The notes under the pieces: generated by a model
Seen by the model: only the letters and a program-made list of their open reading frames with translations
What the model was told of the DNA's origin: nothing
Database searches by the model: none
From: an uncultured bacterium
GTDB lineage: Bacteria; Bacillota; Clostridia; Oscillospirales; Oscillospiraceae
DNA: 55,398 nt
Direction of reading: 5' to 3'
Assembly (NCBI GenBank): GCA_949293165.1
Contig: CASFCW010000015.1
Location: 1-55,398 of the forward strand
Translations under genes and position numbers: made by a program
In this document: positions 1 to 55,398 of the stretch, piece by piece
Numbering within the stretch: position 1 is the stretch's first letter
How the letters are laid out: every line of letters begins with the position of its first letter

Positions 1-6
1 ATAAGA

Positions 7-43
7 AAACGCTGAGCGACCGAACGGTCGCTCAGCGTTTTTT
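7..43. terminator. Bidirectional intrinsic terminator
   Basis: A 15-bp perfect stem (arms 7-21 and 26-40, loop GAAC) is followed by six T on the plus strand, and by TTTTCTTAT on the minus strand. It lies directly behind the stop codon of the minus-strand regulator, which shares base 43. It probably ends the tct-sulfatase-regulator operon and any plus-strand gene entering from the left. Confidence 0.85.
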
Positions 44-1146
44 CATATGCTTCGGATGGAGGTACCCTCGTAGATCTTGGGCTTCATCACGTAGGTGTAG
101 TCCTTGTCGTCGCAGTCCCGGCGCTGGATCATGGTCATCAGGCGGGTGGCTACCAGCACCCCCATCTTCTCCCCCTGGTGGACGGAGCAGGTGACGCCCT
201 CCCGCTCCCAGTCGTCCCCGGAGTAGTCGAAGCACACCAGGGAGCAATCCTCCGGCACCCGCTTGCCCTGCTCGGCCAGCACCCGCCGCACCAGGCGGTA
301 GATGATGTAGTTGCAGCAGACAATGGCGGTGTACTTGGGCAGGCCCCTGAGAAAGCGGTCGATGGAGCGGGCGAAGCGCTGGTCGTGGGCCTCGTTGGAG
401 ACGCACCACTTGATATAGTCGTCCTGGAACTCCACGCCCCGCTTCTGCATGGCCTCGGCGGTGCCCTGGAACTTCTCGATGCTCTGGTAGTTGTCGTAGA
501 CGAAGATGCCGGCGATCAGCCGGTGGCCCCGCTCAATGAGCAGGCCGATGAGCCGGTCGGCGCACTCCTTGTCGTTGACAATCACCCTGGGGTAGCGCAG
601 GTTTTTGTAGTAGTTGTTGTAGAAGATCACCGGGATGCGCCGGCGGTAGATCTCCTGGTAACAGTCCAGGTTGGGGTTGAGCAGGCTGGCCTTCACCCCG
701 TCGATGATAAAGCCGTTGAAGTTCTGATGCACCACCGTCTGGAGGCAGTTGCGCTCGTTGGAGAATTTGTTGTCGGTGAAAAACACCCGGAAATCCACCT
801 GTTCAGGGGGCAGCACGCTTTTGATGCCCTTCAGCAGCCCGGAGTTGGCGTTGGTGTCCTGGCCCTGGAGAATCAGGCCGATTTTCAGGGGCGCGGAACC
901 GGAGCCCAGCTCCCGGGACAGGGCGGTCTCCTTGTTGATATAGGTGCCGCTGCCCTTCACCCGGCAGACCAGCCCCTCCCGGGCAATCCGGTCCAGGGCG
1001 CAGCGCACCGTCTCCCGGCTCATGTCCAGCCGGCGGCACAAGGCATTTTCCGAAGGCAGCCGCAGGTTGCCGGAAAACTTGTTTTCGTCAATGTAGGCCA
1101 TCAGCCAGCGATAGGCCTCCTCCGCTTTCTTCCCGGAACCTGACAA
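43..1146 (-). CDS. GntR-family transcriptional regulator with LacI-type ligand domain (AraR-like)
   Basis: A one-component transcription factor of 367 residues. The N-terminus carries a GntR winged helix (LPSENALCRRLDMSRETVR, about residues 28-46, followed by GSGTYI). The rest is a periplasmic-binding-protein/LacI ligand domain beginning at KIGLIL. This order is that of AraR-type sugar regulators. The start chosen is TTG at 1146, because GAGGAGGGG ends six bases upstream; the longer in-frame ATG at 1245 would lie far inside the sulfatase gene. It follows the sulfatase stop by 13 bases and is the last gene of the tct operon, so it probably senses the imported compound or its sulfatase product and controls the operon. 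The ligand cannot be read from the sequence. Confidence 0.85.
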   Translation of the reverse strand: MSGSGKKAEEAYRWLMAYIDENKFSGNLRLPSENALCRRLDMSRETVRCALDRIAREGLVCRVKGSGTYINKETALSRELGSGSAPLKIGLILQGQDTNANSGLLKGIKSVLPPEQVDFRVFFTDNKFSNERNCLQTVVHQNFNGFIIDGVKASLLNPNLDCYQEIYRRRIPVIFYNNYYKNLRYPRVIVNDKECADRLIGLLIERGHRLIAGIFVYDNYQSIEKFQGTAEAMQKRGVEFQDDYIKWCVSNEAHDQRFARSIDRFLRGLPKYTAIVCCNYIIYRLVRRVLAEQGKRVPEDCSLVCFDYSGDDWEREGVTCSVHQGEKMGVLVATRLMTMIQRRDCDDKDYTYVMKPKIYEGTSIRSI

Positions 1147-1159
1147 GGCAGTCCCCTCC

Positions 1160-2512
1160 TCAGTCGGTGATGGTGGGACGGTAGCCCTCCGCCTTCTCAA
1201 TCCAGTCCAGCAGCCGGGCGCGCATGTCCGCCTTGACCTGGGCATAGGCGGGGTCCGTCACCACGTTGTTCAGCTGCCAGGGGTCGGCCTTCAGATCATA
1301 CAGGAAATCGTCGGCATAGGTGTCAGAGGCCGCCGCCTCGCCGCCGTTGACGCCGGGGGCGTAAACGGAATAGAGGTAGTCGGCGGTGCGGACGCACCGG
1401 CCCACACGGCTTTCCGAAATCTGGGCAAACACCTGGTTGGGTCTATTATCATTCTTTTTCTCCACCACGTCAAGGAGGTTCTCACCAATCATGGCGTCGC
1501 CCACGTCCACGCCGGCCATGGCCAGGATGGTCTTGGGCAGGCTCTCGGTGGACACCAGCTCCTCCACCGCCTTGCCGCCCTTGAAGGGGCCGCCGGCGAT
1601 GACCAGGGGCACGTGGAGGGCGCCGTCGTGGCAGGTGCGCTTATAGTCGTCGTAGCCGTTGAGGTGGCTGTCGGTGTTGCGGGTCTTGAAGTGGGAGCCG
1701 TGGTCGGAGGCGTAGATGATGATGGTGTTGTCATACAGCCCCTTCTCCTTCAGCTTGGCCACCAGCTTGCCCAGGTTCTCGTCCAGGCTGGCGCACTGGC
1801 CCAGGTAGTCGGGATACTCCTCGGCGGCGTTGCCCTTGAGCACCTCCAGGTCGTGGGGCAGGATGAAGTTCTTGAACCGCTCCTTGGAGCCGTCCGGGCC
1901 TTCATAGTGCTTGCGGTCGTTCTGGTGGTGAGGCTCAATCTGGGACACGGTCATGAAGAAGGGCTTCTTCCCGTCGTACTGGTCAAAGAACTCCAGAGCC
2001 ATGTCGTTGATGCAGTCGGCCCGGTAGCCCTTGAAGTCGATGCGGTTGTTGTTCTCATCGAACACATAGCCGTCATAGCCGTGGGAGGTGAACTCCAGCA
2101 CGTCGGCGGTGCGCCAGTAGCCGGTGTAGCCGCCCCGCAGCTCCTTGGGGATGGCGGTGATGGTGTGGTCAATGGTGGGGGCCTTCTCCAGCTCGCCGTC
2201 GCTGGCCAGGTGCCACTTGCCGATGTAGGCGGTCTCATAGCCCGCCTCCTCGATGTAGTTGGCCAGGGTCTTGACGCCGGCGGGCAGCATGATATTGTTG
2301 CGGAAGCAGCCGGTCTCGGTGGGGTACTTGCCGGTCTGGAACAGGGCGCGGCAGGGGCCGCACACAGGCTGGGGGGAGAAGGCGTTGTCAAACTTCACGC
2401 CCTCCCGGGCCAGCTGGTCCAGGTTGGGGGTGATATTCAGGGGCTGGCCGAAGCAGCCGCAGGTGTCCCAGCGCTGCTGGTCGCTGAAATAGAAAATAAT
2501 GTTGTATGCCAT
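1160..2512 (-). CDS. Cytoplasmic Cys-type sulfatase (arylsulfatase/choline-sulfatase/phosphonate monoester hydrolase superfamily)
   Basis: 450 residues of the alkaline-phosphatase/sulfatase superfamily. The sulfatase signature C-x-P-x-R is present as CGPCR at residues 51-55; C51 would be converted to formylglycine by an anaerobic maturase (anSME), which is not in the window. Metal-binding motifs are SDQQRWD near residue 10 and SDHGSH in the second half. There is no signal peptide, so it acts in the cytoplasm on an imported sulfate ester. Its start follows the tctA stop by three bases, with GAGGAGGAG overlapping the end of tctA, so the two are translationally coupled. The coupling implies that the tct transporter brings in its substrate. 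Choline sulfate, an aryl sulfate or a phosphonate ester all remain possible. Confidence 0.88.
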   Translation of the reverse strand: MAYNIIFYFSDQQRWDTCGCFGQPLNITPNLDQLAREGVKFDNAFSPQPVCGPCRALFQTGKYPTETGCFRNNIMLPAGVKTLANYIEEAGYETAYIGKWHLASDGELEKAPTIDHTITAIPKELRGGYTGYWRTADVLEFTSHGYDGYVFDENNNRIDFKGYRADCINDMALEFFDQYDGKKPFFMTVSQIEPHHQNDRKHYEGPDGSKERFKNFILPHDLEVLKGNAAEEYPDYLGQCASLDENLGKLVAKLKEKGLYDNTIIIYASDHGSHFKTRNTDSHLNGYDDYKRTCHDGALHVPLVIAGGPFKGGKAVEELVSTESLPKTILAMAGVDVGDAMIGENLLDVVEKKNDNRPNQVFAQISESRVGRCVRTADYLYSVYAPGVNGGEAAASDTYADDFLYDLKADPWQLNNVVTDPAYAQVKADMRARLLDWIEKAEGYRPTITD

Positions 2513-2515
2513 GGA

Positions 2516-4042
2516 TTACTCCTCCTCATGCACATTGGCGGCAGCGGCGGCGGCCCGCTCTCTCTTCTGCTCGTTGAGCTTGCCGCGGATGATGGTAGCC
2601 ACAGCCACAATAATCAGGGCCAGGAAAATAAGGCAGTACACGCTGCTGAAGAAAATAGAGGGGTTGCCGTTGGAGATGAGCAGGGCACGGCGGAAGTTGG
2701 TCTCGGTCATCTTGCCCAGCACCAGGCCCAGCAGGATGGGCACAGGGGGCATATCCAGCTTGCGGAGAATCCAGGCCAGCACGCCAAAGACCAGGGCCAC
2801 GCCCACGTCGAAGTAGTTGTTGTTGACGGAGTAGGCGCCGGCAAAGCAGAAGATGACGATAACGGGGGTGAGAATCTCCTGGGGGATGGACACCACCTTG
2901 GCAAACAGGGTGGTGAGGAACTTGCCCTGGATGCACATGAAGATGTTGACCAGGATCAGGCCCAGCATGATGGCGTACATGATGTCGCCGTCGGTGGTGA
3001 ACAGGGACAGGCCGGGGTTCAGGCCGTTAATCATCAGGGCGGACAGCATCAAGGCCACGGTGCCGTCGCCGGGGATGCCCAGGGTCAGCAGGGGGATGAG
3101 GGTGGCGCCGGTGACGGCGTTGTTGGCCGACTCGGCGGCGGCGACGCCTTCCACGGAGCCGTGTCCGAACTCCTCAGGATGCTTGGACATATTCTTGGCC
3201 TGGCTGTAGCTGAACCAGGAGGCCTCGGAAGCGCCGGTGCCGGGGATGATGCCCACCATGACGCCGATGAGGGAGGACAGCAGCACGGGACGGATCATCC
3301 GCTTGTACTCGCTCTTGGTAATCTTGCCGTCGTCCTTGATCCTTCTGGTGTCCAGATGCAGCGCGTCCAGGCGCTTCTCCGCCTTGGCCAGGATCTCCAC
3401 CAGGGCGAACAGGCCGATCAGGCACACGGCCAGATCCAGGCCCAGGTAGAGCCGGGACACGCCGAAGGTGAAGCGGTCATAGCTGGTCATGGGGTCGGAG
3501 CCGATGCAGGCGATGAGCAGGCCCAGGCAGGCGGAGATGATGCCCCGGATCATGCTCTTGCCGGAGACGCCGGCGATGATGGTCAGGCCGAACACACAGA
3601 CCATGAAATACTCGGGGGTACCCAGCTGGGCGGCAATCTTGGCCACCTGGGGGCCCAGGAACAGCAGGGTCAGGGCGGAGAACACGCCGCCGAAGGTGGA
3701 TGCATACAGGGCAATTTTCAGCGCCGCCTTGGTACGGCCCTGCTCCGACAGGGGATGGCCGTCCAGCATGGTGGCGGCGGCGTGGGGGGTACCGGGGGTG
3801 TTAATCAGGATTGCGGAGACGCTGCCGCCGTAGCCGCCGGCACAGTAGATGCCCAGCAGGAACATCATGCCGGGGATGGCGGTCATGGTATAGGTGACAG
3901 GCAGGAACAAAATCACGCACAGGATAACGCTCAGGCCGGGGATTGCGGCAAACACAGAGCCCACAAACACACCGATGTTGATCCACAGGATATTCTCCAG
4001 CGTAAAGAGAAGGCCGGTGGCAGGAACAATATATTCTAGCAT
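2516..4042 (-). CDS. tctA: Tripartite tricarboxylate transporter, large permease subunit TctA
   Basis: 508 residues and highly hydrophobic, with about twelve membrane segments. It has the Gly/Pro-rich signatures of TctA (PGTPHAAATMLDGHPL, near residue 80, and GIIPGTGASEASWFSY in the middle). Family knowledge: TctA forms the translocation channel of the binding-protein-dependent TTT importers for carboxylates, driven by ion gradients. The C-terminus is rich in charged residues and ends in HEEE, which doubles as the ribosome site for the sulfatase. It lies between tctB and the sulfatase on one transcript. The substrate is unknown; the companion sulfatase suggests a sulfated organic acid or alcohol rather than citrate. 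Confidence 0.93.
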   Translation of the reverse strand: MLEYIVPATGLLFTLENILWINIGVFVGSVFAAIPGLSVILCVILFLPVTYTMTAIPGMMFLLGIYCAGGYGGSVSAILINTPGTPHAAATMLDGHPLSEQGRTKAALKIALYASTFGGVFSALTLLFLGPQVAKIAAQLGTPEYFMVCVFGLTIIAGVSGKSMIRGIISACLGLLIACIGSDPMTSYDRFTFGVSRLYLGLDLAVCLIGLFALVEILAKAEKRLDALHLDTRRIKDDGKITKSEYKRMIRPVLLSSLIGVMVGIIPGTGASEASWFSYSQAKNMSKHPEEFGHGSVEGVAAAESANNAVTGATLIPLLTLGIPGDGTVALMLSALMINGLNPGLSLFTTDGDIMYAIMLGLILVNIFMCIQGKFLTTLFAKVVSIPQEILTPVIVIFCFAGAYSVNNNYFDVGVALVFGVLAWILRKLDMPPVPILLGLVLGKMTETNFRRALLISNGNPSIFFSSVYCLIFLALIIVAVATIIRGKLNEQKRERAAAAAANVHEEE

Positions 4043-4063
4043 AGTTCAGGCACCCTCCCCTTT

Positions 4064-4579
4064 TTAAAAGTCCACGCCCAGGACGAACCGGAACGCAGCC
4101 CAGATGCCCACGGCCAGGGCAACGGTAATGGCATAATAGCTGGGCTTTTTACAGCGGAAGTAGAACAGGAAGCCCAGGGCGCAGAAAACGGCGCCCACCA
4201 CGAACAGGTCGGTCACCCGGCACAGCAGGTAGGCCACCACCAGGATAGCCATGATGGCCAGGGCCTTCATCTCCACCTGGAGATTGATTACCTTCCAGGT
4301 CAGAGGCTTTTTGGTGGCGATCTTGTAAATCTCCTTCAGGATCAGGGCGGCGCAGGCGATGATCATAACGGTCATCAGCAGGGTGGGGAAGGCACGGCCG
4401 TTGACCACATCCTTCTCCGACACCACCACCTGCTGCGGCATGATCCACATAATAACCAGGGCAAAAATCAGGAAAACCACGCCCACGGTGAGGTCCACGG
4501 GAATGCGGAACTCCTTTTCCCGCAGCTTCTCGCCCCAGGCGTCCATGCGGGCATGGAATTGATCCAAGGACTGCTTCAA
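4064..4579 (-). CDS. tctB: Tripartite tricarboxylate transporter, small permease subunit TctB
   Basis: 171 residues with four predicted membrane segments (VGVVFLIFALVIMWIM and three later ones), the usual layout of TctB, which assists TctA. The start chosen is TTG at 4579: AAGGAGG lies eight bases upstream, whereas the longer in-frame ATGs at 4597 and 4645 would put that ribosome site inside the coding sequence. It has a soluble N-terminal stretch of about 25 residues. It is separated from tctC by a strong hairpin without a T run, and from tctA by about 20 bases. Confidence 0.88.
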   Translation of the reverse strand: MKQSLDQFHARMDAWGEKLREKEFRIPVDLTVGVVFLIFALVIMWIMPQQVVVSEKDVVNGRAFPTLLMTVMIIACAALILKEIYKIATKKPLTWKVINLQVEMKALAIMAILVVAYLLCRVTDLFVVGAVFCALGFLFYFRCKKPSYYAITVALAVGIWAAFRFVLGVDF

Positions 4580-4615
4580 TCCAATAACCTCCTTCATACA
4601 CAACAGACAATGGGC

Positions 4616-4650
4616 GGGGGATGGGCGGGACGCACCCTGGCCCATCCCCC
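4616..4650 (-). promoter_or_regulatory. Intercistronic hairpin between tctC and tctB
   Basis: Perfect 11-bp stem (4616-4626 with 4640-4650, GGGGGATGGGC arm) with a 13-base loop and no T tract. Such stems behind a binding-protein gene usually stabilise the upstream message or attenuate transcription, giving more binding protein than permease. The role is inferred from position. Confidence 0.6.
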
Positions 4651-4664
4651 GATCCTGTCAATTA

Positions 4665-5630
4665 TCAGCCGGCGACGATGTCCTTGTACTCGTTAACGAT
4701 GGTCTTCACGTTCTCCACGTGGGCCTCCACGTCCTCCTTGGACATGGTGTCCACCTCCAGGAGCATGGTGTCCTGCAGCCAGGTCACCACTTCCTCGTCG
4801 GCCAGGATCTGGTCGTACAGGTCCTTCAGAGCGGACACCTTCTCAGCATCGGTGCCGGCGCGGGCCATGATGAAGCAGCGGTTGCGGAAGTAGGGGTAGC
4901 CGTACTCGCCGACGCCCTCAACACCCTCGAAGGGGCCGTGCTCGATGGCCTTCTCATCAAAGGCGCACACCACGGTCACACCGCCCTGCTGAGCGGTCTC
5001 CAGGATCTGGGACTGGTGGGAAACGGCGAAGCTGGTCTCGCCTCTGGCAACGGCCTGGGCAGCCTCGGCAGCGGACTGGTAGGGGGTCAGCTTCACCTTG
5101 TCGCCGGCGCCCATGGAGCCGAACAGAGCGGCGGCCAGGAAGGCCTCAGAACCGGTGGCGCCGTTGACAGCCACGCTGATCTCGGCGGACTGCTCCACAT
5201 AGGCCTCCAGGTCGGCGACGGACTGGATATTCAGCTCAGCGTCGGCGGAGAGGACAAAGATGGAGGAATACAGGTTCTCTACGTACTCAAAATCTTCATA
5301 GCCGAACTGCATCTTGGCGGGGTCCAGAATAGAGGTGATGGACAGCAGGCCCTCACCCACAAAGACCAGCTCGGTGTCATTGGCCTCGGTGTCAGCCACC
5401 CAGGTATTCACGGTAGCGGCGTCGCCCTGAATGGCCTCAGCCACCAGAGTGGTGTTCTCGGAATACTTGGTGGACATCTCGGCGGCCTTCTGGCTGACCA
5501 CAGCGGCCACGCCGGAGGGAGCCCAGGGGCAGGTGACCTTCCAGCTCTCCTTGCTGCTTCCGCTGCATCCGGCCAGCAGGCTGACGCCCATGACGGCGAC
5601 AAGGGACAAACTCAACAAACGCTTTTTCAT
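4665..5630 (-). CDS. tctC: Tripartite tricarboxylate transporter substrate-binding lipoprotein TctC
   Basis: 321 residues. The N-terminus is a lipoprotein signal (MKKRLLSLSLV...LLAGC, lipidated Cys at 22), so it is tethered outside the membrane. The mature part has the Bug/TctC pattern: VTCPWAPSG at the first strand, AVNGATGSEAFLAA in the middle, and a conserved C-terminal helix. It captures the solute for TctAB. A GGAG ribosome site lies eight bases before the ATG, and a promoter lies about 70 bases upstream. It is the first gene of the operon tctC-tctB-tctA-sulfatase-regulator. The low identity to citrate-type members means the ligand cannot be assigned. Confidence 0.92.
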   Translation of the reverse strand: MKKRLLSLSLVAVMGVSLLAGCSGSSKESWKVTCPWAPSGVAAVVSQKAAEMSTKYSENTTLVAEAIQGDAATVNTWVADTEANDTELVFVGEGLLSITSILDPAKMQFGYEDFEYVENLYSSIFVLSADAELNIQSVADLEAYVEQSAEISVAVNGATGSEAFLAAALFGSMGAGDKVKLTPYQSAAEAAQAVARGETSFAVSHQSQILETAQQGGVTVVCAFDEKAIEHGPFEGVEGVGEYGYPYFRNRCFIMARAGTDAEKVSALKDLYDQILADEEVVTWLQDTMLLEVDTMSKEDVEAHVENVKTIVNEYKDIVAG

Positions 5631-5700
5631 CCTTCATTCTCCTTTTCATTTTGTTTGATCTTCCAGTTTTTTCGGTCTTCCTTTGTCCTCTTCTATGCTT

Positions 5701-5729
5701 AATGTAGCATCTTCTTTTTTGCTAGACAA
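5701..5729 (-). promoter_or_regulatory. Promoter of the tctC operon
   Basis: Minus strand: TTGTCT (5724-5729), 17-base spacer, TACATT (5701-5706), about 70 bases before tctC. The rest of the 5631-5984 gap holds A+T-rich sequence with two TTGTAT direct repeats at about 5756 and 5785, and the cupin terminator. No clear operator palindrome for the adjacent regulator was found. Confidence 0.6.
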
Positions 5730-5886
5730 CAGATTTTTTGAAAAATATTAGAAAGTTGTATGCTATTTGTGCGTTTCCGGATAGGTTGTATTTTATTACT
5801 ATAATTTTTCTACTTTTTGCACAGTATTGTTTTGGAAAATTATGCATGTTCCCCGGGCAGTTGTCTGCTCCCCTGCCTGCCTTCGG

Positions 5887-5953
5887 AAAAAAAGCCGCCG
5901 TCCGGCGCCCCATCCCCCCCTTTTTTTCGGGGAATTGGGACGCCGGACGGCGG
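5887..5953 (-). terminator. Intrinsic terminator behind the cupin gene
   Basis: Inverted repeat with 13-bp arms (5895-5907 and 5941-5953, CCGCCGTCCGGCG) around a 33-base loop. On the minus strand the stem is followed by seven T (5887-5893). It ends transcription of the cupin gene whose stop is at 5985. Confidence 0.7.
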
Positions 5954-5984
5954 GAGAGCTGTCTGCTGCGGAGGGCAGCTGCTG

Positions 5985-6317
5985 TTAAAAAACGACAACC
6001 AGCAGCATTTTAAATGCCTCCTCCCCAAATACGCTGTGGGGGTGTCCGGCAGGCATGACGATGGATTCCCCGGGGTGGAGGAGGTACGCCTCCCCGTCGA
6101 TGGTGATTTTGCCCACCCCTTCCAGACAGGTGACAAAGGCGTCCCCGCCGGACTGGTGGGTGCTGATCTCCTCCCCCTGGGCGAAGGAAAACAGGGTGAT
6201 GCTGACCGCGCTGTTCTGGGCCAGGGTGCGGCTGACCACCTGCCCCTCCTGGCAGGTGACCTGGTCCTTCAGCACCAGGACCTCCGACATGGCGATATTC
6301 TTCATTTTTCCGTCCAT
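5985..6317 (-). CDS. Small single-domain cupin protein
   Basis: 110 residues forming one cupin beta-barrel. Motif 1 is visible as HQSGGDAFVTCLEG and motif 2 as PGESIVMPAGHPHSV, with His residues placed for a metal site. The start at 6317 (MDGKMKN) is chosen because GGGGAGGAG lies seven bases upstream; the open frame extends further but has no ribosome site. Proteins of this size may bind or isomerise a small molecule, or sense one. No partner enzyme is adjacent. It is transcribed alone or behind the Imm51-like gene, with a hairpin between them and a terminator behind. Confidence 0.8.
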   Translation of the reverse strand: MDGKMKNIAMSEVLVLKDQVTCQEGQVVSRTLAQNSAVSITLFSFAQGEEISTHQSGGDAFVTCLEGVGKITIDGEAYLLHPGESIVMPAGHPHSVFGEEAFKMLLVVVF

Positions 6318-6351
6318 GGTAAACTCCTCCCCGGCTGTCGCCGTCCATTGT

Positions 6352-6378
6352 CCGGCAGCTTGCCGCGCAAGCTGCCGG
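6352..6378. terminator. Strong hairpin between the Imm51-like and cupin genes
   Basis: Perfect 12-bp stem (6352-6363 and 6367-6378, CCGGCAGCTTGC arm) with a three-base loop. There is no T run on either side, so it may be a processing or stability element rather than a true terminator. Confidence 0.45.
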
Positions 6379-6495
6379 CCTTCCCCTATTATGCCCCGGC
6401 CTGGGTGGGCCAGTCGGTTGTTGAAATCACATTTCCCCGGTTTGGCAGCAAAAAGGGGACGGCGGGAAACAACCGCCATTCCCTTGTCCGAACCG

Positions 6496-6849
6496 TTATG
6501 TACGCTGCACCCGGCTGAACAGGTCCACCATCAGAGCCTTGTCATCGCAGGCCCGACGGAACCCCAGGATGAAGTCGGCCAGCGCCTCCTTATCCTTGGA
6601 GAAGGCACAGAACATGCTTGATTCAGAGTCAATGCTGACCTTCCCCACCAGGTCGGGGCAGCGCTCCTCCAGGAACACCTGGGCCAGCCCGATCCAGTCA
6701 CAGCCGCCCCCGGTAAACCCCTCCGCCGCCCGGGTGCGGAATACGTCCTGCAGGTAGTCCTCGTCGTCCAGGCACACCGCGGCGCCCAGCCCCTGCTCCA
6801 CCCAGAAAAACGGCGCCAGCACCTGATCAAACTGCTCAACAATCGTCAT
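6496..6849 (-). CDS. Imm51-like immunity protein (orphan)
   Basis: About 117 acidic residues resembling the Imm51 immunity family: a GGGCDWIGLAQVFLEERCPDL core, then IDSESSMFCAFSKDKEALADF and a C-terminal LMVDLFSRVQ. In characterised polymorphic-toxin systems such proteins neutralise a secreted toxin domain. No toxin, LXG or secretion gene is nearby, so it is either an orphan protective gene or has taken another role. Start at 6849 (MTIVEQ) lies ten bases after GGAGG; a TTG and an ATG slightly upstream are alternatives. A good promoter lies about 145 bases upstream. The family assignment rests on remembered pattern only. Confidence 0.65.
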   Translation of the reverse strand: MTIVEQFDQVLAPFFWVEQGLGAAVCLDDEDYLQDVFRTRAAEGFTGGGCDWIGLAQVFLEERCPDLVGKVSIDSESSMFCAFSKDKEALADFILGFRRACDDKALMVDLFSRVQRT

Positions 6850-6993
6850 TTCCAACATTCCTCCTTACAAACCTGTCCGTCCCGTTTCCGGGAAAACGCG
6901 CTCAACCGGGGGACGGGACGAACCGGGACAAAATCCGCCGCCGGGCCAGCCGGCAAAAACATGTCAAACGGCCGCCTCCCTCTTGCTGCCGCT

Positions 6994-7022
6994 ATTATAG
7001 CACAACGCAGGCCATACTGAAA
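6994..7022 (-). promoter_or_regulatory. Promoter of the Imm51-like gene
   Basis: Minus strand TTTCAG (7017-7022), 17-base spacer, perfect TATAAT (6994-6999). It leaves a leader of about 140 bases before the gene. The 6850-7324 gap also holds the LacI-gene promoter; nothing else was recognised there. Confidence 0.65.
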
Positions 7023-7251
7023 GAGGATTTTGTATCATTTGCTTAATTTCTTTCTTTTTTTTCAGCGCCCCTTGTGCCTATCCCCCAGAACCGCCCAGGC
7101 CCGCGCCCTCTCCCTCCGCCTTGAAACCTGTAAAAAACGGAAAGAGCCCAAAAAAGTCCCTGTTTCCCCCAAAAATGAGCCTATTCCTCAGGTATTTTCT
7201 CCCCCATCTCCCCCGCTGCCCCGCTCAGCTCCCTTTTTTTCTGGGCGAGAC

Positions 7252-7292
7252 GTAAATTTACACTTGTTTTACCGGGCAATTTTTCGTATAAT
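7252..7292 (+). promoter_or_regulatory. Promoter and possible operator of the LacI-family gene
   Basis: TTGTTT (7264-7269), 17-base spacer, perfect TATAAT (7287-7292), about 32 bases before the gene. A 10-bp perfect palindrome GTAAATTTAC (7252-7261) abuts the -35 box and could be an autoregulatory operator; that role is inferred. Confidence 0.65.
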
Positions 7293-7324
7293 TTCACTAT
7301 AGCTTTCCCAAAGAAGGTGCAGCC

Positions 7325-8350
7325 ATGGCCATATTGAAAGACATCGCCGCCGTCACCGGCGTATCCATTTCCACCATCTCCCGGGTACTGAACCGGGACG
7401 ACAGCATCAGCGTCACCCCCCAGACCCGCCAGAAAATTCTGGACGCCGCCCGGGAGCTGGGCTATACGCCCGTCCGGAACCGGGCCCGGCCCGGTCCGGA
7501 GGACTCCCCTGTCCTCCGCATCGGCATTGCCCAGATGTTTGAATCCCACCAGGTGCTGCAGGACCCCTATTACCTTTACATGAAAAATGCCCTGGAGCAG
7601 GTTTGCTTCGACCAAAACATGGAGACCGTCCCCCTGTTCCGGGACGAGGCCAGCAATTTCCTCCCCTCCGGCGACCGGCCGTTGGACGGCATCTTTGCCA
7701 TCGGCAGCTTTACCAGGCAGGAGATCCAGAGCTTCCAGCGCCTGACCCGGCACATCGTCTTTGTGGACTCCTCCCCAGATGACGAGGTATTTTTCTCCGC
7801 CGTGCCCAACTTCCACCTGGGCCTGCGCCAGGCCCTCACCCACCTGCTGGAGTACGGGCACCGGCGCATCGCCTTTCTGGGCAGCCATTACACCCTCCAG
7901 GAGACCCGGGACCTGAAGCTGGACCCCCGGCTGTACTACTTCCGCAACAGCCTTCAGGACAAGGACCTGTATCGCCCGGAATACGCCCTGGACTGTGAGA
8001 TGAACTCCCCCTCCGCCTACCAGACCCTGACCCAGGCCCTGGCGCAGTGGGAGCAGCGCCCCACCGCCCTGTTCCTCTCCTCCGACGCCATGGTGCAGGG
8101 GGCGCTCCGGGCTCTGGACGAGGCCGGGCTGTCCATCCCGGAGGATATGAGCGTCATCGCCTTTAACGACACCCCCCTGTCCCAAAACGCCACGCCCCCC
8201 CTCACCGCCATCCGGGTGCTCCAGCACGAGCTGGCCGCAGCAGCCCTGACCTCCATGCAGGCCTGCCGCTCCGGCGCCCGCTACCCCGTCAAATCCGTGG
8301 TCCCCTGCGTATACGGAAACCGGGGCAGCGTGGGCCCCCCCAGAGATTGA
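7325..8350 (+). CDS. LacI-family transcriptional regulator
   Basis: 341 residues. The N-terminal helix-turn-helix is typical (ILKDIAAVTGVSISTISRVL, residues 3-22), followed by a hinge and a sugar-binding-protein-like effector domain. The domain has the usual LacI landmarks GHRRIAFLG near residue 178 and SVIAFNDTPLSQ near residue 277. EbgR-like members regulate galactoside genes, but no sugar enzyme or transporter is adjacent, so it acts on distant genes or on itself. The ATG follows AAGAAGG. It stands alone on the plus strand between two minus-strand units and is followed by a strong hairpin. Confidence 0.9.
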   Translation: MAILKDIAAVTGVSISTISRVLNRDDSISVTPQTRQKILDAARELGYTPVRNRARPGPEDSPVLRIGIAQMFESHQVLQDPYYLYMKNALEQVCFDQNMETVPLFRDEASNFLPSGDRPLDGIFAIGSFTRQEIQSFQRLTRHIVFVDSSPDDEVFFSAVPNFHLGLRQALTHLLEYGHRRIAFLGSHYTLQETRDLKLDPRLYYFRNSLQDKDLYRPEYALDCEMNSPSAYQTLTQALAQWEQRPTALFLSSDAMVQGALRALDEAGLSIPEDMSVIAFNDTPLSQNATPPLTAIRVLQHELAAAALTSMQACRSGARYPVKSVVPCVYGNRGSVGPPRD

Positions 8351-8360
8351 ACAAACAGCT

Positions 8361-8390
8361 GCGGGCCGCACCCCAAGGGGTGCGGCCCGC
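8361..8390. terminator. Hairpin between convergent LacI and P-type ATPase genes
   Basis: Perfect 13-bp GC-rich stem (8361-8373 and 8378-8390) with loop CAAG. It has no T run, so termination in either direction is likely but inefficient or factor-aided. Confidence 0.6.
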
Positions 8391-8416
8391 GTGCTGCCCA
8401 GGGCGGACAGCCATCT

Positions 8417-10288
8417 CTATTTCCTTTTCCAGCGGAGGAGGAAGGCGGCGTTGGTAATCACCAGCACCGAACCGGCGTTGTGTACCAGGGCGCCCACCAC
8501 AGGGTTGAGCACCCCCCAGACGGCCAGGACAATGGCCAGGAAATTCAGCCCCATGGAAAAGGTCATGTTCCAGCGGATGGTTTTCATCATCCGCCGGGAC
8601 AGGGCGATGAGATGGGGCAGCTCCTTCACCTCGTCGTCCACCAGGGCGATATCGGCGGCGTCCACGGCGATGTCGCTGCCCACGCCCCCCATGGCGATGC
8701 CCACCGCCGCCCGCTTCAGGGCGGGGGCGTCGTTGACGCCGTCGCCTATCATGCACACCGGCTGGTTTTGCGCCTGATACTGGTCAATGGCCGCCAGCTT
8801 GTCCTCCGGCAGGCAGCCTGCCCGCACCTCCCGGATGGAGACCTGGGCGGCGATGGCCTCCGCCGCCTGCCGGTGGTCCCCGGTGAGCAGGACGGGCTTC
8901 ACCCCAAGGGCGGCAAGGGCCTCCACCATGGCGGCGCTGTCTGAGCGGATGGTGTCGGCCAGGGCCAGGCAGCCGGCCAACACCCCGTCCACCGCCACAC
9001 AGATCAGGGTGCACCCCCGGGCGGCGGCCTGCTCCGCCCCTGCGGGCAGCGCCCCCTCCACGCCCTTCTCCCGGAGCAGGGCCTCCTTCCCCGCCAAAAC
9101 GTCCCTGCCCTCAATCCGGGCCTGGACGCCTCCGCCGGGCACCATGGAAAAGTCCTCCGCCGGGGGCAGGGGCCCCCGCCCCTCCCGCCGGAAGCGGGCG
9201 GTGACCGCCTTCCCCAGGGGGTGCTCCGACAGCTGCTCGGCAGCCGCCGCCAGGCGGAGCAGCTCCTCCCGGCTGTAGCCGCCGGCGGGCTCCGCCGCCA
9301 CCACCTCCGGCGCGCCGTAGGTCAAGGTGCCCGTTTTGTCAAAGGCCACGGTGGTCACCGCCGCCAGCCGCTCCAGGGCGTCCCCCTCCCGCACCAGGAA
9401 GCCGTGCCTGGTGGCGTTGCCGATGGCCGCCATCACGGCGGTGGGGGTGGCCAGCACCAGGGCGCAGGGGCAGAACACCACCAGGATGGTCACCGCCCGG
9501 ATGATCTCCCCCGTCACCAGCCAGGTGACGGCCGCCGCGAACAGGGCAAAGACCACAATCCAGGTGGCCCACCGGTCGGCGATGCCCACAATCTTGGCCT
9601 TCCCCGCGTCCGCCGACTGCACCAGGCGGATCATCCGCTGGATGGAGCTGTCCTCCCCCACCCGGGTGGCCTCCATCTCAAAGGCGCCGAACTGGTTGAC
9701 CGTGCCGCTGAACACCTCGTCCCCCGGGCCCTTGTCCACAGGCAGGGACTCCCCGGTCATCACCGCCTGGTTGACGGAGGTCTGCCCGGAGCGGATCACC
9801 CCGTCCACCGGCACGCTCTCCCCCGGCAGCACCCGCAGCCGCCAGCCCACCTGGACCTGCTCCACCGGCACCAGCCGCTCCTGCCCCCCATCCACCAGCC
9901 GGGCGGTCTGGGGCGTCAGCCGTACCAGTTTCTCAATCCCCGCCCGGGCCCGGGCCACCGTCAGCTCCTCCAGCAAGGCCCCCAGCTGCATGATAAAGGC
10001 CACCTCCCCGGCGGCGAAGATCTCCCCAATAGACACCGAGGCGATCAGGGCCATGGACACCAGCACGTCCGCCTTGATGTCAAACCGGGTGACCAGCCCC
10101 ACCACCGCCTCCCCGATGATGGGCAGGCCGCACAGGACGATGGCCACCCAGGCCAGGTCAAAGGGCAGCGGGTCAACCCCCAGCAGGCTGCCCGTCACCG
10201 CGATGCCGGACAGGGCCAAAAACCAGATGTCCCGCTTCATCCCGCCCAGCTCCAGCAGGGCCTCCAGCCGCTCCATCCATCTCTTCAC
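8417..10288 (-). CDS. Heavy-metal-exporting P1B-type ATPase
   Basis: 623 residues without an N-terminal metal-binding domain. All P-type landmarks are present: TGES actuator loop near residue 173, transmembrane CPC metal motif (FCPCALVLATP), DKTGTLT phosphorylation site, SEHPLGKA, and GDGVNDAPALK hinge. The last membrane pair contains LVHNAGSVLVITNA, which resembles the Zn/Cd/Co-type signature more than the Cu-type one, whereas the adjacent CsoR suggests copper; the metal is therefore open. The start is GTG at 10288, seven bases after AGGAGGG. It is transcribed from its own promoter containing CsoR-like operators. Function: ATP-driven efflux of a transition metal across the cytoplasmic membrane. 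Confidence 0.93.
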   Translation of the reverse strand: MKRWMERLEALLELGGMKRDIWFLALSGIAVTGSLLGVDPLPFDLAWVAIVLCGLPIIGEAVVGLVTRFDIKADVLVSMALIASVSIGEIFAAGEVAFIMQLGALLEELTVARARAGIEKLVRLTPQTARLVDGGQERLVPVEQVQVGWRLRVLPGESVPVDGVIRSGQTSVNQAVMTGESLPVDKGPGDEVFSGTVNQFGAFEMEATRVGEDSSIQRMIRLVQSADAGKAKIVGIADRWATWIVVFALFAAAVTWLVTGEIIRAVTILVVFCPCALVLATPTAVMAAIGNATRHGFLVREGDALERLAAVTTVAFDKTGTLTYGAPEVVAAEPAGGYSREELLRLAAAAEQLSEHPLGKAVTARFRREGRGPLPPAEDFSMVPGGGVQARIEGRDVLAGKEALLREKGVEGALPAGAEQAAARGCTLICVAVDGVLAGCLALADTIRSDSAAMVEALAALGVKPVLLTGDHRQAAEAIAAQVSIREVRAGCLPEDKLAAIDQYQAQNQPVCMIGDGVNDAPALKRAAVGIAMGGVGSDIAVDAADIALVDDEVKELPHLIALSRRMMKTIRWNMTFSMGLNFLAIVLAVWGVLNPVVGALVHNAGSVLVITNAAFLLRWKRK

Positions 10289-10302
10289 AACAAATCCCTC
10301 CT

Positions 10303-10353
10303 ATACCATACCAGGTATGGGTATATGATACCCCCCAGGGTATCTTTTGTCAA
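10303..10353 (-). promoter_or_regulatory. Promoter of the P1B-ATPase with two CsoR-like operators
   Basis: Minus strand: perfect TTGACA (10348-10353), 17-base spacer, TATCAT (10325-10330). An 18-bp operator with perfect 7-bp arms (GATACCC-N4-GGGTATC, 10327-10344) fills the spacer. A second, near-perfect 22-bp palindrome of ATACC/GGTAT units follows at 10303-10324. The TACCC...GGGTA core is that of CsoR operators. Bound repressor would block RNA polymerase directly. Confidence 0.8.
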
Positions 10354-10378
10354 GAAAAAAGCAGCCCCGCAGGGCTGC
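10353..10378 (-). terminator. Intrinsic terminator of csoR
   Basis: Stem GCAGCCC/GGGCTGC (10361-10367 and 10372-10378), loop of four, followed on the minus strand by a run of T interrupted once (10353-10360). It separates csoR transcription from the ATPase promoter. Confidence 0.8.
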
Positions 10379-10405
10379 TGGACGGGGCCGGGCCTGCCGC
10401 CCCCG

Positions 10406-10681
10406 TCATCCCATGTTGGAAAACCGCTCCACCGCCTTGGTGAAGCTCTCGATGGTCTTGTCCGCGTCCCCGTGGATGATCCCGTCCCGGACACAGTGCT
10501 TGATGTGCCCCTCCAGCACCACCTTCCCACACCCGTGGAGGGCGGATTTGGCCGCGTTGATCTGGGCCAGGACCTCCTCGCAGGGGACGTCCTCGTCCAC
10601 CATCCGGTCAATGGCCTGGACCTGGCCGATGATCTTTTTCAGCCGCCGGTGCAGGTTGTCCGCGTCCATACACTGTCTCAT
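10406..10681 (-). CDS. csoR: CsoR/RcnR-family metal-sensing repressor
   Basis: 91-residue all-alpha DUF156 protein. The Cu-type ligand set is visible: C34 (DVPCEEV), H59 and C63 (GHIKHC), matching the C-H-C pattern of copper-sensing CsoR. C4 and C51 are extra cysteines. The helix-1 segment RRLKKIIGQVQAIDRM is characteristic. When metal binds, such repressors leave DNA. The start at 10681 lies nine bases after GGAGG. It is upstream of the P1B-ATPase, with its own consensus promoter and terminator, so the two genes are separate units sharing operators. Confidence 0.9.
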   Translation of the reverse strand: MRQCMDADNLHRRLKKIIGQVQAIDRMVDEDVPCEEVLAQINAAKSALHGCGKVVLEGHIKHCVRDGIIHGDADKTIESFTKAVERFSNMG

Positions 10682-10706
10682 TGGTGATCGCCTCCATGCC
10701 GTCCGA

Positions 10707-10746
10707 GATACAGTATTATTGTATCGCCCCCGGGCTCCCTTGTCAA
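10707..10746 (-). promoter_or_regulatory. csoR promoter with overlapping palindrome
   Basis: Minus strand: perfect TTGACA (10741-10746), 17-base spacer, TACAAT (10718-10723). A 19-bp imperfect palindrome GATACA-N7-TGTATC (10707-10725) overlaps the -10 box and probably serves autoregulation; it differs from the GGGTATC boxes at the ATPase. Confidence 0.75.
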
Positions 10747-10752
10747 TCCGGC

Positions 10753-10793
10753 GGCCCCGGCCCCGCCTCCATCCGGAGCGCGGGGCCGGGGCC
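10753..10793 (-). terminator. GC-rich hairpin behind flavodoxin
   Basis: Perfect 14-bp stem (10753-10766 and 10780-10793) of GGCCCCGGCCCCGC with a 13-base loop. No T run. It lies between the flavodoxin stop and the csoR -35 box and likely insulates them. Confidence 0.6.
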
Positions 10794-10812
10794 TGCACCC
10801 TTCCCCTGGCCC

Positions 10813-11235
10813 TCAGACCAGGGCGGCCCCCAGCTCCCGGCAGGCTTGGATAGCCTGGTCGTCGGGGGCCTCCTGGCAGATCACACAGGGGCAGGCCAGG
10901 TTGGCCCCAGCCTGCTGGCACCGGGCCTCCCAGGTACGCATCCATTCCCCGTCCCCCCAGCCGTAGGAGCCGAACAGGGCAATGGTCCTGCCCCCCAGCC
11001 GCCCCTCACAGGCAGCAAACATGGGTTCAAACTCCATCTCCTCCAGCTGCTCCGCCCCCATGGAGGGGCAGCCAAAGGCGACGGCGTCAAAGGCCCCCAC
11101 CTGCTCCGGGGAGAAGGCGGATGGCGGCAGCAGGGTAGCCTCCCCGCCCTTTTGGACAATCCCCTCCGCCACGGCGGCAGCCATAGCCTCCGTGTTTCCC
11201 GTACCGCTCCAATATACCACCGCGATTTTCTTCAT
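10813..11235 (-). CDS. Flavodoxin
   Basis: 140-residue short-chain flavodoxin. The FMN phosphate loop is YWSGTGNTEAM (about residues 8-18), and the second FMN loop region is GCPSMGAEQLE near residue 56 and GSYGWGDGEWM near residue 89. It carries single electrons and commonly replaces ferredoxin when iron is short. ATG at 11235 follows AAAGGA by eight bases; an upstream GTG is less well placed. It lies directly behind DUF3793 in a unit with an iron-type operator, which fits an iron-starvation response. Confidence 0.9.
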   Translation of the reverse strand: MKKIAVVYWSGTGNTEAMAAAVAEGIVQKGGEATLLPPSAFSPEQVGAFDAVAFGCPSMGAEQLEEMEFEPMFAACEGRLGGRTIALFGSYGWGDGEWMRTWEARCQQAGANLACPCVICQEAPDDQAIQACRELGAALV

Positions 11236-11263
11236 CACAACCATCCTTTCTGTCTGTTTTCCC

Positions 11264-11815
11264 TTATCCTGCCACCGTCAGGCCCTCGATAGAGGCCCCC
11301 TGCTCCCATTTCCGGCAATAGGCCCTGGTGCAGGCCTCGTACCGGGCAAAGGCGGACCTGGCCGCGGCCTCATCCCCATAGACCTTCCAGCAGCCCACGC
11401 ACTTGTATCCGCAGGCGCTGTTTTCCATAAAACCCAGCACATCCTCCGGCGGATAGCTTAAAAACAGGCCGATCTCGTGGGGGAAGTCCCCCTCCTCCCG
11501 CAGGCGCTGGATCAGCCGGGCCACGCACTGGGCGCACTGGCCGGAACGGTAGCCCATCCCCTCCAGGATGGCCCTGGCCCTGGAATCGGCCAGATCCCGC
11601 TCCAGGGCGTGGGGGCGGTAGAGGTAAATCAGCGCCCGTCCCCCCTCCATCCGCAGCGGAAGGGCCCGCAGCCCCCTGGGTACCAGCCTCTGGTTCAGGC
11701 GGCACAGCTCCTCCACCAGTTTCCGCCGGGAACGGTAGGAACAGGAGAACAGATTCCCCGTCTTGATCCCCGCCAGGGTGGGGGCACAGTGGCGCACCAC
11801 CAGCTCATCGGACAT
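11264..11815 (-). CDS. DUF3793 family protein
   Basis: 183 residues rich in cysteine and arginine. Landmarks are HCAPTLAGIKTGNLFSC at the N-terminus, LRALPLRMEGGRALIYLYRP in the middle, and FMENSACGYKCVGCWKVYGD near the C-terminus. This is the pattern of DUF3793, a family of unknown biochemical role often next to flavodoxin and feo genes in Clostridia. Several of the cysteines could bind a metal or haem, but no classical motif is complete. It is the first gene of a two-gene unit with flavodoxin (gap about 28 bases), preceded by a perfect 20-bp operator. Confidence 0.85.
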   Translation of the reverse strand: MSDELVVRHCAPTLAGIKTGNLFSCSYRSRRKLVEELCRLNQRLVPRGLRALPLRMEGGRALIYLYRPHALERDLADSRARAILEGMGYRSGQCAQCVARLIQRLREEGDFPHEIGLFLSYPPEDVLGFMENSACGYKCVGCWKVYGDEAAARSAFARYEACTRAYCRKWEQGASIEGLTVAG

Positions 11816-11842
11816 AATCCATCCCCCGCTTTCCGTCCTCTT

Positions 11843-11862
11843 TAGTTAGCATATGCTAACTA
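11843..11862. promoter_or_regulatory. Iron-type operator, copy 1 (DUF3793-flavodoxin)
   Basis: Perfect 20-bp palindrome TAGTTAGCATATGCTAACTA, 27 bases before DUF3793. The core GTTAGC-N4-GCTAAC recurs at two other places in the feo cluster. It resembles DtxR/IdeR-type iron boxes (TTAGG-TWAGCCTAA class). A -10/-35 pair was not clear here. Confidence 0.8.
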
Positions 11863-11871
11863 CTCATTGAA

Positions 11872-11923
11872 AAAATACCCCCTGAGAGGGGTGGGACGGC
11901 CCCGGCTGTTATGGGGCCGTCCC
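11872..11923 (-). terminator. Tandem terminators of the feo operon
   Basis: An 11-bp perfect stem (11893-11903 and 11913-11923) is followed on the minus strand by a second CCCC/GGGG hairpin (about 11878-11891) and a T-rich tract TATTTTTT. It ends feoA-feoB-Cys-rich gene transcription before the next operator. Confidence 0.75.
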
Positions 11924-11973
11924 CGGTCCGGCGGCCACCCCATCCGTAGGGACAGGGGCCGCACTGTATTCCT

Positions 11974-12132
11974 CTAGTGGCAGCCGCCGCAGCAGCCGCC
12001 CTTCCCCGAACCGCAGGAGCAGCCATCGGGGCAGCCGATGCACTTTTTCCCGCTTTTTTTCGCCTTGTAGACGTACCGGGCCGCGCCGCCGATGATGACG
12101 GCCAGGATGGCGATAATGATGAAATCCATCAT
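11974..12132 (-). CDS. FeoB-associated Cys-rich membrane protein
   Basis: 52 residues: one N-terminal membrane segment (MMDFIIIAILAVIIGG), a basic linker KAKKSGKK, then a C-terminal tail with eight cysteines in CIGC, CSCGSGKGGCCGGC patterns. This is the FeoB_associated family. The ATG overlaps the feoB stop as ATGA, so translation is coupled. In related systems it is thought to help or gate FeoB at the membrane, perhaps taking the place of FeoC; its Cys tail may bind iron or an Fe-S cluster. Confidence 0.88.
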   Translation of the reverse strand: MMDFIIIAILAVIIGGAARYVYKAKKSGKKCIGCPDGCSCGSGKGGCCGGCH

Positions 12133-14135
12133 ACCTGCTTCACCCCGCTGAGTACGTATTCCCGGTTCAGATCCCGCTCCGACTTCAGGCACAGCCAGAC
12201 CAAGATGGCCGCAAAGGCGGCCACGGCGATCAGGCCGGGGAGGAAGCCGGCGCCCAGGGCGCCGGTGGTGACCAGGGTGCCCACCTGGTAGACCAGGAAG
12301 CCCACGGTATAGCCGGTGCCCAGCTGCAGGCCGATGCCGGCCCACAGCCATTTGGCGCTTTTCATCTCGGAATTCATGGCGCCGATGGCGGCGAAGCAGG
12401 GGGGCGTGTACAGGTTGAACATCAGGTAGGCCAGGGCGGCCACCTTGGTGATGGCGATAATGCCCGCCACCTCCGCGCCGGAGCCCTCGATCATGGCCAG
12501 CTCGTCGGTGTCAATAAAGTTCTCCAGCCCCACAAAGCACACGGCCAGGGTACCCACCACATTCTCCTTGGCGATGAAGCCGGTGACGGCGGCGGCGGCC
12601 AGCTGCCAGCTGAGCACGCCCACGATGGGCACCAGCAGGTAGGCGAAGGGGCCGGCGATGGAGGCCAGGATGGAGCTGTCGGCGCTCTCCGCCACCTGGA
12701 AGCTCCAGTTGAAGGTCTGCATCACCTGCACGGCGGTGTTGCACAGCAGGATGATGGTGGCCGCCTTCACGATGTAGGCCCAGCCCCGGGCGCACATGGC
12801 CTTGAAGGCAAAGAGCATGGAGGGGACCTTGTACTCAGGCAGCTCAATGATAAAGAAGGACTTCCGGTTTTTATAGCCGGCGATTTTGTTGACCAGCAGG
12901 GCCCCCAGGAAGATGAGGACAATGCCGGTAAAGTACATGGTAAAGCTCACCCAGCCCGCGTCGTCAAAGAAGGCGCCGGCAAACAGGGCGATGACGGGGA
13001 TCTTGGCCCCGCAGGGCATGAAGGGGGTAAGCATGGCGGTGGCCCGGCGCTCCCGCTCGTTGCGGATGGTGCGGCTGGCCATGACGCCGGGGATGGCGCA
13101 GCCGGTGCCGATGACGAAGGGGATGACCGACTTGCCGGACAGGCCCACCTTCTTGAAAATGGGGTCCAGCACCACCGCCACCCGGGACATGTAGCCGCAG
13201 TCCTCCAGCAGGGCGATGAGGAAGTACATCACCATCACCAGGGGCAGGAAGCTCACCACGGCGCCTACGCCGCCGATGATGCCGTCCACCAGCAGGGCGG
13301 ACAGCAGGGGGTTGGCCTGGGCCATCTGGTCCCCGGCCCAGCCCTGGAAGGTCTCAATCCAGCCCACCAGGTAATCGGCGATGGGGGTACCCACCCACAC
13401 CTGGGAGATCTGGAATACCAGGTACATGACCACCGCGAAGATGGGGATGCCCAGGAACTTGTTGGTGAGGATTTCGTCTATGGCGTCTCCGGAGCTCTTC
13501 TCCCTGGTCAGCACCTTCCGCTGCTCCACCTGCTCCACCAGCTGGTTGACGAAGGCAAACCGCTTGCGGTCGGCCTCCTCCACCGCCTTTTTGTCGCTCA
13601 GGTCGATGTCGCCCTGAAGGTAGGGGGCCCGCTGCCCCCGGCCCGACTGGGCGGCGGCGGCCTCCACCACCTCCTTCAAGCCCTGGTTGGAGGTGGAAAC
13701 GGTGGACACCACCGGGCACCCCAGCTTTTGGGAGAGGGCGGAGACGTCAATGGTGGTCTCCTTTTTGGCGTTGATGTCGCTTTTGTTCAGGGCCACCACC
13801 ACCGGGATACCCAGCTCCAGCAGCTGGGTGGTGAAAAACAGGCTGCGGCTGAGGTTGGTGGCGTCCACGATGTTGACAATCACGTCGGGGCGCTCATGGC
13901 GCACATAGGAGCTGGTGATGCTCTCCTCCGAGGTGAAGGGGGACATGGAGTAGGCGCCGGGGAGATCCACGGCAATCAGCTCCTCCAGGCCGTTCCAGTA
14001 GGCCTTCCTGATGGGGTGCTCCTTCCGTTCCACGGTGACGCCGGCCCAGTTGCCCACCTTCTCGCTGCGCCCGGTAAGGGCGTTATACATGGTGGTCTTG
14101 CCGGAATTTGGGTTGCCTGTCAGGGCAATACGCAT
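12129..14135 (-). CDS. feoB: Ferrous iron transporter FeoB
   Basis: 668 residues. The N-terminal GTPase has G1 GNPNSGKT (residues 7-14), G2 GVTVERKE, G3 DLPGAYS and G4 NKSD, followed by a helical GDI-like region. The C-terminal half holds the two Gate domains with paired conserved motifs (PFVIGTGCAIPGVMASRTI and the later EN-V-GTLAV segment). It imports Fe2+ under anaerobic conditions. The start at 14135 has GGAGG seven bases upstream; the longer frame starting MFETGG has no ribosome site. It is flanked by feoA upstream and the Cys-rich partner downstream. Confidence 0.96.
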   Translation of the reverse strand: MRIALTGNPNSGKTTMYNALTGRSEKVGNWAGVTVERKEHPIRKAYWNGLEELIAVDLPGAYSMSPFTSEESITSSYVRHERPDVIVNIVDATNLSRSLFFTTQLLELGIPVVVALNKSDINAKKETTIDVSALSQKLGCPVVSTVSTSNQGLKEVVEAAAAQSGRGQRAPYLQGDIDLSDKKAVEEADRKRFAFVNQLVEQVEQRKVLTREKSSGDAIDEILTNKFLGIPIFAVVMYLVFQISQVWVGTPIADYLVGWIETFQGWAGDQMAQANPLLSALLVDGIIGGVGAVVSFLPLVMVMYFLIALLEDCGYMSRVAVVLDPIFKKVGLSGKSVIPFVIGTGCAIPGVMASRTIRNERERRATAMLTPFMPCGAKIPVIALFAGAFFDDAGWVSFTMYFTGIVLIFLGALLVNKIAGYKNRKSFFIIELPEYKVPSMLFAFKAMCARGWAYIVKAATIILLCNTAVQVMQTFNWSFQVAESADSSILASIAGPFAYLLVPIVGVLSWQLAAAAVTGFIAKENVVGTLAVCFVGLENFIDTDELAMIEGSGAEVAGIIAITKVAALAYLMFNLYTPPCFAAIGAMNSEMKSAKWLWAGIGLQLGTGYTVGFLVYQVGTLVTTGALGAGFLPGLIAVAAFAAILVWLCLKSERDLNREYVLSGVKQV

Positions 14136-14183
14136 AACAATTCCTCCTGTTTCAAACACACATTTCTGATCCGCCGCCCACCA

Positions 14184-14199
14184 GTTAGCAAACGCTAAC
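14184..14199. promoter_or_regulatory. Iron-type operator, copy 2 (feoA-feoB gap)
   Basis: GTTAGC-AAAC-GCTAAC, perfect 6-bp arms with a 4-base spacer, 49 bases before feoB. A separate feoB promoter here would let iron control feoB independently of feoA, but no clear -10/-35 pair was seen. Confidence 0.7.
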
Positions 14200-14245
14200 C
14201 AATAGGCGCGGCAATCATTCCAATTCCTGCCGCCCCGGCGGGGCG

Positions 14246-14458
14246 TCAGATGCGGATGGCCGCCGCCAGCTGCCGGTCAATGTTGTACCGGCCGTCCTTG
14301 ATGGACACCACGCAGCCCCCCGCCCGGCGGGCCACCACGGTAATGGGCTGGCCGCTGTAGCACCCCAAGGAAAAGAGAAACGCGTTCAGTTCCTCGTCCT
14401 GGGTGTCAATGCCCGCCACAATGTATTCCATTCCTTCCTGCGCATCCAGCAGCGTCAT
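14246..14458 (-). CDS. feoA: Ferrous iron transport accessory protein FeoA
   Basis: 70-residue SH3-like protein: MTLLDAQEG start, GCYSGQPITVVARRAGG in the middle and a conserved NIDRQLAAAI end, as in FeoA. It stimulates FeoB. Two starts are possible. ATG at 14458 gives the usual family N-terminus with a weak AGGGG site. ATG at 14494 gives 12 more residues and has GGAGG eleven bases upstream. It is the first gene of the feo operon. Confidence 0.88.
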   Translation of the reverse strand: MTLLDAQEGMEYIVAGIDTQDEELNAFLFSLGCYSGQPITVVARRAGGCVVSIKDGRYNIDRQLAAAIRI

Positions 14459-14486
14459 ACAATTCCCCTGTTCTGTCATAGATGTA

Positions 14487-14571
14487 GTTAGCATTGAGTA
14501 ACTCACCTCCAAAAAAGAAGTTAGCGCCCACTAACCATTCACATAATACCCCGGATTCCCCCGCTTGTCAA
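14487..14571 (-). promoter_or_regulatory. feo operon promoter with iron-type operator, copy 3
   Basis: Minus strand: perfect TTGACA (14566-14571), 17-base spacer, TATTAT (14543-14548). The operator GTTAGC-GCCC-ACTAAC (14520-14535; one mismatch from the other copies) lies just downstream of the -10 box. A degenerate further copy, GTTAGC-ATTG-AGTAAC, is at 14487-14502. Repressor bound at 14520-14535 would block transcription start. Confidence 0.82.
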
Positions 14572-14658
14572 GAGGAATTTTCCGCCCCAGGAAAAAGCTG
14601 GGGCGGGGGCGGGATTTGCGAAAAGGGGGCTTGCGCCGGGGGATGGGGCGTGCTATAT

Positions 14659-14759
14659 GCCTGCGGGAATGAAGTTCTCCCGCGGCGAAAGCCGAAACCG
14701 CTGATTCAGCTGATGACTTCTGCAGGCACCGGACGTCTGTGGGGGCATCGGCTTTTTTT
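14659..14759 (+). promoter_or_regulatory. Fluoride riboswitch (crcB motif) with terminator
   Basis: Aptamer 14659-14727. A stem CGGGA/TCCCG encloses loop ATGAAGTTC. An extra hairpin CGGCGAAAGCCG, then AAACC, a GCTG/CAGC stem, and the hallmark TGATGACTTCTGC follow. Loop GAAGT (14671-14675) can pair with ACTTC (14716-14720), the pseudoknot that holds fluoride and Mg2+ in this class. GCCTGC/GCAGGC closes the fold. AGCCGA (14690-14695) can instead pair with TCGGCT (14748-14753), next to seven T, giving a terminator that aptamer folding would prevent. GGGGCA (14742-14747) can also pair with TGCCCC (14761-14766). Fluoride would thus turn on the antiporter. Confidence 0.83.
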
Positions 14760-14808
14760 CTGCCCCGGCTCCGGGTCCATTCCATCACACCGGAAGGAGT
14801 AAATTTGT

Positions 14809-14883
14809 ATGACACACCATCTGTTTTCCCCGGGCAGGCCGCGGCCTGCCCCTGCCGGAGAGGGGGCGGGCGCCCGATGCTGA
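14809..14883 (+). CDS. Possible 24-residue leader peptide overlapping the antiporter start
   Basis: ATG at 14809 has a strong ribosome site (GGAAGGAG, 14792-14799), while the antiporter's own ATG has only a weak one. The short frame (MTHHLFSPGRPRP...) ends with TGA at 14881-14883, overlapping the antiporter ATG at 14877, which would couple translation. The alternative is that the antiporter itself begins at TTG 14805, in frame and five bases from the same site, with a 24-residue extension. Confidence 0.35.
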   Translation: MTHHLFSPGRPRPAPAGEGAGARC

Positions 14884-16064
14884 CCAGTCTGGCCCTCATT
14901 TTCCTGGTGGGCATGGCCCTGGGCTGGGCCGCCGCCCGGCTCCGCCTGCCCAGCCTGCTGGGGATGCTGCTCACCGGCATCCTCCTGGGGCCCTGCGTCC
15001 TGGACGTGCTGGACGATTCCCTCCTTGGGGTTTCCGCCGACCTGCGGCAGCTGGCCCTCATCATCATCCTCACCCGGGCGGGGCTGGCCCTGAATCTGGA
15101 GGATTTAAAGCGGGTGGGCCGCCCCGCCATCCTCCTGTGCTTTGTCCCCGCCTGCTTTGAGATGGCGGGGATGGTGCTGCTGGCGCCCCGGCTGCTGGGC
15201 CTCTCCCTGCTGGACAGCGCCATCCTGGGTGCGGTGGTGGCGGCGGTGTCCCCGGCGGTCATTGTGCCCAAAATGCTGCGCCTGATGGAGGGCGGCTGGG
15301 GGACGGAGCACTCCATCCCCCAGATGATCCTGGCGGGCGCCTCGGTGGACGACGTATTCGTCATCGTCCTGTTCTCCTCCTTCACCGGCCTGGCCCAGGG
15401 GGGCGGGCTGTCCCCCGCCGCCCTCCTCCAGATCCCCCTGTCCATTGTCACCGGCGCCGCCGCCGGCCTGTTGGCGGGGACGGTCTTTGGGGAGGTCTAC
15501 CGCCGGGTCCATGTGCGGGATTCCAGCAAGGTGGTGGTGCTGCTCAGCCTTTCCTTCCTGTTTGTGGCCCTGGAAAACGGGGTGAAGGGGGTGTTCCCCT
15601 TCTCCGGCCTCATCGCCGTCATGGCCGGCGGCATTGCCGTCAACCGCCGCCGCCCGGAGGTGGCGGCCCGGCTGTCCCAGAAGTACGCCAAGCTGTGGGT
15701 GGCGGCGGAGGTGCTGCTCTTTGTGCTGGTGGGGGCCACCGTGGATGTTACCTACGCCCTGGCCTCCGGCGGGGGAGCCGTGCTGGCCATCCTGGGGGCG
15801 CTGGTATTCCGCATGGCGGGGGTGTTTGTCTGCCTGATGGGCACCTCCCTCACCGGCAGGCAGCGCCTGTTCACCATGATGGCCTACACCCCCAAGGCCA
15901 CCGTCCAGGCGGCCATCGGCTCCATCCCCCTTTCCATGGGGCTGGCCTGCGGCCCGGCGGTGCTGACGGTGGCTGTGCTGGCCATCCTCATCACCGCCCC
16001 CCTGGGTTCCTTCGCCATCGACCTGTCCTACCCCAGGCTGCTGAGCCAGTCCGCCAGCCCGTAA
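14877..16064 (+). CDS. Cation:proton antiporter (CPA/NhaP-like), fluoride-riboswitch controlled
   Basis: 395 residues with about twelve membrane segments. An acidic pair in the middle of the protein (ASVDDVFVIVLFS, near residue 161) is the ion-binding motif of CPA-type exchangers. Others are GILLGPCVLD near residue 35 and SPAVIVPKML near residue 130. Family role: exchange of Na+ or K+ for H+. Its position behind a fluoride riboswitch suggests it helps cells survive fluoride, either by cation/pH balance when HF enters and releases protons, or by direct anion export. Start ATG 14877 begins at the first membrane segment. It is followed by a strong terminator. Confidence 0.88.
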   Translation: MLTSLALIFLVGMALGWAAARLRLPSLLGMLLTGILLGPCVLDVLDDSLLGVSADLRQLALIIILTRAGLALNLEDLKRVGRPAILLCFVPACFEMAGMVLLAPRLLGLSLLDSAILGAVVAAVSPAVIVPKMLRLMEGGWGTEHSIPQMILAGASVDDVFVIVLFSSFTGLAQGGGLSPAALLQIPLSIVTGAAAGLLAGTVFGEVYRRVHVRDSSKVVVLLSLSFLFVALENGVKGVFPFSGLIAVMAGGIAVNRRRPEVAARLSQKYAKLWVAAEVLLFVLVGATVDVTYALASGGGAVLAILGALVFRMAGVFVCLMGTSLTGRQRLFTMMAYTPKATVQAAIGSIPLSMGLACGPAVLTVAVLAILITAPLGSFAIDLSYPRLLSQSASP

Positions 16065-16082
16065 CCGCCCCCGGCTGCCGCG

Positions 16083-16134
16083 AAAAAAACGTCCCCTGCT
16101 CTCCCCACATCTGGGGAGAACAGGGGGCGTTTTT
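16083..16134. terminator. Bidirectional terminator between antiporter and XRE-cupin genes
   Basis: A 19-bp near-perfect stem (about 16088-16106 with 16113-16131) with TTTTT on the plus side and seven T on the minus side. It serves both convergent units. Confidence 0.88.
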
Positions 16135-16149
16135 CACTTGGTCCGGCAG

Positions 16150-16734
16150 CTACTCCGATTTCTTCCCGTCGTAGCCGCTGCCGATGGCCGGGTCTGTGGT
16201 AAAGGAGATCACCCGGACCAGACGGTCGGTGCAGTTGATCCATTCGTGAGGGGTGCTGGCGAAATAGTGGACGCCGTCCCCCGCCTGGATGTCGTACCTG
16301 CGGTTTTTGAACACCACGGTGAGCACCCCCTCCAGCACGTAGACCATCTCCTCCCCGGCGTGGCTGTAGGGCGTCACATTGTTGATGTCCCGTCCGGGCA
16401 GAAGGGTCACCAGCATGGGGAAAAAGTCGTGGGTGGCCCTGGGAGTGCCCGCCAGGCTTTGGTAGACACGGCTGTACCCTGTGGTCCTGGCCGGCATCTT
16501 CCCGTAGCTGCGCATCACCACGCCGCTGGATTCCCGGGTATTGATAAACATGCTGCTGTCCACGCCCAGGGCCTCGGAGATGTTCTGCAGCGTCACCAGG
16601 GAGGCTGAGCACAGCCCCCGCTCCAGGGTGGACAGGTAGCCCACCGACAGATGGGCCTTCTCCCCCAGCTCCTTCAAGGTCATGTTCCGTCCCAGCCGCA
16701 GCTCCTTGATTCTGCTGCCTACTTCTTCCCGCAT
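16150..16734 (-). CDS. XRE-family regulator with C-terminal cupin domain (second of tandem pair)
   Basis: 194 residues. Helix-turn-helix at about residues 7-60 (MTLKELGEKAHLSVGYLSTLERG), then a cupin effector domain with HAGEEMVYVLEG and AGDGVHYFASTPHEW motifs. Such proteins (PuuR/SutR-like) sense small metabolites and repress or activate transport and catabolic genes. Its ATG lies inside the last codons of the upstream regulator (16-base overlap) with GAGGAGG embedded there, so the two are co-translated. The DNA-binding part resembles that of its neighbour, consistent with tandem duplication. Confidence 0.88.
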   Translation of the reverse strand: MREEVGSRIKELRLGRNMTLKELGEKAHLSVGYLSTLERGLCSASLVTLQNISEALGVDSSMFINTRESSGVVMRSYGKMPARTTGYSRVYQSLAGTPRATHDFFPMLVTLLPGRDINNVTPYSHAGEEMVYVLEGVLTVVFKNRRYDIQAGDGVHYFASTPHEWINCTDRLVRVISFTTDPAIGSGYDGKKSE

Positions 16735-17282
16735 ACTTCCTCCTCGTTGTCATCCTGTCGATAGGTAACATACAGGCAGTTGACCAAATATGGGCTGTCG
16801 TTCCATACCTTCAGTTCCATGGTTTCATCGTGGTACAGGCTGTCTCCGGGGAACAGCTGATCCGGCATGCCGTTGAGGAGCATCTCCAGATACCCGCTGA
16901 GCACATAGAGGAAGCCCCTGCGCTCCAGGGGGAACAGCCCCTGCTCGCCCTGGGGCGTCAAAGTGACCTGGCGGCAGAAAATCCGCTTCCCGTCCTCCAT
17001 GTTGCTGAGCACCCGGTAGTAGTAGGGCGCCCCCGGCGGACAGACATACTTGCTCTCCCAGGAGGAGGTTCGCAGATCCACCTCCTGGGCGAGGAAGACG
17101 TCCATATCTGTTTTCAGGACCCCTGCGATCTTCTTCAGAGATGAGACGGAGGCAGCGCAGGTGCCCCGCTCAACCTGGGATAAGTAGCTCTCCGATAAAC
17201 CAGTGGCCTGGCTGATTGTTTTCAGTGTAATGTTCTGGCTTTTCCGGATCTCACGAATTCGTGATCCAACCTCCCGTCCCAT
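16719..17282 (-). CDS. XRE-family regulator with C-terminal cupin-like domain (first of tandem pair)
   Basis: 187 residues starting MGREVGSRIREIRK. Helix-turn-helix ITLKTISQATGLSESYLSQ near residues 16-34, then a shorter cupin-like region ending in SLYHDETMELKVWNDSP. The second cupin half lacks the usual His-rich motif, so metal binding may be lost. ATG at 17282 follows GGGGGG by five bases. A promoter (TCGACA-18-TATAAT) lies about 90 bases upstream. A heterodimer or ligand-dependent pair with the overlapping downstream regulator is plausible. The likely target is the adjacent peptide-transporter/hyu operon, by position only. Confidence 0.86.
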   Translation of the reverse strand: MGREVGSRIREIRKSQNITLKTISQATGLSESYLSQVERGTCAASVSSLKKIAGVLKTDMDVFLAQEVDLRTSSWESKYVCPPGAPYYYRVLSNMEDGKRIFCRQVTLTPQGEQGLFPLERRGFLYVLSGYLEMLLNGMPDQLFPGDSLYHDETMELKVWNDSPYLVNCLYVTYRQDDNEEEVCGKK

Positions 17283-17370
17283 AGCAGCCCCCCTGTTTGT
17301 TGTCACCTTTGCCCCGTTCCGTCCTGACGCGGGCAGAGGGGCTTAACGGTTACAATTATTTATTGAAACC

Positions 17371-17400
17371 ATTATATACCAAAAACCACTGTTTTGTCGA
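17371..17400 (-). promoter_or_regulatory. Promoter of the XRE-cupin pair
   Basis: Minus strand TCGACA (17395-17400), 18-base spacer, perfect TATAAT (17371-17376). The surrounding 17283-17430 gap is A+T rich; no clear terminator was seen behind the preceding ABC gene. Confidence 0.65.
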
Positions 17401-17430
17401 CTTGAAAAAGAAGATATTTGACTCCTTTTT

Positions 17431-18420
17431 TTATTTTTCACAGTTGGCCTGGTGGCAGCAGGCCAGATGGTCGCGTTCCACTTCCACCATCTGGGGCTCC
17501 GTTTCCCGGCAAATCTCCATCGTAAAGGGGCAGCGGGTGTGGAAGCGGCAGCCGGTGGGGATGTTGACGGGGCTGGGGATCTCCCCCTGGGAGTAGACCT
17601 GGGTGGGCTTGAGGGCCTCCTCCTCCGGCAGCACCACCGGGATGGAGGAAAGCAGCATTTTGGTATAGGGGTGCTGGGGATTGCGGAAGAAGGTCTCCGC
17701 GGGGGCCATCTCCATGATGTGCCCCAGGTACATGATGGCGATACGGTCGGCAATGTTGCGCATCAGGCTCATGTCGTGGGTGATGAACAGGTAGGACATG
17801 TTGAACTTTTCCTTCAGGTCCATCAGGGTGGAGATAATCTTGGCCTGGATGGACACGTCCAGGGCGGAGGTGGGCTCATCCAGAATCATCAGCCTGGGGT
17901 TGGTGGTCAGGGCCCTGGCGATGGCGGCCAGCTGCTTTTCGCCGCCGCCCAGGGAGCGCTGGGTCTTGTAGTAGCAGTCCTGAGGCAGGCCCACCACGTC
18001 CAGCAGCTCCCGCACCCGGTCCTCCACCTCGTAGTGGGGCACGATATTGTGTACCTTCAGCGGCATGGCCAGGATGTCCCCGATGTTCCGCTGGGGATTG
18101 AGGGAGGTGCCGGGGTCCTGAAAGACGATCTGCATCTTCTTTTTCAGCTCCATGGACCGCTGGGTAGCGGGCATGGAGATGTCCTGGCCCAGGAAGGTCA
18201 CCTGGCCGTCGGTGATGCCGTGCAGGCCCACCACGCAGTAGGCCGTGGTACTCTTTCCCGAGCCGCTCTCGCCCACCAGGCCCACAACCTCGTTTTCCCG
18301 GACGGTAAAGCTGATGTCGTCAATGGCCTTGACGAACAGATTTTTCTGCTTGGTGGGGAAATACTTTTTCATATGGCTGACAACCAGCACATCCTTGTTG
18401 TCCTGCGGCGCCTGTGTCAT
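17431..18420 (-). CDS. Oligopeptide/dipeptide ABC transporter ATP-binding protein (OppF/DppF type)
   Basis: 329 residues. Walker A GESGSGKST near residue 50, Walker B LMILDEPTSALD, and the C-terminal oligo_HPY extension ending with a Cys-rich tail (CRFHTRCPF...CCHQANC) that may bind Fe-S as in related Opp/Dpp ATPases. The ABC signature reads SLGGGEKQL rather than LSGGQ, an unusual but tolerated variant. Together with its partner ATPase it powers import of a peptide-like or amide solute. It overlaps the upstream ATPase gene by four bases. It is the last gene of the importer unit. Confidence 0.93.
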   Translation of the reverse strand: MTQAPQDNKDVLVVSHMKKYFPTKQKNLFVKAIDDISFTVRENEVVGLVGESGSGKSTTAYCVVGLHGITDGQVTFLGQDISMPATQRSMELKKKMQIVFQDPGTSLNPQRNIGDILAMPLKVHNIVPHYEVEDRVRELLDVVGLPQDCYYKTQRSLGGGEKQLAAIARALTTNPRLMILDEPTSALDVSIQAKIISTLMDLKEKFNMSYLFITHDMSLMRNIADRIAIMYLGHIMEMAPAETFFRNPQHPYTKMLLSSIPVVLPEEEALKPTQVYSQGEIPSPVNIPTGCRFHTRCPFTMEICRETEPQMVEVERDHLACCHQANCEK

Positions 18421-19436
18421 TCTGCCCGACCCCCTTCCGTCTGTTCCCCGGCCATGTCATTCTCGTACCGGAAGCAGGCCACGCGGTGCCCGCCCCCCAC
18501 GTTGTAAAAGCCGGGTTTTTCCTGTTTGCACCGGTCGGTGGCGTAGGGGCACCGGCCCGCGAAGCGGCAGCCGCCGGGCGGCGTCACATAGCTGGGCAGG
18601 CGGCCGGGGATGCCCTTCATGAGGCTGTCACCGGTGAGCTTGGGGATGGACTCCATCAGAGCCACGGTGTAGGGGTGCAGCGGCGCCTCAAACAGGGCAT
18701 CGGTGGGCGCCACCTCCACGATGTTGCCGGCGTACATAATGCAGATCCGGTCGGCCATCATCCGGGCCACGCCCATGGAGTGGGTAATCAGGATCAGGGA
18801 CATGTGCTTCTCATCGGCCAGGCTGCGGATCAGCCGGAGCACCTGGTCCTGGATGGTCACGTCCAGGTTGGTGGTGGGCTCGTCGGCAATCATCAGCTTG
18901 CTGGCGGTGGCCAGGGCCATGGCGATGCACACCCGCTGCCGCATGCCGCCGGACAGCTGGAAGGGGTAGTTTTCCAAAATCCGCTCCGGGTCGGGCATGG
19001 AGCAGTCCATCAGGGCCTTGATGGCCCGCTCCCGGATGGCCTTCTTGTCGTTCTTCTCCACAATGCCGGAGTAATAGATGGTGTCGCAGATCTGCTTGCC
19101 CACGGTGAATACAGGGTTGAGGGAGGCCGTGGGGTCCTGGAAGATCATGGACAGCTTCTGCCCCCGCATGAGGTTAAGCTCCTTTTTGTTCAGGCGCAGC
19201 ACGTCCAGCCCGTCGAACAGGATGCTGCCCTGGGGGATGACCGCCTGCTCCGGCAGGACCCGGAGGATGGATTTCACGGTGGTGGTCTTGCCGCAGCCCG
19301 ACTCGCCCACAAAGCCGATCTTCTCGCCCGGGTATACCGTCAGGTTCAGGCCGTTAATCACATAGGCATATCCCCCGTATACCTTGTAGTTGATGTAGAG
19401 ATCCTTGATCTCCAACAATGGCGTACGATTCGTCAT
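18417..19436 (-). CDS. Oligopeptide/dipeptide ABC transporter ATP-binding protein (OppD/DppD type)
   Basis: 339 residues. Walker A GESGCGKTT, canonical signature LSGGMRQR, Walker B LMIADEPTTNLD, and an oligo_HPY C-terminus with CRFAGRCPYATDRC. The start at 19436 follows AAGGAGG by six bases; a longer frame exists but would overlap the permease. It begins one base after the stop of the permease gene, so translation is coupled. Confidence 0.94.
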   Translation of the reverse strand: MTNRTPLLEIKDLYINYKVYGGYAYVINGLNLTVYPGEKIGFVGESGCGKTTTVKSILRVLPEQAVIPQGSILFDGLDVLRLNKKELNLMRGQKLSMIFQDPTASLNPVFTVGKQICDTIYYSGIVEKNDKKAIRERAIKALMDCSMPDPERILENYPFQLSGGMRQRVCIAMALATASKLMIADEPTTNLDVTIQDQVLRLIRSLADEKHMSLILITHSMGVARMMADRICIMYAGNIVEVAPTDALFEAPLHPYTVALMESIPKLTGDSLMKGIPGRLPSYVTPPGGCRFAGRCPYATDRCKQEKPGFYNVGGGHRVACFRYENDMAGEQTEGGRAE

Positions 19437-19437
19437 C

Positions 19438-20337
19438 CTAAGCCTCCTTAGAATTGAGCATATCACTGATGCCATCGCCAAACAGGTTAAAGGCCAGCAC
19501 AATGAGCATAATGGCCAGGGCGGGGAAAATGGTCAGCCACCAGCACTCCGGCAGCAGCTTGTAGCCGTCGGCGATCATGGTGCCCAGGTCGGGCTGGGGC
19601 GGCTGAGCGCCCAGACCCACGAAGCTCAGGGTGGAGCCCATCAGGATCACCACGCCCATGTCCATGGTCATCTTGGTCAGAACGGTGGACCAGCAGTTGG
19701 GCAGGATCTCCCGGAGGATGATGTGGGCGCGGCTGGCGCCGATGAGCTCGGCGGATTTGACGAAGTATTCATTGCGGACAGAGGCCGCTGAGCCGTACAC
19801 CAGCCGGGCGTACCAGGCCCACCAGGAGAAGGTAATGGCCATCATGGAGTGAAACAGGGTGGGAGAAAACAGGGCGGATACCGCCAGGGCCAGCACCAGG
19901 GAGGGCAGGGAGAGGAAAATATCCACCACACGCATGATGACGGTGGAAATCCACTTCCCCTTGTAGTAGCCGGCCAGCAGGCCGAACACCACCCCGATGG
20001 GGGCCGCGACACAGATAACGCCCACGCCCATAATCAAGGCGTTTCGGAAGGAGAAAATCACCCGGCTGAGCACGTCCCGGCCGGTGCCGTCGGTGCCGAA
20101 GAGGTACTCCGCGCAGGGGGCCAGCTTCATGGCGGCGTAGTTGGTGTAGGCCTGGGCATGCTCCGGATAAGGGGCGATCACGTCCTGGAAGATGGCCACC
20201 AGGATGACGAAGATCACCCCCACCAGGCCCACCACCGACATCTTGTTCCGGGAAAAGCGGTACCAGCTGCGCTTTACCTTGTCCAGCCGCGCCTGTCCCC
20301 GGGTCAAAGTTTTGATTTTGCGTTCTGTCTTACCCAT
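19438..20337 (-). CDS. Peptide-type ABC transporter permease (OppC/DppC)
   Basis: 299 residues, about six membrane segments, with an OppC N-terminal domain (RSWYRFSRNKMSVVGLVGV) and the binding-protein-dependent permease loop SAELIGASRAHIILREILPN near residue 200, which docks onto the ATPases. AAGGGGG precedes the ATG. It lies between the DppB-type permease and the ATPases. Confidence 0.94.
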   Translation of the reverse strand: MGKTERKIKTLTRGQARLDKVKRSWYRFSRNKMSVVGLVGVIFVILVAIFQDVIAPYPEHAQAYTNYAAMKLAPCAEYLFGTDGTGRDVLSRVIFSFRNALIMGVGVICVAAPIGVVFGLLAGYYKGKWISTVIMRVVDIFLSLPSLVLALAVSALFSPTLFHSMMAITFSWWAWYARLVYGSAASVRNEYFVKSAELIGASRAHIILREILPNCWSTVLTKMTMDMGVVILMGSTLSFVGLGAQPPQPDLGTMIADGYKLLPECWWLTIFPALAIMLIVLAFNLFGDGISDMLNSKEA

Positions 20338-20349
20338 ACAAGCGCCCCC

Positions 20350-21360
20350 TTACATACGGTTCCGCGGGTCCAGGAACGCGGAGATAATATCCACCAGGAT
20401 GTTGACCACCAGGAAGGAAACGCCGATGACCATGACCACACCCACGATGGCGTTGAGATCCTTGTTCAAAATGGCGTTGAGGCAGTATTTGGACACACCG
20501 GGATAGCTGAACACCTGCTCCACCACGAAGGCGTTGCCCAGCATGGCGGCGATATCCAGGGCGATGATGGACACGGAGGGCGCCGCCGAGGGACGGAGCA
20601 CATACTGCCACATGATCTTCCGCATGGGAATGCCGGAGGAGATCTCCGCCCCCACGAAGTCCTTGCTCATGTTGTCCAGCATGCTGCTGCGGGTGATGCG
20701 GGCCGACTGGGCGATGCCGGTGAGGGCCAGGGCGGTGCCCGGCATCACCAGGTGCTTGAGCACGTCCCAGAAGGCGGTAAAGTTGCCTGTCGCCAGGGAA
20801 TCAAACAGATAGAAGCCCGTAATGTGGGCCGGCGCGGCTACCGAGGCGGAGATCCGCCCGATGGTGGGCAGGACAGGCACCCAGTAGCAGAAGATGAGCA
20901 TAAAGAAGATGGCCCATACGTAGGACGGCGTGGCGATGCCCAGATAGGAGACCACGCGGATGCTGTTGTCCAGCACGCCGCCGGCCCGCCTGGCGCAGGC
21001 CACGCCCAGCCCGATTCCTCCTACGATCTCCAAAATAGCGGCAAAGAGGATCAGCTCCAGGGTGGCGGGCAGGTAAGTTTTGATATCCGCCACCACCGGC
21101 TGCTTGGTCTGGGTGGACTCACCAAAATTCCCCTGGAGGGCGTCGGTAATCCAGTAGATGTACTGCTTGATAAAGGGTTCGTTTAAGTGATGTGTCTCAC
21201 GGTACAGTTCCTTCGCTTCCTCCGTCGCCGTGCTGCCCAGAGCCATGGTGGCCGTGTCACCCGGAAGGATTCGGGCGATGCAGAAAATCAGAATCGACAG
21301 TCCGAACAGTACGACAAGCGACCAGAGTAAGCGTCTTACAATGTATTTTGCTCCAGACAT
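20350..21360 (-). CDS. Peptide-type ABC transporter permease (OppB/DppB)
   Basis: 336 residues beginning MSGAKYIVRRLLW, with the OppB/DppB N-terminal pattern (FGLSILIFCIARILPGDTA), six membrane segments and the ATPase-docking loop DFVGAEISSGIPMRKIMWQYVLRP. The start at 21360 follows AAGGAG by seven bases. A large hairpin lies between this gene and the binding-protein gene upstream. Confidence 0.94.
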   Translation of the reverse strand: MSGAKYIVRRLLWSLVVLFGLSILIFCIARILPGDTATMALGSTATEEAKELYRETHHLNEPFIKQYIYWITDALQGNFGESTQTKQPVVADIKTYLPATLELILFAAILEIVGGIGLGVACARRAGGVLDNSIRVVSYLGIATPSYVWAIFFMLIFCYWVPVLPTIGRISASVAAPAHITGFYLFDSLATGNFTAFWDVLKHLVMPGTALALTGIAQSARITRSSMLDNMSKDFVGAEISSGIPMRKIMWQYVLRPSAAPSVSIIALDIAAMLGNAFVVEQVFSYPGVSKYCLNAILNKDLNAIVGVVMVIGVSFLVVNILVDIISAFLDPRNRM

Positions 21361-21417
21361 GTCCCAACTCCTTAACCTGTTCCCCCACATGGTGGAGGAA
21401 TCTTCCATTGAGAAAGG

Positions 21418-21466
21418 CCGGCCGCCGGCACATCGGAACTGCGTATTCCTTTGTGCCGGCGGCCGG
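21418..21466 (-). promoter_or_regulatory. Intercistronic hairpin between binding protein and permeases
   Basis: Perfect 15-bp GC-rich stem (21418-21432 with 21452-21466) with a 19-base loop and no T tract on the minus strand. As in the tct operon, it is placed to raise binding-protein message relative to permease message. Confidence 0.65.
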
Positions 21467-21499
21467 TGTTCTCACTTACTGAATCATCGCTGAGGCAGC

Positions 21500-23161
21500 T
21501 CAGTCATAAAACTGAATGGTGCGGAAGTAGAGGCTGCGGCCCATGATGGGGGCGTTGACCTCCGCCTCGGCCTCCGGCCAGTAGAAGGTGCCGGACTGAT
21601 AGCCCCGCTGCTCGGGCTGTTCAATGACCCAGATGGTGGGGCACAGCTCATCCAGATACTTCTGGGCCTGGGCGTACATCTCCATTCTCAGGTCGTAGTT
21701 GCTCTCCGCCAGGGCGGTGTCGATCATGCGGTCCAGCTCGTCGTCCAGCAGCCACTCAAACTGGGTGAAGGTGCCGGCGGTAGCGGAGTGGTAGTGCAGC
21801 TTCAGTACGGAGCCCGCCTCGGAGTAGCTGTCGCTGGGGGCCATAACGGTGATGTGGGCGGTGGTCTCGGGGGTGGCCGCCTCGGCGATCAGGGTGGCGA
21901 ACGGGGTGGCGGTAATGGTGATCTTGATGCCCAGCTCCGCGGCAGCGGCCTGGAGCAGCAGGGCCAGATCCTCCTCATCCTTCACGTCGGCGCTGTAGTG
22001 CAGCTCCAGGGTGTAGTCCCCCACATTGCTGGCATATTTGGACTTGGCCAGCTCCTCCTTGGCCTTATCCACGTTGTAGCTGTAGGTATTCAGCTCGTCG
22101 GCAATGGAGCCCTGGTAGGCGGTGGACACGGGGCCGCCGGCCTTCTTGGTGTTGGCATAGATGTAGGTGTAGGCGGTCTCATAGTCGAAGAGATAGGCCA
22201 GGGCCTTGCGGAAATGGATGTCGTCGGTGGGCGCCTTCTTGGTGTTCATCTCCATGCACATGACCACGCCGGTATACATGTCGGTCACGTCCACGCCGTC
22301 CAGCTCCCGCAGGGCGTTCAGGGTATCCTGGGTCTGCCACTCATCGGTGATGGACAGCTCGCCGTTGCTCATCATGGTGCGGACGGTGGCCGCCTCGTTG
22401 ATGGCCCGGACGGTAAAGCCCTTGGGGGCGTTGGGCTCCCACTCCATCCAGTAGTCGTCAAACCGCTCGCAGGTGACAAATTCGGTCACGCTGATCTCCT
22501 TGGTCATGTAGGGGCCGGAGCCTGCGTCGTGGGTGGACAGCCACTTCTTGCCATAGTCGTACTTGTCTCCGTAGGTGGAGTCAGAGGTGTCCACATTGGC
22601 CATGACCTGCTCCTCGTTGAGCACCGCCAGCCGCACCAGGGTGGACACGAACACGGCGTAGGTGGACTTCATGTGGAACACCACGGTGGTGGGGTCGGTG
22701 GCCTCGGCGTAGTCCACGTAGCCGTCCCACAGGTAGGCCAGGCCCTCGCCGATGGTCAGGGAACGGTTCATGGAGAAGGCCACGTCGCTGGCCTCCAGCT
22801 TGGAGCCGTCATGGAAGGTGATGTCATCCCGGATGTGGAAGGTGTAGGTCAGCCCGTCGGGGGACATCTCCCAGTCGGTGGCCACATGAGGGATAACGGT
22901 GCCGTCGATCTCGGTGAATACCAGGGTGTCGTACACGTTGAACACAATGGACAGGTCAATGGAGTTGCTGCCGCTGGCCGGGTCGTAGTTCAGCGGCAGG
23001 CTGGCGTTGACGTTGATCCACTGGTCCTGGGCGGCCGTCCCGCCCTGATTCTGGGTCTGGGACTGGGAGCCGGTGGGCTGGGACGTGTTGCCGCAGGCGG
23101 TCAGCAGCAAGGCGCAGGCCAGAAGCAGCGATAATGCGGATGCGAGGACTCTCTTTTTCAT
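21500..23161 (-). CDS. Peptide-type ABC transporter substrate-binding lipoprotein (SBP_bac_5)
   Basis: 553 residues. Lipoprotein signal MKKRVLASALSLLLA...LTAC with lipidated Cys at 23, followed by a Ser/Gln/Thr-rich linker (NTSQPTGSQSQTQNQGG). The mature part is a family-5 solute-binding protein: TDWEMSPDGLTYTFHIRDDITFHDGS near residue 110 and the usual KAPTDDIHFRKALAYLFDYE in the middle. It binds peptides or similar nitrogen compounds outside the cell. GGAGA precedes the ATG at 23161. It lies behind DUF3830 and the hyu genes, so its ligand may be a hydantoin, carbamoyl amino acid, pyroglutamyl compound or small peptide. Confidence 0.93.
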   Translation of the reverse strand: MKKRVLASALSLLLACALLLTACGNTSQPTGSQSQTQNQGGTAAQDQWINVNASLPLNYDPASGSNSIDLSIVFNVYDTLVFTEIDGTVIPHVATDWEMSPDGLTYTFHIRDDITFHDGSKLEASDVAFSMNRSLTIGEGLAYLWDGYVDYAEATDPTTVVFHMKSTYAVFVSTLVRLAVLNEEQVMANVDTSDSTYGDKYDYGKKWLSTHDAGSGPYMTKEISVTEFVTCERFDDYWMEWEPNAPKGFTVRAINEAATVRTMMSNGELSITDEWQTQDTLNALRELDGVDVTDMYTGVVMCMEMNTKKAPTDDIHFRKALAYLFDYETAYTYIYANTKKAGGPVSTAYQGSIADELNTYSYNVDKAKEELAKSKYASNVGDYTLELHYSADVKDEEDLALLLQAAAAELGIKITITATPFATLIAEAATPETTAHITVMAPSDSYSEAGSVLKLHYHSATAGTFTQFEWLLDDELDRMIDTALAESNYDLRMEMYAQAQKYLDELCPTIWVIEQPEQRGYQSGTFYWPEAEAEVNAPIMGRSLYFRTIQFYD

Positions 23162-23202
23162 GTTCCTATTCTCCTTTCTTGGTGCGGCGCCCCCTGTTTT
23201 CC

Positions 23203-23646
23203 TTAGGCCAGGGAGCAGCATACCTTTTCTACGCCGCACAGCCAAATTCGTTTCCCGATTTCTTCCATCTCGGTCTCCTGATCGTAGCAGATATGCCCCA
23301 CCACGTTCAGGCTCAGCGCCCCGTCATGGTAGGTGGGGCGTTCCGCCCCGTAGTAGAATGCCATGGACTCAAAGGATGTGGATTCCGGCGTCTTTTCGCT
23401 CCTGTCCCAGGGGCGCCAATAGGTGATGTCGAATTTACTGACAATTCCGGTGGAGTTCTCCCTGGGCGGTGGCTCCTGTGTGGCGATCCCCCAGCTGATT
23501 TCTCGCCCGCACCAGCGGGACTGAACGGCGTCCATGGTAACGGGGAGCGCCTTGACAATCTGCTCCACAGTCTTCGGTGCCTTGTCCGGATTCAACAATC
23601 CGTACAGGACGCCCCCCCGTTCAAACTCCAGCTTAATTTTGATCAT
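23203..23646 (-). CDS. DUF3830 (cyclophilin-like fold) protein
   Basis: 147 residues. Pattern: MIKIKLEFERGGV start, NPDKAPKTVEQIVKALP near residue 20, GREISWG, ENSTGIVSKFDITYW, and a C-terminal GKRIWLCG strand. This matches DUF3830, a small beta-barrel related to cyclophilins but without known isomerase activity. It is often found beside hydantoinase/oxoprolinase and solute-transport genes. It lies between hyuB and the binding protein, about 40 bases before the latter. Start at 23646 follows AAAGGGA. The biochemical role is not known. Confidence 0.78.
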   Translation of the reverse strand: MIKIKLEFERGGVLYGLLNPDKAPKTVEQIVKALPVTMDAVQSRWCGREISWGIATQEPPPRENSTGIVSKFDITYWRPWDRSEKTPESTSFESMAFYYGAERPTYHDGALSLNVVGHICYDQETEMEEIGKRIWLCGVEKVCCSLA

Positions 23647-23932
23647 ATTCGTTCCCTTTCTCCAATCGCAGCCAACGGTTTTGAGCATGAGTGCGGCGCC
23701 CCGGCCCGCCCAACAAAGGCCCCTCACCGGCCTCACAGCGCCTGTCCGGGAACCGAGGGGCCGTCCGACGGCCCTTCCCGCGCCTGCGCGCCGCTTTCAC
23801 TCAGGGAAGAAATTGCGTGATACAGAACACACATGCCCCGCTGCAAATGCGTTTCCAACCTGCGGCCGGCTTCCCGGCCATGGGGTAGCTTTTTCCGGCA
23901 GCCTCTCCCCCTCTCCCTATGTCCTGAAAATA

Positions 23933-23970
23933 CCCGGCGGGGCCGCCCGCGGGGGCGGCCCCGCGCCGGG
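23933..23970 (-). terminator. GC-rich hairpin behind hyuB
   Basis: CCCGGC-GGGGCCGCC pairs with GGCGGCCCC-GC-GCCGGG (23933-23970) with one bulge. Only TATTTTC follows on the minus strand, so it may attenuate rather than stop transcription. The remaining gap 23647-23932 holds no gene I recognise; a weak promoter-like TTGCAG...TATCAC is near 23810-23845. Confidence 0.5.
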
Positions 23971-23973
23971 AGC

Positions 23974-25636
23974 TTACTGTTGTCTCAGCTTCTCTGTGGC
24001 TGCCTCGTCCACGGTGCCGTCCTCCCGGACGGCCACCCGATAGACGTCGCTGGCCCGCTGCCTGCTGACAAAGCGGTTTTTCACGTCGTAGGCCACCTTC
24101 TCCGGATCACGCTCCAGGGGGTCGCCGTACCCGCCGCCGCCGCCGGTCATCATCTCAACCACCCAGCCCTTGCCCAGGCGGTAGTTGTTGCACTTGAGCA
24201 TTTCGGTGACCACGTTGCCCTTTTCGTCATACACTGTCACCTTGGGGCCCTGGGCTGCCTGGCCGCCCAGCACGCCCCAGGCGGGCATCTTGGACCGCTC
24301 AAACCACAGGTACAGGTTGACCCCGTCCACCAGGGTGCGGTAGGTGCGGATCACGCCGCAGCCGCCCCGGTTCCGTCCGGCCCCCTCGCTGTCCTGGCGG
24401 ATTTCGTATTTCTCCATGATGCAGGGCAGGATATGCTCGCAGATCTCCGCGGGGAAGTTTTTGAAGTCGCCGTTCTGCACGTTAATCAGGCAGTCCTGGC
24501 CGTCCCCCTCGCTGTGGCCGCCCCAGCCGCCCACGGTGGGCTCGTCATGGGCGAACAGCTCGCCGGTCACCGGGTGGATGCCGGTGAGGTAGCACACCAT
24601 GGAGTCGCCGTAGTGGGCGCCGGCGGTGAGCTGGGGACAGACCTTCTCCAGCGCCTTAATCATCAGGTCGATGAGCAGGCCCAGGTGGGAGAAGTACCAG
24701 GAGAAGGCCGCCGGCTCCTCCGCGGTAAAGATGGTCTTGGGGGGTACCGTGACGGTCAGCCCCCGGAAGGAGCCGCCGGTCACCGGGATGTTGGGCAGCA
24801 CAATCTCCTTGTACGCCACGCGGACGGCGGAGATGGTCTGGGCCATGGCGGTGTTGGTGCTGCCGGCCGCCTGAGGACTGGAACCGGTCAGGTCCACATT
24901 GATGTGGTGGTTCTCGTCCACGGTCAGCTTCAGCTTTACGGTGAGGGGATCATCCGTAATGCCGTCGTTGTCCAGGATGCCCTCCTCACAGTACACTCCA
25001 GGGGGGATCTGCTTGAGAAATTCGTGCTCCAGGGTGGCTGTCTGCTCGAAAATCTCCTGGGTGGCCTGACGGATGGTATCCAGTCCAAAGCGGTCCAGCA
25101 GGGTATGCAGCCGCTTCTCTCCCGTCCGGCAGCCGGCGATCATACCGTTCAAATCGCCATGCGCATTTCTGCTGAAGCGGCTGTTCATACATATGGTGTC
25201 GATCACGTCCCGGCGGGGCTCCCCCCGGTCATAAATCTTCAGGGGGCCGAGACGGATGCCCTCCTGGAAGATGCTGGTGGAATCCATGGGGGCCAGGGGC
25301 TCCTTGGACCCCACATCCAGCCAGTGGGCCCGGTTGGCGGAGAAGCCTACCAGCTCCCCGTGGTAGAAGATGGGGGCAAACACCGTCACGTCGTTGAGGT
25401 GGGTGCCGGAGATGTAGCTGTCGTTGAGGATGAAAATGTCACCCTCCTTAAAGCACGCCGGAGCTCTGGCCCAGGACGTTGAGGTTTTCGTCGTACAGCG
25501 CCACGGCGCAGTCCTTCATCTCATAGATGATAGGGGTGTAGGAGCTGCGGAACAGGCTCACGCACATCTCCTCCGCCGCAGAAAGGAACGCGTTGCGAAT
25601 AATTTCCGTGGTGATTGGGTTCAATTTCTCAGCCAT
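23974..25636 (-). pseudogene. hyuB: Hydantoinase B/oxoprolinase HyuB, internal deletion plus frameshift
   Basis: The N-terminal part (MAEKLNPITTEIIRNAFLSA...GQSSGVL) runs from ATG 25636 to a TAA at 25448-25450. The rest continues in another frame from about 25460 (CFKEGDIFILNDSYISGTHL) to 23974. Intact HyuB proteins have about 20 further residues (the LPVHLG...AVRAA segment) between these points. So a deletion of non-multiple-of-three length has occurred between the GQSSGV and KEGD codons. The junction reads GTG CTT TAA GGA; a +1 slip on CTT would rejoin the frames but not restore the missing residues. The rest retains conserved motifs (GGWGGHSEGDGQDC, GGGGGYGDPLERDP). HyuB is the second subunit of ATP-dependent N-methylhydantoinase or 5-oxoprolinase. 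Confidence 0.82.
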
Positions 25637-25656
25637 TTTCCACACCTGCCCTTCCT

Positions 25657-27696
25657 TCAATCCTCTCTGGTAATCATCATGCTGTTGTAGGGATCAATGG
25701 TCACCCGCCAGTTGGGGGGCACCACCGTGGTGGAGGTCAGCTCCTCCACAATGGCCGGGCCCATAAAGGTCTGGCCGGGCAGCAGGTTCTCCCGCTGGTA
25801 GATGTTGGCGGTGTAGGCAACCCCCTTGAACAGCGCCCGCTGGGCCCGCTCCGGCTTGGGCGTCTCGGTGCACAGCTGCTGGGCCTTCTGCTTGGGGATT
25901 TTATCCAGCACGCCCAGGCCCACCAGGCGCAGGTTGACCGACTCCACCTCGCCCTCCGGGTTGTTGAAGCCGTAAATCTGCAGGTGCTGCTCGTGGAAGG
26001 ACTTTTTCACCTGCTCCATGGCCCCGTCGTCAATGGGCCCCGGGCCGAAGTTGACCCGGACGGTGTACTCCTGGCCGATGTAGCGCAGGTCGGCGCTGCG
26101 GATGAACTGGGCCTGCTCCTCGGTGATGTTCTGCCGGCGGAGCAGCTGCATGGCCTCCTCCATCATCTCATCGAACTTTTCCGCCACCTCCGAGGCGTCA
26201 GCCTTGCTCAGGCTGTGCTGATAGGTGCGGGACAGGTCCTGCCGGATGTCGGACTGGAGCATGCCCCAGGCGGAGAAGGTGCCGGGCATCTCGGGTACCA
26301 GCACCCGCTTGATTTCCAGCTCGTCGGCGGTGGTGCAGGCGTGCATGGGGCCGGCCCCGCCGAAGGCCACCAGGACAAATTCCCGGGGATCAATGCCCTT
26401 GCGGATGGTCAGCTGGCGGATGGCGTCGGCCATCTTGGCGTCGGCAATTTCGCAGATGCCCTGGGCCAGCTCCTCCACCGTCATGTTCAGCGGCTCAGCC
26501 ACGGTGCGCATGGCCTCGATGGCCGCTTCCTTGTCCAGCTTCATCCCGCCGCCCAGGAAGCCGTCGGGGTCCAGATGGCCAAGCACCACGTTGGCGTCGG
26601 TGATGGTGGGGTTCTTGCCGCCCCGGCCATAGCAGGCGGGTCCCGGCTCCGCTCCGGCGCTGGAGGGGCCTACCCGCAGGCCGCCGGCCTCAATCCAGGC
26701 GATGGAGCCGCCGCCGGCGCCGATGGTGTGGATATTCACCATGGGTACCAGGATGGGGAAGCCCTCCAGGTACACCTCGTTGGAGATATCCGGGTGGCCG
26801 TCCACGATCATGCTCACGTCGTAGCTGGTGCCGCCCATATCCACGCCGATGAGGTTGGGATAGCCCAGCAGGCGGGAATAGGTCTGGTTGCCCACGGCGC
26901 CGCCCACGGGGCCGGACATCAGGGTCTGGATGGGGATCTCCTTGGCCATGCCGGCGGTGATAACGCCGCCGCCGCTTTGCATAATGTGTACGTTCTTATG
27001 GAAGTTCCGGTCCCGCATCCGCCCCTCCAGCAGCTCCAGGTACTTCTGGACGATGGGGGCGATGTAGGCGTTGATGACCGTGCTGCTGGTGCGCTCGTAT
27101 TCCCGCCACTCGTGGGCGATGCGGTGGGACAGGGAGACGGGCACGCCGGGGAGGAACTCGCCCAGCAGCTTCTCCACCTCCAGCTCGTGGGCGGGATTTT
27201 CATAGGCGTTGATGAGGCAGACCGCCACGGAGGTGTAGTCGCCCTTGCGGATCTCCTCCGCCGCCGCCTTCACGCTGTCCCGGTCCACCGGCCGGTACTC
27301 CCTGCCGTCGGTGAGCAGCCGCTCATCCACCTCGAAGCAATCGCATGGATGGAGCAGGGGCTCCGGCTTGCGGTAGCGCATATCAAACATGGGGGGGCGG
27401 TTGCCTCTGGCAATCTCATACACATCCCGGAAGCCCTTGGTCATCATCAGGGCAACCCTTGCGCCCTTCCGCTCCAAAAACGCGTTCAAACCAGAGGTTG
27501 TGCCGTGGACAAAGAAATCAATGTCGCTGAAATCCTTAATTTCCGCCCCGATCCCGTTCATCACCGCGTCCGACAGATTTTTGGGCGTCGTCAGCGTCTT
27601 TCCGGCCTTATACTGTCCTGTGACCTGGTCGTAAAAAACCAAATCCGTGAACGTTCCGCCGATATCTGCCGACACCCGATACCGCTTGTCTGACAT
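25657..27696 (-). CDS. hyuA: Hydantoinase/oxoprolinase subunit A (HyuA)
   Basis: 679 residues and intact. N-terminal Hydant_A_N domain starts MSDKRYRVSADIGGTFTDLV (the DxGGTFTD phosphate loop of the actin-like ATPase fold). The central hydantoinase A domain contains VMQSGGGV-like IMQSGGGVITAG, GVDMGGTSYDVS and AGGGSIAW. It hydrolyses cyclic amides such as N-methylhydantoin or 5-oxoproline using ATP together with HyuB. AGGAGGG precedes the ATG by six bases; a consensus promoter lies 84 bases upstream. It is first in the hyuA-hyuB-DUF3830-ABC transporter series. With hyuB damaged, activity of the pair is doubtful. Confidence 0.94.
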   Translation of the reverse strand: MSDKRYRVSADIGGTFTDLVFYDQVTGQYKAGKTLTTPKNLSDAVMNGIGAEIKDFSDIDFFVHGTTSGLNAFLERKGARVALMMTKGFRDVYEIARGNRPPMFDMRYRKPEPLLHPCDCFEVDERLLTDGREYRPVDRDSVKAAAEEIRKGDYTSVAVCLINAYENPAHELEVEKLLGEFLPGVPVSLSHRIAHEWREYERTSSTVINAYIAPIVQKYLELLEGRMRDRNFHKNVHIMQSGGGVITAGMAKEIPIQTLMSGPVGGAVGNQTYSRLLGYPNLIGVDMGGTSYDVSMIVDGHPDISNEVYLEGFPILVPMVNIHTIGAGGGSIAWIEAGGLRVGPSSAGAEPGPACYGRGGKNPTITDANVVLGHLDPDGFLGGGMKLDKEAAIEAMRTVAEPLNMTVEELAQGICEIADAKMADAIRQLTIRKGIDPREFVLVAFGGAGPMHACTTADELEIKRVLVPEMPGTFSAWGMLQSDIRQDLSRTYQHSLSKADASEVAEKFDEMMEEAMQLLRRQNITEEQAQFIRSADLRYIGQEYTVRVNFGPGPIDDGAMEQVKKSFHEQHLQIYGFNNPEGEVESVNLRLVGLGVLDKIPKQKAQQLCTETPKPERAQRALFKGVAYTANIYQRENLLPGQTFMGPAIVEELTSTTVVPPNWRVTIDPYNSMMITRED

Positions 27697-27779
27697 ACCG
27701 TTCCCTCCTTTTTGATATTACATCATTTTTTCATTCGTTATCCAGAATTACTTTATTTCTTTTATTGTATGTTGAAATC

Positions 27780-27808
27780 AATATACCAGATGGTCTAACC
27801 TATGTCAA
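27780..27808 (-). promoter_or_regulatory. Promoter of the hyu operon
   Basis: Minus strand: perfect TTGACA (27803-27808), 17-base spacer, TATATT (27780-27785). The 27697-28001 gap is A+T rich. Upstream of this promoter is an inverted repeat TGCAAAAT/ATTTTGCA (27900-27907 and 27923-27930) with a 15-base loop, a possible regulator site. No gene was seen there. Confidence 0.75.
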
Positions 27809-28000
27809 TGAATTTTATATTATTTGTCGAAATTTTGCTTTATTTTATGCCTATACTTTATCATCATGCAATAACATAGGAAAAATATGGGGACTTTCTT
27901 GCAAAATAACTAAATATTTTTCATTTTGCAGGATTCAACGGCATTTCTTTCATTTCCCAAATGATCTTTGGCGCGGCGGCGGACAGGACCCCCGGCAGCA

Positions 28001-28043
28001 AAAAAAAGCGGGGGACGGCAGGAAAAGCATCCTGCCGTCCCCC
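28001..28043 (-). terminator. Terminator of the perR-hydrogenase-rubrerythrin operon
   Basis: Perfect 14-bp stem (28010-28023 and 28030-28043, GGGGGACGGCAGGA arm), six-base loop, followed on the minus strand by CGC and an eight-T tract. It lies about 40 bases behind the rubrerythrin stop. Confidence 0.9.
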
Positions 28044-28083
28044 GGCGGGGTTTTGTTTTCATTCAGGTGGGCTCCATCAGCCC

Positions 28084-29277
28084 TTATTCGTAATCCTCGC
28101 AGTGGACCTCAAAATAGCTCTGGGCGTACAGGCAGGTGGGGCAGACCTCAGGGGCCGCCTTGCCCACCACAATGTGGCCGCAGTTGCGGCACTCCCAAAC
28201 CTTCACCTGGCTCTTTTCAAAGACCTGGGCGGTCTCCACGTTGTGCAGCAGGGCCCGGTAGCGCTCCTCATGGCGCTTCTCAATGGCGGCCACCAGGCGG
28301 AACTTGGCGGCCAGCTCCGGGAAGCCCTCCTCCTCGGCGGTTTTGGCAAACCCGTCGTACATGTCCGTCCACTCATAATTCTCTCCCTCCGCGGCGTGGA
28401 GCAGGTTTTCCGCCGTATCGCCCAGTCCGCCCAGCTCCTCAAACCACAGCTTGGCGTGGGCCCGCTCGTTCTCCGCCGTTTTCAGAAACAGGGCGGCAAT
28501 CTGCTCATACCCCTCGCTCTGGGCCACCTGGGAGAAGTAGGTATACTTGTTTCTGGCCTGGGACTCCCCGGCGAAGGCGGCCTCCAGGTTTTTCTCCGTC
28601 TGGGTCCCGGCGTACTTGCTGCCGCCCTTGGCGGGGGCCTCCTCTATTTTCTCAAAGGCGGAGGCGGGCTGCTTGCAGACGGGGCAGGTAAAATCCTCCG
28701 GCAGGCTTTCGCCCTCGTAAACATAGCCGCATACCTTACACTTCCACTTGCTCATGGTTTTCTGTTCTCCTTTCCCTTCCGGTTCATTGCAGGGGATGCG
28801 TTCCAGCAGCTCCCTGGCCGCCGCCGCGGGGAAATCCGGGGCGGGGGGCTGCTCCACAAACGCCTGGAGCAGCTGATGGGCGTTGGCGCTCTGGGGCAGC
28901 ATGTAGCCGGCCTCCCGGAGCAGATCCTCGTTGACCAGACGGACGGACCGGGCCACGGCGGTCATCAGCCGGTACAGGCCGTCCTCCTCCGCCCCCTCCG
29001 CCATCTGGCGGGCCATGCTCTCCTGGGCCGCCTTTCCCCCGGCCAGCTCCCTGGCCAGGGCGGTTACGGAGCCGTCCTTCTTCTGCTGGGGCGGGTACTG
29101 GGTGGGCACCATGGAGATGGCGCCGCTGGGGCAGGCGTCTGCGCACACGCCGCAGCCCAGGCATTTACTCGTGTCAATCACGCTGTTCTCCGTATCCGTG
29201 GCCCCGGTGGGGCACACGTACAGGCACAGGCAGTCCTTGGTACACAGGCGCAGGTTTCTCACCGCCACTTGTTTCAT
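28084..29277 (-). CDS. Fused 2[4Fe-4S] ferredoxin - rubredoxin - rubrerythrin - rubredoxin protein
   Basis: 397 residues in one frame. Residues 1-60 hold two [4Fe-4S] motifs ([12 protein letters not shown] and [12 protein letters not shown]). About 65-170 is helical, of unknown fold. Residues 177-205 are an N-terminal rubredoxin (CKVC...CPVC), 222-350 the ferritin-like di-iron domain ([22 protein letters not shown] ligands), and 362-385 a C-terminal rubredoxin (CRNC...CPTC). Rubrerythrins reduce peroxide to water. A ribosome site AAAGGAG and ATG at 28755 sit inside the frame exactly where free rubrerythrin would start, so both a fused and a free product are possible. Start ATG 29277 follows GGGAGG; the gene begins one base after the hydrogenase stop. 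Confidence 0.88.
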
Positions 29278-29280
29278 CCC

Positions 29281-31305
29281 TTACCGCCTCCCTTCCACTT
29301 GTTCAAACTTCCACGCGGGCACCTTGCATACAGGGCAGAGCTCCGGGGCGCTGTCCCCCACGTAGACAAAGCCGCACACAGTACACACCCAAACCCGGGT
29401 GTCCTTCAGGAAGGCCTCTCCCTCCCTCTGATAGCGGGTGAGCAGCGCATCCAGCATCCGGGTCACCTTCTCCCCCCAGACGCAGATCCGCTGGGTCCCC
29501 CGGTCTCCTGCGGCGGCGGCCGCGCCGCTCAGCCCGGGATACCCCTGCTCCAGATCCTTGCGGATCAGCTCCATCAGCCGGTCCATGCCGGCTCCCTCCG
29601 CCGGGGGCGCGGCGGCGGACAGATAGTCCGCGATTTCCCGGAACAGCGCCGCCTCCCGGTCCATGTACTGCTTCTCGCAGCCCCGGGCCAGGTTGGAACA
29701 CACGGCGGACAGCTCCCCCGGGCCCAGCTCCTTCATCTCCCCGTCAAAGGGGACGGGCGCCGCCGCCGGCCTCTTCTCCGCCTGGGGCTGCTGGGGGGAG
29801 AAGGCGCTCTTGCCTGCGCCGCACAGAGGGCAAACCCAATCCTCCGGCAGCTGCTCAAAGGGCACGCCCTCCTTCTCCTCGTCGTAGACGTAGCCGCAGA
29901 CCCCACAACCCCACTTGCTCACATGGTTTCCTCCCTTCTTCTGTATGAGATCGCTCCTGTCTGTATATGTGGTGTGCAGCAGCTTCTCCGCCAGCTCGCT
30001 GAGGGGCTGGCCGTAGAATTGCTGGTACAGGCGCTTGAGATCGGGGTTTTCCTGGCTGGAGCGGAGCTCCATCGCCCCGTCCCTGCGGTACAGGGCGGCG
30101 ATGCGGCTTTTCCGCACCTGGTCCCCGTCGGCCAGCAGGTTTTTGGGCTGGCCGCCGCCGCCGATGCAGCCGCCGGGGCAGGCCATCACCTCCACAAAGT
30201 GGTAGGTCTTTCCCCTCTGCTTCATCTGGTTGATAAACTCCCGGGCGTTGGCCGTGCCGTGAATCACCGCCACGTTCACCGTCACATCCCCCAGGGCAAC
30301 CTGGGCCTCCCGCACCCCTTCGTACCCCCGCACCTGCTCCAGCTTCAGCAGCTCCTCTGGCGCCTGGCGGCCGGTGAGGTAACAGTAGGCGGTGCGCAGG
30401 GCGGCCTCCATCACGCCGCCGGTATTGCCGAAGATAACCCCCGCTCCCGAGGCCCGACCCATCAGGGTGTCGTAGGGCGAATCCTCCAGGGCGTCCCAGT
30501 CAATCCCGGCCTCCCGGGCCCAGCGAGCCAGCTCCCGGGTGGTAATCACCTGGTCGGTGTCCCGCAGGCCGGGCTGCCCGTGAAAGACGGCGGCGGCGTT
30601 CATCTCCTCCCGCCGGACTTCAAACTTTTTGGCTGTGCAGGGGGTCAGGGCCACATGGACAACCTGCCGGGGGTCCAGGCCCACGTTCCGGGCAAAATAG
30701 GTCTTGACCGTGGCCCCCTGCATCCCAATGGGGCTCTTGGCGGTGGAGAGATGGGGCAGCAGCTCCGGGGCGTAAATTTCCGCAAAGTGTACCCAGCCGG
30801 GGCAGCAGCTGGTAAACTGGGGCAGCGGCCCCTCCCCCTGGGTCAGCCGCCGGATCAGCTCGCTGGCCTCCTCCACCACGGTGAGGTCGGCGGCGAAGTT
30901 GGTGTCCAGCACGTAATCTGCCCCCAGGGCCCGGAGCAGGGCCACCATTTTCCCCTCCACGAAGGTGCCGGGCTCCAGGCCGAACGCCTCCCCCAGGGCC
31001 ACGCGGACGGAGGGGGAGGTGCTGACCACCACCACCTTGTCCGGGTCGGCCACAGCCTGCCCCACCTGGGGGCACTCGTCCCGCTCCGTGATGCTGTCCA
31101 CCGGGCAGACGTTGGCGCACTGGCCGCAGTAGATGCACACGGCCTTTCCCCCCGTCTCCTCAAAGGTATAGGTACCGTGCACCCCCATCCGGCTGGTGCA
31201 GACCTCCTTGCACATCCCGCATCGGATGCATTTCTCCTCCCATCGCTGGATGCTTGGGTTGTCCGCCTCAATGGGGACGCGGACGGATAATGGCAGATGA
31301 TTCAA
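29281..31305 (-). CDS. [FeFe]-hydrogenase fused to two rubredoxin-type modules
   Basis: 674 residues. Two [4Fe-4S] motifs ([11 protein letters not shown] 26-36; [11 protein letters not shown] 57-67) feed an H-cluster domain with L1 TSCCPGW (165-171), L2 TPCTAKKFE (221-229) and L3 EVMACPGGC (372-380). L2 has Thr where most catalytic enzymes have Met. The tail carries a classical rubredoxin (Cys 467, 470, 492, 495), a helical segment and a second, rubrerythrin-type rubredoxin (641, 644, 657, 660). A GGGAGG site and GTG at 29922 lie in frame at the first rubredoxin, allowing a separate short product. TTG 31305 is chosen because GGGAGG lies nine bases upstream; it overlaps perR by 38 bases. Role: H2 oxidation or evolution linked to rubredoxin. 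Confidence 0.86.
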
Positions 31306-31687
31306 AATCCTCACCCTCCCTTTCCTGGTATTTCTTTCTGCACTCACTGCACAAAACCATCAGCTTCAGATCATAGGACAGGATGTGCACCCCCGCCAAT
31401 TCCTCCAGCTGCGCCGTCAGATCCCCCAGATCCACGTCCACCAGCCGGCCGCATTCCTTGCAAACCAGGTGGTCGTGGCGCTGCATCCGGTCATAGCGAT
31501 CCGGCATCCCCTCCACCGAAACCTTGCGGATGCGGTCCTCCTGCCACAGGCGGTTGAGGTTATTGTACACCGTGGCAAGGGCCACCCCCGGGCAGTCCCG
31601 GCGCAGGGCGTCAAACACCTGCTCCGCAGTCATATGGCTGCGGGAGGCCTCTACAATCTCCAAAATCCTGCGCCCATACTTGGTCAT
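31268..31687 (-). CDS. perR: Fur-family peroxide regulator (PerR type)
   Basis: 139 residues. Winged helix with [15 protein letters not shown], then regulatory-site ligands in [14 protein letters not shown], where Asp rather than Glu stands at the PerR position, and VDVDL. Two CxxC pairs (CKEC, CSEC) form the structural zinc site. PerR senses H2O2 by metal-catalysed His oxidation and then releases its operators. ATG at 31687 follows AAGGTGAT by nine bases. The gene is first in the operon, behind a PerR box, so it is autoregulated and the hydrogenase/rubrerythrin genes are induced by peroxide. Confidence 0.9.
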
Positions 31688-31702
31688 ACTCGTCACATCA
31701 CC

Positions 31703-31749
31703 TTAGAATTATTCTAATTCTATTATACACATTGTACCCGGTCAGTCAA
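31703..31749 (-). promoter_or_regulatory. PerR box and promoter of the perR operon
   Basis: Minus strand: TTGACT (31744-31749), 16-base spacer, perfect TATAAT (31722-31727). The 7-1-7 palindrome TTAGAAT-T-ATTCTAA (31703-31717) lies at the start-site region and differs from the B. subtilis PerR consensus TTATAATNATTATAA at two symmetric positions. Confidence 0.85.
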
Positions 31750-31857
31750 GTAAAATTTGTCAATCAAGCGCAGAAAAATAACCCTTCTTTTGTTATTTTC
31801 CTGAAAATGGGCCGGGTTCCATCCTTTTACAGCCCTCGCCCCAGCTCCCGGCACCGC

Positions 31858-31886
31858 TTGCCGCCGGCAGGAAAAGGTGCTATCAT
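31858..31886 (+). promoter_or_regulatory. Promoter of the flippase-like gene
   Basis: TTGCCG (31858-31863), 17-base spacer, TATCAT (31881-31886), about 61 bases before the gene. Confidence 0.55.
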
Positions 31887-31947
31887 AGCTGCAAAGACGC
31901 CGTGCGCTCCCGCCGGACCGCCGCTATCCGTTGTTCGAGGTACTCCT

Positions 31948-32985
31948 ATGAAACAAAAACCCGCCCGCCGGCATCCATTCCTCCTCTCCGCCGCCCTCAG
32001 CCTATTGACCCTGTCCGTCCTCCTCTGGCTGGTCTTTCGAAACCACTACCAGGAGATTGTCCAAAATATCCTGGCGGCCAGCGGTGGTGGGGTGGCCTGC
32101 GCCCTCCTGCTGGGCATCGTCTACCAGGGGCTGGAGGGGCTGGTCTGCTTCCTGCTGGTCAGGCGGAAGCACAGGGCGTTCACCTTTGCCCAGGCCATGG
32201 ACGCCACCTGGGTGGGGGTGTTCGGCAATGTGGTCACCTTTGCGGTGGGCGCCGTTCCCATGCAAAGCGCCTATCTGTACCGCCGGGGGGTCTCCCCGGG
32301 GGAGGCGGCGGGGATCATGGGTATGGAATATGTGCTGCACAAATCCTCCATCCTGCTTTACGGCGGGGTTATGCTCCTTCTAAGCGGGCGGGCCCTGTTC
32401 CGGCAGCATCCCACCCTGCTCCCCTACGTGGCCTTCGGCTACCTGGTGTGCACCGGGATCATCCTCCTGCTGATCCTGCTGTGTACCTGGCAGCGGTTTT
32501 ACCGGCTGATCTCCCTGGGCCTCCGGCGGCTGGAACAGCGGCCCCGGTGGGCGGAGCGGGCCCGCCGGCTCCTGCGGCAGGCGGAGGCGCTGTACCAGGG
32601 CGCCGGGGACCTGCTGCACACGCCGAAGGCGATTTGGACCGGGGTGGGGGTCAACGGGCTCAAGCTGTTCACCCTCTACTCCATCCCCTATCTTTGCGCC
32701 CGGTCCATCGGGCTGGATGGCCTCTCCCTGCTCCAGGTACAGCTCCTGTCCTCGCTGACCTACGTCATCTCCGGCGCGCTGCCCAACGTCGCGGGGATGG
32801 GGTCGGTGGAGGCGGCCTTCCTGCTGCTCTTTTCCCGGTACCTGGGCCAGGCGGACGTGTCCTCCGTGCTGATCCTCTACCGCCTGGCCACCTACTTTCT
32901 CCCCTTCCTGGTCAGCGCGGTGGTGGTGGAGGTTATCGGCCTGCGCCTGGGCGCCTCTCCCCGGCGCCACCCCAAGCAGAAATAA
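31948..32985 (+). CDS. LPG-synthase-type/UPF0104 flippase-like membrane protein
   Basis: 345 residues with about eight membrane segments, of the lysylphosphatidylglycerol-synthase transmembrane (UPF0104/YbhN-like) family. Landmarks are GVFGNVVTFAVGAVPMQSAYLYRRG near residue 90 and GALPNVAGMGSVEAAFLLLF near residue 275. The family includes lipid and polyprenyl-lipid flippase domains; no cytosolic synthase domain is attached here. ATG at 31948 follows GAGG by seven bases. It is a single-gene unit, convergent with the histidine kinase. Confidence 0.8.
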   Translation: MKQKPARRHPFLLSAALSLLTLSVLLWLVFRNHYQEIVQNILAASGGGVACALLLGIVYQGLEGLVCFLLVRRKHRAFTFAQAMDATWVGVFGNVVTFAVGAVPMQSAYLYRRGVSPGEAAGIMGMEYVLHKSSILLYGGVMLLLSGRALFRQHPTLLPYVAFGYLVCTGIILLLILLCTWQRFYRLISLGLRRLEQRPRWAERARRLLRQAEALYQGAGDLLHTPKAIWTGVGVNGLKLFTLYSIPYLCARSIGLDGLSLLQVQLLSSLTYVISGALPNVAGMGSVEAAFLLLFSRYLGQADVSSVLILYRLATYFLPFLVSAVVVEVIGLRLGASPRRHPKQK

Positions 32986-32988
32986 ACT

Positions 32989-33013
32989 GTCCCCCTGCCT
33001 GCGGCAGGGGGAC
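32989..33013. terminator. Hairpin between flippase-like and kinase genes
   Basis: Perfect 11-bp stem GTCCCCCTGCC/GGCAGGGGGAC with a three-base loop and no T run, between convergent genes. Confidence 0.55.
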
Positions 33014-33029
33014 ACCCATAGTATAGGCC

Positions 33030-34991
33030 TTATTCTGTGGGCAGGCGCAGGGTAAACACGCTGCCCCGGCCGGGCAGGGAGTCCGCCTCCACCGTGCCCC
33101 CGTGTTCCAGGGCGATGATCCGCACCAGGTACAGCCCCAGGCCGTCCCCGCTGCCGTCCCCCCGGCTGGTAAAACTCCGCTCAAACACGTGGGGCAGGTT
33201 CTCCGGGGGGATGCCCGCCCCATTGTCCCGCACGGAGATGAGCGCCGTCCGCTCCTTCACGGCCAGTTCCAGCGTAACCTGGCCGTCCGGGGGCGTAAAG
33301 GACAGGGCGTTGTAGCACAGGTTTTCCAGCGCCACATCCAGCCGCTCCCTCCTGCCCTGCACCCAAACCAACTCCCCAGGCAGGCGCAGCCGGAAGGACA
33401 GGCCGGAAACCTCCATGTCCGGGCGGTTGGTCTCATAAAACTCCTGCAGGTACCGGTTCAGGCAGATGGATTCCGGCGGGTGGGCCCCCCGCTCCCCTCT
33501 GGAAAAGTCCTGCAGCACGTCGAAGCGGTCGCCCACCACCTCCACCCGGTCCAGCAGGGTGTTCAGGTAGCCGGCGGTCTCCGGGTCAAGGGCCTCGTTG
33601 CCGGTGCGAACCAGTTCCCCATAGCTGCGCAGGGCGGACAGGGGGTTTTTCAGGTCGTGGAGCAGGTTGGCCAGCAGCTCCCGCCGCTCCGACAGCAGGA
33701 CGGACAGGCTGTTGGTTTTCCGCTCCACCTCCTCCTGCAAATGCAGGGTCAGGCGGTGATTTTCCCGGGTCAGCAAAACCTCACGGCGCACCATCTGGGC
33801 GGAAAAGCCCAGGACCAGGCCATAGCCGCCGTACTCCTCCAGCCAGGCGCCCCGGATGGGCTCAAACAGATTGGCCGACGCCGCCGACGCGGCGATGAAC
33901 AGGCCGTACAGCCCCGTCGCGCACAGGAGGCAGTGGCCCAGCAGCCGATCCTTGGCCAGGGCGTAGCCGGACAGGTACATCAGATACAGCCCTGCCGCCA
34001 GCTTCCACAGAAAGAGCAGGTTCCCATATAGATTGATGAAGCCGGGGACGTATGGTAAAATAAACACCGGAAGTACCGCCGTGGCAAGGCACAGCCCTGC
34101 CGCCGCCGGCACAGCGCCCCAGCGGTGATAATTTGCCCCGGCGCAACCGGCCAGCTCCCCCGACATCAGCACCGCGCACAGCAGCACCCCGTTGCCGCAC
34201 ACGTCCTCCAGGGCATACAGCGGCCGGACGGAGGGGACGCCCAGGCCCCGGAGGAAGGGATAGCACACCCGCAGGGCAAACAGCAGGCTCAGCAGGCCCA
34301 TCCATCTGGTCAGCCTGTCCCGCCCCAGCGCCCACTGCGCCATGTGGAGCAGGGCGATGGCCAGGGCGGTAAAGCACAAAAACCCATACACCGCCATCCG
34401 GAAAACCACCATCCTTGTTACGGCGCCCGGCGTCCCCACCGCGGGCGGATAGTACATCCCGGAGTAATAGTGGGTATAGTTGGCGCACTGCACGATAATC
34501 TCCGTGCCCCCCTCCGCCCGGAAGGCGTATATCCCGTCCAGCACCCGGGGGGCGTAGGGCTCCAGGCTGCCCTGTTCCCCCGCCAGCTCCCCGTTGATGT
34601 AGACCCGGCTCGCGCACAGCAGCTCCTGGAAATAGAGTGCCAGCTCCACAGGCTCCCCTGGATTCTCCAGGATGAGGCGGTAGGTGGCCGTCCCGTAGGG
34701 GCTGTCCAGATGGGCGGAGAAATTCCCATATTGACCGATGTAGGTATACTCCTCCGGGGCTGCACCCCCCTGAAAATCTTCCGGTGCCAGCAGCTGCCCG
34801 GGGTAATACTCCCAGCCATCCACCAGGAAAGCCACCTGCTCCAAGTCACCCTGAAGCACATTGTAGCCGTATCCCCCCGGCAGGGCTGCGGTGTACTTAT
34901 TGTCCAGCCGGTACAGCAGGGCGCAAGCTCCCATCCCCGCCAGCAATACGGCGGCCAGAAGCAGAATCTGCACGTTAACCTGTTTTCGCAT
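33030..34991 (-). CDS. Membrane sensor histidine kinase with 7TMR-DISM-like sensor
   Basis: 653 residues. After an N-terminal membrane anchor there is an extracellular beta-rich domain (about 30-185, galactose-binding-like 7TMR-DISM type with RVYINGELAGEQG). Then come about seven membrane segments (190-400), a coiled coil (TLHLQEEVERKTNSL), H-box LLHDLKNPLSALRSY and the ATPase domain with N-box ENLCYNALSF, G1 DNGAGIPP and G2 GDGLGLYLVR. It would phosphorylate the OmpR-type regulator encoded 2 kb away. The ATG has GAGGTGA close upstream. Only 25 bases separate it from the divergent surface-protein gene. Confidence 0.92.
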   Translation of the reverse strand: MRKQVNVQILLLAAVLLAGMGACALLYRLDNKYTAALPGGYGYNVLQGDLEQVAFLVDGWEYYPGQLLAPEDFQGGAAPEEYTYIGQYGNFSAHLDSPYGTATYRLILENPGEPVELALYFQELLCASRVYINGELAGEQGSLEPYAPRVLDGIYAFRAEGGTEIIVQCANYTHYYSGMYYPPAVGTPGAVTRMVVFRMAVYGFLCFTALAIALLHMAQWALGRDRLTRWMGLLSLLFALRVCYPFLRGLGVPSVRPLYALEDVCGNGVLLCAVLMSGELAGCAGANYHRWGAVPAAAGLCLATAVLPVFILPYVPGFINLYGNLLFLWKLAAGLYLMYLSGYALAKDRLLGHCLLCATGLYGLFIAASAASANLFEPIRGAWLEEYGGYGLVLGFSAQMVRREVLLTRENHRLTLHLQEEVERKTNSLSVLLSERRELLANLLHDLKNPLSALRSYGELVRTGNEALDPETAGYLNTLLDRVEVVGDRFDVLQDFSRGERGAHPPESICLNRYLQEFYETNRPDMEVSGLSFRLRLPGELVWVQGRRERLDVALENLCYNALSFTPPDGQVTLELAVKERTALISVRDNGAGIPPENLPHVFERSFTSRGDGSGDGLGLYLVRIIALEHGGTVEADSLPGRGSVFTLRLPTE

Positions 34992-35016
34992 AAGGTCACC
35001 TCACAGGAGGAATGGA

Positions 35017-36900
35017 ATGATGAATGTGCCAATCTCAAAGCCGCTGGCCCTGGCCTGCCTGCTGGCCTTCTGCTGGGGCTGCGGTCCAACCGCCGCGGCG
35101 GCAGATCTGCCGGCCGATTCCGGCCAAGGATCGTATATCGGGGAATCTGGCCAGCCGGAGCCTGATACCGACCCCTCCCCGGAAGGAGATGCCCAGCCGG
35201 AGGAGGGCAATCCGTCCCCGGAGCGGCCGGAGCCTGATGCCGACCCTGCCCCCTCCCCGGAGGGGGATGCCCAGCCGGGAGAGGATGGCCAGCTCCCGGA
35301 AATCGGCGGGCAGCAGCCGGACCTGCCAGAGGGCGGCACAGAGGAGCCGGAGGCTGCGTCCTACACCGTCACCCTGGGCCAGCAGGTGGTCGGCCAGGAT
35401 GAATCGCTGAGCTTTACCACCGTCTCCACCGCCTTTTCAGGCAGCGCGCCGGAGGGCTACTACCCCGGGAACCTGACGGTGGAGCTCACCGGCCAGGTGG
35501 TGGTGGAGGCCGGCGGGTTTCTGTCCGTTGGGACACTGTCCATAGGCGGTCCGGAGGCCAGCCCTGTGATTACCGGCGCAGGCTCCATTGTGGTGAAGGC
35601 AGGCGGCCAGCTTGTCCTGACCGGCGCCATCCTGGCCCCCCAGGGAGAGGGCCCCATGATCGTCCAGGAGACGGGGGGCTCCGTGGAAACGGTGGCCGTC
35701 ACGGCGGAGGACGGCCTCATCCAGTGGGCCAGTCCCCTGGTCTGTAACCTCTATGACAGTCCGGAGCAGCTCTGGCTCCCGGCTGGGACCCCTCTCACCG
35801 CCGACCTGCTGCCCACATCCATGTATGTAACCCTTCAGCAGCAGGGCCGGGAGGACCAGACGGAGGTGGCCCTGTCCTGGGACCTCAGCGGTTATGACGG
35901 CCGTACCGACGGGGAACTGGCCCTCGCCGGCGTCTTTCTGGATGAAGATGGCCAGCCTCTGCCCAGCCTGCGTCCCCTGGAGCTCGCCGTAGGCTGGTAC
36001 ACCCCCGGTACCCTGGTGGTGACCGACGCCCAGTGGAAGGGCTCCACCGTCCCCACCGTACAGCTGACGGTTCCGGAGCTGCCGGAATACGCCGACGTGT
36101 GGGGGGAGACCTCCACCGACGGCGGGGACACTTGGATTTCCTGGACGGATGAGGACGTTTTCTTCATCGTGGAGGTGGAGAACGAGGGCTGGGCCTGCAT
36201 TTTCGTCCTCCCTGACGATACCCCCCGCCTGTTCCGCATTGCCGCCCAGGATACCTGGGCCGACCCCTATGCCTACTGGCAGTCGGAGTCCTTCCAGCTG
36301 GGCCCGCCGGAGGATGGGGAGGACTCAGGGGGCAACCGGGGCGGCAGCACCACCCCCGACTCCCCTGACCGTGAGCCGGAGCCTGCCCCCCGTCCGGACA
36401 CCTCCACAGCCACCCAGCCTGTGCTGGGGAATGCCATTCCCCACCCCTCCCAACCGGAGGAGCAGCCTCTAGAGCCGGGGCAGCCGGAGCTTTCCCACCC
36501 CTCCGCCCAACCGGAGCAGACGCCCCAGGCGGGGAGCGGCGCCCAGCAGTCCCAGCCAGACCAGGAATCCCCGGTTTCAGAGGCGCCTGCCGTCCGGCCT
36601 GAACACCCCGTCCAGCTGGAAGGGGCCGGGCATCCCTCCTCCCAGGCCCAGACGCAGCCGCTGCCAACCGTCCCAGACCCGGCTGGGGAGGCCGACCAGG
36701 AGGAGACGCCCGGCCAGGCTGCGGGGCCCGCCTCTCCCCCCTCGGATGAGACGGAGCCGGGACCGGCAGAGGCCGGAACCGGGACGGCCGACGCCCCAAC
36801 CGCCCCCTCTGTGCCGGTTCAAGCAGCGCCTGCCGTGGTTCTCATCGCCCTGTGCGCCGCTGCCGCCGGGTGGTTCTGGACCCTCCGCCGGAGACGATAA
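35017..36900 (+). CDS. Pro/Glu-rich surface protein with C-terminal membrane anchor
   Basis: 627 residues, no family recognised. A signal peptide (MMNVPISKPLALACLLAFCW...) with a possible weak lipobox GC leads into an acidic Pro-rich stretch with two imperfect PEPD-DP...SPEGDAQP repeats (about 45-100). A beta-strand-rich part (110-450) follows, including a carpet of short Gly/Val strands (LTVELTGQVVVEAGGFLSVG) like parallel-beta-helix proteins. A second Pro/Gln/Glu-rich stalk (460-600) ends in one membrane segment and RRRR; there is no LPxTG sorting signal. The ATG at 35017 follows GGAGG by six bases. It lies between a kinase and a response regulator on the opposite strand, suggesting a sensory or regulated wall-spanning role. 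Confidence 0.78.
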   Translation: MMNVPISKPLALACLLAFCWGCGPTAAAADLPADSGQGSYIGESGQPEPDTDPSPEGDAQPEEGNPSPERPEPDADPAPSPEGDAQPGEDGQLPEIGGQQPDLPEGGTEEPEAASYTVTLGQQVVGQDESLSFTTVSTAFSGSAPEGYYPGNLTVELTGQVVVEAGGFLSVGTLSIGGPEASPVITGAGSIVVKAGGQLVLTGAILAPQGEGPMIVQETGGSVETVAVTAEDGLIQWASPLVCNLYDSPEQLWLPAGTPLTADLLPTSMYVTLQQQGREDQTEVALSWDLSGYDGRTDGELALAGVFLDEDGQPLPSLRPLELAVGWYTPGTLVVTDAQWKGSTVPTVQLTVPELPEYADVWGETSTDGGDTWISWTDEDVFFIVEVENEGWACIFVLPDDTPRLFRIAAQDTWADPYAYWQSESFQLGPPEDGEDSGGNRGGSTTPDSPDREPEPAPRPDTSTATQPVLGNAIPHPSQPEEQPLEPGQPELSHPSAQPEQTPQAGSGAQQSQPDQESPVSEAPAVRPEHPVQLEGAGHPSSQAQTQPLPTVPDPAGEADQEETPGQAAGPASPPSDETEPGPAEAGTGTADAPTAPSVPVQAAPAVVLIALCAAAAGWFWTLRRRR

Positions 36901-36939
36901 CCGCTCAAGCCGCTTCGGAAGATCCCGGGGCGGTTTTTT
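36899..36939 (+). terminator. Terminator of the surface-protein gene
   Basis: Outer stem AACCGC/GCGGTT (36899-36904 and 36930-36935), with a short inner CCGCTTCGG hairpin, then TTTTTT reaching into the stop codon of the convergent response-regulator gene. Confidence 0.6.
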
Positions 36940-37624
36940 ACCGCTCCTCCACATACTGAAACCGGTACCCCTTCCGGCGCACCGTTTCAATATAGTGGGT
37001 TCCGGGGCACAGGCGCTCCAGCTTTTGCCGCACCCTGGCCATGCACACCTGGATGCTGTGCAGGCCCCGATTGATGGGGGCCCGCCATACCTCATTATAC
37101 AGCTGCTCATAGGAGAACACCTGCCCCGGATTCTTTGCCAGGAAGGCCAGCAGGTCAAATTCCAGGGTGGTAAATTCCACCGACGCCCCCTGATACCGCA
37201 CCTCCCGCAGCCCCAGGTCAATCTCCAGATTCCCAAAACACAGCACGTCGCCGCCGAAGATGTGGTGGTACCGCTGAATCCGCAGGCGCAGGCGCAGCTC
37301 CAGCTCCACCAGGGAGTAGGGCTTGCCCAGGTAGTCGTCCCCCCCTGCCATCAGGCCCCGGATGCGGTCGTCTGTCTTGGCATAGGCGGACAGAAAGATT
37401 ACCGGCACCTGGCTGATCTCCCGCAGACGGCGGCAGACGTCTACCCCGTCCATACCGGGCATATCAAAATCCAGGACAACCGCGTCCAAAGCAGCGGCAG
37501 AGGCAATCCGCAGGGCGTCCGGGCCGTTGTCCGCCAGACAGGTCTGGTAGCCCTGCTTTTTCAAATACGCTTCATTGGCCGCCTGGATGTGGGGATCATC
37601 GTCCACCAGCAGCACTCGATACAT
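36938..37624 (-). CDS. OmpR/PhoB-family response regulator
   Basis: 228 residues. Receiver domain with acidic pocket DDD near residue 8, phospho-acceptor Asp in VVLDFDMPGMDG near residue 53, conserved Ser in FLSAYAK and Lys in GKPYS. Winged-helix output domain from about residue 130 (FTTLEFDLLAFLAKNPGQ ... HYIETVRRKGYRF). Start at 37624 follows GGAGGAGGGG by seven bases; upstream codons of the open frame lack a ribosome site. It is the likely partner of the kinase at 33030-34991, although the surface-protein gene separates them on the opposite strand. Confidence 0.92.
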   Translation of the reverse strand: MYRVLLVDDDPHIQAANEAYLKKQGYQTCLADNGPDALRIASAAALDAVVLDFDMPGMDGVDVCRRLREISQVPVIFLSAYAKTDDRIRGLMAGGDDYLGKPYSLVELELRLRLRIQRYHHIFGGDVLCFGNLEIDLGLREVRYQGASVEFTTLEFDLLAFLAKNPGQVFSYEQLYNEVWRAPINRGLHSIQVCMARVRQKLERLCPGTHYIETVRRKGYRFQYVEER

Positions 37625-38072
37625 GTTCCAACCCCTCCTCCGCGTGTGCGCTGCGGCACTGCCCGCCACCTCCTTCCGCCGCCTCCCAGGGAGCGGGGCC
37701 AGGCAAAAAGGAGGACCAAAAAACCGCAGCACAAGCAGTATGGCTGTTTGTACCGCGGTCATGACTGCGTGCCGGCTGCGCCGGCAGCGGTTCCCCGCCC
37801 CGCAGGGCGGGAATCGGACAGCAATCCAAGTGTAATAGCCGCTATGCGGCCATTATATCACAGGATACGCCCCTGGGAAATCACCAGTGCGTCATATTTC
37901 CGCAAAAATATGCCCCGGCGCACCCAGGCTTTGGAAAAGAGCCTATTGCAAAGGGGAAACCGGGTGTACTATACTCAAAGCGGCACCCTTCCGTGCCGGT
38001 CCCGCCCCTCAACGGGCTGCGGGAGGCTTCGAAGGGGCGGCGCGGTTCGTTTGGAAGGGAGCGGTACGCGGG
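37625..38072. promoter_or_regulatory. Gap with response-regulator leader hairpins and EamA promoter
   Basis: No gene seen. Minus strand: an extended -10 TGATATAAT (37852-37860, -35 weak) would start a leader of about 230 bases to the response regulator. That leader contains hairpins GCCGC/GCGGC (37838-37850), CCCGCCC/GGGCGGG (about 37797-37812) and TGCCGGC/GCCGGCA (about 37774-37790). Plus strand: TTGCAA (37946-37951), 18-base spacer, TATACT (37970-37975), is a likely promoter for the EamA gene. Confidence 0.5.
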
Positions 38073-38945
38073 ATGGCCCGGAATCTTCAACTCAACGTGA
38101 GAAACAGCGTGGCTTTGCTCCACGTCTCCGTCATGATGTTCGGCATGTCCGCCGTCCTGGGGCGGTTTGTGGACGCGCCGGCGGTGGTCATCGCCGGGGG
38201 GCGTGTGGTCTGTTCCTCCATAACCCTGCTGATACTGTCCCTGATAACAAAAGGCCGGCTGAAGCTCAACTGCGGCAGGGACTACGCCGTGGCCCTGCTG
38301 ACTGGGGCAATCCTCGCCGTCCACTGGACAGCCTTTTTCCAGTCCGCCCAGACCGCCTCCGTGGCGGTGGCCACCATTACCTTCTCCGCCTTCCCCCTCT
38401 TTCTCACCTTTCTGGAACCCTTAGTCTTCCGGGAAAAGCTGCGCCTGCGCAGCCTCGCCTGCGCAGCCGTGCTGCTGCTGGGGGTGGGCATCACCATCCC
38501 CGATTTCTCCCTGGACAATCAAGTTACCGTGGGTATCCTGTGGGGCCTTGCCGCCGCGCTGACTTACGCCGTCATGTCCCTGTCCAACCGCTACCTCTCC
38601 GGCATATATGAGGCCCGGACAATCTGCCTGCTGGAGCAGGGGACGGCGGCGGTGGTGCTGCTGCCGGCGCTGCTGCTGGTACCAACCAACTGGACGGCGC
38701 ATAACATCCTGGGCATCGCGGCCATCGGCTTGATCTGCACCGCCATCGCCCACTCCCTGTATGTGGCCGCCCAGCGGAATGTCAAGGCCCAGACCGCCGG
38801 AATCATCTCCGGTATGGAAACGGTGTACGGCATTCTCTTTGCCATGCTGTTCCTGGGGGAAGCCCCCAGCCTCCGGGAAATCATCGGCGGCGCGGTCATC
38901 CTCTCGGCGGCGCTGTTTTCCTCCCTGGCCCCCGATGGGAAATAG
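38073..38945 (+). CDS. EamA/DMT-family transporter
   Basis: 290 residues with ten membrane segments arranged as two EamA repeats (repeat 1 ends near ITIPDFSLDNQ, repeat 2 from GILWGLAAALTYAVMSLSNRYL). It has the usual ETVYGILFAMLFLGEAPSLREIIGGAVIL end. Members export amino acids, nucleobases or other metabolites, or take up small solutes; substrate unknown. ATG at 38073 gives the standard family length; GGAAGGGAG is eleven bases upstream. Confidence 0.88.
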   Translation: MARNLQLNVRNSVALLHVSVMMFGMSAVLGRFVDAPAVVIAGGRVVCSSITLLILSLITKGRLKLNCGRDYAVALLTGAILAVHWTAFFQSAQTASVAVATITFSAFPLFLTFLEPLVFREKLRLRSLACAAVLLLGVGITIPDFSLDNQVTVGILWGLAAALTYAVMSLSNRYLSGIYEARTICLLEQGTAAVVLLPALLLVPTNWTAHNILGIAAIGLICTAIAHSLYVAAQRNVKAQTAGIISGMETVYGILFAMLFLGEAPSLREIIGGAVILSAALFSSLAPDGK

Positions 38946-38993
38946 GCCGCGTCTCCCCCTGGGCGCTTTGCTAAAGCCGCAAAACCAGATAAA

Positions 38994-39271
38994 AAACACT
39001 GCCGGAGCGATCCTCGCTCCGGCAGTGTTTGAGGCTGTCGAAAAAGTGGCGCAGCCACTTTTTCGAGAAGGGCTTCACGCAGGATGGGCCTCGATTCCTT
39101 GCGGAAAAGTCAGCCCATCCTGCGTGAGAAGTGTCATTTCCGAGGTACACGCCCCCGGAAATGACGGGATTGCATTTTATTCCGTCGCCGGCGGGCGCCG
39201 GAACTCCTTGCAGGAGGGCTTTTTTGACAAGCTGAAACACTGCCGGAGCGATCCTCGCTCCGGCAGTGTTT
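38994..39271. repeat. 278-bp hairpin-array element bounded by identical 37-nt palindromes (MITE-like)
   Basis: Two identical 37-nt palindromes (38994-39030 and 39235-39271; 17-bp stem, core CACTGCCGGAGCGA, 3-base loop) bound it. The outer side of the left copy reads T6 on the minus strand and the right copy T5 on the plus strand, so both are outward-facing terminators. Beyond the palindromes the ends remain partly inverted (GTGTTTGAGGCTGTCGAAAAAG against the complement of CTTTTTTGACAAGCTGAAAC). Inside are stems CGAAAAAGTGGC/GCCACTTTTTCG, ACGCAGGATGGGC/GCCCATCCTGCGT, GTCATTTCCG/CGGAAATGAC and CTCCT/AGGAG. No coding capacity. The right end abuts the ugd stop codon. It may be a miniature transposable or REP-like element, or a structured RNA. 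Confidence 0.8.
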
Positions 39272-40510
39272 TTAATCTCTTCTAAAAATATCCCGGGTAT
39301 ACACCTTGTCCTGTACATCGTCCAGAACGGCGTCATACCGGTTGGCAATAATAGCCTGGCTTCGTGCCTTGAACTGCTCCAGATCGTTGACCACCTTGCT
39401 GCCAAAGAAGGTGCTGCCATCCTCCAGCGTCGGCTCGTAGACAATCACCGTGGCCCCCTTGGCCTTGATCCGCTTCATCACACCCTGGATGGAGCTCTGA
39501 CGGAAGTTGTCAGAATTGGATTTCATGGTCAGGCGGTATACGCCGATCACACATTCCTTCTCCTGGTCGGAGGAGAAATCCCCACGGTTATAGTAGTCAT
39601 AGTACCCCGCCATGGAAAGCACACGATCTGCAATGAAGTCCTTTCTGGTTCGGTTGGACTCCACAATGGCGCTCATCATGTTCTGAGGCACATCCTGGTA
39701 GTTAGCCAGCAGCTGCTTGGTATCCTTAGGCAGGCAATAACCGCCGTATCCAAAGCTGGGGTTGTTGTAGTGGCTGCCGATGCGGGGATCCAGGCAGACC
39801 CCGTCAATGATTTGCTGGGTGTTCAGCCCCTTCATCTCCGCGTAGGTATCCAGCTCGTTGAAATAGCTCACCCGCAAAGCCAGATAGGTGTTGGCAAACA
39901 GCTTCACCGCCTCCGCCTCGGTAAAACCCATGAACAGGGTATCAATATTCTCCTTGATCGCCCCCTCCTGAAGCAGATGAGCAAAGGTATGGGCCGCCTT
40001 CACCAACCGGGCATTCTCCATGTCGGTCCCAACAATGATGCGGGAGGGGTACAGATTATCGTACAGTGCCTTGGACTCCCGCAAAAACTCCGGGCTGAAC
40101 AGGATGTTGTCACAATGATACTTCTCCCGCACCGAAGCGGTAAACCCGACGGGGATGGTGGACTTAATAACCATAATGGCGTCAGGATTATACTTGATTA
40201 CCAGCTCAATCACAGACTCCACCGCGGAGGTGTCAAAATAGTTTTTCTTGCTGTCATAGTTGGTGGGAGCGGCAATAACCACGAAGTCCGCATCCGTATA
40301 TGCCGCCTCCGCATCCACGGTGGCGGTAAGATCCAGCTCCCGCTCCGCCAGATATTTCTCGATGTACTCATCCTGAATGGGGGACTTTCTGTTGTTGATC
40401 AGCTCCACCTTTTCAGGAACAATATCCACCGCCATCACATGATTGTGCTGCGCCAGCAGCGTTGCAATGGACAGGCCCACATAGCCGGTTCCGGCAACTG
40501 CGATATTCAT
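39272..40510 (-). CDS. ugd: UDP-glucose 6-dehydrogenase
   Basis: 412 residues. N-terminal Rossmann motif GTGYVGLS (7-14), central domain [17 protein letters not shown], catalytic Cys259 in GGYCLPKD, and C-terminal UDP-binding domain. It oxidises UDP-glucose to UDP-glucuronate with two NAD+. Start at 40510 lies two bases after the epimerase stop, with GGAAGAGAAGTAAGG upstream. It is the last gene of the capsule operon and ends directly against the repeat element. With the adjacent epimerase it supplies uronic-acid donors. Confidence 0.95.
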
Positions 40511-40512
40511 CC

Positions 40513-41607
40513 TTACTTCTCTTCCTTCATGTAAAATTCTTTGTACCACTGAGCAAATCTTCTTAGCCCATCCCGCAGGCTGGTGCTTGGTTTAAATCCG
40601 AAGTCGCGTTCCAATGCACTTGTGTCAGCATAGGTTACCGGCACATCTCCAGGCTGCATGGGGACCAGTTCTTTGTGCGCCTCAAAGTCGTAATCCTCCG
40701 GCAGGACTCCCGCCGCCACCAGTTCCTGCTGCAAAATATCCACGAAGTCCAACAGGTTCTCCGGCTGATTATTGCCAATGTTGTAAACCGCATAGGGTGG
40801 AATGGGTAAGCCGTCCTCGCCAGTCGCCCTCTGAGGCGGCTTTTCCATTACCCGCATAACTCCCTCTACGATATCATCTACATAGGTGAAGTCACGCTTG
40901 CAGTTACCGTAGTTGAAAATCTGAATTTTCTCGCCGGCCAGCAGCTTGTTGGTAAACCCGAAGTACGCCATATCCGGACGACCTGCAGGACCGTATACCG
41001 TAAAGAAGCGCAACCCGGTAGACGGGATATTGTAGAGCTTAGAATAGGCATGTGCCATCAACTCGTTGCTTTTCTTAGTAGCTGCATACAGAGAAACAGG
41101 GTTGTCCACTTTATCGTCCGTGGAGTAAGGCACCTTCTTATTGGAGCCATATACACTGGAGGAGCTGGCATACACCAGATGCTGTACTCCCGTCTGTCCA
41201 TTGTCATAGGAGTGACGACAGGCCTCCAGAATATTATAAAATCCGATCAGGTTGGATTCTATGTAGGCATCCGGGTTTGTGATGGAGTAGCGCACCCCGG
41301 CCTGGGCGGCTAGATTCACTACAATATCCGGTTTGTACTCCTCAAACAGCCGGTCAATCAGGGCATTATCCGCAATAGATCCCTTGACAAAACGCCACTG
41401 GGATTCCGAATGCTGTACCGCCATCTCTTCAATCTGTTTTAGGCGATACTTCTTAATGGAGACATCATAGTAATCATTGAGATTATCAATGCCAACGACT
41501 TGAACCTTCCCACTGTCTCTAAGCAGTCGTAATACCAGATTCGCGCCAATAAAACCTGCAACGCCGGTAACTAGTACCGTTTTGTCTTTCACTTTCAGCT
41601 GCATCAT
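40513..41607 (-). CDS. NAD-dependent epimerase, probably UDP-glucuronate 4-epimerase
   Basis: 364-residue extended short-chain dehydrogenase. NAD motif GVAGFIG (15-21), Ser in YASSSSVYG, and catalytic Tyr-Lys in SLYAATKKS. The N-terminus ([16 protein letters not shown]) and [17 protein letters not shown] are typical of UDP-glucuronate 4-epimerases of the LspL/Cap1J type. It converts UDP-GlcA to UDP-GalA, fitting its coupling to ugd. UDP-glucose 4-epimerase is less likely. Confidence 0.9.
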
Positions 41608-41622
41608 ATTTATTCTCCTCTG

Positions 41623-43071
41623 TCAAGTACTCCCTTTTCTCATCATTTTCACTGCATAATTCTTCAGGTAGCCAACTCCCCATATAATTGTGTTTTTATA
41701 AAGCAATGCAAGTGCTGCCAAACACATAATATAGCCCACAACGGATACTATATTAAATGCAATAAATGTATTGTAAAATGCGTATGCAACCACAATACCC
41801 GTTAGCAAAAAGAAATGTTTCAGCTTGTAGTCCACATAAAAATACCTGTTGGAGAGTACCGTTCTAAGTGCAAAAAACACAATATAGGACAGGCCCGTTG
41901 ATATAGCAGCCCCTTGACAACCTAACTTTGGCACAAGGAGCGCGTTGCCGATAATGTTTGTCACGCATGCTCCCAGAGCCACAACTACCTGCATCTTACT
42001 CTTCTTCATAAATACCAAGCCAGACACGGTCGTCTCCGAAATGGTATACATAATGGGATTGAAAATTAAGAAAGGCAGGATATACGCAGCCTCTCTATAT
42101 TTTTCGCCTAGCAGGATAGCAAAAACATCTTTTACCAAGATTAAGGAAATTCCGATAAAAAACATAATAACAGTAATAGCCTGGTTTCCTAGTTGATAGA
42201 ACTTCCGGTCATTCGGATCCTCAGAATAGCGCTCTACCGCCATCGGCTGCCAGAGAGCATTAAATGTCGTCTGAATAATGGAAAATATATGTACCAATGT
42301 CATTGTGGAGGAATATACCCCCACTTCCGCATAACTGCGGTACATATTCAGCGCGATTTTGTCACAAGCCTGGAAAAGCGTAGTAATCCCCATGGAGATG
42401 ATATAGGGATAGGAATATGTTAACAGCTGTCTTTGGGTGACATGGCATAGATCTTTCTGAACTGCACCTGGCTTCCATAGCTGTGCTTGTACTACCACAC
42501 TCATCAACATACACAATAGTGCAGCAACCGTGGTAGCTGTAACTAAAATTAGGACATCTTTTCCATCAATAAAAAACAGCATCGGTGCAGCCAACAATAT
42601 GTAGCTTATTTTTTTTAATATACTTAACAATGAATATATCTTACTCTTGTAAGCCAAACGAACAAGCAATACACTGAACCGATATATGATTTCGATGATC
42701 GTATACAGGCACAGAATCGCCATAATCAACCCGGGAAATTCAAATGTCACTACCCCCGATATGGACAACAAAATTACAACAACCGAGACAGTTACGCTAA
42801 TCGCCACAGGGAGTTTAATGCAACGAAACAGCAATGAGCGTTTTTCCCCGTCTTCTTTATGCTCATAGTAGTAGCGCACAAGGGCTTGATCTAGTCCCAA
42901 GCACAATACCATGACGGCAATGCCTGCATACATAGTAAAAATAGACAGTTGCCCGTATTCAACGGGATCTACCAGTCTGGTAATCAGTGGAGTGGTTATT
43001 ACGCCCAGGAACATATTAATGAGCGTACCACCACCAATAATCGTAAAGTGTTTTAATATATTCCTCTGCAT
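41623..43071 (-). CDS. Polysaccharide flippase (Wzx type)
   Basis: 482 residues with 12-14 membrane segments of the MATE-like polysaccharide-synthesis family (GGTLINMFLGVITTPLITRLVDPVEYG start, typical of Wzx). It moves undecaprenyl-linked repeat units across the membrane. Codon use is more A+T rich than the flanking ugd and epimerase. It lies between the polymerase and epimerase in the operon. The ribosome site (AAAGGG) is weak and distant. Confidence 0.9.
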   Translation of the reverse strand: MQRNILKHFTIIGGGTLINMFLGVITTPLITRLVDPVEYGQLSIFTMYAGIAVMVLCLGLDQALVRYYYEHKEDGEKRSLLFRCIKLPVAISVTVSVVVILLSISGVVTFEFPGLIMAILCLYTIIEIIYRFSVLLVRLAYKSKIYSLLSILKKISYILLAAPMLFFIDGKDVLILVTATTVAALLCMLMSVVVQAQLWKPGAVQKDLCHVTQRQLLTYSYPYIISMGITTLFQACDKIALNMYRSYAEVGVYSSTMTLVHIFSIIQTTFNALWQPMAVERYSEDPNDRKFYQLGNQAITVIMFFIGISLILVKDVFAILLGEKYREAAYILPFLIFNPIMYTISETTVSGLVFMKKSKMQVVVALGACVTNIIGNALLVPKLGCQGAAISTGLSYIVFFALRTVLSNRYFYVDYKLKHFFLLTGIVVAYAFYNTFIAFNIVSVVGYIMCLAALALLYKNTIIWGVGYLKNYAVKMMRKGST

Positions 43072-43099
43072 CTCTGTTCACTTTTTCCCTTTGATTCTT

Positions 43100-44185
43100 T
43101 CATCTCGATTCCCAGAAAAACAAATAATCTTGAAGTCCGCCCTGCTCAGCTTCTCCAGTTACTGCAAACATGTACAAACAACCGGCCAGCACCAGTAAAT
43201 ACAGAACGTTTGTCAATAGCCAGTAGTATTTTCCAAGTTTTCCCTTTAATTTTCTCCCTTCAAATGCAACAGGTAGTGCAATGCTCAGGGCCTGCATATA
43301 GTATAAGTTAACTCGGGTAAATGCATACGAATAGGAGGCACAAATCTGCAAAATAACTGCAATTCCATATGCCCATGCATATGTTGTCTCTGCCGGTGCC
43401 CGTTTCTCCAGACTATCCCAGTTAATATAGATGTACCACATAAAGAGGAAAGTAATAACTGCCATGGTTCCACCTATAGCGCCTTTTGCAGCATAAGCAC
43501 CAACATAATCCCTATAGGTCACCATCGTGATTATACGTCCCAATTGTACCCGAAAAACAATCGCCAGTCCCATCACCATAAAGTATAGCAGAATGGGCCC
43601 TGTCGTCAACGGGAGTTCCACAAGAAATAAGTAAGGTACAACCACAATGGCAGTGGTATGTGTCAGCACCGCAGCTACCAGCCATATGGCACACCACTTC
43701 CATTTCTTTTTATTACGATTGTATATACAAAGCAACGCAAATGTCATAGACAACGACTGTCGCATGCCACTAAAAAGAAACAAATAGTTTCCAAATCCCA
43801 TAAAGAAGGCCACACTCAAAAGTGGATCTACAGAAGCTTTATATACTACATAACCATAAACCGCTACACAAACACCACAAAGTAACGCAGTGTATAATTG
43901 AAAAGACAATCCCAACTTATAAGCAACGGCATTAAACAGATAGTACAGGCCGCTTGCTCCTCCATCATAGAAAAAAGCATCTTTCAAAGACATTTGGCCA
44001 GCTGCTTCGTAATGTAACATGTACCTGCCCATGTCTATCCCGACATTGGGTGCGTCTCGCAACGCAAGCGTGAGGAAAAGAATCAATGAAGCTGCAATGC
44101 AAAATCCTTTCTTATTGAGAACACGACATTTATATGCCAGAGCAAATATAAGAAGCAGTATAATATTTGCACATACGATATTCAT
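43100..44185 (-). CDS. EpsG-family polysaccharide polymerase (Wzy-like)
   Basis: 361 residues, about ten membrane segments, with the EpsG signature near the N-terminus (ALRDAPNVGIDMGRYMLHYEA) and GMRQSLSMTFALLC in the middle. It is expected to polymerise flipped repeat units outside the membrane. GAGG precedes the ATG by six bases. Very A+T rich, as Wzy genes often are. Confidence 0.88.
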   Translation of the reverse strand: MNIVCANIILLLIFALAYKCRVLNKKGFCIAASLILFLTLALRDAPNVGIDMGRYMLHYEAAGQMSLKDAFFYDGGASGLYYLFNAVAYKLGLSFQLYTALLCGVCVAVYGYVVYKASVDPLLSVAFFMGFGNYLFLFSGMRQSLSMTFALLCIYNRNKKKWKWCAIWLVAAVLTHTTAIVVVPYLFLVELPLTTGPILLYFMVMGLAIVFRVQLGRIITMVTYRDYVGAYAAKGAIGGTMAVITFLFMWYIYINWDSLEKRAPAETTYAWAYGIAVILQICASYSYAFTRVNLYYMQALSIALPVAFEGRKLKGKLGKYYWLLTNVLYLLVLAGCLYMFAVTGEAEQGGLQDYLFFWESR

Positions 44186-44193
44186 AATTTACC

Positions 44194-45315
44194 TCAATCG
44201 AATGAATACATTTTCTTTAATGTGAAATCAAATTCTTCACATAGTCTCCATACCCCTTCGGGAATGCAGTTTATTCTACCCAACCTCAACGCTTTCTCTA
44301 TTTTTCTCCCCCACTCAGATATATTTCCCTCATCTTGAATGAATTGGAGCAAATTAGATCGGACAGCCTCCTCAGCGATTACTTGTTTTATTCCAATACA
44401 AGGCAAGCCATTCGCCTGCGCCTCCAATAACACAATTCCAAGGCCCTCATGTTTTGAAGTCAGCAGAAACACATCCATGGAGGAAAGCAAAGCTGGGATG
44501 TCTGTTCTTGTTCCAGTAAAGATTACTTGACTTTGAATCTCACTCTCGGCCACCTGTTTCTCCAATTCCCTGCGAAGCTCTCCATCTCCCACAATCAACA
44601 ATCTGTACTCTTGCATGCCAGCATACAGATTAGCAAAAATATCAATCAAAAGTTTCTGATTCTTCGCTGCCGTCAAGTGACCTACCGTACCTAGCACATG
44701 ACATTCTGTCGAAATCCCAAATTCTACACGAACTCGCTGTCTTTCTTCTTCGTTAAATTTATATTTTTCTGTTTCAATCTTATTAACAAGAAGAGTTCCT
44801 TTTTGGGAAAATTCCTTTTCCCCAAATAAACACACACCTGCTTGTCTAGAGCAGGCACAATACACATCCGCATTTTTCAGAATCCACCGTCTCATGACTG
44901 CATTATACGCTTTTTTAGTAAGTCTCTGTGAGCTTGATCTTCTACTGCTGTGACAGTGAGCAATGCATTTTCTAACCCCTGCGCTCTTCGCCGCTTTCAG
45001 AACCAGTCCACTGTTGAAAAAGGTGTGTGAGTGTACAATATCATAGGGACCATTCTCTCTCACAATACGCTTAACATTTTGATAGAACTTGCAGTAACCC
45101 TGAGAAGGACCTGGAATATGGAATATACAGCCACCGGTTCTTATAACCTCATTCTCGTAGTATCCCTGTTTTTTTCCGAAAACGAGGAAATCCACTTCAT
45201 GACCTTGTAGTTTTGCCGTTCTGTAGGAATCCATTGCCACATTCTCTAGTCCACCGATGTGTAGGCATGCTACAACCTGTAATATTTTCAAGCCATTCTC
45301 AGTCCTCTCCACCAA
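44194..45315 (-). CDS. Glycosyltransferase family 4 (GT-B)
   Basis: 373 residues. N-terminal glyco_transf_4 domain (QVVACLHIGGLENVAMD), C-terminal glycos_transf_1 domain with VGTVGHL-like LGTVGHLTAAKNQKLLIDIF and the nucleotide-sugar E-x7-E motif in TSKHEGLGIVLLEAQANGLP. Retaining transferase; donor unknown. The start is GTG 45315; a TTG eight codons downstream is another candidate. Confidence 0.9.
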   Translation of the reverse strand: MVERTENGLKILQVVACLHIGGLENVAMDSYRTAKLQGHEVDFLVFGKKQGYYENEVIRTGGCIFHIPGPSQGYCKFYQNVKRIVRENGPYDIVHSHTFFNSGLVLKAAKSAGVRKCIAHCHSSRRSSSQRLTKKAYNAVMRRWILKNADVYCACSRQAGVCLFGEKEFSQKGTLLVNKIETEKYKFNEEERQRVRVEFGISTECHVLGTVGHLTAAKNQKLLIDIFANLYAGMQEYRLLIVGDGELRRELEKQVAESEIQSQVIFTGTRTDIPALLSSMDVFLLTSKHEGLGIVLLEAQANGLPCIGIKQVIAEEAVRSNLLQFIQDEGNISEWGRKIEKALRLGRINCIPEGVWRLCEEFDFTLKKMYSFD

Positions 45316-45321
45316 AATAAC

Positions 45322-45829
45322 CTATTTCCTATACCTCTTTATCACAGCTGGGTTTCCTGCAACAACAGCCCACTCGGGAACATCTTTCGTTACCACGGAA
45401 CACGCTGCAACAACACTGTGACTTCCGATTTCTACACCGGGCAATATTGTGACACTTCCCCCCAGCCACACATCGTCTCCAATTTTGACTGGTTTTATCT
45501 CTGTCAATCCTTGTTGGAGCATCGGTACCATGCAATCATCACACCTGTGATTCTGTGTATAGATCGTACAGTTAGGCCCCATCATCACATTTTCACCAAT
45601 AATTACTGTTCCCCTGATATCTGCATTAATCCCAATGCCAGAATTATTACCCACTGATAATTGTCTTCCAAATGACGCATTCCTTTCCACATTCACGTTG
45701 CTTCCGCAGTGATCGATCCATATGTCTGGTGCACCAGTATCGAAATTTACGTTGCCCAATGTTCAATTTTGAAGAAGATATTGGCAGATGCTTTCCTATC
45801 GAATGATATAAAATTTGATATATATTCAT
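45322..45829 (-). pseudogene. Hexapeptide-repeat O-acetyltransferase, one-base frameshift
   Basis: The original start is ATG 45829 in a TAATG overlap with the GT2 stop, giving MNIYQILYHSIGKHLPISSS ... WCTRHM. At 45718-45719 an extra G (minus strand CATATGGATC) shifts the frame. Removing one base gives RHM-IDHCGSNVNVERNASFG, the continuous family sequence. Downstream the left-handed beta-helix repeats are intact (VIIGENVMMGPNCTIYTQNH, VWLGGSVTILPGVEIG, catalytic His in QNHRC) to the stop at 45322. A TTG at 45759 could start a shortened 145-residue protein containing all repeats but has no ribosome site. Role when intact: O-acetylation of a repeat-unit sugar. Confidence 0.75.
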
Positions 45830-46737
45830 TATTTGTACTTCCCTGCCCTATAATCTTTTTTTATTTTCCTAAATCTTTTCAAGTATACGCCATACCCCAA
45901 TGGGTAGCAAAATACAGCAACCAGCTTCCTGGGGGCATTGCTAAGCCAATGCTTATCGCCAGACAAGATGCAGCCACAATCGTACATAATTGCATTTTTA
46001 ACTTTTTCTTTGAAGCCAATAGAATACTTCAAGCTAAAACGCTTAACCAAAGTATATCCCACTGGATTATTAACGATCACTTTACGCTTATTTCTGGTCA
46101 ATCCATCACAAATATATTCACAGTAACAATAAACATCTCGAACAGAGCGAAATTTGTATTTCTCAGACAAGGTGTAATGGAACCATGCAGGCGAAATGAA
46201 TTTTTCACCTGGAACCGAAGGAAAGCGATACTGATTTAAAATTTTCGTTTTGTAAAATGCAATAAATTCGCTGCGTATATTGCAGTTATAATAAATATCC
46301 ATAATGGTTATATATTTGTATTGATGAGGAATCTCCTTCCCCCCCATAATAGTACCATCCGGGTTATGCCGCAATCCAATCAAGCCACAGCACTCTTCAT
46401 TGTTGTCCTCTTCATTGAGAAATTTTAACGCCATTTCTATGGCTGTATCAGAAAAGGTATCGTCTGAATCCAGGCAGACACAGTACGGAGTCTTGACATA
46501 ATCCAAACTCACATTGAGAGCGGACGCTTTCCCTCCATTTTCTTTTTTTATGTACTCAATGGTAATTTGGTCCTCTTGCTGATAACCCCGAATTAGTTCT
46601 TCTGTTCCGTCCGTAGATCCGTCGTCAACCACCATCCAAACAAAGGACTTACTGGTTTGTTTCAGTAAACTCTCATATACCCTTGGCAGTGTGTGCTTTC
46701 TATTATATGTGGGTGTTACAACTGTCATCTCTTCCAT
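45829..46737 (-). CDS. Glycosyltransferase family 2 (GT-A)
   Basis: 302 residues. GT2 N-terminus MEEMTVVTPTYNRKHTLPRV, nucleotide-sugar motif VVDDGSTDGT, and metal-binding DSDD near residue 90 (CVCLDSDDTFSD). Adds a sugar to the lipid-linked repeat unit. AGGAG lies eight bases before the ATG. The stop overlaps the start of the acetyltransferase. Confidence 0.9.
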   Translation of the reverse strand: MEEMTVVTPTYNRKHTLPRVYESLLKQTSKSFVWMVVDDGSTDGTEELIRGYQQEDQITIEYIKKENGGKASALNVSLDYVKTPYCVCLDSDDTFSDTAIEMALKFLNEEDNNEECCGLIGLRHNPDGTIMGGKEIPHQYKYITIMDIYYNCNIRSEFIAFYKTKILNQYRFPSVPGEKFISPAWFHYTLSEKYKFRSVRDVYCYCEYICDGLTRNKRKVIVNNPVGYTLVKRFSLKYSIGFKEKVKNAIMYDCGCILSGDKHWLSNAPRKLVAVFCYPLGYGVYLKRFRKIKKDYRAGKYK

Positions 46738-46791
46738 CCTGCATACTCCTCATACGGTCTAGAATATACTAAATGTCATATTAAACTTTCT

Positions 46792-47694
46792 TTACAGAAC
46801 ATCCATAATTTGTTCTATCTTAAACGCCTGCCCCAGCTTAAAATCAAATTCATCCGGTGTAAATTGCACATATCCACTCCAGGGGAAAAAAGTAAGTTCT
46901 CCAAAATATATCTTCCCTCTAATCGAATACAAATCCACTCTAACTGCGGGAAAATCTTCACTTAATTTGGTTGCAACTTGAAGCATTTCCTTTAAATTAG
47001 ACGGAGGTGCAATTTCACCTTCTGCACAAGGGCAATCGCTTTCAATATGACAATCATGCCATTCCGTATCGTATATATTTCTTTTGTGTTGTGTGAATCT
47101 ATCTACATCATACACAACATATTCCGGCTTACCCTGAAAACATAGGAACTTATAATCACATATAGATCCATCCTTTGAATCCGGATCCTCCAATAATTGC
47201 TCCACGATAATTTTGGGCTGCACATATTTATAAGCCCACTCTCTACCAGCAGACGCACTCGATTGCTGAAAGAATCCACGAATTTTTGCTAGGGTCTCCT
47301 CTTTTGAAAGTGTGTCTTTGTCTTTGCATATGATATTCGTTCCGCTTCCATTCGTGGTTTTTAAAATAAACTGTTTGGGCAGTTTATCCCAGTCGATATC
47401 CTCTACTCTCTCATATGCTGCATGCAGATCCACCAAAATATTCGAAAGTCCCTTTGCTTTTATAAACTCTCTCACGCGATATTTATCCACACAGATTGGC
47501 ATTCTCTCATCTCTGTAATTCAGCTTATACCATTGAATCTTTTCAGAATAACGACTTGGGTTTTTCAAGTTTAACTTTCTTCCTAACTTCAACCGATACT
47601 GTAGTTTTATCATAGGCTCATCTGGTATAAATTTCAGAGCTTTGAGAATTTTAAACCTCATCCCCTTAGGAATGTATTTTTTGTATCCATTCAT
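46792..47694 (-). CDS. TupA-like ATP-grasp enzyme
   Basis: 300 residues of the TupA-like ATP-grasp family: a basic N-terminus, NPSRYSEKIQWYK, ILKTTNGSGTNIICKDKD (nucleotide-binding strand-loop), YVQPKIIVEQLL and the metal-binding RVDLYSIRGKIYFGELTFFPWSG. TupA was named from teichuronopeptide synthesis, where a polyglutamate/polyglucuronate wall polymer is made. ATP-grasp chemistry joins an amine or hydroxyl to an acyl phosphate. In an operon that makes UDP-uronic acids, it may amidate or peptide-link uronate carboxyls; that is inference. Start at 47694 follows AAGGA by five bases. Confidence 0.85.
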   Translation of the reverse strand: MNGYKKYIPKGMRFKILKALKFIPDEPMIKLQYRLKLGRKLNLKNPSRYSEKIQWYKLNYRDERMPICVDKYRVREFIKAKGLSNILVDLHAAYERVEDIDWDKLPKQFILKTTNGSGTNIICKDKDTLSKEETLAKIRGFFQQSSASAGREWAYKYVQPKIIVEQLLEDPDSKDGSICDYKFLCFQGKPEYVVYDVDRFTQHKRNIYDTEWHDCHIESDCPCAEGEIAPPSNLKEMLQVATKLSEDFPAVRVDLYSIRGKIYFGELTFFPWSGYVQFTPDEFDFKLGQAFKIEQIMDVL

Positions 47695-47731
47695 TTTAAT
47701 CCTTATCCCTTTCTGTGCAAAGCTTATCAAG

Positions 47732-48838
47732 TTAATAACCAATAATCGCTCTCATTTTATTATTAATAATTCCAACCTCATAAGTTTCGCAACATTTTTT
47801 ATGGGAGTTTCCAGCCATATTTTGCATTAACTGCTCATCTTCAATCAGTTGGTTCATGTGACCAGCCAACTCTTCTGCATCTTTCGGCCGCACCAGAAAT
47901 CCATTTTCACCGTCTTCTACCGCATCCCGGCAACCAGGCCAATCCGTGGTAATAATAGCGCGTCCACAGGACATAGCCTCCAGGATTGTTCGGGGGAGTC
48001 CCTCCCGGTAATAGGACGGGAGTACAAACACCGAGGCCTTGTGGTAAAATTCTACAGGGTCCTTCACCTCACCGGCGAACTCAATGCTGCCGTCCTCAAT
48101 GTACGGCTGAATATCCTCGCGCTTCAAGGCTCCAATGGAGGTATCAAATCCCCCGAGAAGGACAAATCTTGCCTCCGGATGCTTTTCCTTCACCATTCTA
48201 GCAGCACTGCAGTAGTCCAAAACACCCTTTTCCTTAATGATTCGCCCAACCATCAGAAACACTGGCGTCTCAGGCAGCGGTGTGCAGGCAAACCGGGTCA
48301 TATTCACCCCTGACCCATCCACCTTGGCAGTCTTGTGCTGAGGCAGATATTTGTTAGCCACAAACTGTTCAATATCGTCGTTATTTTGAAAAATAACTTT
48401 ATTGCATCCAGAAAATGCGCTTTTATACAATATTTTCGTAATAAAACGAATCACTTTGGTTTTCAGGCTGTTGGAAGTATATACCCGGCCAAGGCCAGTG
48501 ACCATAGGATAGATTTTCTTGACCCCCGCTAATCTGGCAGCAATGCTCCCATAAATCACCGGTTTTATAGTATAACTGAACACCAAATCGGGTTTTTCAG
48601 ACTTCATCACTTTGCGCAACTTACTGCAATATTTCAAATCTCCCAGTGCATTAGTATTATCCTTCACCAATGGAACTTCAATAAATTTTGACACCCCAAG
48701 GGCCATAATATCTTCTACATACTCCTGATTGGGGCCAGTGACAACCACGCTATTGCCGCATGTAATCATGTGGCGAATGAGATCGCCCCGGAAGTTGAAA
48801 ACGGTCTTGTTTTTAGGGGACACAACCATAATCTTCAT
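47732..48838 (-). CDS. Glycosyltransferase family 4 (PglA/WbpT-like)
   Basis: 368 residues. N-terminus MKIMVVSPKNKTVFNFRGDL, then DLVFSYTIKPVIYGSIAARL and MVTGLGRVY, as in PglA-type transferases that add a HexNAc to the first lipid-linked sugar; C-terminal E-x7-E in YREGLPRTILEAMSCGRA. The start overlaps the stop of the dehydrogenase gene by four bases (ATGA). It is probably the second transferase of repeat-unit assembly. Confidence 0.9.
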   Translation of the reverse strand: MKIMVVSPKNKTVFNFRGDLIRHMITCGNSVVVTGPNQEYVEDIMALGVSKFIEVPLVKDNTNALGDLKYCSKLRKVMKSEKPDLVFSYTIKPVIYGSIAARLAGVKKIYPMVTGLGRVYTSNSLKTKVIRFITKILYKSAFSGCNKVIFQNNDDIEQFVANKYLPQHKTAKVDGSGVNMTRFACTPLPETPVFLMVGRIIKEKGVLDYCSAARMVKEKHPEARFVLLGGFDTSIGALKREDIQPYIEDGSIEFAGEVKDPVEFYHKASVFVLPSYYREGLPRTILEAMSCGRAIITTDWPGCRDAVEDGENGFLVRPKDAEELAGHMNQLIEDEQLMQNMAGNSHKKCCETYEVGIINNKMRAIIGY

Positions 48839-49737
48839 ACTCTACACTGCTCCAAATTCTTTAGAATTACTTCCGCAAGACGTTTGCGATTTCCATCTCC
48901 CACAAAGGAATTGTGCGGCATCAAAATCACGTGTTCCATATCCCACAGAGGGCTTTGTTCAGGCAGTGGCTCCTCCTCAAACACATCCAGAACGGCACCG
49001 TACAGTTTGTCGTGCAGTGCCGCCAGTAATGCATCTGTCTCTACAACTGCTCCACGTGCAATGTTGACTAAAACGCTTCCATTTTTTATACGTGAGAAAC
49101 GCTCCTTAGCAAACAGATGGGTGGTCTGCTCCGTCAGTGGCAGGGTCAACACCACGATGTCACTCTCTCCCAGTTTCTCATCCAGGTAATCCAACGACAC
49201 CATCTCGGCATACAACCTGTTCTCATAGGGACACAGATCCACACCAATCACTCGGCAATCAAAGGCAGCAAATCGCTTGGCGCATTCTGTTCCCACACTG
49301 CCGCAACCTACAATGCAAACGGTTCTTCCCTCCAATTCCAAAAGGTTACGATTTTTTTCCCACACACGCGCCCTTTGGCGATCATAAAAGTACTTGCTCT
49401 GCTTGTATAACTGGAGCACCCCGGAAATTGCAAATTCAGCCATGGGTATGCTATAAACCCCTCTAGCATTGTGGATTTCAATCTGTTTCTCCCTCACGTA
49501 ATCCATGGGCACCCGGTCAAAACCTGCGCTGGTCAGCTGTATGTATCGCAAATTTCCAAAGGATTCAATCGGATGGCTCAAAAAGAGACCGTTTCCAATT
49601 ACACCTTCCACCCAAGATGGGTCACAAGGCAAGTCATCTCTCTCCTGCTGCACGAAAACAACCTGGTGTCCCATACTTCTCAGTACGTTCAGCTCATCTT
49701 CAGTCCAGCCAAATGCACCAGTCACCAGCAAATTCAT
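48835..49737 (-). CDS. D-2-hydroxyacid dehydrogenase
   Basis: 300 residues. NAD-binding motif VGCGSVGTECAKRF near residue 145, catalytic Arg in NIARGAVVETDALL, Glu in DVFEEEPLP and His in LMPHNS. It interconverts a 2-oxoacid and a D-2-hydroxyacid. Its place inside a capsule operon, coupled to a HpcH/HpaI aldolase and an acyltransferase, suggests synthesis or recycling of an acyl group for glycan decoration. Confidence 0.9.
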   Translation of the reverse strand: MNLLVTGAFGWTEDELNVLRSMGHQVVFVQQERDDLPCDPSWVEGVIGNGLFLSHPIESFGNLRYIQLTSAGFDRVPMDYVREKQIEIHNARGVYSIPMAEFAISGVLQLYKQSKYFYDRQRARVWEKNRNLLELEGRTVCIVGCGSVGTECAKRFAAFDCRVIGVDLCPYENRLYAEMVSLDYLDEKLGESDIVVLTLPLTEQTTHLFAKERFSRIKNGSVLVNIARGAVVETDALLAALHDKLYGAVLDVFEEEPLPEQSPLWDMEHVILMPHNSFVGDGNRKRLAEVILKNLEQCRV

Positions 49738-49738
49738 A

Positions 49739-50761
49739 CTATCTCTCCCTCGATATAATACCTGTCACCCCAGCGGTGCCCAATGCCACAATTTTGTGCA
49801 GAAGATATGCCGCCACGACAATTAGAGCGGTAAGCAAAAGCCAGTTGATTGGGAACGCCAACCCCATCTCTCGTATCACATCAATCAGAACATACTGCAC
49901 CAGGTACACTTCCAGTGTAATATCCGCAATAAGGCTCACAACGCATTTTAACCATTGTGGCACCCCTTCCAAGTACTTGTCCACACTGGCAAAAAAAAGA
50001 AACAAGAAAACCAAAAGCGAAAAAATAATGACTTGGTTCGCAATTTGGAATTGCACCATCCATCCTCTTGCAAAGAATAGTTTACTTGCAAAATAGACCA
50101 GGAATAAAGCACCTGTCCCAAACAAATAGGCCTGTTTTTTCCCGCGATTTCTACACCTTTCATCGTTTAGCCTGAACCAGCCCCCCAGGAGCATGGACTC
50201 CATGAACAGAAAACGGATCATTGGTTCTCGGACCGTGTCAATATGATAGTAGCTCTTATCGTAAACAAGGGCAAACACCGCCACATAAATAACCAACAGT
50301 GCAACCATAACCTGTGGCAGATGTCTGTGCAGCCACTCCATCTTCATAACAAAATAATACGGGATGTAAAGCACTATGATAGACCCGACAAAATGATAGT
50401 ACGTAGGGTAAATGAACCATGAAAGCCACAAAGGATATTCAATTCCAGCCCAACTCAGCACTTGATACAAAATTGTATTTTCCGTTCCACTGGCATACAC
50501 CAAAGCGTCGTACTGTCCAAGCACAAAATAAACAACCGTAATTAAAATCACAGCCGGAATGATGCGGCTAATCCTTTTCCCGTACCACCTAAAAAAGCCC
50601 GTGCGTATGTTGGTCAAGCAATAGCCTGAAACTGCAAAGAATAAGATATCTCCAATAAGTCCGCCGTTGGCAATGATATCCACTGGATAAATTCCAGTAT
50701 AGTGTGCATTGGTAATAAGCAATGCCGCAAGACACCGGAGCCACGTGATAAAAGCTATCAT
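49739..50761 (-). CDS. Acyltransferase family 3 membrane protein
   Basis: 340 residues with about ten membrane segments. N-terminal ITWLRCLAALLITNAHY carries the family His-containing motif near residue 20 (RxxAxxxVxxxH-like), then GLIGDILFFAVSGYCL. Such proteins acylate sugars at or outside the membrane using acyl-CoA or another acyl donor. It overlaps the aldolase gene by four bases and is followed two bases later by the hydroxyacid dehydrogenase. Confidence 0.9.
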   Translation of the reverse strand: MIAFITWLRCLAALLITNAHYTGIYPVDIIANGGLIGDILFFAVSGYCLTNIRTGFFRWYGKRISRIIPAVILITVVYFVLGQYDALVYASGTENTILYQVLSWAGIEYPLWLSWFIYPTYYHFVGSIIVLYIPYYFVMKMEWLHRHLPQVMVALLVIYVAVFALVYDKSYYHIDTVREPMIRFLFMESMLLGGWFRLNDERCRNRGKKQAYLFGTGALFLVYFASKLFFARGWMVQFQIANQVIIFSLLVFLFLFFASVDKYLEGVPQWLKCVVSLIADITLEVYLVQYVLIDVIREMGLAFPINWLLLTALIVVAAYLLHKIVALGTAGVTGIISRER

Positions 50762-51585
50762 CCAATCACTTCCTCAACCGCCCTGACTAAATTTCTTCTA
50801 TTCTCCTCAAAGAAGTTTCGATGCATTTCACATTCAGCTTCATATTCCCTGATTGCACTGATTCCCTGAAAGAAAATTGTTCCTATTTCCTTCAGGTCTG
50901 TAATTCGGTTGGTATCGCAAAAACTTCGGGAAAGAATCGCACTATCAGAACCTAAGCGATAGTGCTCCCTGATTACCATTTCAGCAGGGATGGCTCCGCC
51001 TCCCAAAGCCGCAATACCTCCGAACCCATAGGCGATGCCTTTCTTCCCAATCCTCCTGCAGAGTGATTCTACAGTTCCATCCGCCAACAGCTGGAACATA
51101 AACTTCTTTCCATACCCCAGGCTCAAATCATTCAACCCAATATGAATAAAGTCAATTCCATCCAAGGCCAAAATATTATCTACTACTTCCACTGCCCCCG
51201 GTGTTTCCAAAAGCAACATTGTCTTGGCCCGTCCGTCTATATATGAGAGGAATAACTGCACCTCTTCTACTGTCTTGAAAAAAGGTAGCATCACAATATC
51301 AGCTCCCGCCTCAATTGTTGCATCGATTTCCTCTTTTGACGAGCAGTATTGTTCTCCTGCCTCATGGATGGGGTTTACCCGTACCAACAACTCAGCAGTG
51401 GTCAGCACCCGTCTAACACGTTTAATATCGTCAATGGTATGATGATTCTGCACGGTGTTCATTCCACCCTGCCGGTCACTTTTCCCGATATACTCCATGT
51501 CAACAAAGATGCGATCAACCCCCGCAGACTCTGCAATCTTTGCTACACTGGGGTCGTTTGTAATGTACATCAACTTTAATGGCAT
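50758..51585 (-). CDS. HpcH/HpaI-family aldolase (class II, metal dependent)
   Basis: 275-residue TIM barrel. Landmarks: DRIFVDMEYIGKSDRQGGM near the N-terminus, LLVRVNPI with the active-site Arg, metal-binding Glu in LLLETPGAVEVV and Asp in IHIGLNDLSLGYG. Family members cleave or form 2-oxo-4-hydroxy acids from pyruvate-type donors and an aldehyde. In this operon it could make an unusual oxo-acid that the hydroxyacid dehydrogenase reduces. A lyase of CitE type is an alternative. TGAGGA from the sugar-transferase stop serves as ribosome site. Confidence 0.85.
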   Translation of the reverse strand: MPLKLMYITNDPSVAKIAESAGVDRIFVDMEYIGKSDRQGGMNTVQNHHTIDDIKRVRRVLTTAELLVRVNPIHEAGEQYCSSKEEIDATIEAGADIVMLPFFKTVEEVQLFLSYIDGRAKTMLLLETPGAVEVVDNILALDGIDFIHIGLNDLSLGYGKKFMFQLLADGTVESLCRRIGKKGIAYGFGGIAALGGGAIPAEMVIREHYRLGSDSAILSRSFCDTNRITDLKEIGTIFFQGISAIREYEAECEMHRNFFEENRRNLVRAVEEVIG

Positions 51586-51595
51586 GTGGAATTCC

Positions 51596-52201
51596 TCATT
51601 TTATCACAGTCTCTTTTACGTTCTCATTATCCGCATTAGTTGCAACCTTAAATATGGTCATAAAGAAAATCTTTACATCCAGCAAAAACGACACATGATC
51701 CACGTACCATACGTTGAGCTGAATTCGGCGATTCCACTCCACATCCTTCCGGCCGTTGACCTGTGCCCAGCCAGTAATGCCAGGGTGTACCTCAAACATG
51801 CGTTTCTGCTCCTCTGTGTACTGCTCAAGAGGCCATGGATGATAGGTCAATGGTGGACGGGGCCCAATAAAGCTCATATCACCCTTCAAAGTATTAAAAA
51901 ACTGCGGAATTTCATCCAGGCTTGTCTTTCTCAGAAAACTTCCCACTCGGGTAACACGTACATCCCCTTTCCCAGAGTATACACCGGATCCAGTATGTTC
52001 AGCTCCAACGCACATAGACCTAAATTTCCATATCATATATGTCTTCCCTTTATAACCCAGACGTTTTTGTTTGAATAACACGGGTCCCGGAGAGTCGCAT
52101 TTTATTACTATAGCAATAATCATCATCGGAATCAAGCAAATCACTATTCCGACCACAGAAAGAATAATATCTAATACACGCTTAATATACTTTTTATACA
52201 T
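51596..52201 (-). CDS. Initiating undecaprenyl-phosphate sugar transferase (PglC/WcaJ-type core)
   Basis: 201 residues. One N-terminal re-entrant membrane helix ([20 protein letters not shown]), then the bacterial sugar-transferase core: [31 protein letters not shown] with the catalytic Asp-Glu pair, IGPRPPL and [13 protein letters not shown]. It places the first sugar phosphate on undecaprenyl phosphate. Short form without the extra N-terminal domains. ATG 52201 follows GGAG by seven bases. It is the first gene of the capsule operon. Confidence 0.93.
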
Positions 52202-52299
52202 AGAAACTCTCCACTCTTTCTCTGCTTTGGAATCGGTCATTTGTTTTCCATAATTTTACATTTCTTGGTTCTGCCCATTCCATGCTAATATCAGTGATA

Positions 52300-52328
52300 A
52301 GTATAGCAATATAATCCAGTATTTTCAA
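52300..52328 (-). promoter_or_regulatory. Promoter of the capsule operon
   Basis: Minus strand TTGAAA (52323-52328), 17-base spacer, TATACT (52300-52305), about 98 bases before the sugar transferase. The remainder of the 52202-52619 gap is A+T rich on the capsule side and G+C rich near the GNAT gene; no gene or clear operator was recognised. Confidence 0.7.
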
Positions 52329-52619
52329 GACGCTTACAGGCAAAAAGCCGTGGAATATGGATACACATTAGGGAAATTACACAGCTCATCCCGTTATTTG
52401 GTACATTGGGGAGTTTTTTCTTTCTACTATTTTTCCCACACGTAAAGGACAAATGCTGTAATACTATTATCCCGGCACACCACTTAAGTGCCACTATTTC
52501 TATCAGCTCCACGGAAATTACAGACTACTGGGGCCATCTGGACTGCTAGGGAACTTCCCGGACGACAACTCCGCTCTGATGCTGGTTTGTGCCCGGCCGT
52601 GCCATATGGAGGAGGAAGC

Positions 52620-53246
52620 ATGAGACAGAGCAACATTATGATCCGCCGGGAGATGCCGACAGACTATACTGCCGTAGAACGTCTGACCCGGGAGGCCTTT
52701 TGGAATGTGTACCGGCCCGGCTGCCTGGAACACTTCGTGGTCCATGTGCTGCGCCGGGACCCGGACCTTGTGCCGGAGCTGGATCTGGTCATGGAGCGGG
52801 ATGGGGAACTCATCGGCCACGTGCTGTATATGCGGGCAAAAATCGTGGCCGACGACGGCCGGGAGATCCCCATGATGACCTTCGGGCCCATCAGCATCCG
52901 TCCCGACCTGCAGCGGCAGGGCCTGGGTAAATACCTGCTGGACCACTCTATGGAGTTGGCCAGAGCATTGGGGGCTGGGGCCCTGTGCATCGAGGGCAAC
53001 ATCGGCTTCTACGGCAAGTCCGGCTTTGTGGTGGCCGGGACAAAGGGCATCCGCTACCACGGGGAACCGGAGCAGGAGATTGTCCCCTATGTCCTGCTGA
53101 AGGAGCTCCAGCCCGGCTTTCTGGACGGCGTCACCGGCATCTACCATACGCCGAAGGGCTACTATGTGGATGAGGCCGCGGCGGAGGAATTTGACCGCGG
53201 CTTTCCGCCCAAGGAAAAACGGAAGCTGCCTGGGCAGCTGTGTTAG
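52620..53246 (+). CDS. GNAT-family N-acetyltransferase
   Basis: 208 residues. Acetyl-CoA-binding motif A is visible as GPISIRPDLQRQGLGKYLL near residue 95, followed by GFYGKSGFVVAG. The N-terminal MIRREMPTDYTAVERLTREAFW is typical of the YhbS-like group with a C-terminal extension. It acetylates a small molecule or protein amine; the substrate is unknown. GGAGGAGG lies four bases before ATG 52620. It is a single-gene unit ended by strong hairpins. Confidence 0.88.
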   Translation: MRQSNIMIRREMPTDYTAVERLTREAFWNVYRPGCLEHFVVHVLRRDPDLVPELDLVMERDGELIGHVLYMRAKIVADDGREIPMMTFGPISIRPDLQRQGLGKYLLDHSMELARALGAGALCIEGNIGFYGKSGFVVAGTKGIRYHGEPEQEIVPYVLLKELQPGFLDGVTGIYHTPKGYYVDEAAAEEFDRGFPPKEKRKLPGQLC

Positions 53247-53284
53247 GGAGCCCGCCAAGTCCTGCGCTGCCCCAAACAAAAAGG

Positions 53285-53400
53285 CGGGCACTCCCGAAAG
53301 GGGATGCCCGTCAAGCGGTCAAAATCCATCTGTGGTCAGCATCGCTCCCCAGCCCCTGCCGGCATCCTTCGCCGGCAGGGGCTGGGGAGCGTTCTTTTCA
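53285..53400 (+). terminator. Terminator region behind the GNAT gene
   Basis: A first hairpin CGGGCA/TGCCCG (53285-53310) is followed by a 20-bp perfect stem (53344-53363 and 53371-53390) with loop ATCCTTC and then GTTCTTTTC. The 53401-53611 stretch behind it holds nothing I recognise. Confidence 0.8.
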
Positions 53401-53611
53401 CAAGCTGTCTGGATAGCATGGCTATGGACCGGAGAAAGCAAGGGACGCCCCTCCCATCCCCGGCCCAGATTTTGGGGCGCTCACGCTTTGCGGCAGAAAG
53501 CTCTGAAACGGAAATCGGCCTGAATGTGCGGCACATGCAGGTTTGGACAACATCGCAGATACAGCCGGAGTGTTCACAGTATCCAGCCGATCCCGGACGC
53601 CGTTCATCCTA

Positions 53612-54667
53612 TCACAGGCCGGTTGACGCATCTTCGAGGAGCGGCTTGAGCTGTTCATACTCCGGGCTGCCCCGGAAAAAGGCAAACTCCTGGCTGTGCT
53701 CCAGATCGCCCTTGATCCGGTCATAGAGGGATTGCGCCAGGGCGGTCAGATCCCCGTCTTCCATATGGCGATAAAGGGGGCATGTCTGAGGGGCCCAGGG
53801 TTCCTTCAGCACAGGGAGGATGTAGCGCAGGGCAGACAGGCAGGCAGCTTTGTCCTGCCGGAGGGAGGCCAGCTGGAATTTGGCGGTATAGGGAATCCAC
53901 CTGGTTACATGGAGCAGGCTGGAAACCTGCTGGTAGGTGTCCGCACAGAACTGGGCGTCCTGCGGACGGCCCTCTTGTTCCGCAATTTCCATCAGATGGA
54001 TCAAAGCCGTTTGCAGCTCGGTGGCGCATTGCAAAATTCGGTGCTCCCAGAGCCGTTGGGCATCCTCCCACTTTTCCTGCTGGGTGTAGAGGGTGGCCAG
54101 CTGCTCCTCCTTGTCGATGTGGGCGGAGGGGATGGTATTGATTAGCTCCTCCGCCTGGGCAAACTCCTTCCGGTTGCGGTGATAGGCGATGCACATGGCC
54201 AGGGCGGCATCCCGGATCTCCGGCGTCCGGCTGTGGGACATGGTCTCATAAAAGGGCATCAGCTGATTGGTATAGTCGTCTGGATTGGAAACGCTGTAGA
54301 GAAAGCGGGCCCCGTCCAGATAAAAAATAACCGAATAAAGCAAAGCCTCACAGTTGGGATACTGATGGATCTTATCCATCCCGCTCTGAAAGGCTGCCTC
54401 ATACCCCTCCTCACGGATCATTTTGTCCAGGTCGTTGGTAAAACGGGCAATCTCCTCGGCAGCCAGGTCCTCCTGAAAGGACAGCAGGGTGTTGAGGTCG
54501 GTATGCAGCACCCGGGCCAGGGCAGGCAGGGTGGTGATGTCCGGGTATGTGGTCCCTTTCTCCCATTTGTGGACCGCCGGAGCCGACACGCCCAGCAGGT
54601 CCGCCAGCTGCTCCTGCGTCAGGGAAAGCTCCTTTCGCTTTTCTCGAATGATTTCACCGATTTTCAT
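53612..54667 (-). CDS. XRE-family regulator with C-terminal TPR-like helices
   Basis: 351 residues. N-terminal helix-turn-helix LSLTQEQLADLLGVSAPAVHKWEKG (residues 14-38), followed by about 280 residues of helical TPR-like repeats (CEALLYSVIFYLDGARFLY, QAEELINTIPSAHIDKEEQLA). The layout recalls Gram-positive regulators whose TPR part binds peptides (Rgg/PlcR-like), though no pheromone gene is visible next to it. GGAGG precedes the ATG. Confidence 0.88.
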   Translation of the reverse strand: MKIGEIIREKRKELSLTQEQLADLLGVSAPAVHKWEKGTTYPDITTLPALARVLHTDLNTLLSFQEDLAAEEIARFTNDLDKMIREEGYEAAFQSGMDKIHQYPNCEALLYSVIFYLDGARFLYSVSNPDDYTNQLMPFYETMSHSRTPEIRDAALAMCIAYHRNRKEFAQAEELINTIPSAHIDKEEQLATLYTQQEKWEDAQRLWEHRILQCATELQTALIHLMEIAEQEGRPQDAQFCADTYQQVSSLLHVTRWIPYTAKFQLASLRQDKAACLSALRYILPVLKEPWAPQTCPLYRHMEDGDLTALAQSLYDRIKGDLEHSQEFAFFRGSPEYEQLKPLLEDASTGL

Positions 54668-54693
54668 ACGCCACCTCCGATTCTGGTACCTCC

Positions 54694-54722
54694 ATGATAA
54701 CAGAACTGGGAAAACGGAACAA
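54694..54722 (-). promoter_or_regulatory. Promoter of the XRE-TPR regulator
   Basis: Minus strand TTGTTC (54717-54722), 17-base spacer, TATCAT (54694-54699), about 27 bases before the gene. Confidence 0.6.
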
Positions 54723-54837
54723 TGGCGTGGTTGTTAAACAAAAGGATAGAAAAAGAAACCACAGGTTAAATCACACCTCTCAAAACCTGGGGCGGGCAAT
54801 TCTTATTTGGTGAGGATGGATGGTACACAAGGCCTGT

Positions 54838-55398
54838 TCAAGTGTGGGAAGTTTCCCATGCTTGCAGAACCTCTCTTTGCTCCGGCGTGTGGAACCAATG
54901 CTCTCCGTTGTCCAGGATCGTAAGCTGTGCCCCATGATGCCGGGTAAATTCCTCCACGGTTTGTCGGGAAGTCATGTTGTCCTGACCGGCATACAGAATA
55001 CAGATAGGGCACTGCCAGTCATGGACAGGATGCTTCCGCACATAGCAGAGATACGCCCATGACAGCGTCTGTCCAAAAGAGGTGGCAATTTCTCCCTTCT
55101 CTGAAAGCTCCCGCTCCGTCACATTGGCCCAGCCCATCATATCCAGGATCAGGCGCTCCATGTCCAGAATGGGAGACACCAGCAAGGCCTTATCGGGTGC
55201 GTCAAAAGCGAGCATGGCAAAGTAAGCGCCGATGCTGTTGGCACGGAGGGAGATGGAGTCCCAGCGGACTCTGGCCCAATCCATCACCGCCTGCAGTTCC
55301 GGTACCACCGTCCAGGGGTTCAGTTCCTCGTTTCGCCCCTGACGGGCTCCGTGTCCTGGAAGATCCATGCTCAGAACCTGAGCGCCTTTCGGGCAGAC
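54838..55398 (-). CDS. Alpha/beta hydrolase (5' end beyond window)
   Basis: At least 186 residues; the frame is open through the window edge, so the N-terminus is missing. DLPGHGARQGRNEE, the nucleophile-elbow-like RANSIGAYFAM (Ser within N-S-I-G), an acidic loop AGQDNMTSRQTV and a C-terminal His in GEHWFHTPEQ fit a serine hydrolase of the alpha/beta fold. The elbow lacks the usual first Gly. Substrate unknown. Confidence 0.82.
   Translation of the reverse strand, partial: VCPKGAQVLSMDLPGHGARQGRNEELNPWTVVPELQAVMDWARVRWDSISLRANSIGAYFAMLAFDAPDKALLVSPILDMERLILDMMGWANVTERELSEKGEIATSFGQTLSWAYLCYVRKHPVHDWQCPICILYAGQDNMTSRQTVEEFTRHHGAQLTILDNGEHWFHTPEQREVLQAWETSHT

Follow-up and report, generated by a model that had tools for sequence, protein, structure and literature searches.

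Can an anaerobic bacterium use H2 to reduce peroxide under the control of PerR? The question is raised by an operon on the minus strand of a contig from an uncultured member of the Oscillospiraceae (assembly GCA_949293165.1, contig CASFCW010000015.1; the 55,398 nucleotides analysed are referred to as the window). The operon is a split, two-protein form of HydR, a hydrogenase-rubrerythrin protein described as one highly unusual chimera. We give about an even chance to the reading that it encodes a PerR-controlled peroxide reductase, with electrons predicted to come from H2 and to pass from the hydrogenase through rubredoxins to rubrerythrin; the operon would then link the oxidation of H2 by anaerobes with regulation by PerR. 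H2 is favoured as the electron source but unproven, and ferredoxin as the donor is its main rival.

Operon organization

A sequence-only reading had described a PerR box at a promoter, perR, a hydrogenase with two rubredoxins and a ferredoxin-rubredoxin-rubrerythrin-rubredoxin protein (FdRbr), and all of these parts were found. The sigma-70-type promoter TTGACT-16-TATAAT (31722..31749, 11/12 matches) is followed, between the -10 hexamer and the start of perR, by a PerR-type Fur-family box, the perfect 7-1-7 palindrome TTAGAATAATTCTAA (31703..31717). The Fur-family gene perR (31268..31687) encodes 139 aa from ATG 31687, with GTG 31696 as a possible alternative start. The second gene, HydA:RHR (29281..31314), encodes an [FeFe]-hydrogenase fused to a rubredoxin-relay-rubredoxin part, and the third, FdRbr (28084..29277), a protein of 397 aa; HydA and rubrerythrin are thus two genes and two polypeptides. 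GTG 31314 is most likely the hydrogenase start, as the resulting 677 aa are the commonest length (18 of the 68 relatives of the same architecture); a longer reading of 688 aa would start at 31347. The tight junctions and single terminator of the sequence-only reading were likewise recovered: the hydrogenase gene overlaps perR by 47 bases, FdRbr begins 3 bases after the hydrogenase gene, and an intrinsic terminator with a 15-bp stem and a T tract lies at 28009..28044. Regarding conservation, a genome search yielded 68 proteins with the hydrogenase-rubredoxin-relay architecture and two more complete operons of this type (L081 and L200), which rules out a unique local fusion.

Regulation by PerR

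The window box TTAGAATNATTCTAA is two changes away from TTATAATNATTATAA, which we take to be the PerR box consensus. With two mismatches allowed, a shuffled window is expected to contain 0.19 box-type sites, and 18 of 100 shuffled windows had at least one; the real site has no mismatch. A perfect palindrome was present in 14 of 21 related loci, which were chosen at a perR identity of at least 48% to the exclusion of weaker perR matches, the box in each being the best match within about 190 bases (shuffle p 0 to 0.26). The best NCBIfam model for the perR product was a PerR (68.6 bits, under the model cut-off of 200). Among solved structures B. subtilis PerR (2fe3, E 2.3e-14) matched best, and the perR product shares with it the residues of the regulatory metal ligands (presumably numbered H37, D85, H91, H93 and D104). 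perR lies directly upstream in all three split loci and in at least 8 of 16 fused loci, and was not found upstream in the other eight; the latter count is a lower bound because L212 stops at a contig end. The window box, together with the palindromes in the 14 chosen loci, supports control of the operon by PerR, which would release it on peroxide.

Domain architecture and internal starts

In HydA:RHR the Pfam order is Fe_hyd_lg_C, Fe_hyd_SSU, Rubredoxin and RUBY_RBDX. Two [4Fe-4S] F-cluster motifs (31102..31230) precede the H-cluster motifs L1 (TSCCPGW), L2 (TPCTAKKFE) and L3 (30145..30813), rubredoxin 1 (29821..29907), the helical relay domain (approximately 29392..29772) and rubredoxin 2 (29326..29385). 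Modelling gives the relay segment a diverged rubrerythrin fold that contains no histidine, and the segment is probably an electron relay. A ferritin-like fold with a C-terminal rubredoxin was found, but the rubrerythrin diiron ligands, which include histidine, are lacking: not one histidine lies between the window rubredoxins, and none is invariant in an alignment of 19 sequences. When relay and rubrerythrin profiles were compared, the rubredoxin alone aligned.

FdRbr shows the order Fer4, RUBY_RBDX, Rubrerythrin and RUBY_RBDX, with one atypical and one typical cluster motif in the ferredoxin part (29128..29244) and the core of the four-helix diiron domain at 28258..28578. Residues 223-396 align to C. 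difficile rubrerythrin (9fj2, E 6.1e-63), and the N-terminal ferredoxin and the helical linker attached to it yielded no PDB match at E 0.001.

Both genes contain a conserved internal Shine-Dalgarno sequence and start codon, from which free relay (about 213 aa) and free rubrerythrin (about 223 aa) proteins are predicted: AAGGGAGGA with GTG ahead of the RHR part (29920..29937), and AAAGGAGAA with ATG ahead of the rubredoxin-rubrerythrin-rubredoxin part (28753..28773). The site is weak in 2 of 19 hydrogenase genes (L023 and L206). Among 42 FdRbr genes inspected, the internal-start test covered the 27 whose first rubredoxin fits the pattern; a rubredoxin-like stretch is also present at that position in three or more of the remaining 15. 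Neither these sites nor the separate domain between the hydrogenase rubredoxins had figured in the sequence-only reading. A literature search found no papers on internal translation initiation with rubrerythrin.

Under the proposed mechanism, peroxide would cause PerR to release the operon, H2 would be split at the H-cluster of HydA:RHR, and electrons would pass from the F-clusters to rubredoxin 1, the relay and rubredoxin 2, the FdRbr rubredoxins and finally the FdRbr diiron site, which would turn H2O2 into water. The FdRbr ferredoxin part would let reduced ferredoxin supply the same diiron site, and translation from the internal starts would supply the relay and the rubrerythrin as separate chains too.

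Hydrogenase domain and maturation

The window hydrogenase carries all three group A H-cluster motifs and scores 476 bits against TIGR02512 (cut-off 406). Among the 184 proteins in which a loose L1 pattern matched, the H-cluster and proton-path residues C299 and E279/E282 are kept in 184 and S319 in 183; the L3 pattern was unmatched in 3 of 23 loci (L218, L219 and L220). Across nine hydrogenase pairs dN/dS was 0.03-0.12 (NG86; dS above 0.8 in seven), with 0.10-0.12 on the window branch, about double the other pairs. The host also keeps a second [FeFe]-hydrogenase, of group B.

No HydE, HydF or HydG over the cut-off was found in the host genome (assembly 95% complete), nor in 17 of the 23 tested genomes with this hydrogenase clade, host included (the distant clade member G925 stood outside the 23), and HydG exceeded the cut-off in just one of 64 genomes of the host genus. 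Regarding the controls, one of 14 genomes (T. maritima) was over the cut-off in each search. Activation of H2 by the known maturation would therefore be impossible, unless HydE, HydF and HydG all lie in the part that the assembly lacks. All 17 maturase-less genomes nevertheless keep the residues that H2 chemistry and proton transfer require (L3 pattern unmatched in two). The H2 step, though favoured, is unproven. The H2:peroxide oxidoreductase of the sequence-only reading accordingly stands in part: analogy with the C. perfringens HydR (CperHydR) and an identical L2 motif speak for such an activity, whereas the lack of detectable HydEFG in the host speaks against it.

Hydrogenases that E. coli produces in the absence of HydEFG are reported to be inactive and to lack the 2Fe subsite (PMC6984386). 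This and the missing maturases suit a possible, though less probable, reading in which the host makes the hydrogenase domain without a 2Fe subcluster and uses it as an iron-sulfur conduit, with reduced ferredoxin instead of H2 feeding the rubredoxins and rubrerythrin. The relay gene is moreover unjoined to a hydrogenase in 79 of 80 loci, where another donor presumably serves. Low dN/dS and the retention of H2-chemistry and proton-transfer residues in the 17 genomes argue against such a conduit. A working H2-driven peroxide reductase with an H-cluster made by a novel HydEFG-independent route, and with two proteins per gene through the conserved internal starts, is a rather doubtful combination. 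Purifying selection on this hydrogenase in genomes lacking HydEFG points either to a new maturation route or to a peroxide defence that employs a hydrogenase fold as its electron wire.

The absent maturases and the somewhat raised dN/dS of the window branch would also be expected of a relic, decaying in a host that has lost H2 metabolism and in which only perR and rubrerythrin matter; this is very improbable in view of the intact reading frame and motifs, a dN/dS of about 0.1, the 68 proteins of the same architecture and the retained group B enzyme.

Split and fused forms

The nearest relative, G589, has an orthologous locus, with alignments at 82% over window 29938-35681 and at 92% over 26489-28780. 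Window 28781-29937 (1,157 bp) alone is missing there, which is the main difference, and in G589 HydA, rubredoxin and rubrerythrin form one frame behind perR. The HydA of G589 is 90% and the rubrerythrin domain 99% identical to the window, which argues for common descent with HydR genes, in a comparison that did not include CperHydR itself. The two forms interconvert often: a HydA tree of 96 sequences (near-duplicates at 93% removed within each label; bootstrap not fully settled, correlation 0.945) shows 29 changes between the split and fused labels, of which supported branches force at least 14; the count stands, whereas the shuffle controls are uninformative because duplicate removal within labels favours interleaving. 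By their relay domains, split proteins mostly group together (9 changes over 39 rows versus 33.9 in shuffles).

Remnants of the split operon occur in the fused proteins P0276, P0268, P0279, P0337 and P0331, where the signal for the relay, for the ferredoxin linker or for both was matched by none of 300 shuffles. No remnant was seen at p 0.02 in 23 of 33 testable junctions, and the L205 junction gave p 0.007, yet its near-identical relative P0343 p 0.25; 46 further junctions were too short for the test, and in P0344 the script found no rubredoxin end. The tree alone cannot separate gain from loss, and the direction from split to fused is likelier because some one-chain proteins retain such remnants. 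HydR as the starting state of the locus is held less likely on account of these remnants and the clustered relay domains. Deletion of the relay and ferredoxin parts would then turn the operon into the chimeric HydR proteins found in these bacteria, and the split operon suggests their origin; the 14 or more forced changes offer a natural series in which to ask which of the electron paths matters.

A further reading treats the relay-FdRbr pair as a complete peroxide reductase that has captured a hydrogenase, the fusion serving co-regulation with little direct electron transfer. The same-genus genome G587 has perR-relay-FdRbr (68-89% identity by part) with no hydrogenase in the locus, and the relay is unfused in 29 of the 31 family genomes with a relay match of E <= 1e-50 (400 genomes searched). 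Many lineages, however, carry HydA-Rub-Rbr-Rub, in which the hydrogenase is joined to rubrerythrin without relay or ferredoxin, and we regard the capture as improbable.

Comparison with known systems

The rubrerythrins of C. difficile (9fj2) and P. furiosus (1nnq) share with FdRbr the diiron four-helix domain and C-terminal rubredoxin; FdRbr differs from them by an additional rubredoxin on the N-terminal side and by an N-terminal ferredoxin that brings a helical linker of its own. To our knowledge, CpII-like uptake [FeFe]-hydrogenases have no rubredoxin or rubrerythrin module. They share the L2 Thr and Ala, which are tied to a bias towards H2 oxidation (PMC11926857). Rhodospirillum rubrum, Entamoeba and Mastigamoeba likewise have a hydrogenase with at least one maturase missing, and, unlike for the window, the sections of PMC4967309 on these cases state no link to a peroxide reductase operon. 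Neither maturases nor rubrerythrin are mentioned in the main texts of a paper on gut group B hydrogenases (PMC12578642) and a review (PMC8924675), rubrerythrin is not mentioned in PMC13397568, and no PerR boxes were found in PMC11481553. The literature search yielded no paper on the split architecture and none joining FeFe hydrogenase, rubrerythrin and PerR.

The earlier statement that no such enzyme had been described is wrong with regard to function, and an enzyme without described relatives is ruled out, since HydR is already published: CperHydR, which unites HydA and rubrerythrin in one polypeptide, was shown to use H2 for the reduction of H2O2 in vitro (PMC11926857, JACS 2025). According to that paper, CperHydR has two [4Fe-4S] F-clusters, the L2 motif TPCTAKKFE, two rubredoxin centres and a rubrerythrin diiron domain, all of which the window shares, and H2 and H2O2 are the proposed substrates in both. 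The words 'PerR' and 'operon' are absent from its main text. For the maturation of CperHydR, either HydEFG from C. acetobutylicum or a synthetic precursor was supplied, whereas the window host has no detectable HydEFG; CperHydR is one chain, whereas the window encodes two proteins, plus a relay domain, a second ferredoxin and an upstream perR with its box. The interconversion of split and fused forms, the relay domain, the internal starts and the absence of maturases go beyond the HydR paper.

Operon structure and probable PerR control

On the minus strand of the window, 31749-28009 carries perR and the genes for a 677-aa and a 397-aa protein. The 677-aa protein (29281-31314, minus strand) is a group A [FeFe]-hydrogenase with two [4Fe-4S] motifs, an H domain, a small-subunit domain and a tail of rubredoxin, helical part and second rubredoxin (rubredoxin-helical relay-rubredoxin, RHR). 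The 397-aa protein, FdRbr, is also encoded on the minus strand. It starts with a two-cluster ferredoxin, which a helical linker joins to a rubrerythrin that has a rubredoxin on either side; one motif of its ferredoxin part (29209-29244), C-x3-C-x-C-x3-CP, is atypical and nearly invariant. The operon of perR, rubredoxin-bearing hydrogenase and ferredoxin-rubrerythrin protein described in the sequence-only reading is confirmed, and 31749-28009 is predicted from promoter, spacing and terminator to be one transcription unit. Downstream of the -10 hexamer and ahead of the perR start is a perfect palindrome, TTAGAATAATTCTAA; in a chosen set of 21 perR-bearing loci a palindrome of this kind was perfect in 14, including 10 of the 11 with a hydrogenase. 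The ligand positions of the window PerR align with the same residues in B. subtilis PerR; no NCBIfam PerR model reached its cut-off for this protein. The downstream neighbour on the same strand (25657-27696), which we take to resemble a hydantoinase/oxoprolinase subunit A gene, has a promoter-like site of its own near 27808.

Distribution of RHR and of the hydrogenase

The domain fusion noted from the sequence recurs in other genomes: protein searches yielded at least 68 proteins with hydrogenase and RHR, and the complete split operon (hydrogenase-RHR and FdRbr as two proteins) was also found in a Gemmiger MAG (L081), the only such case among the 80 RHR loci listed (L026-L105) of 570 confirmed. 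Among the matches listed, RHR was not joined to a hydrogenase in 79 of the 80 loci, and an FdRbr-kind ferredoxin gene accompanied it in all 80, overlapping or directly following it in 78 (exceptions L039 and L087) and being joined to rubrerythrin in 46. The gene pair occurs in clostridia, spirochaetes, Bacteroidales, Coriobacteriaceae and Methanomassiliicoccaceae. RHR and this ferredoxin are a redox pair of anaerobes, of which we know of no description.

RHR matches at E <= 1e-50 were present in 31 of 400 family genomes, joined to a hydrogenase in two (the host, G000, and G668). The hydrogenase clade was detected at E <= 1e-150 in 19 of 394 order genomes, comprising one split form, 12 one-chain hydrogenase-rubrerythrin enzymes (HydR), five stand-alone hydrogenases and one distant sequence. 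Three states exist in one genus: G587 has perR-RHR-FdRbr but no hydrogenase at that place, the window has the split operon, and HydR is seen in genomes G128, G039, G577, G583 and G589.

Conversion between split and one-chain forms

In G589, HydR stands at the place orthologous to the window operon; the flanks align at 82% and 92%, and 86 bp replace window positions 28781-29937. A hydrogenase-domain tree of 96 rows (53 one-chain, 41 split, two stand-alone, after pruning of near-duplicates label by label) requires 29 switches between the split and one-chain labels, as does a first tree of 103 rows; at least 14 are forced by supported branches alone, and 0% of the 200 bootstrap trees of the 96-row set had a branch that set either label apart from the rest. 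Sister pairs on the 103-row tree include window/L196, L206/P0023, P0026/P0306, P0012/P0313 and P0024/P0336. The hydrogenase domains of L206 and P0023, one a HydR and the other a split protein, are very similar (end branches 0.003 and 0.016), and by this measure the pair is a recent conversion between the forms. On the RHR tree (128 rows, 39 of them from split proteins) the split rows mostly group together, with nine changes versus 33.9 in shuffles; since at least three changes are forced, more than one fusion is likely.

The 134 one-chain proteins and loci gave 80 different junction entries (one without a located rubredoxin), of which 33 were long enough to be tested for remnants. Resemblance to RHR or to the ferredoxin linker at p <= 0.02 was found in 10 and at that level in none of the other 23, with two tests each and about one chance match expected among the 33; five of the 10 were reached by none of 300 shuffles. 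The first RHR rubredoxin is still complete in P0276, P0268 and P0279, and the rubredoxins of P0298, P0280 and P0306 resemble, by eye, hybrids of the two parents. We infer repeated deletions leading from the split to the fused form, the alternative being an origin of the split form from one-chain HydR. The start of P0337, a 761-aa HydR, resembles by eye the PerR C-terminus and looks like a trace of overlap with perR.

Internal start sites

In the window, AAGGGAGGA precedes the RHR part (start GTG 29922) and AAAGGAGAA the rubrerythrin part of FdRbr (start ATG 28755). All 19 hydrogenase genes examined have a start codon ahead of RHR, with a hybridisation energy of -8 or lower in 17. Among 42 FdRbr genes the first rubredoxin was located by pattern in 27, all with internal sites at -8 or lower; the motif is read in different frames, as KGE, TEE and KKEK peptides. 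Just upstream of the internal starts of 27 genes (19 hydrogenase, eight FdRbr), GGA makes up 32 of 35 glycine codons, versus 6.8 expected from each gene's usage. Selection for internal initiation is the probable explanation; alternatively, the sites might be recent fossils of separate genes.

Maturases and constraint on the hydrogenase

None of the maturases HydE, HydF and HydG was found over cut-off in the host. Of 23 hydrogenase-clade genomes tested, six have all three and 17 none, the latter including the host, single-contig G128 and several at 98-100% completeness; within the genus, one genome in 64 has HydG above its cut-off. The host also carries another [FeFe]-hydrogenase, of group B1 (G000:C11:34179-34889, L235; TIGR04105, 617 bits), likewise without known maturases. 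The catalytic residues E279/E282, C299/C300 and S319 (CpI numbering) are nevertheless kept in all 17 maturase-free genomes tested. The dN/dS was 0.05-0.06 in four maturase-free pairs versus 0.03 in the one pair with maturases, and higher (0.10-0.12) on the window branch. Similar orphan hydrogenases, resembling the window case, are recorded in R. rubrum and Entamoeba (PMC4967309).

Comparison with known enzymes

A literature search found no paper combining FeFe hydrogenase, rubrerythrin and PerR, and the words PerR and operon are missing from the main text on CperHydR (PMC11926857). CperHydR, a one-chain hydrogenase-rubrerythrin fusion, uses H2 to reduce H2O2 and strongly favours H2 oxidation; its L2 motif, TPCTAKKFE (PMC11926857), is identical in the window hydrogenase. 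Among the hydrogenases of a 2019 screen is one that carries a rubredoxin-rubrerythrin-rubredoxin domain (PMC6984386). The H2-driven peroxide reduction proposed in the sequence-only reading is plausible for the window operon by descent and motif, and its mechanism had already been described for the one-chain form. Beside that enzyme, attention is due to the split form and the way it has apparently turned into HydR repeatedly, to the internal starts, and to the lack of maturases.
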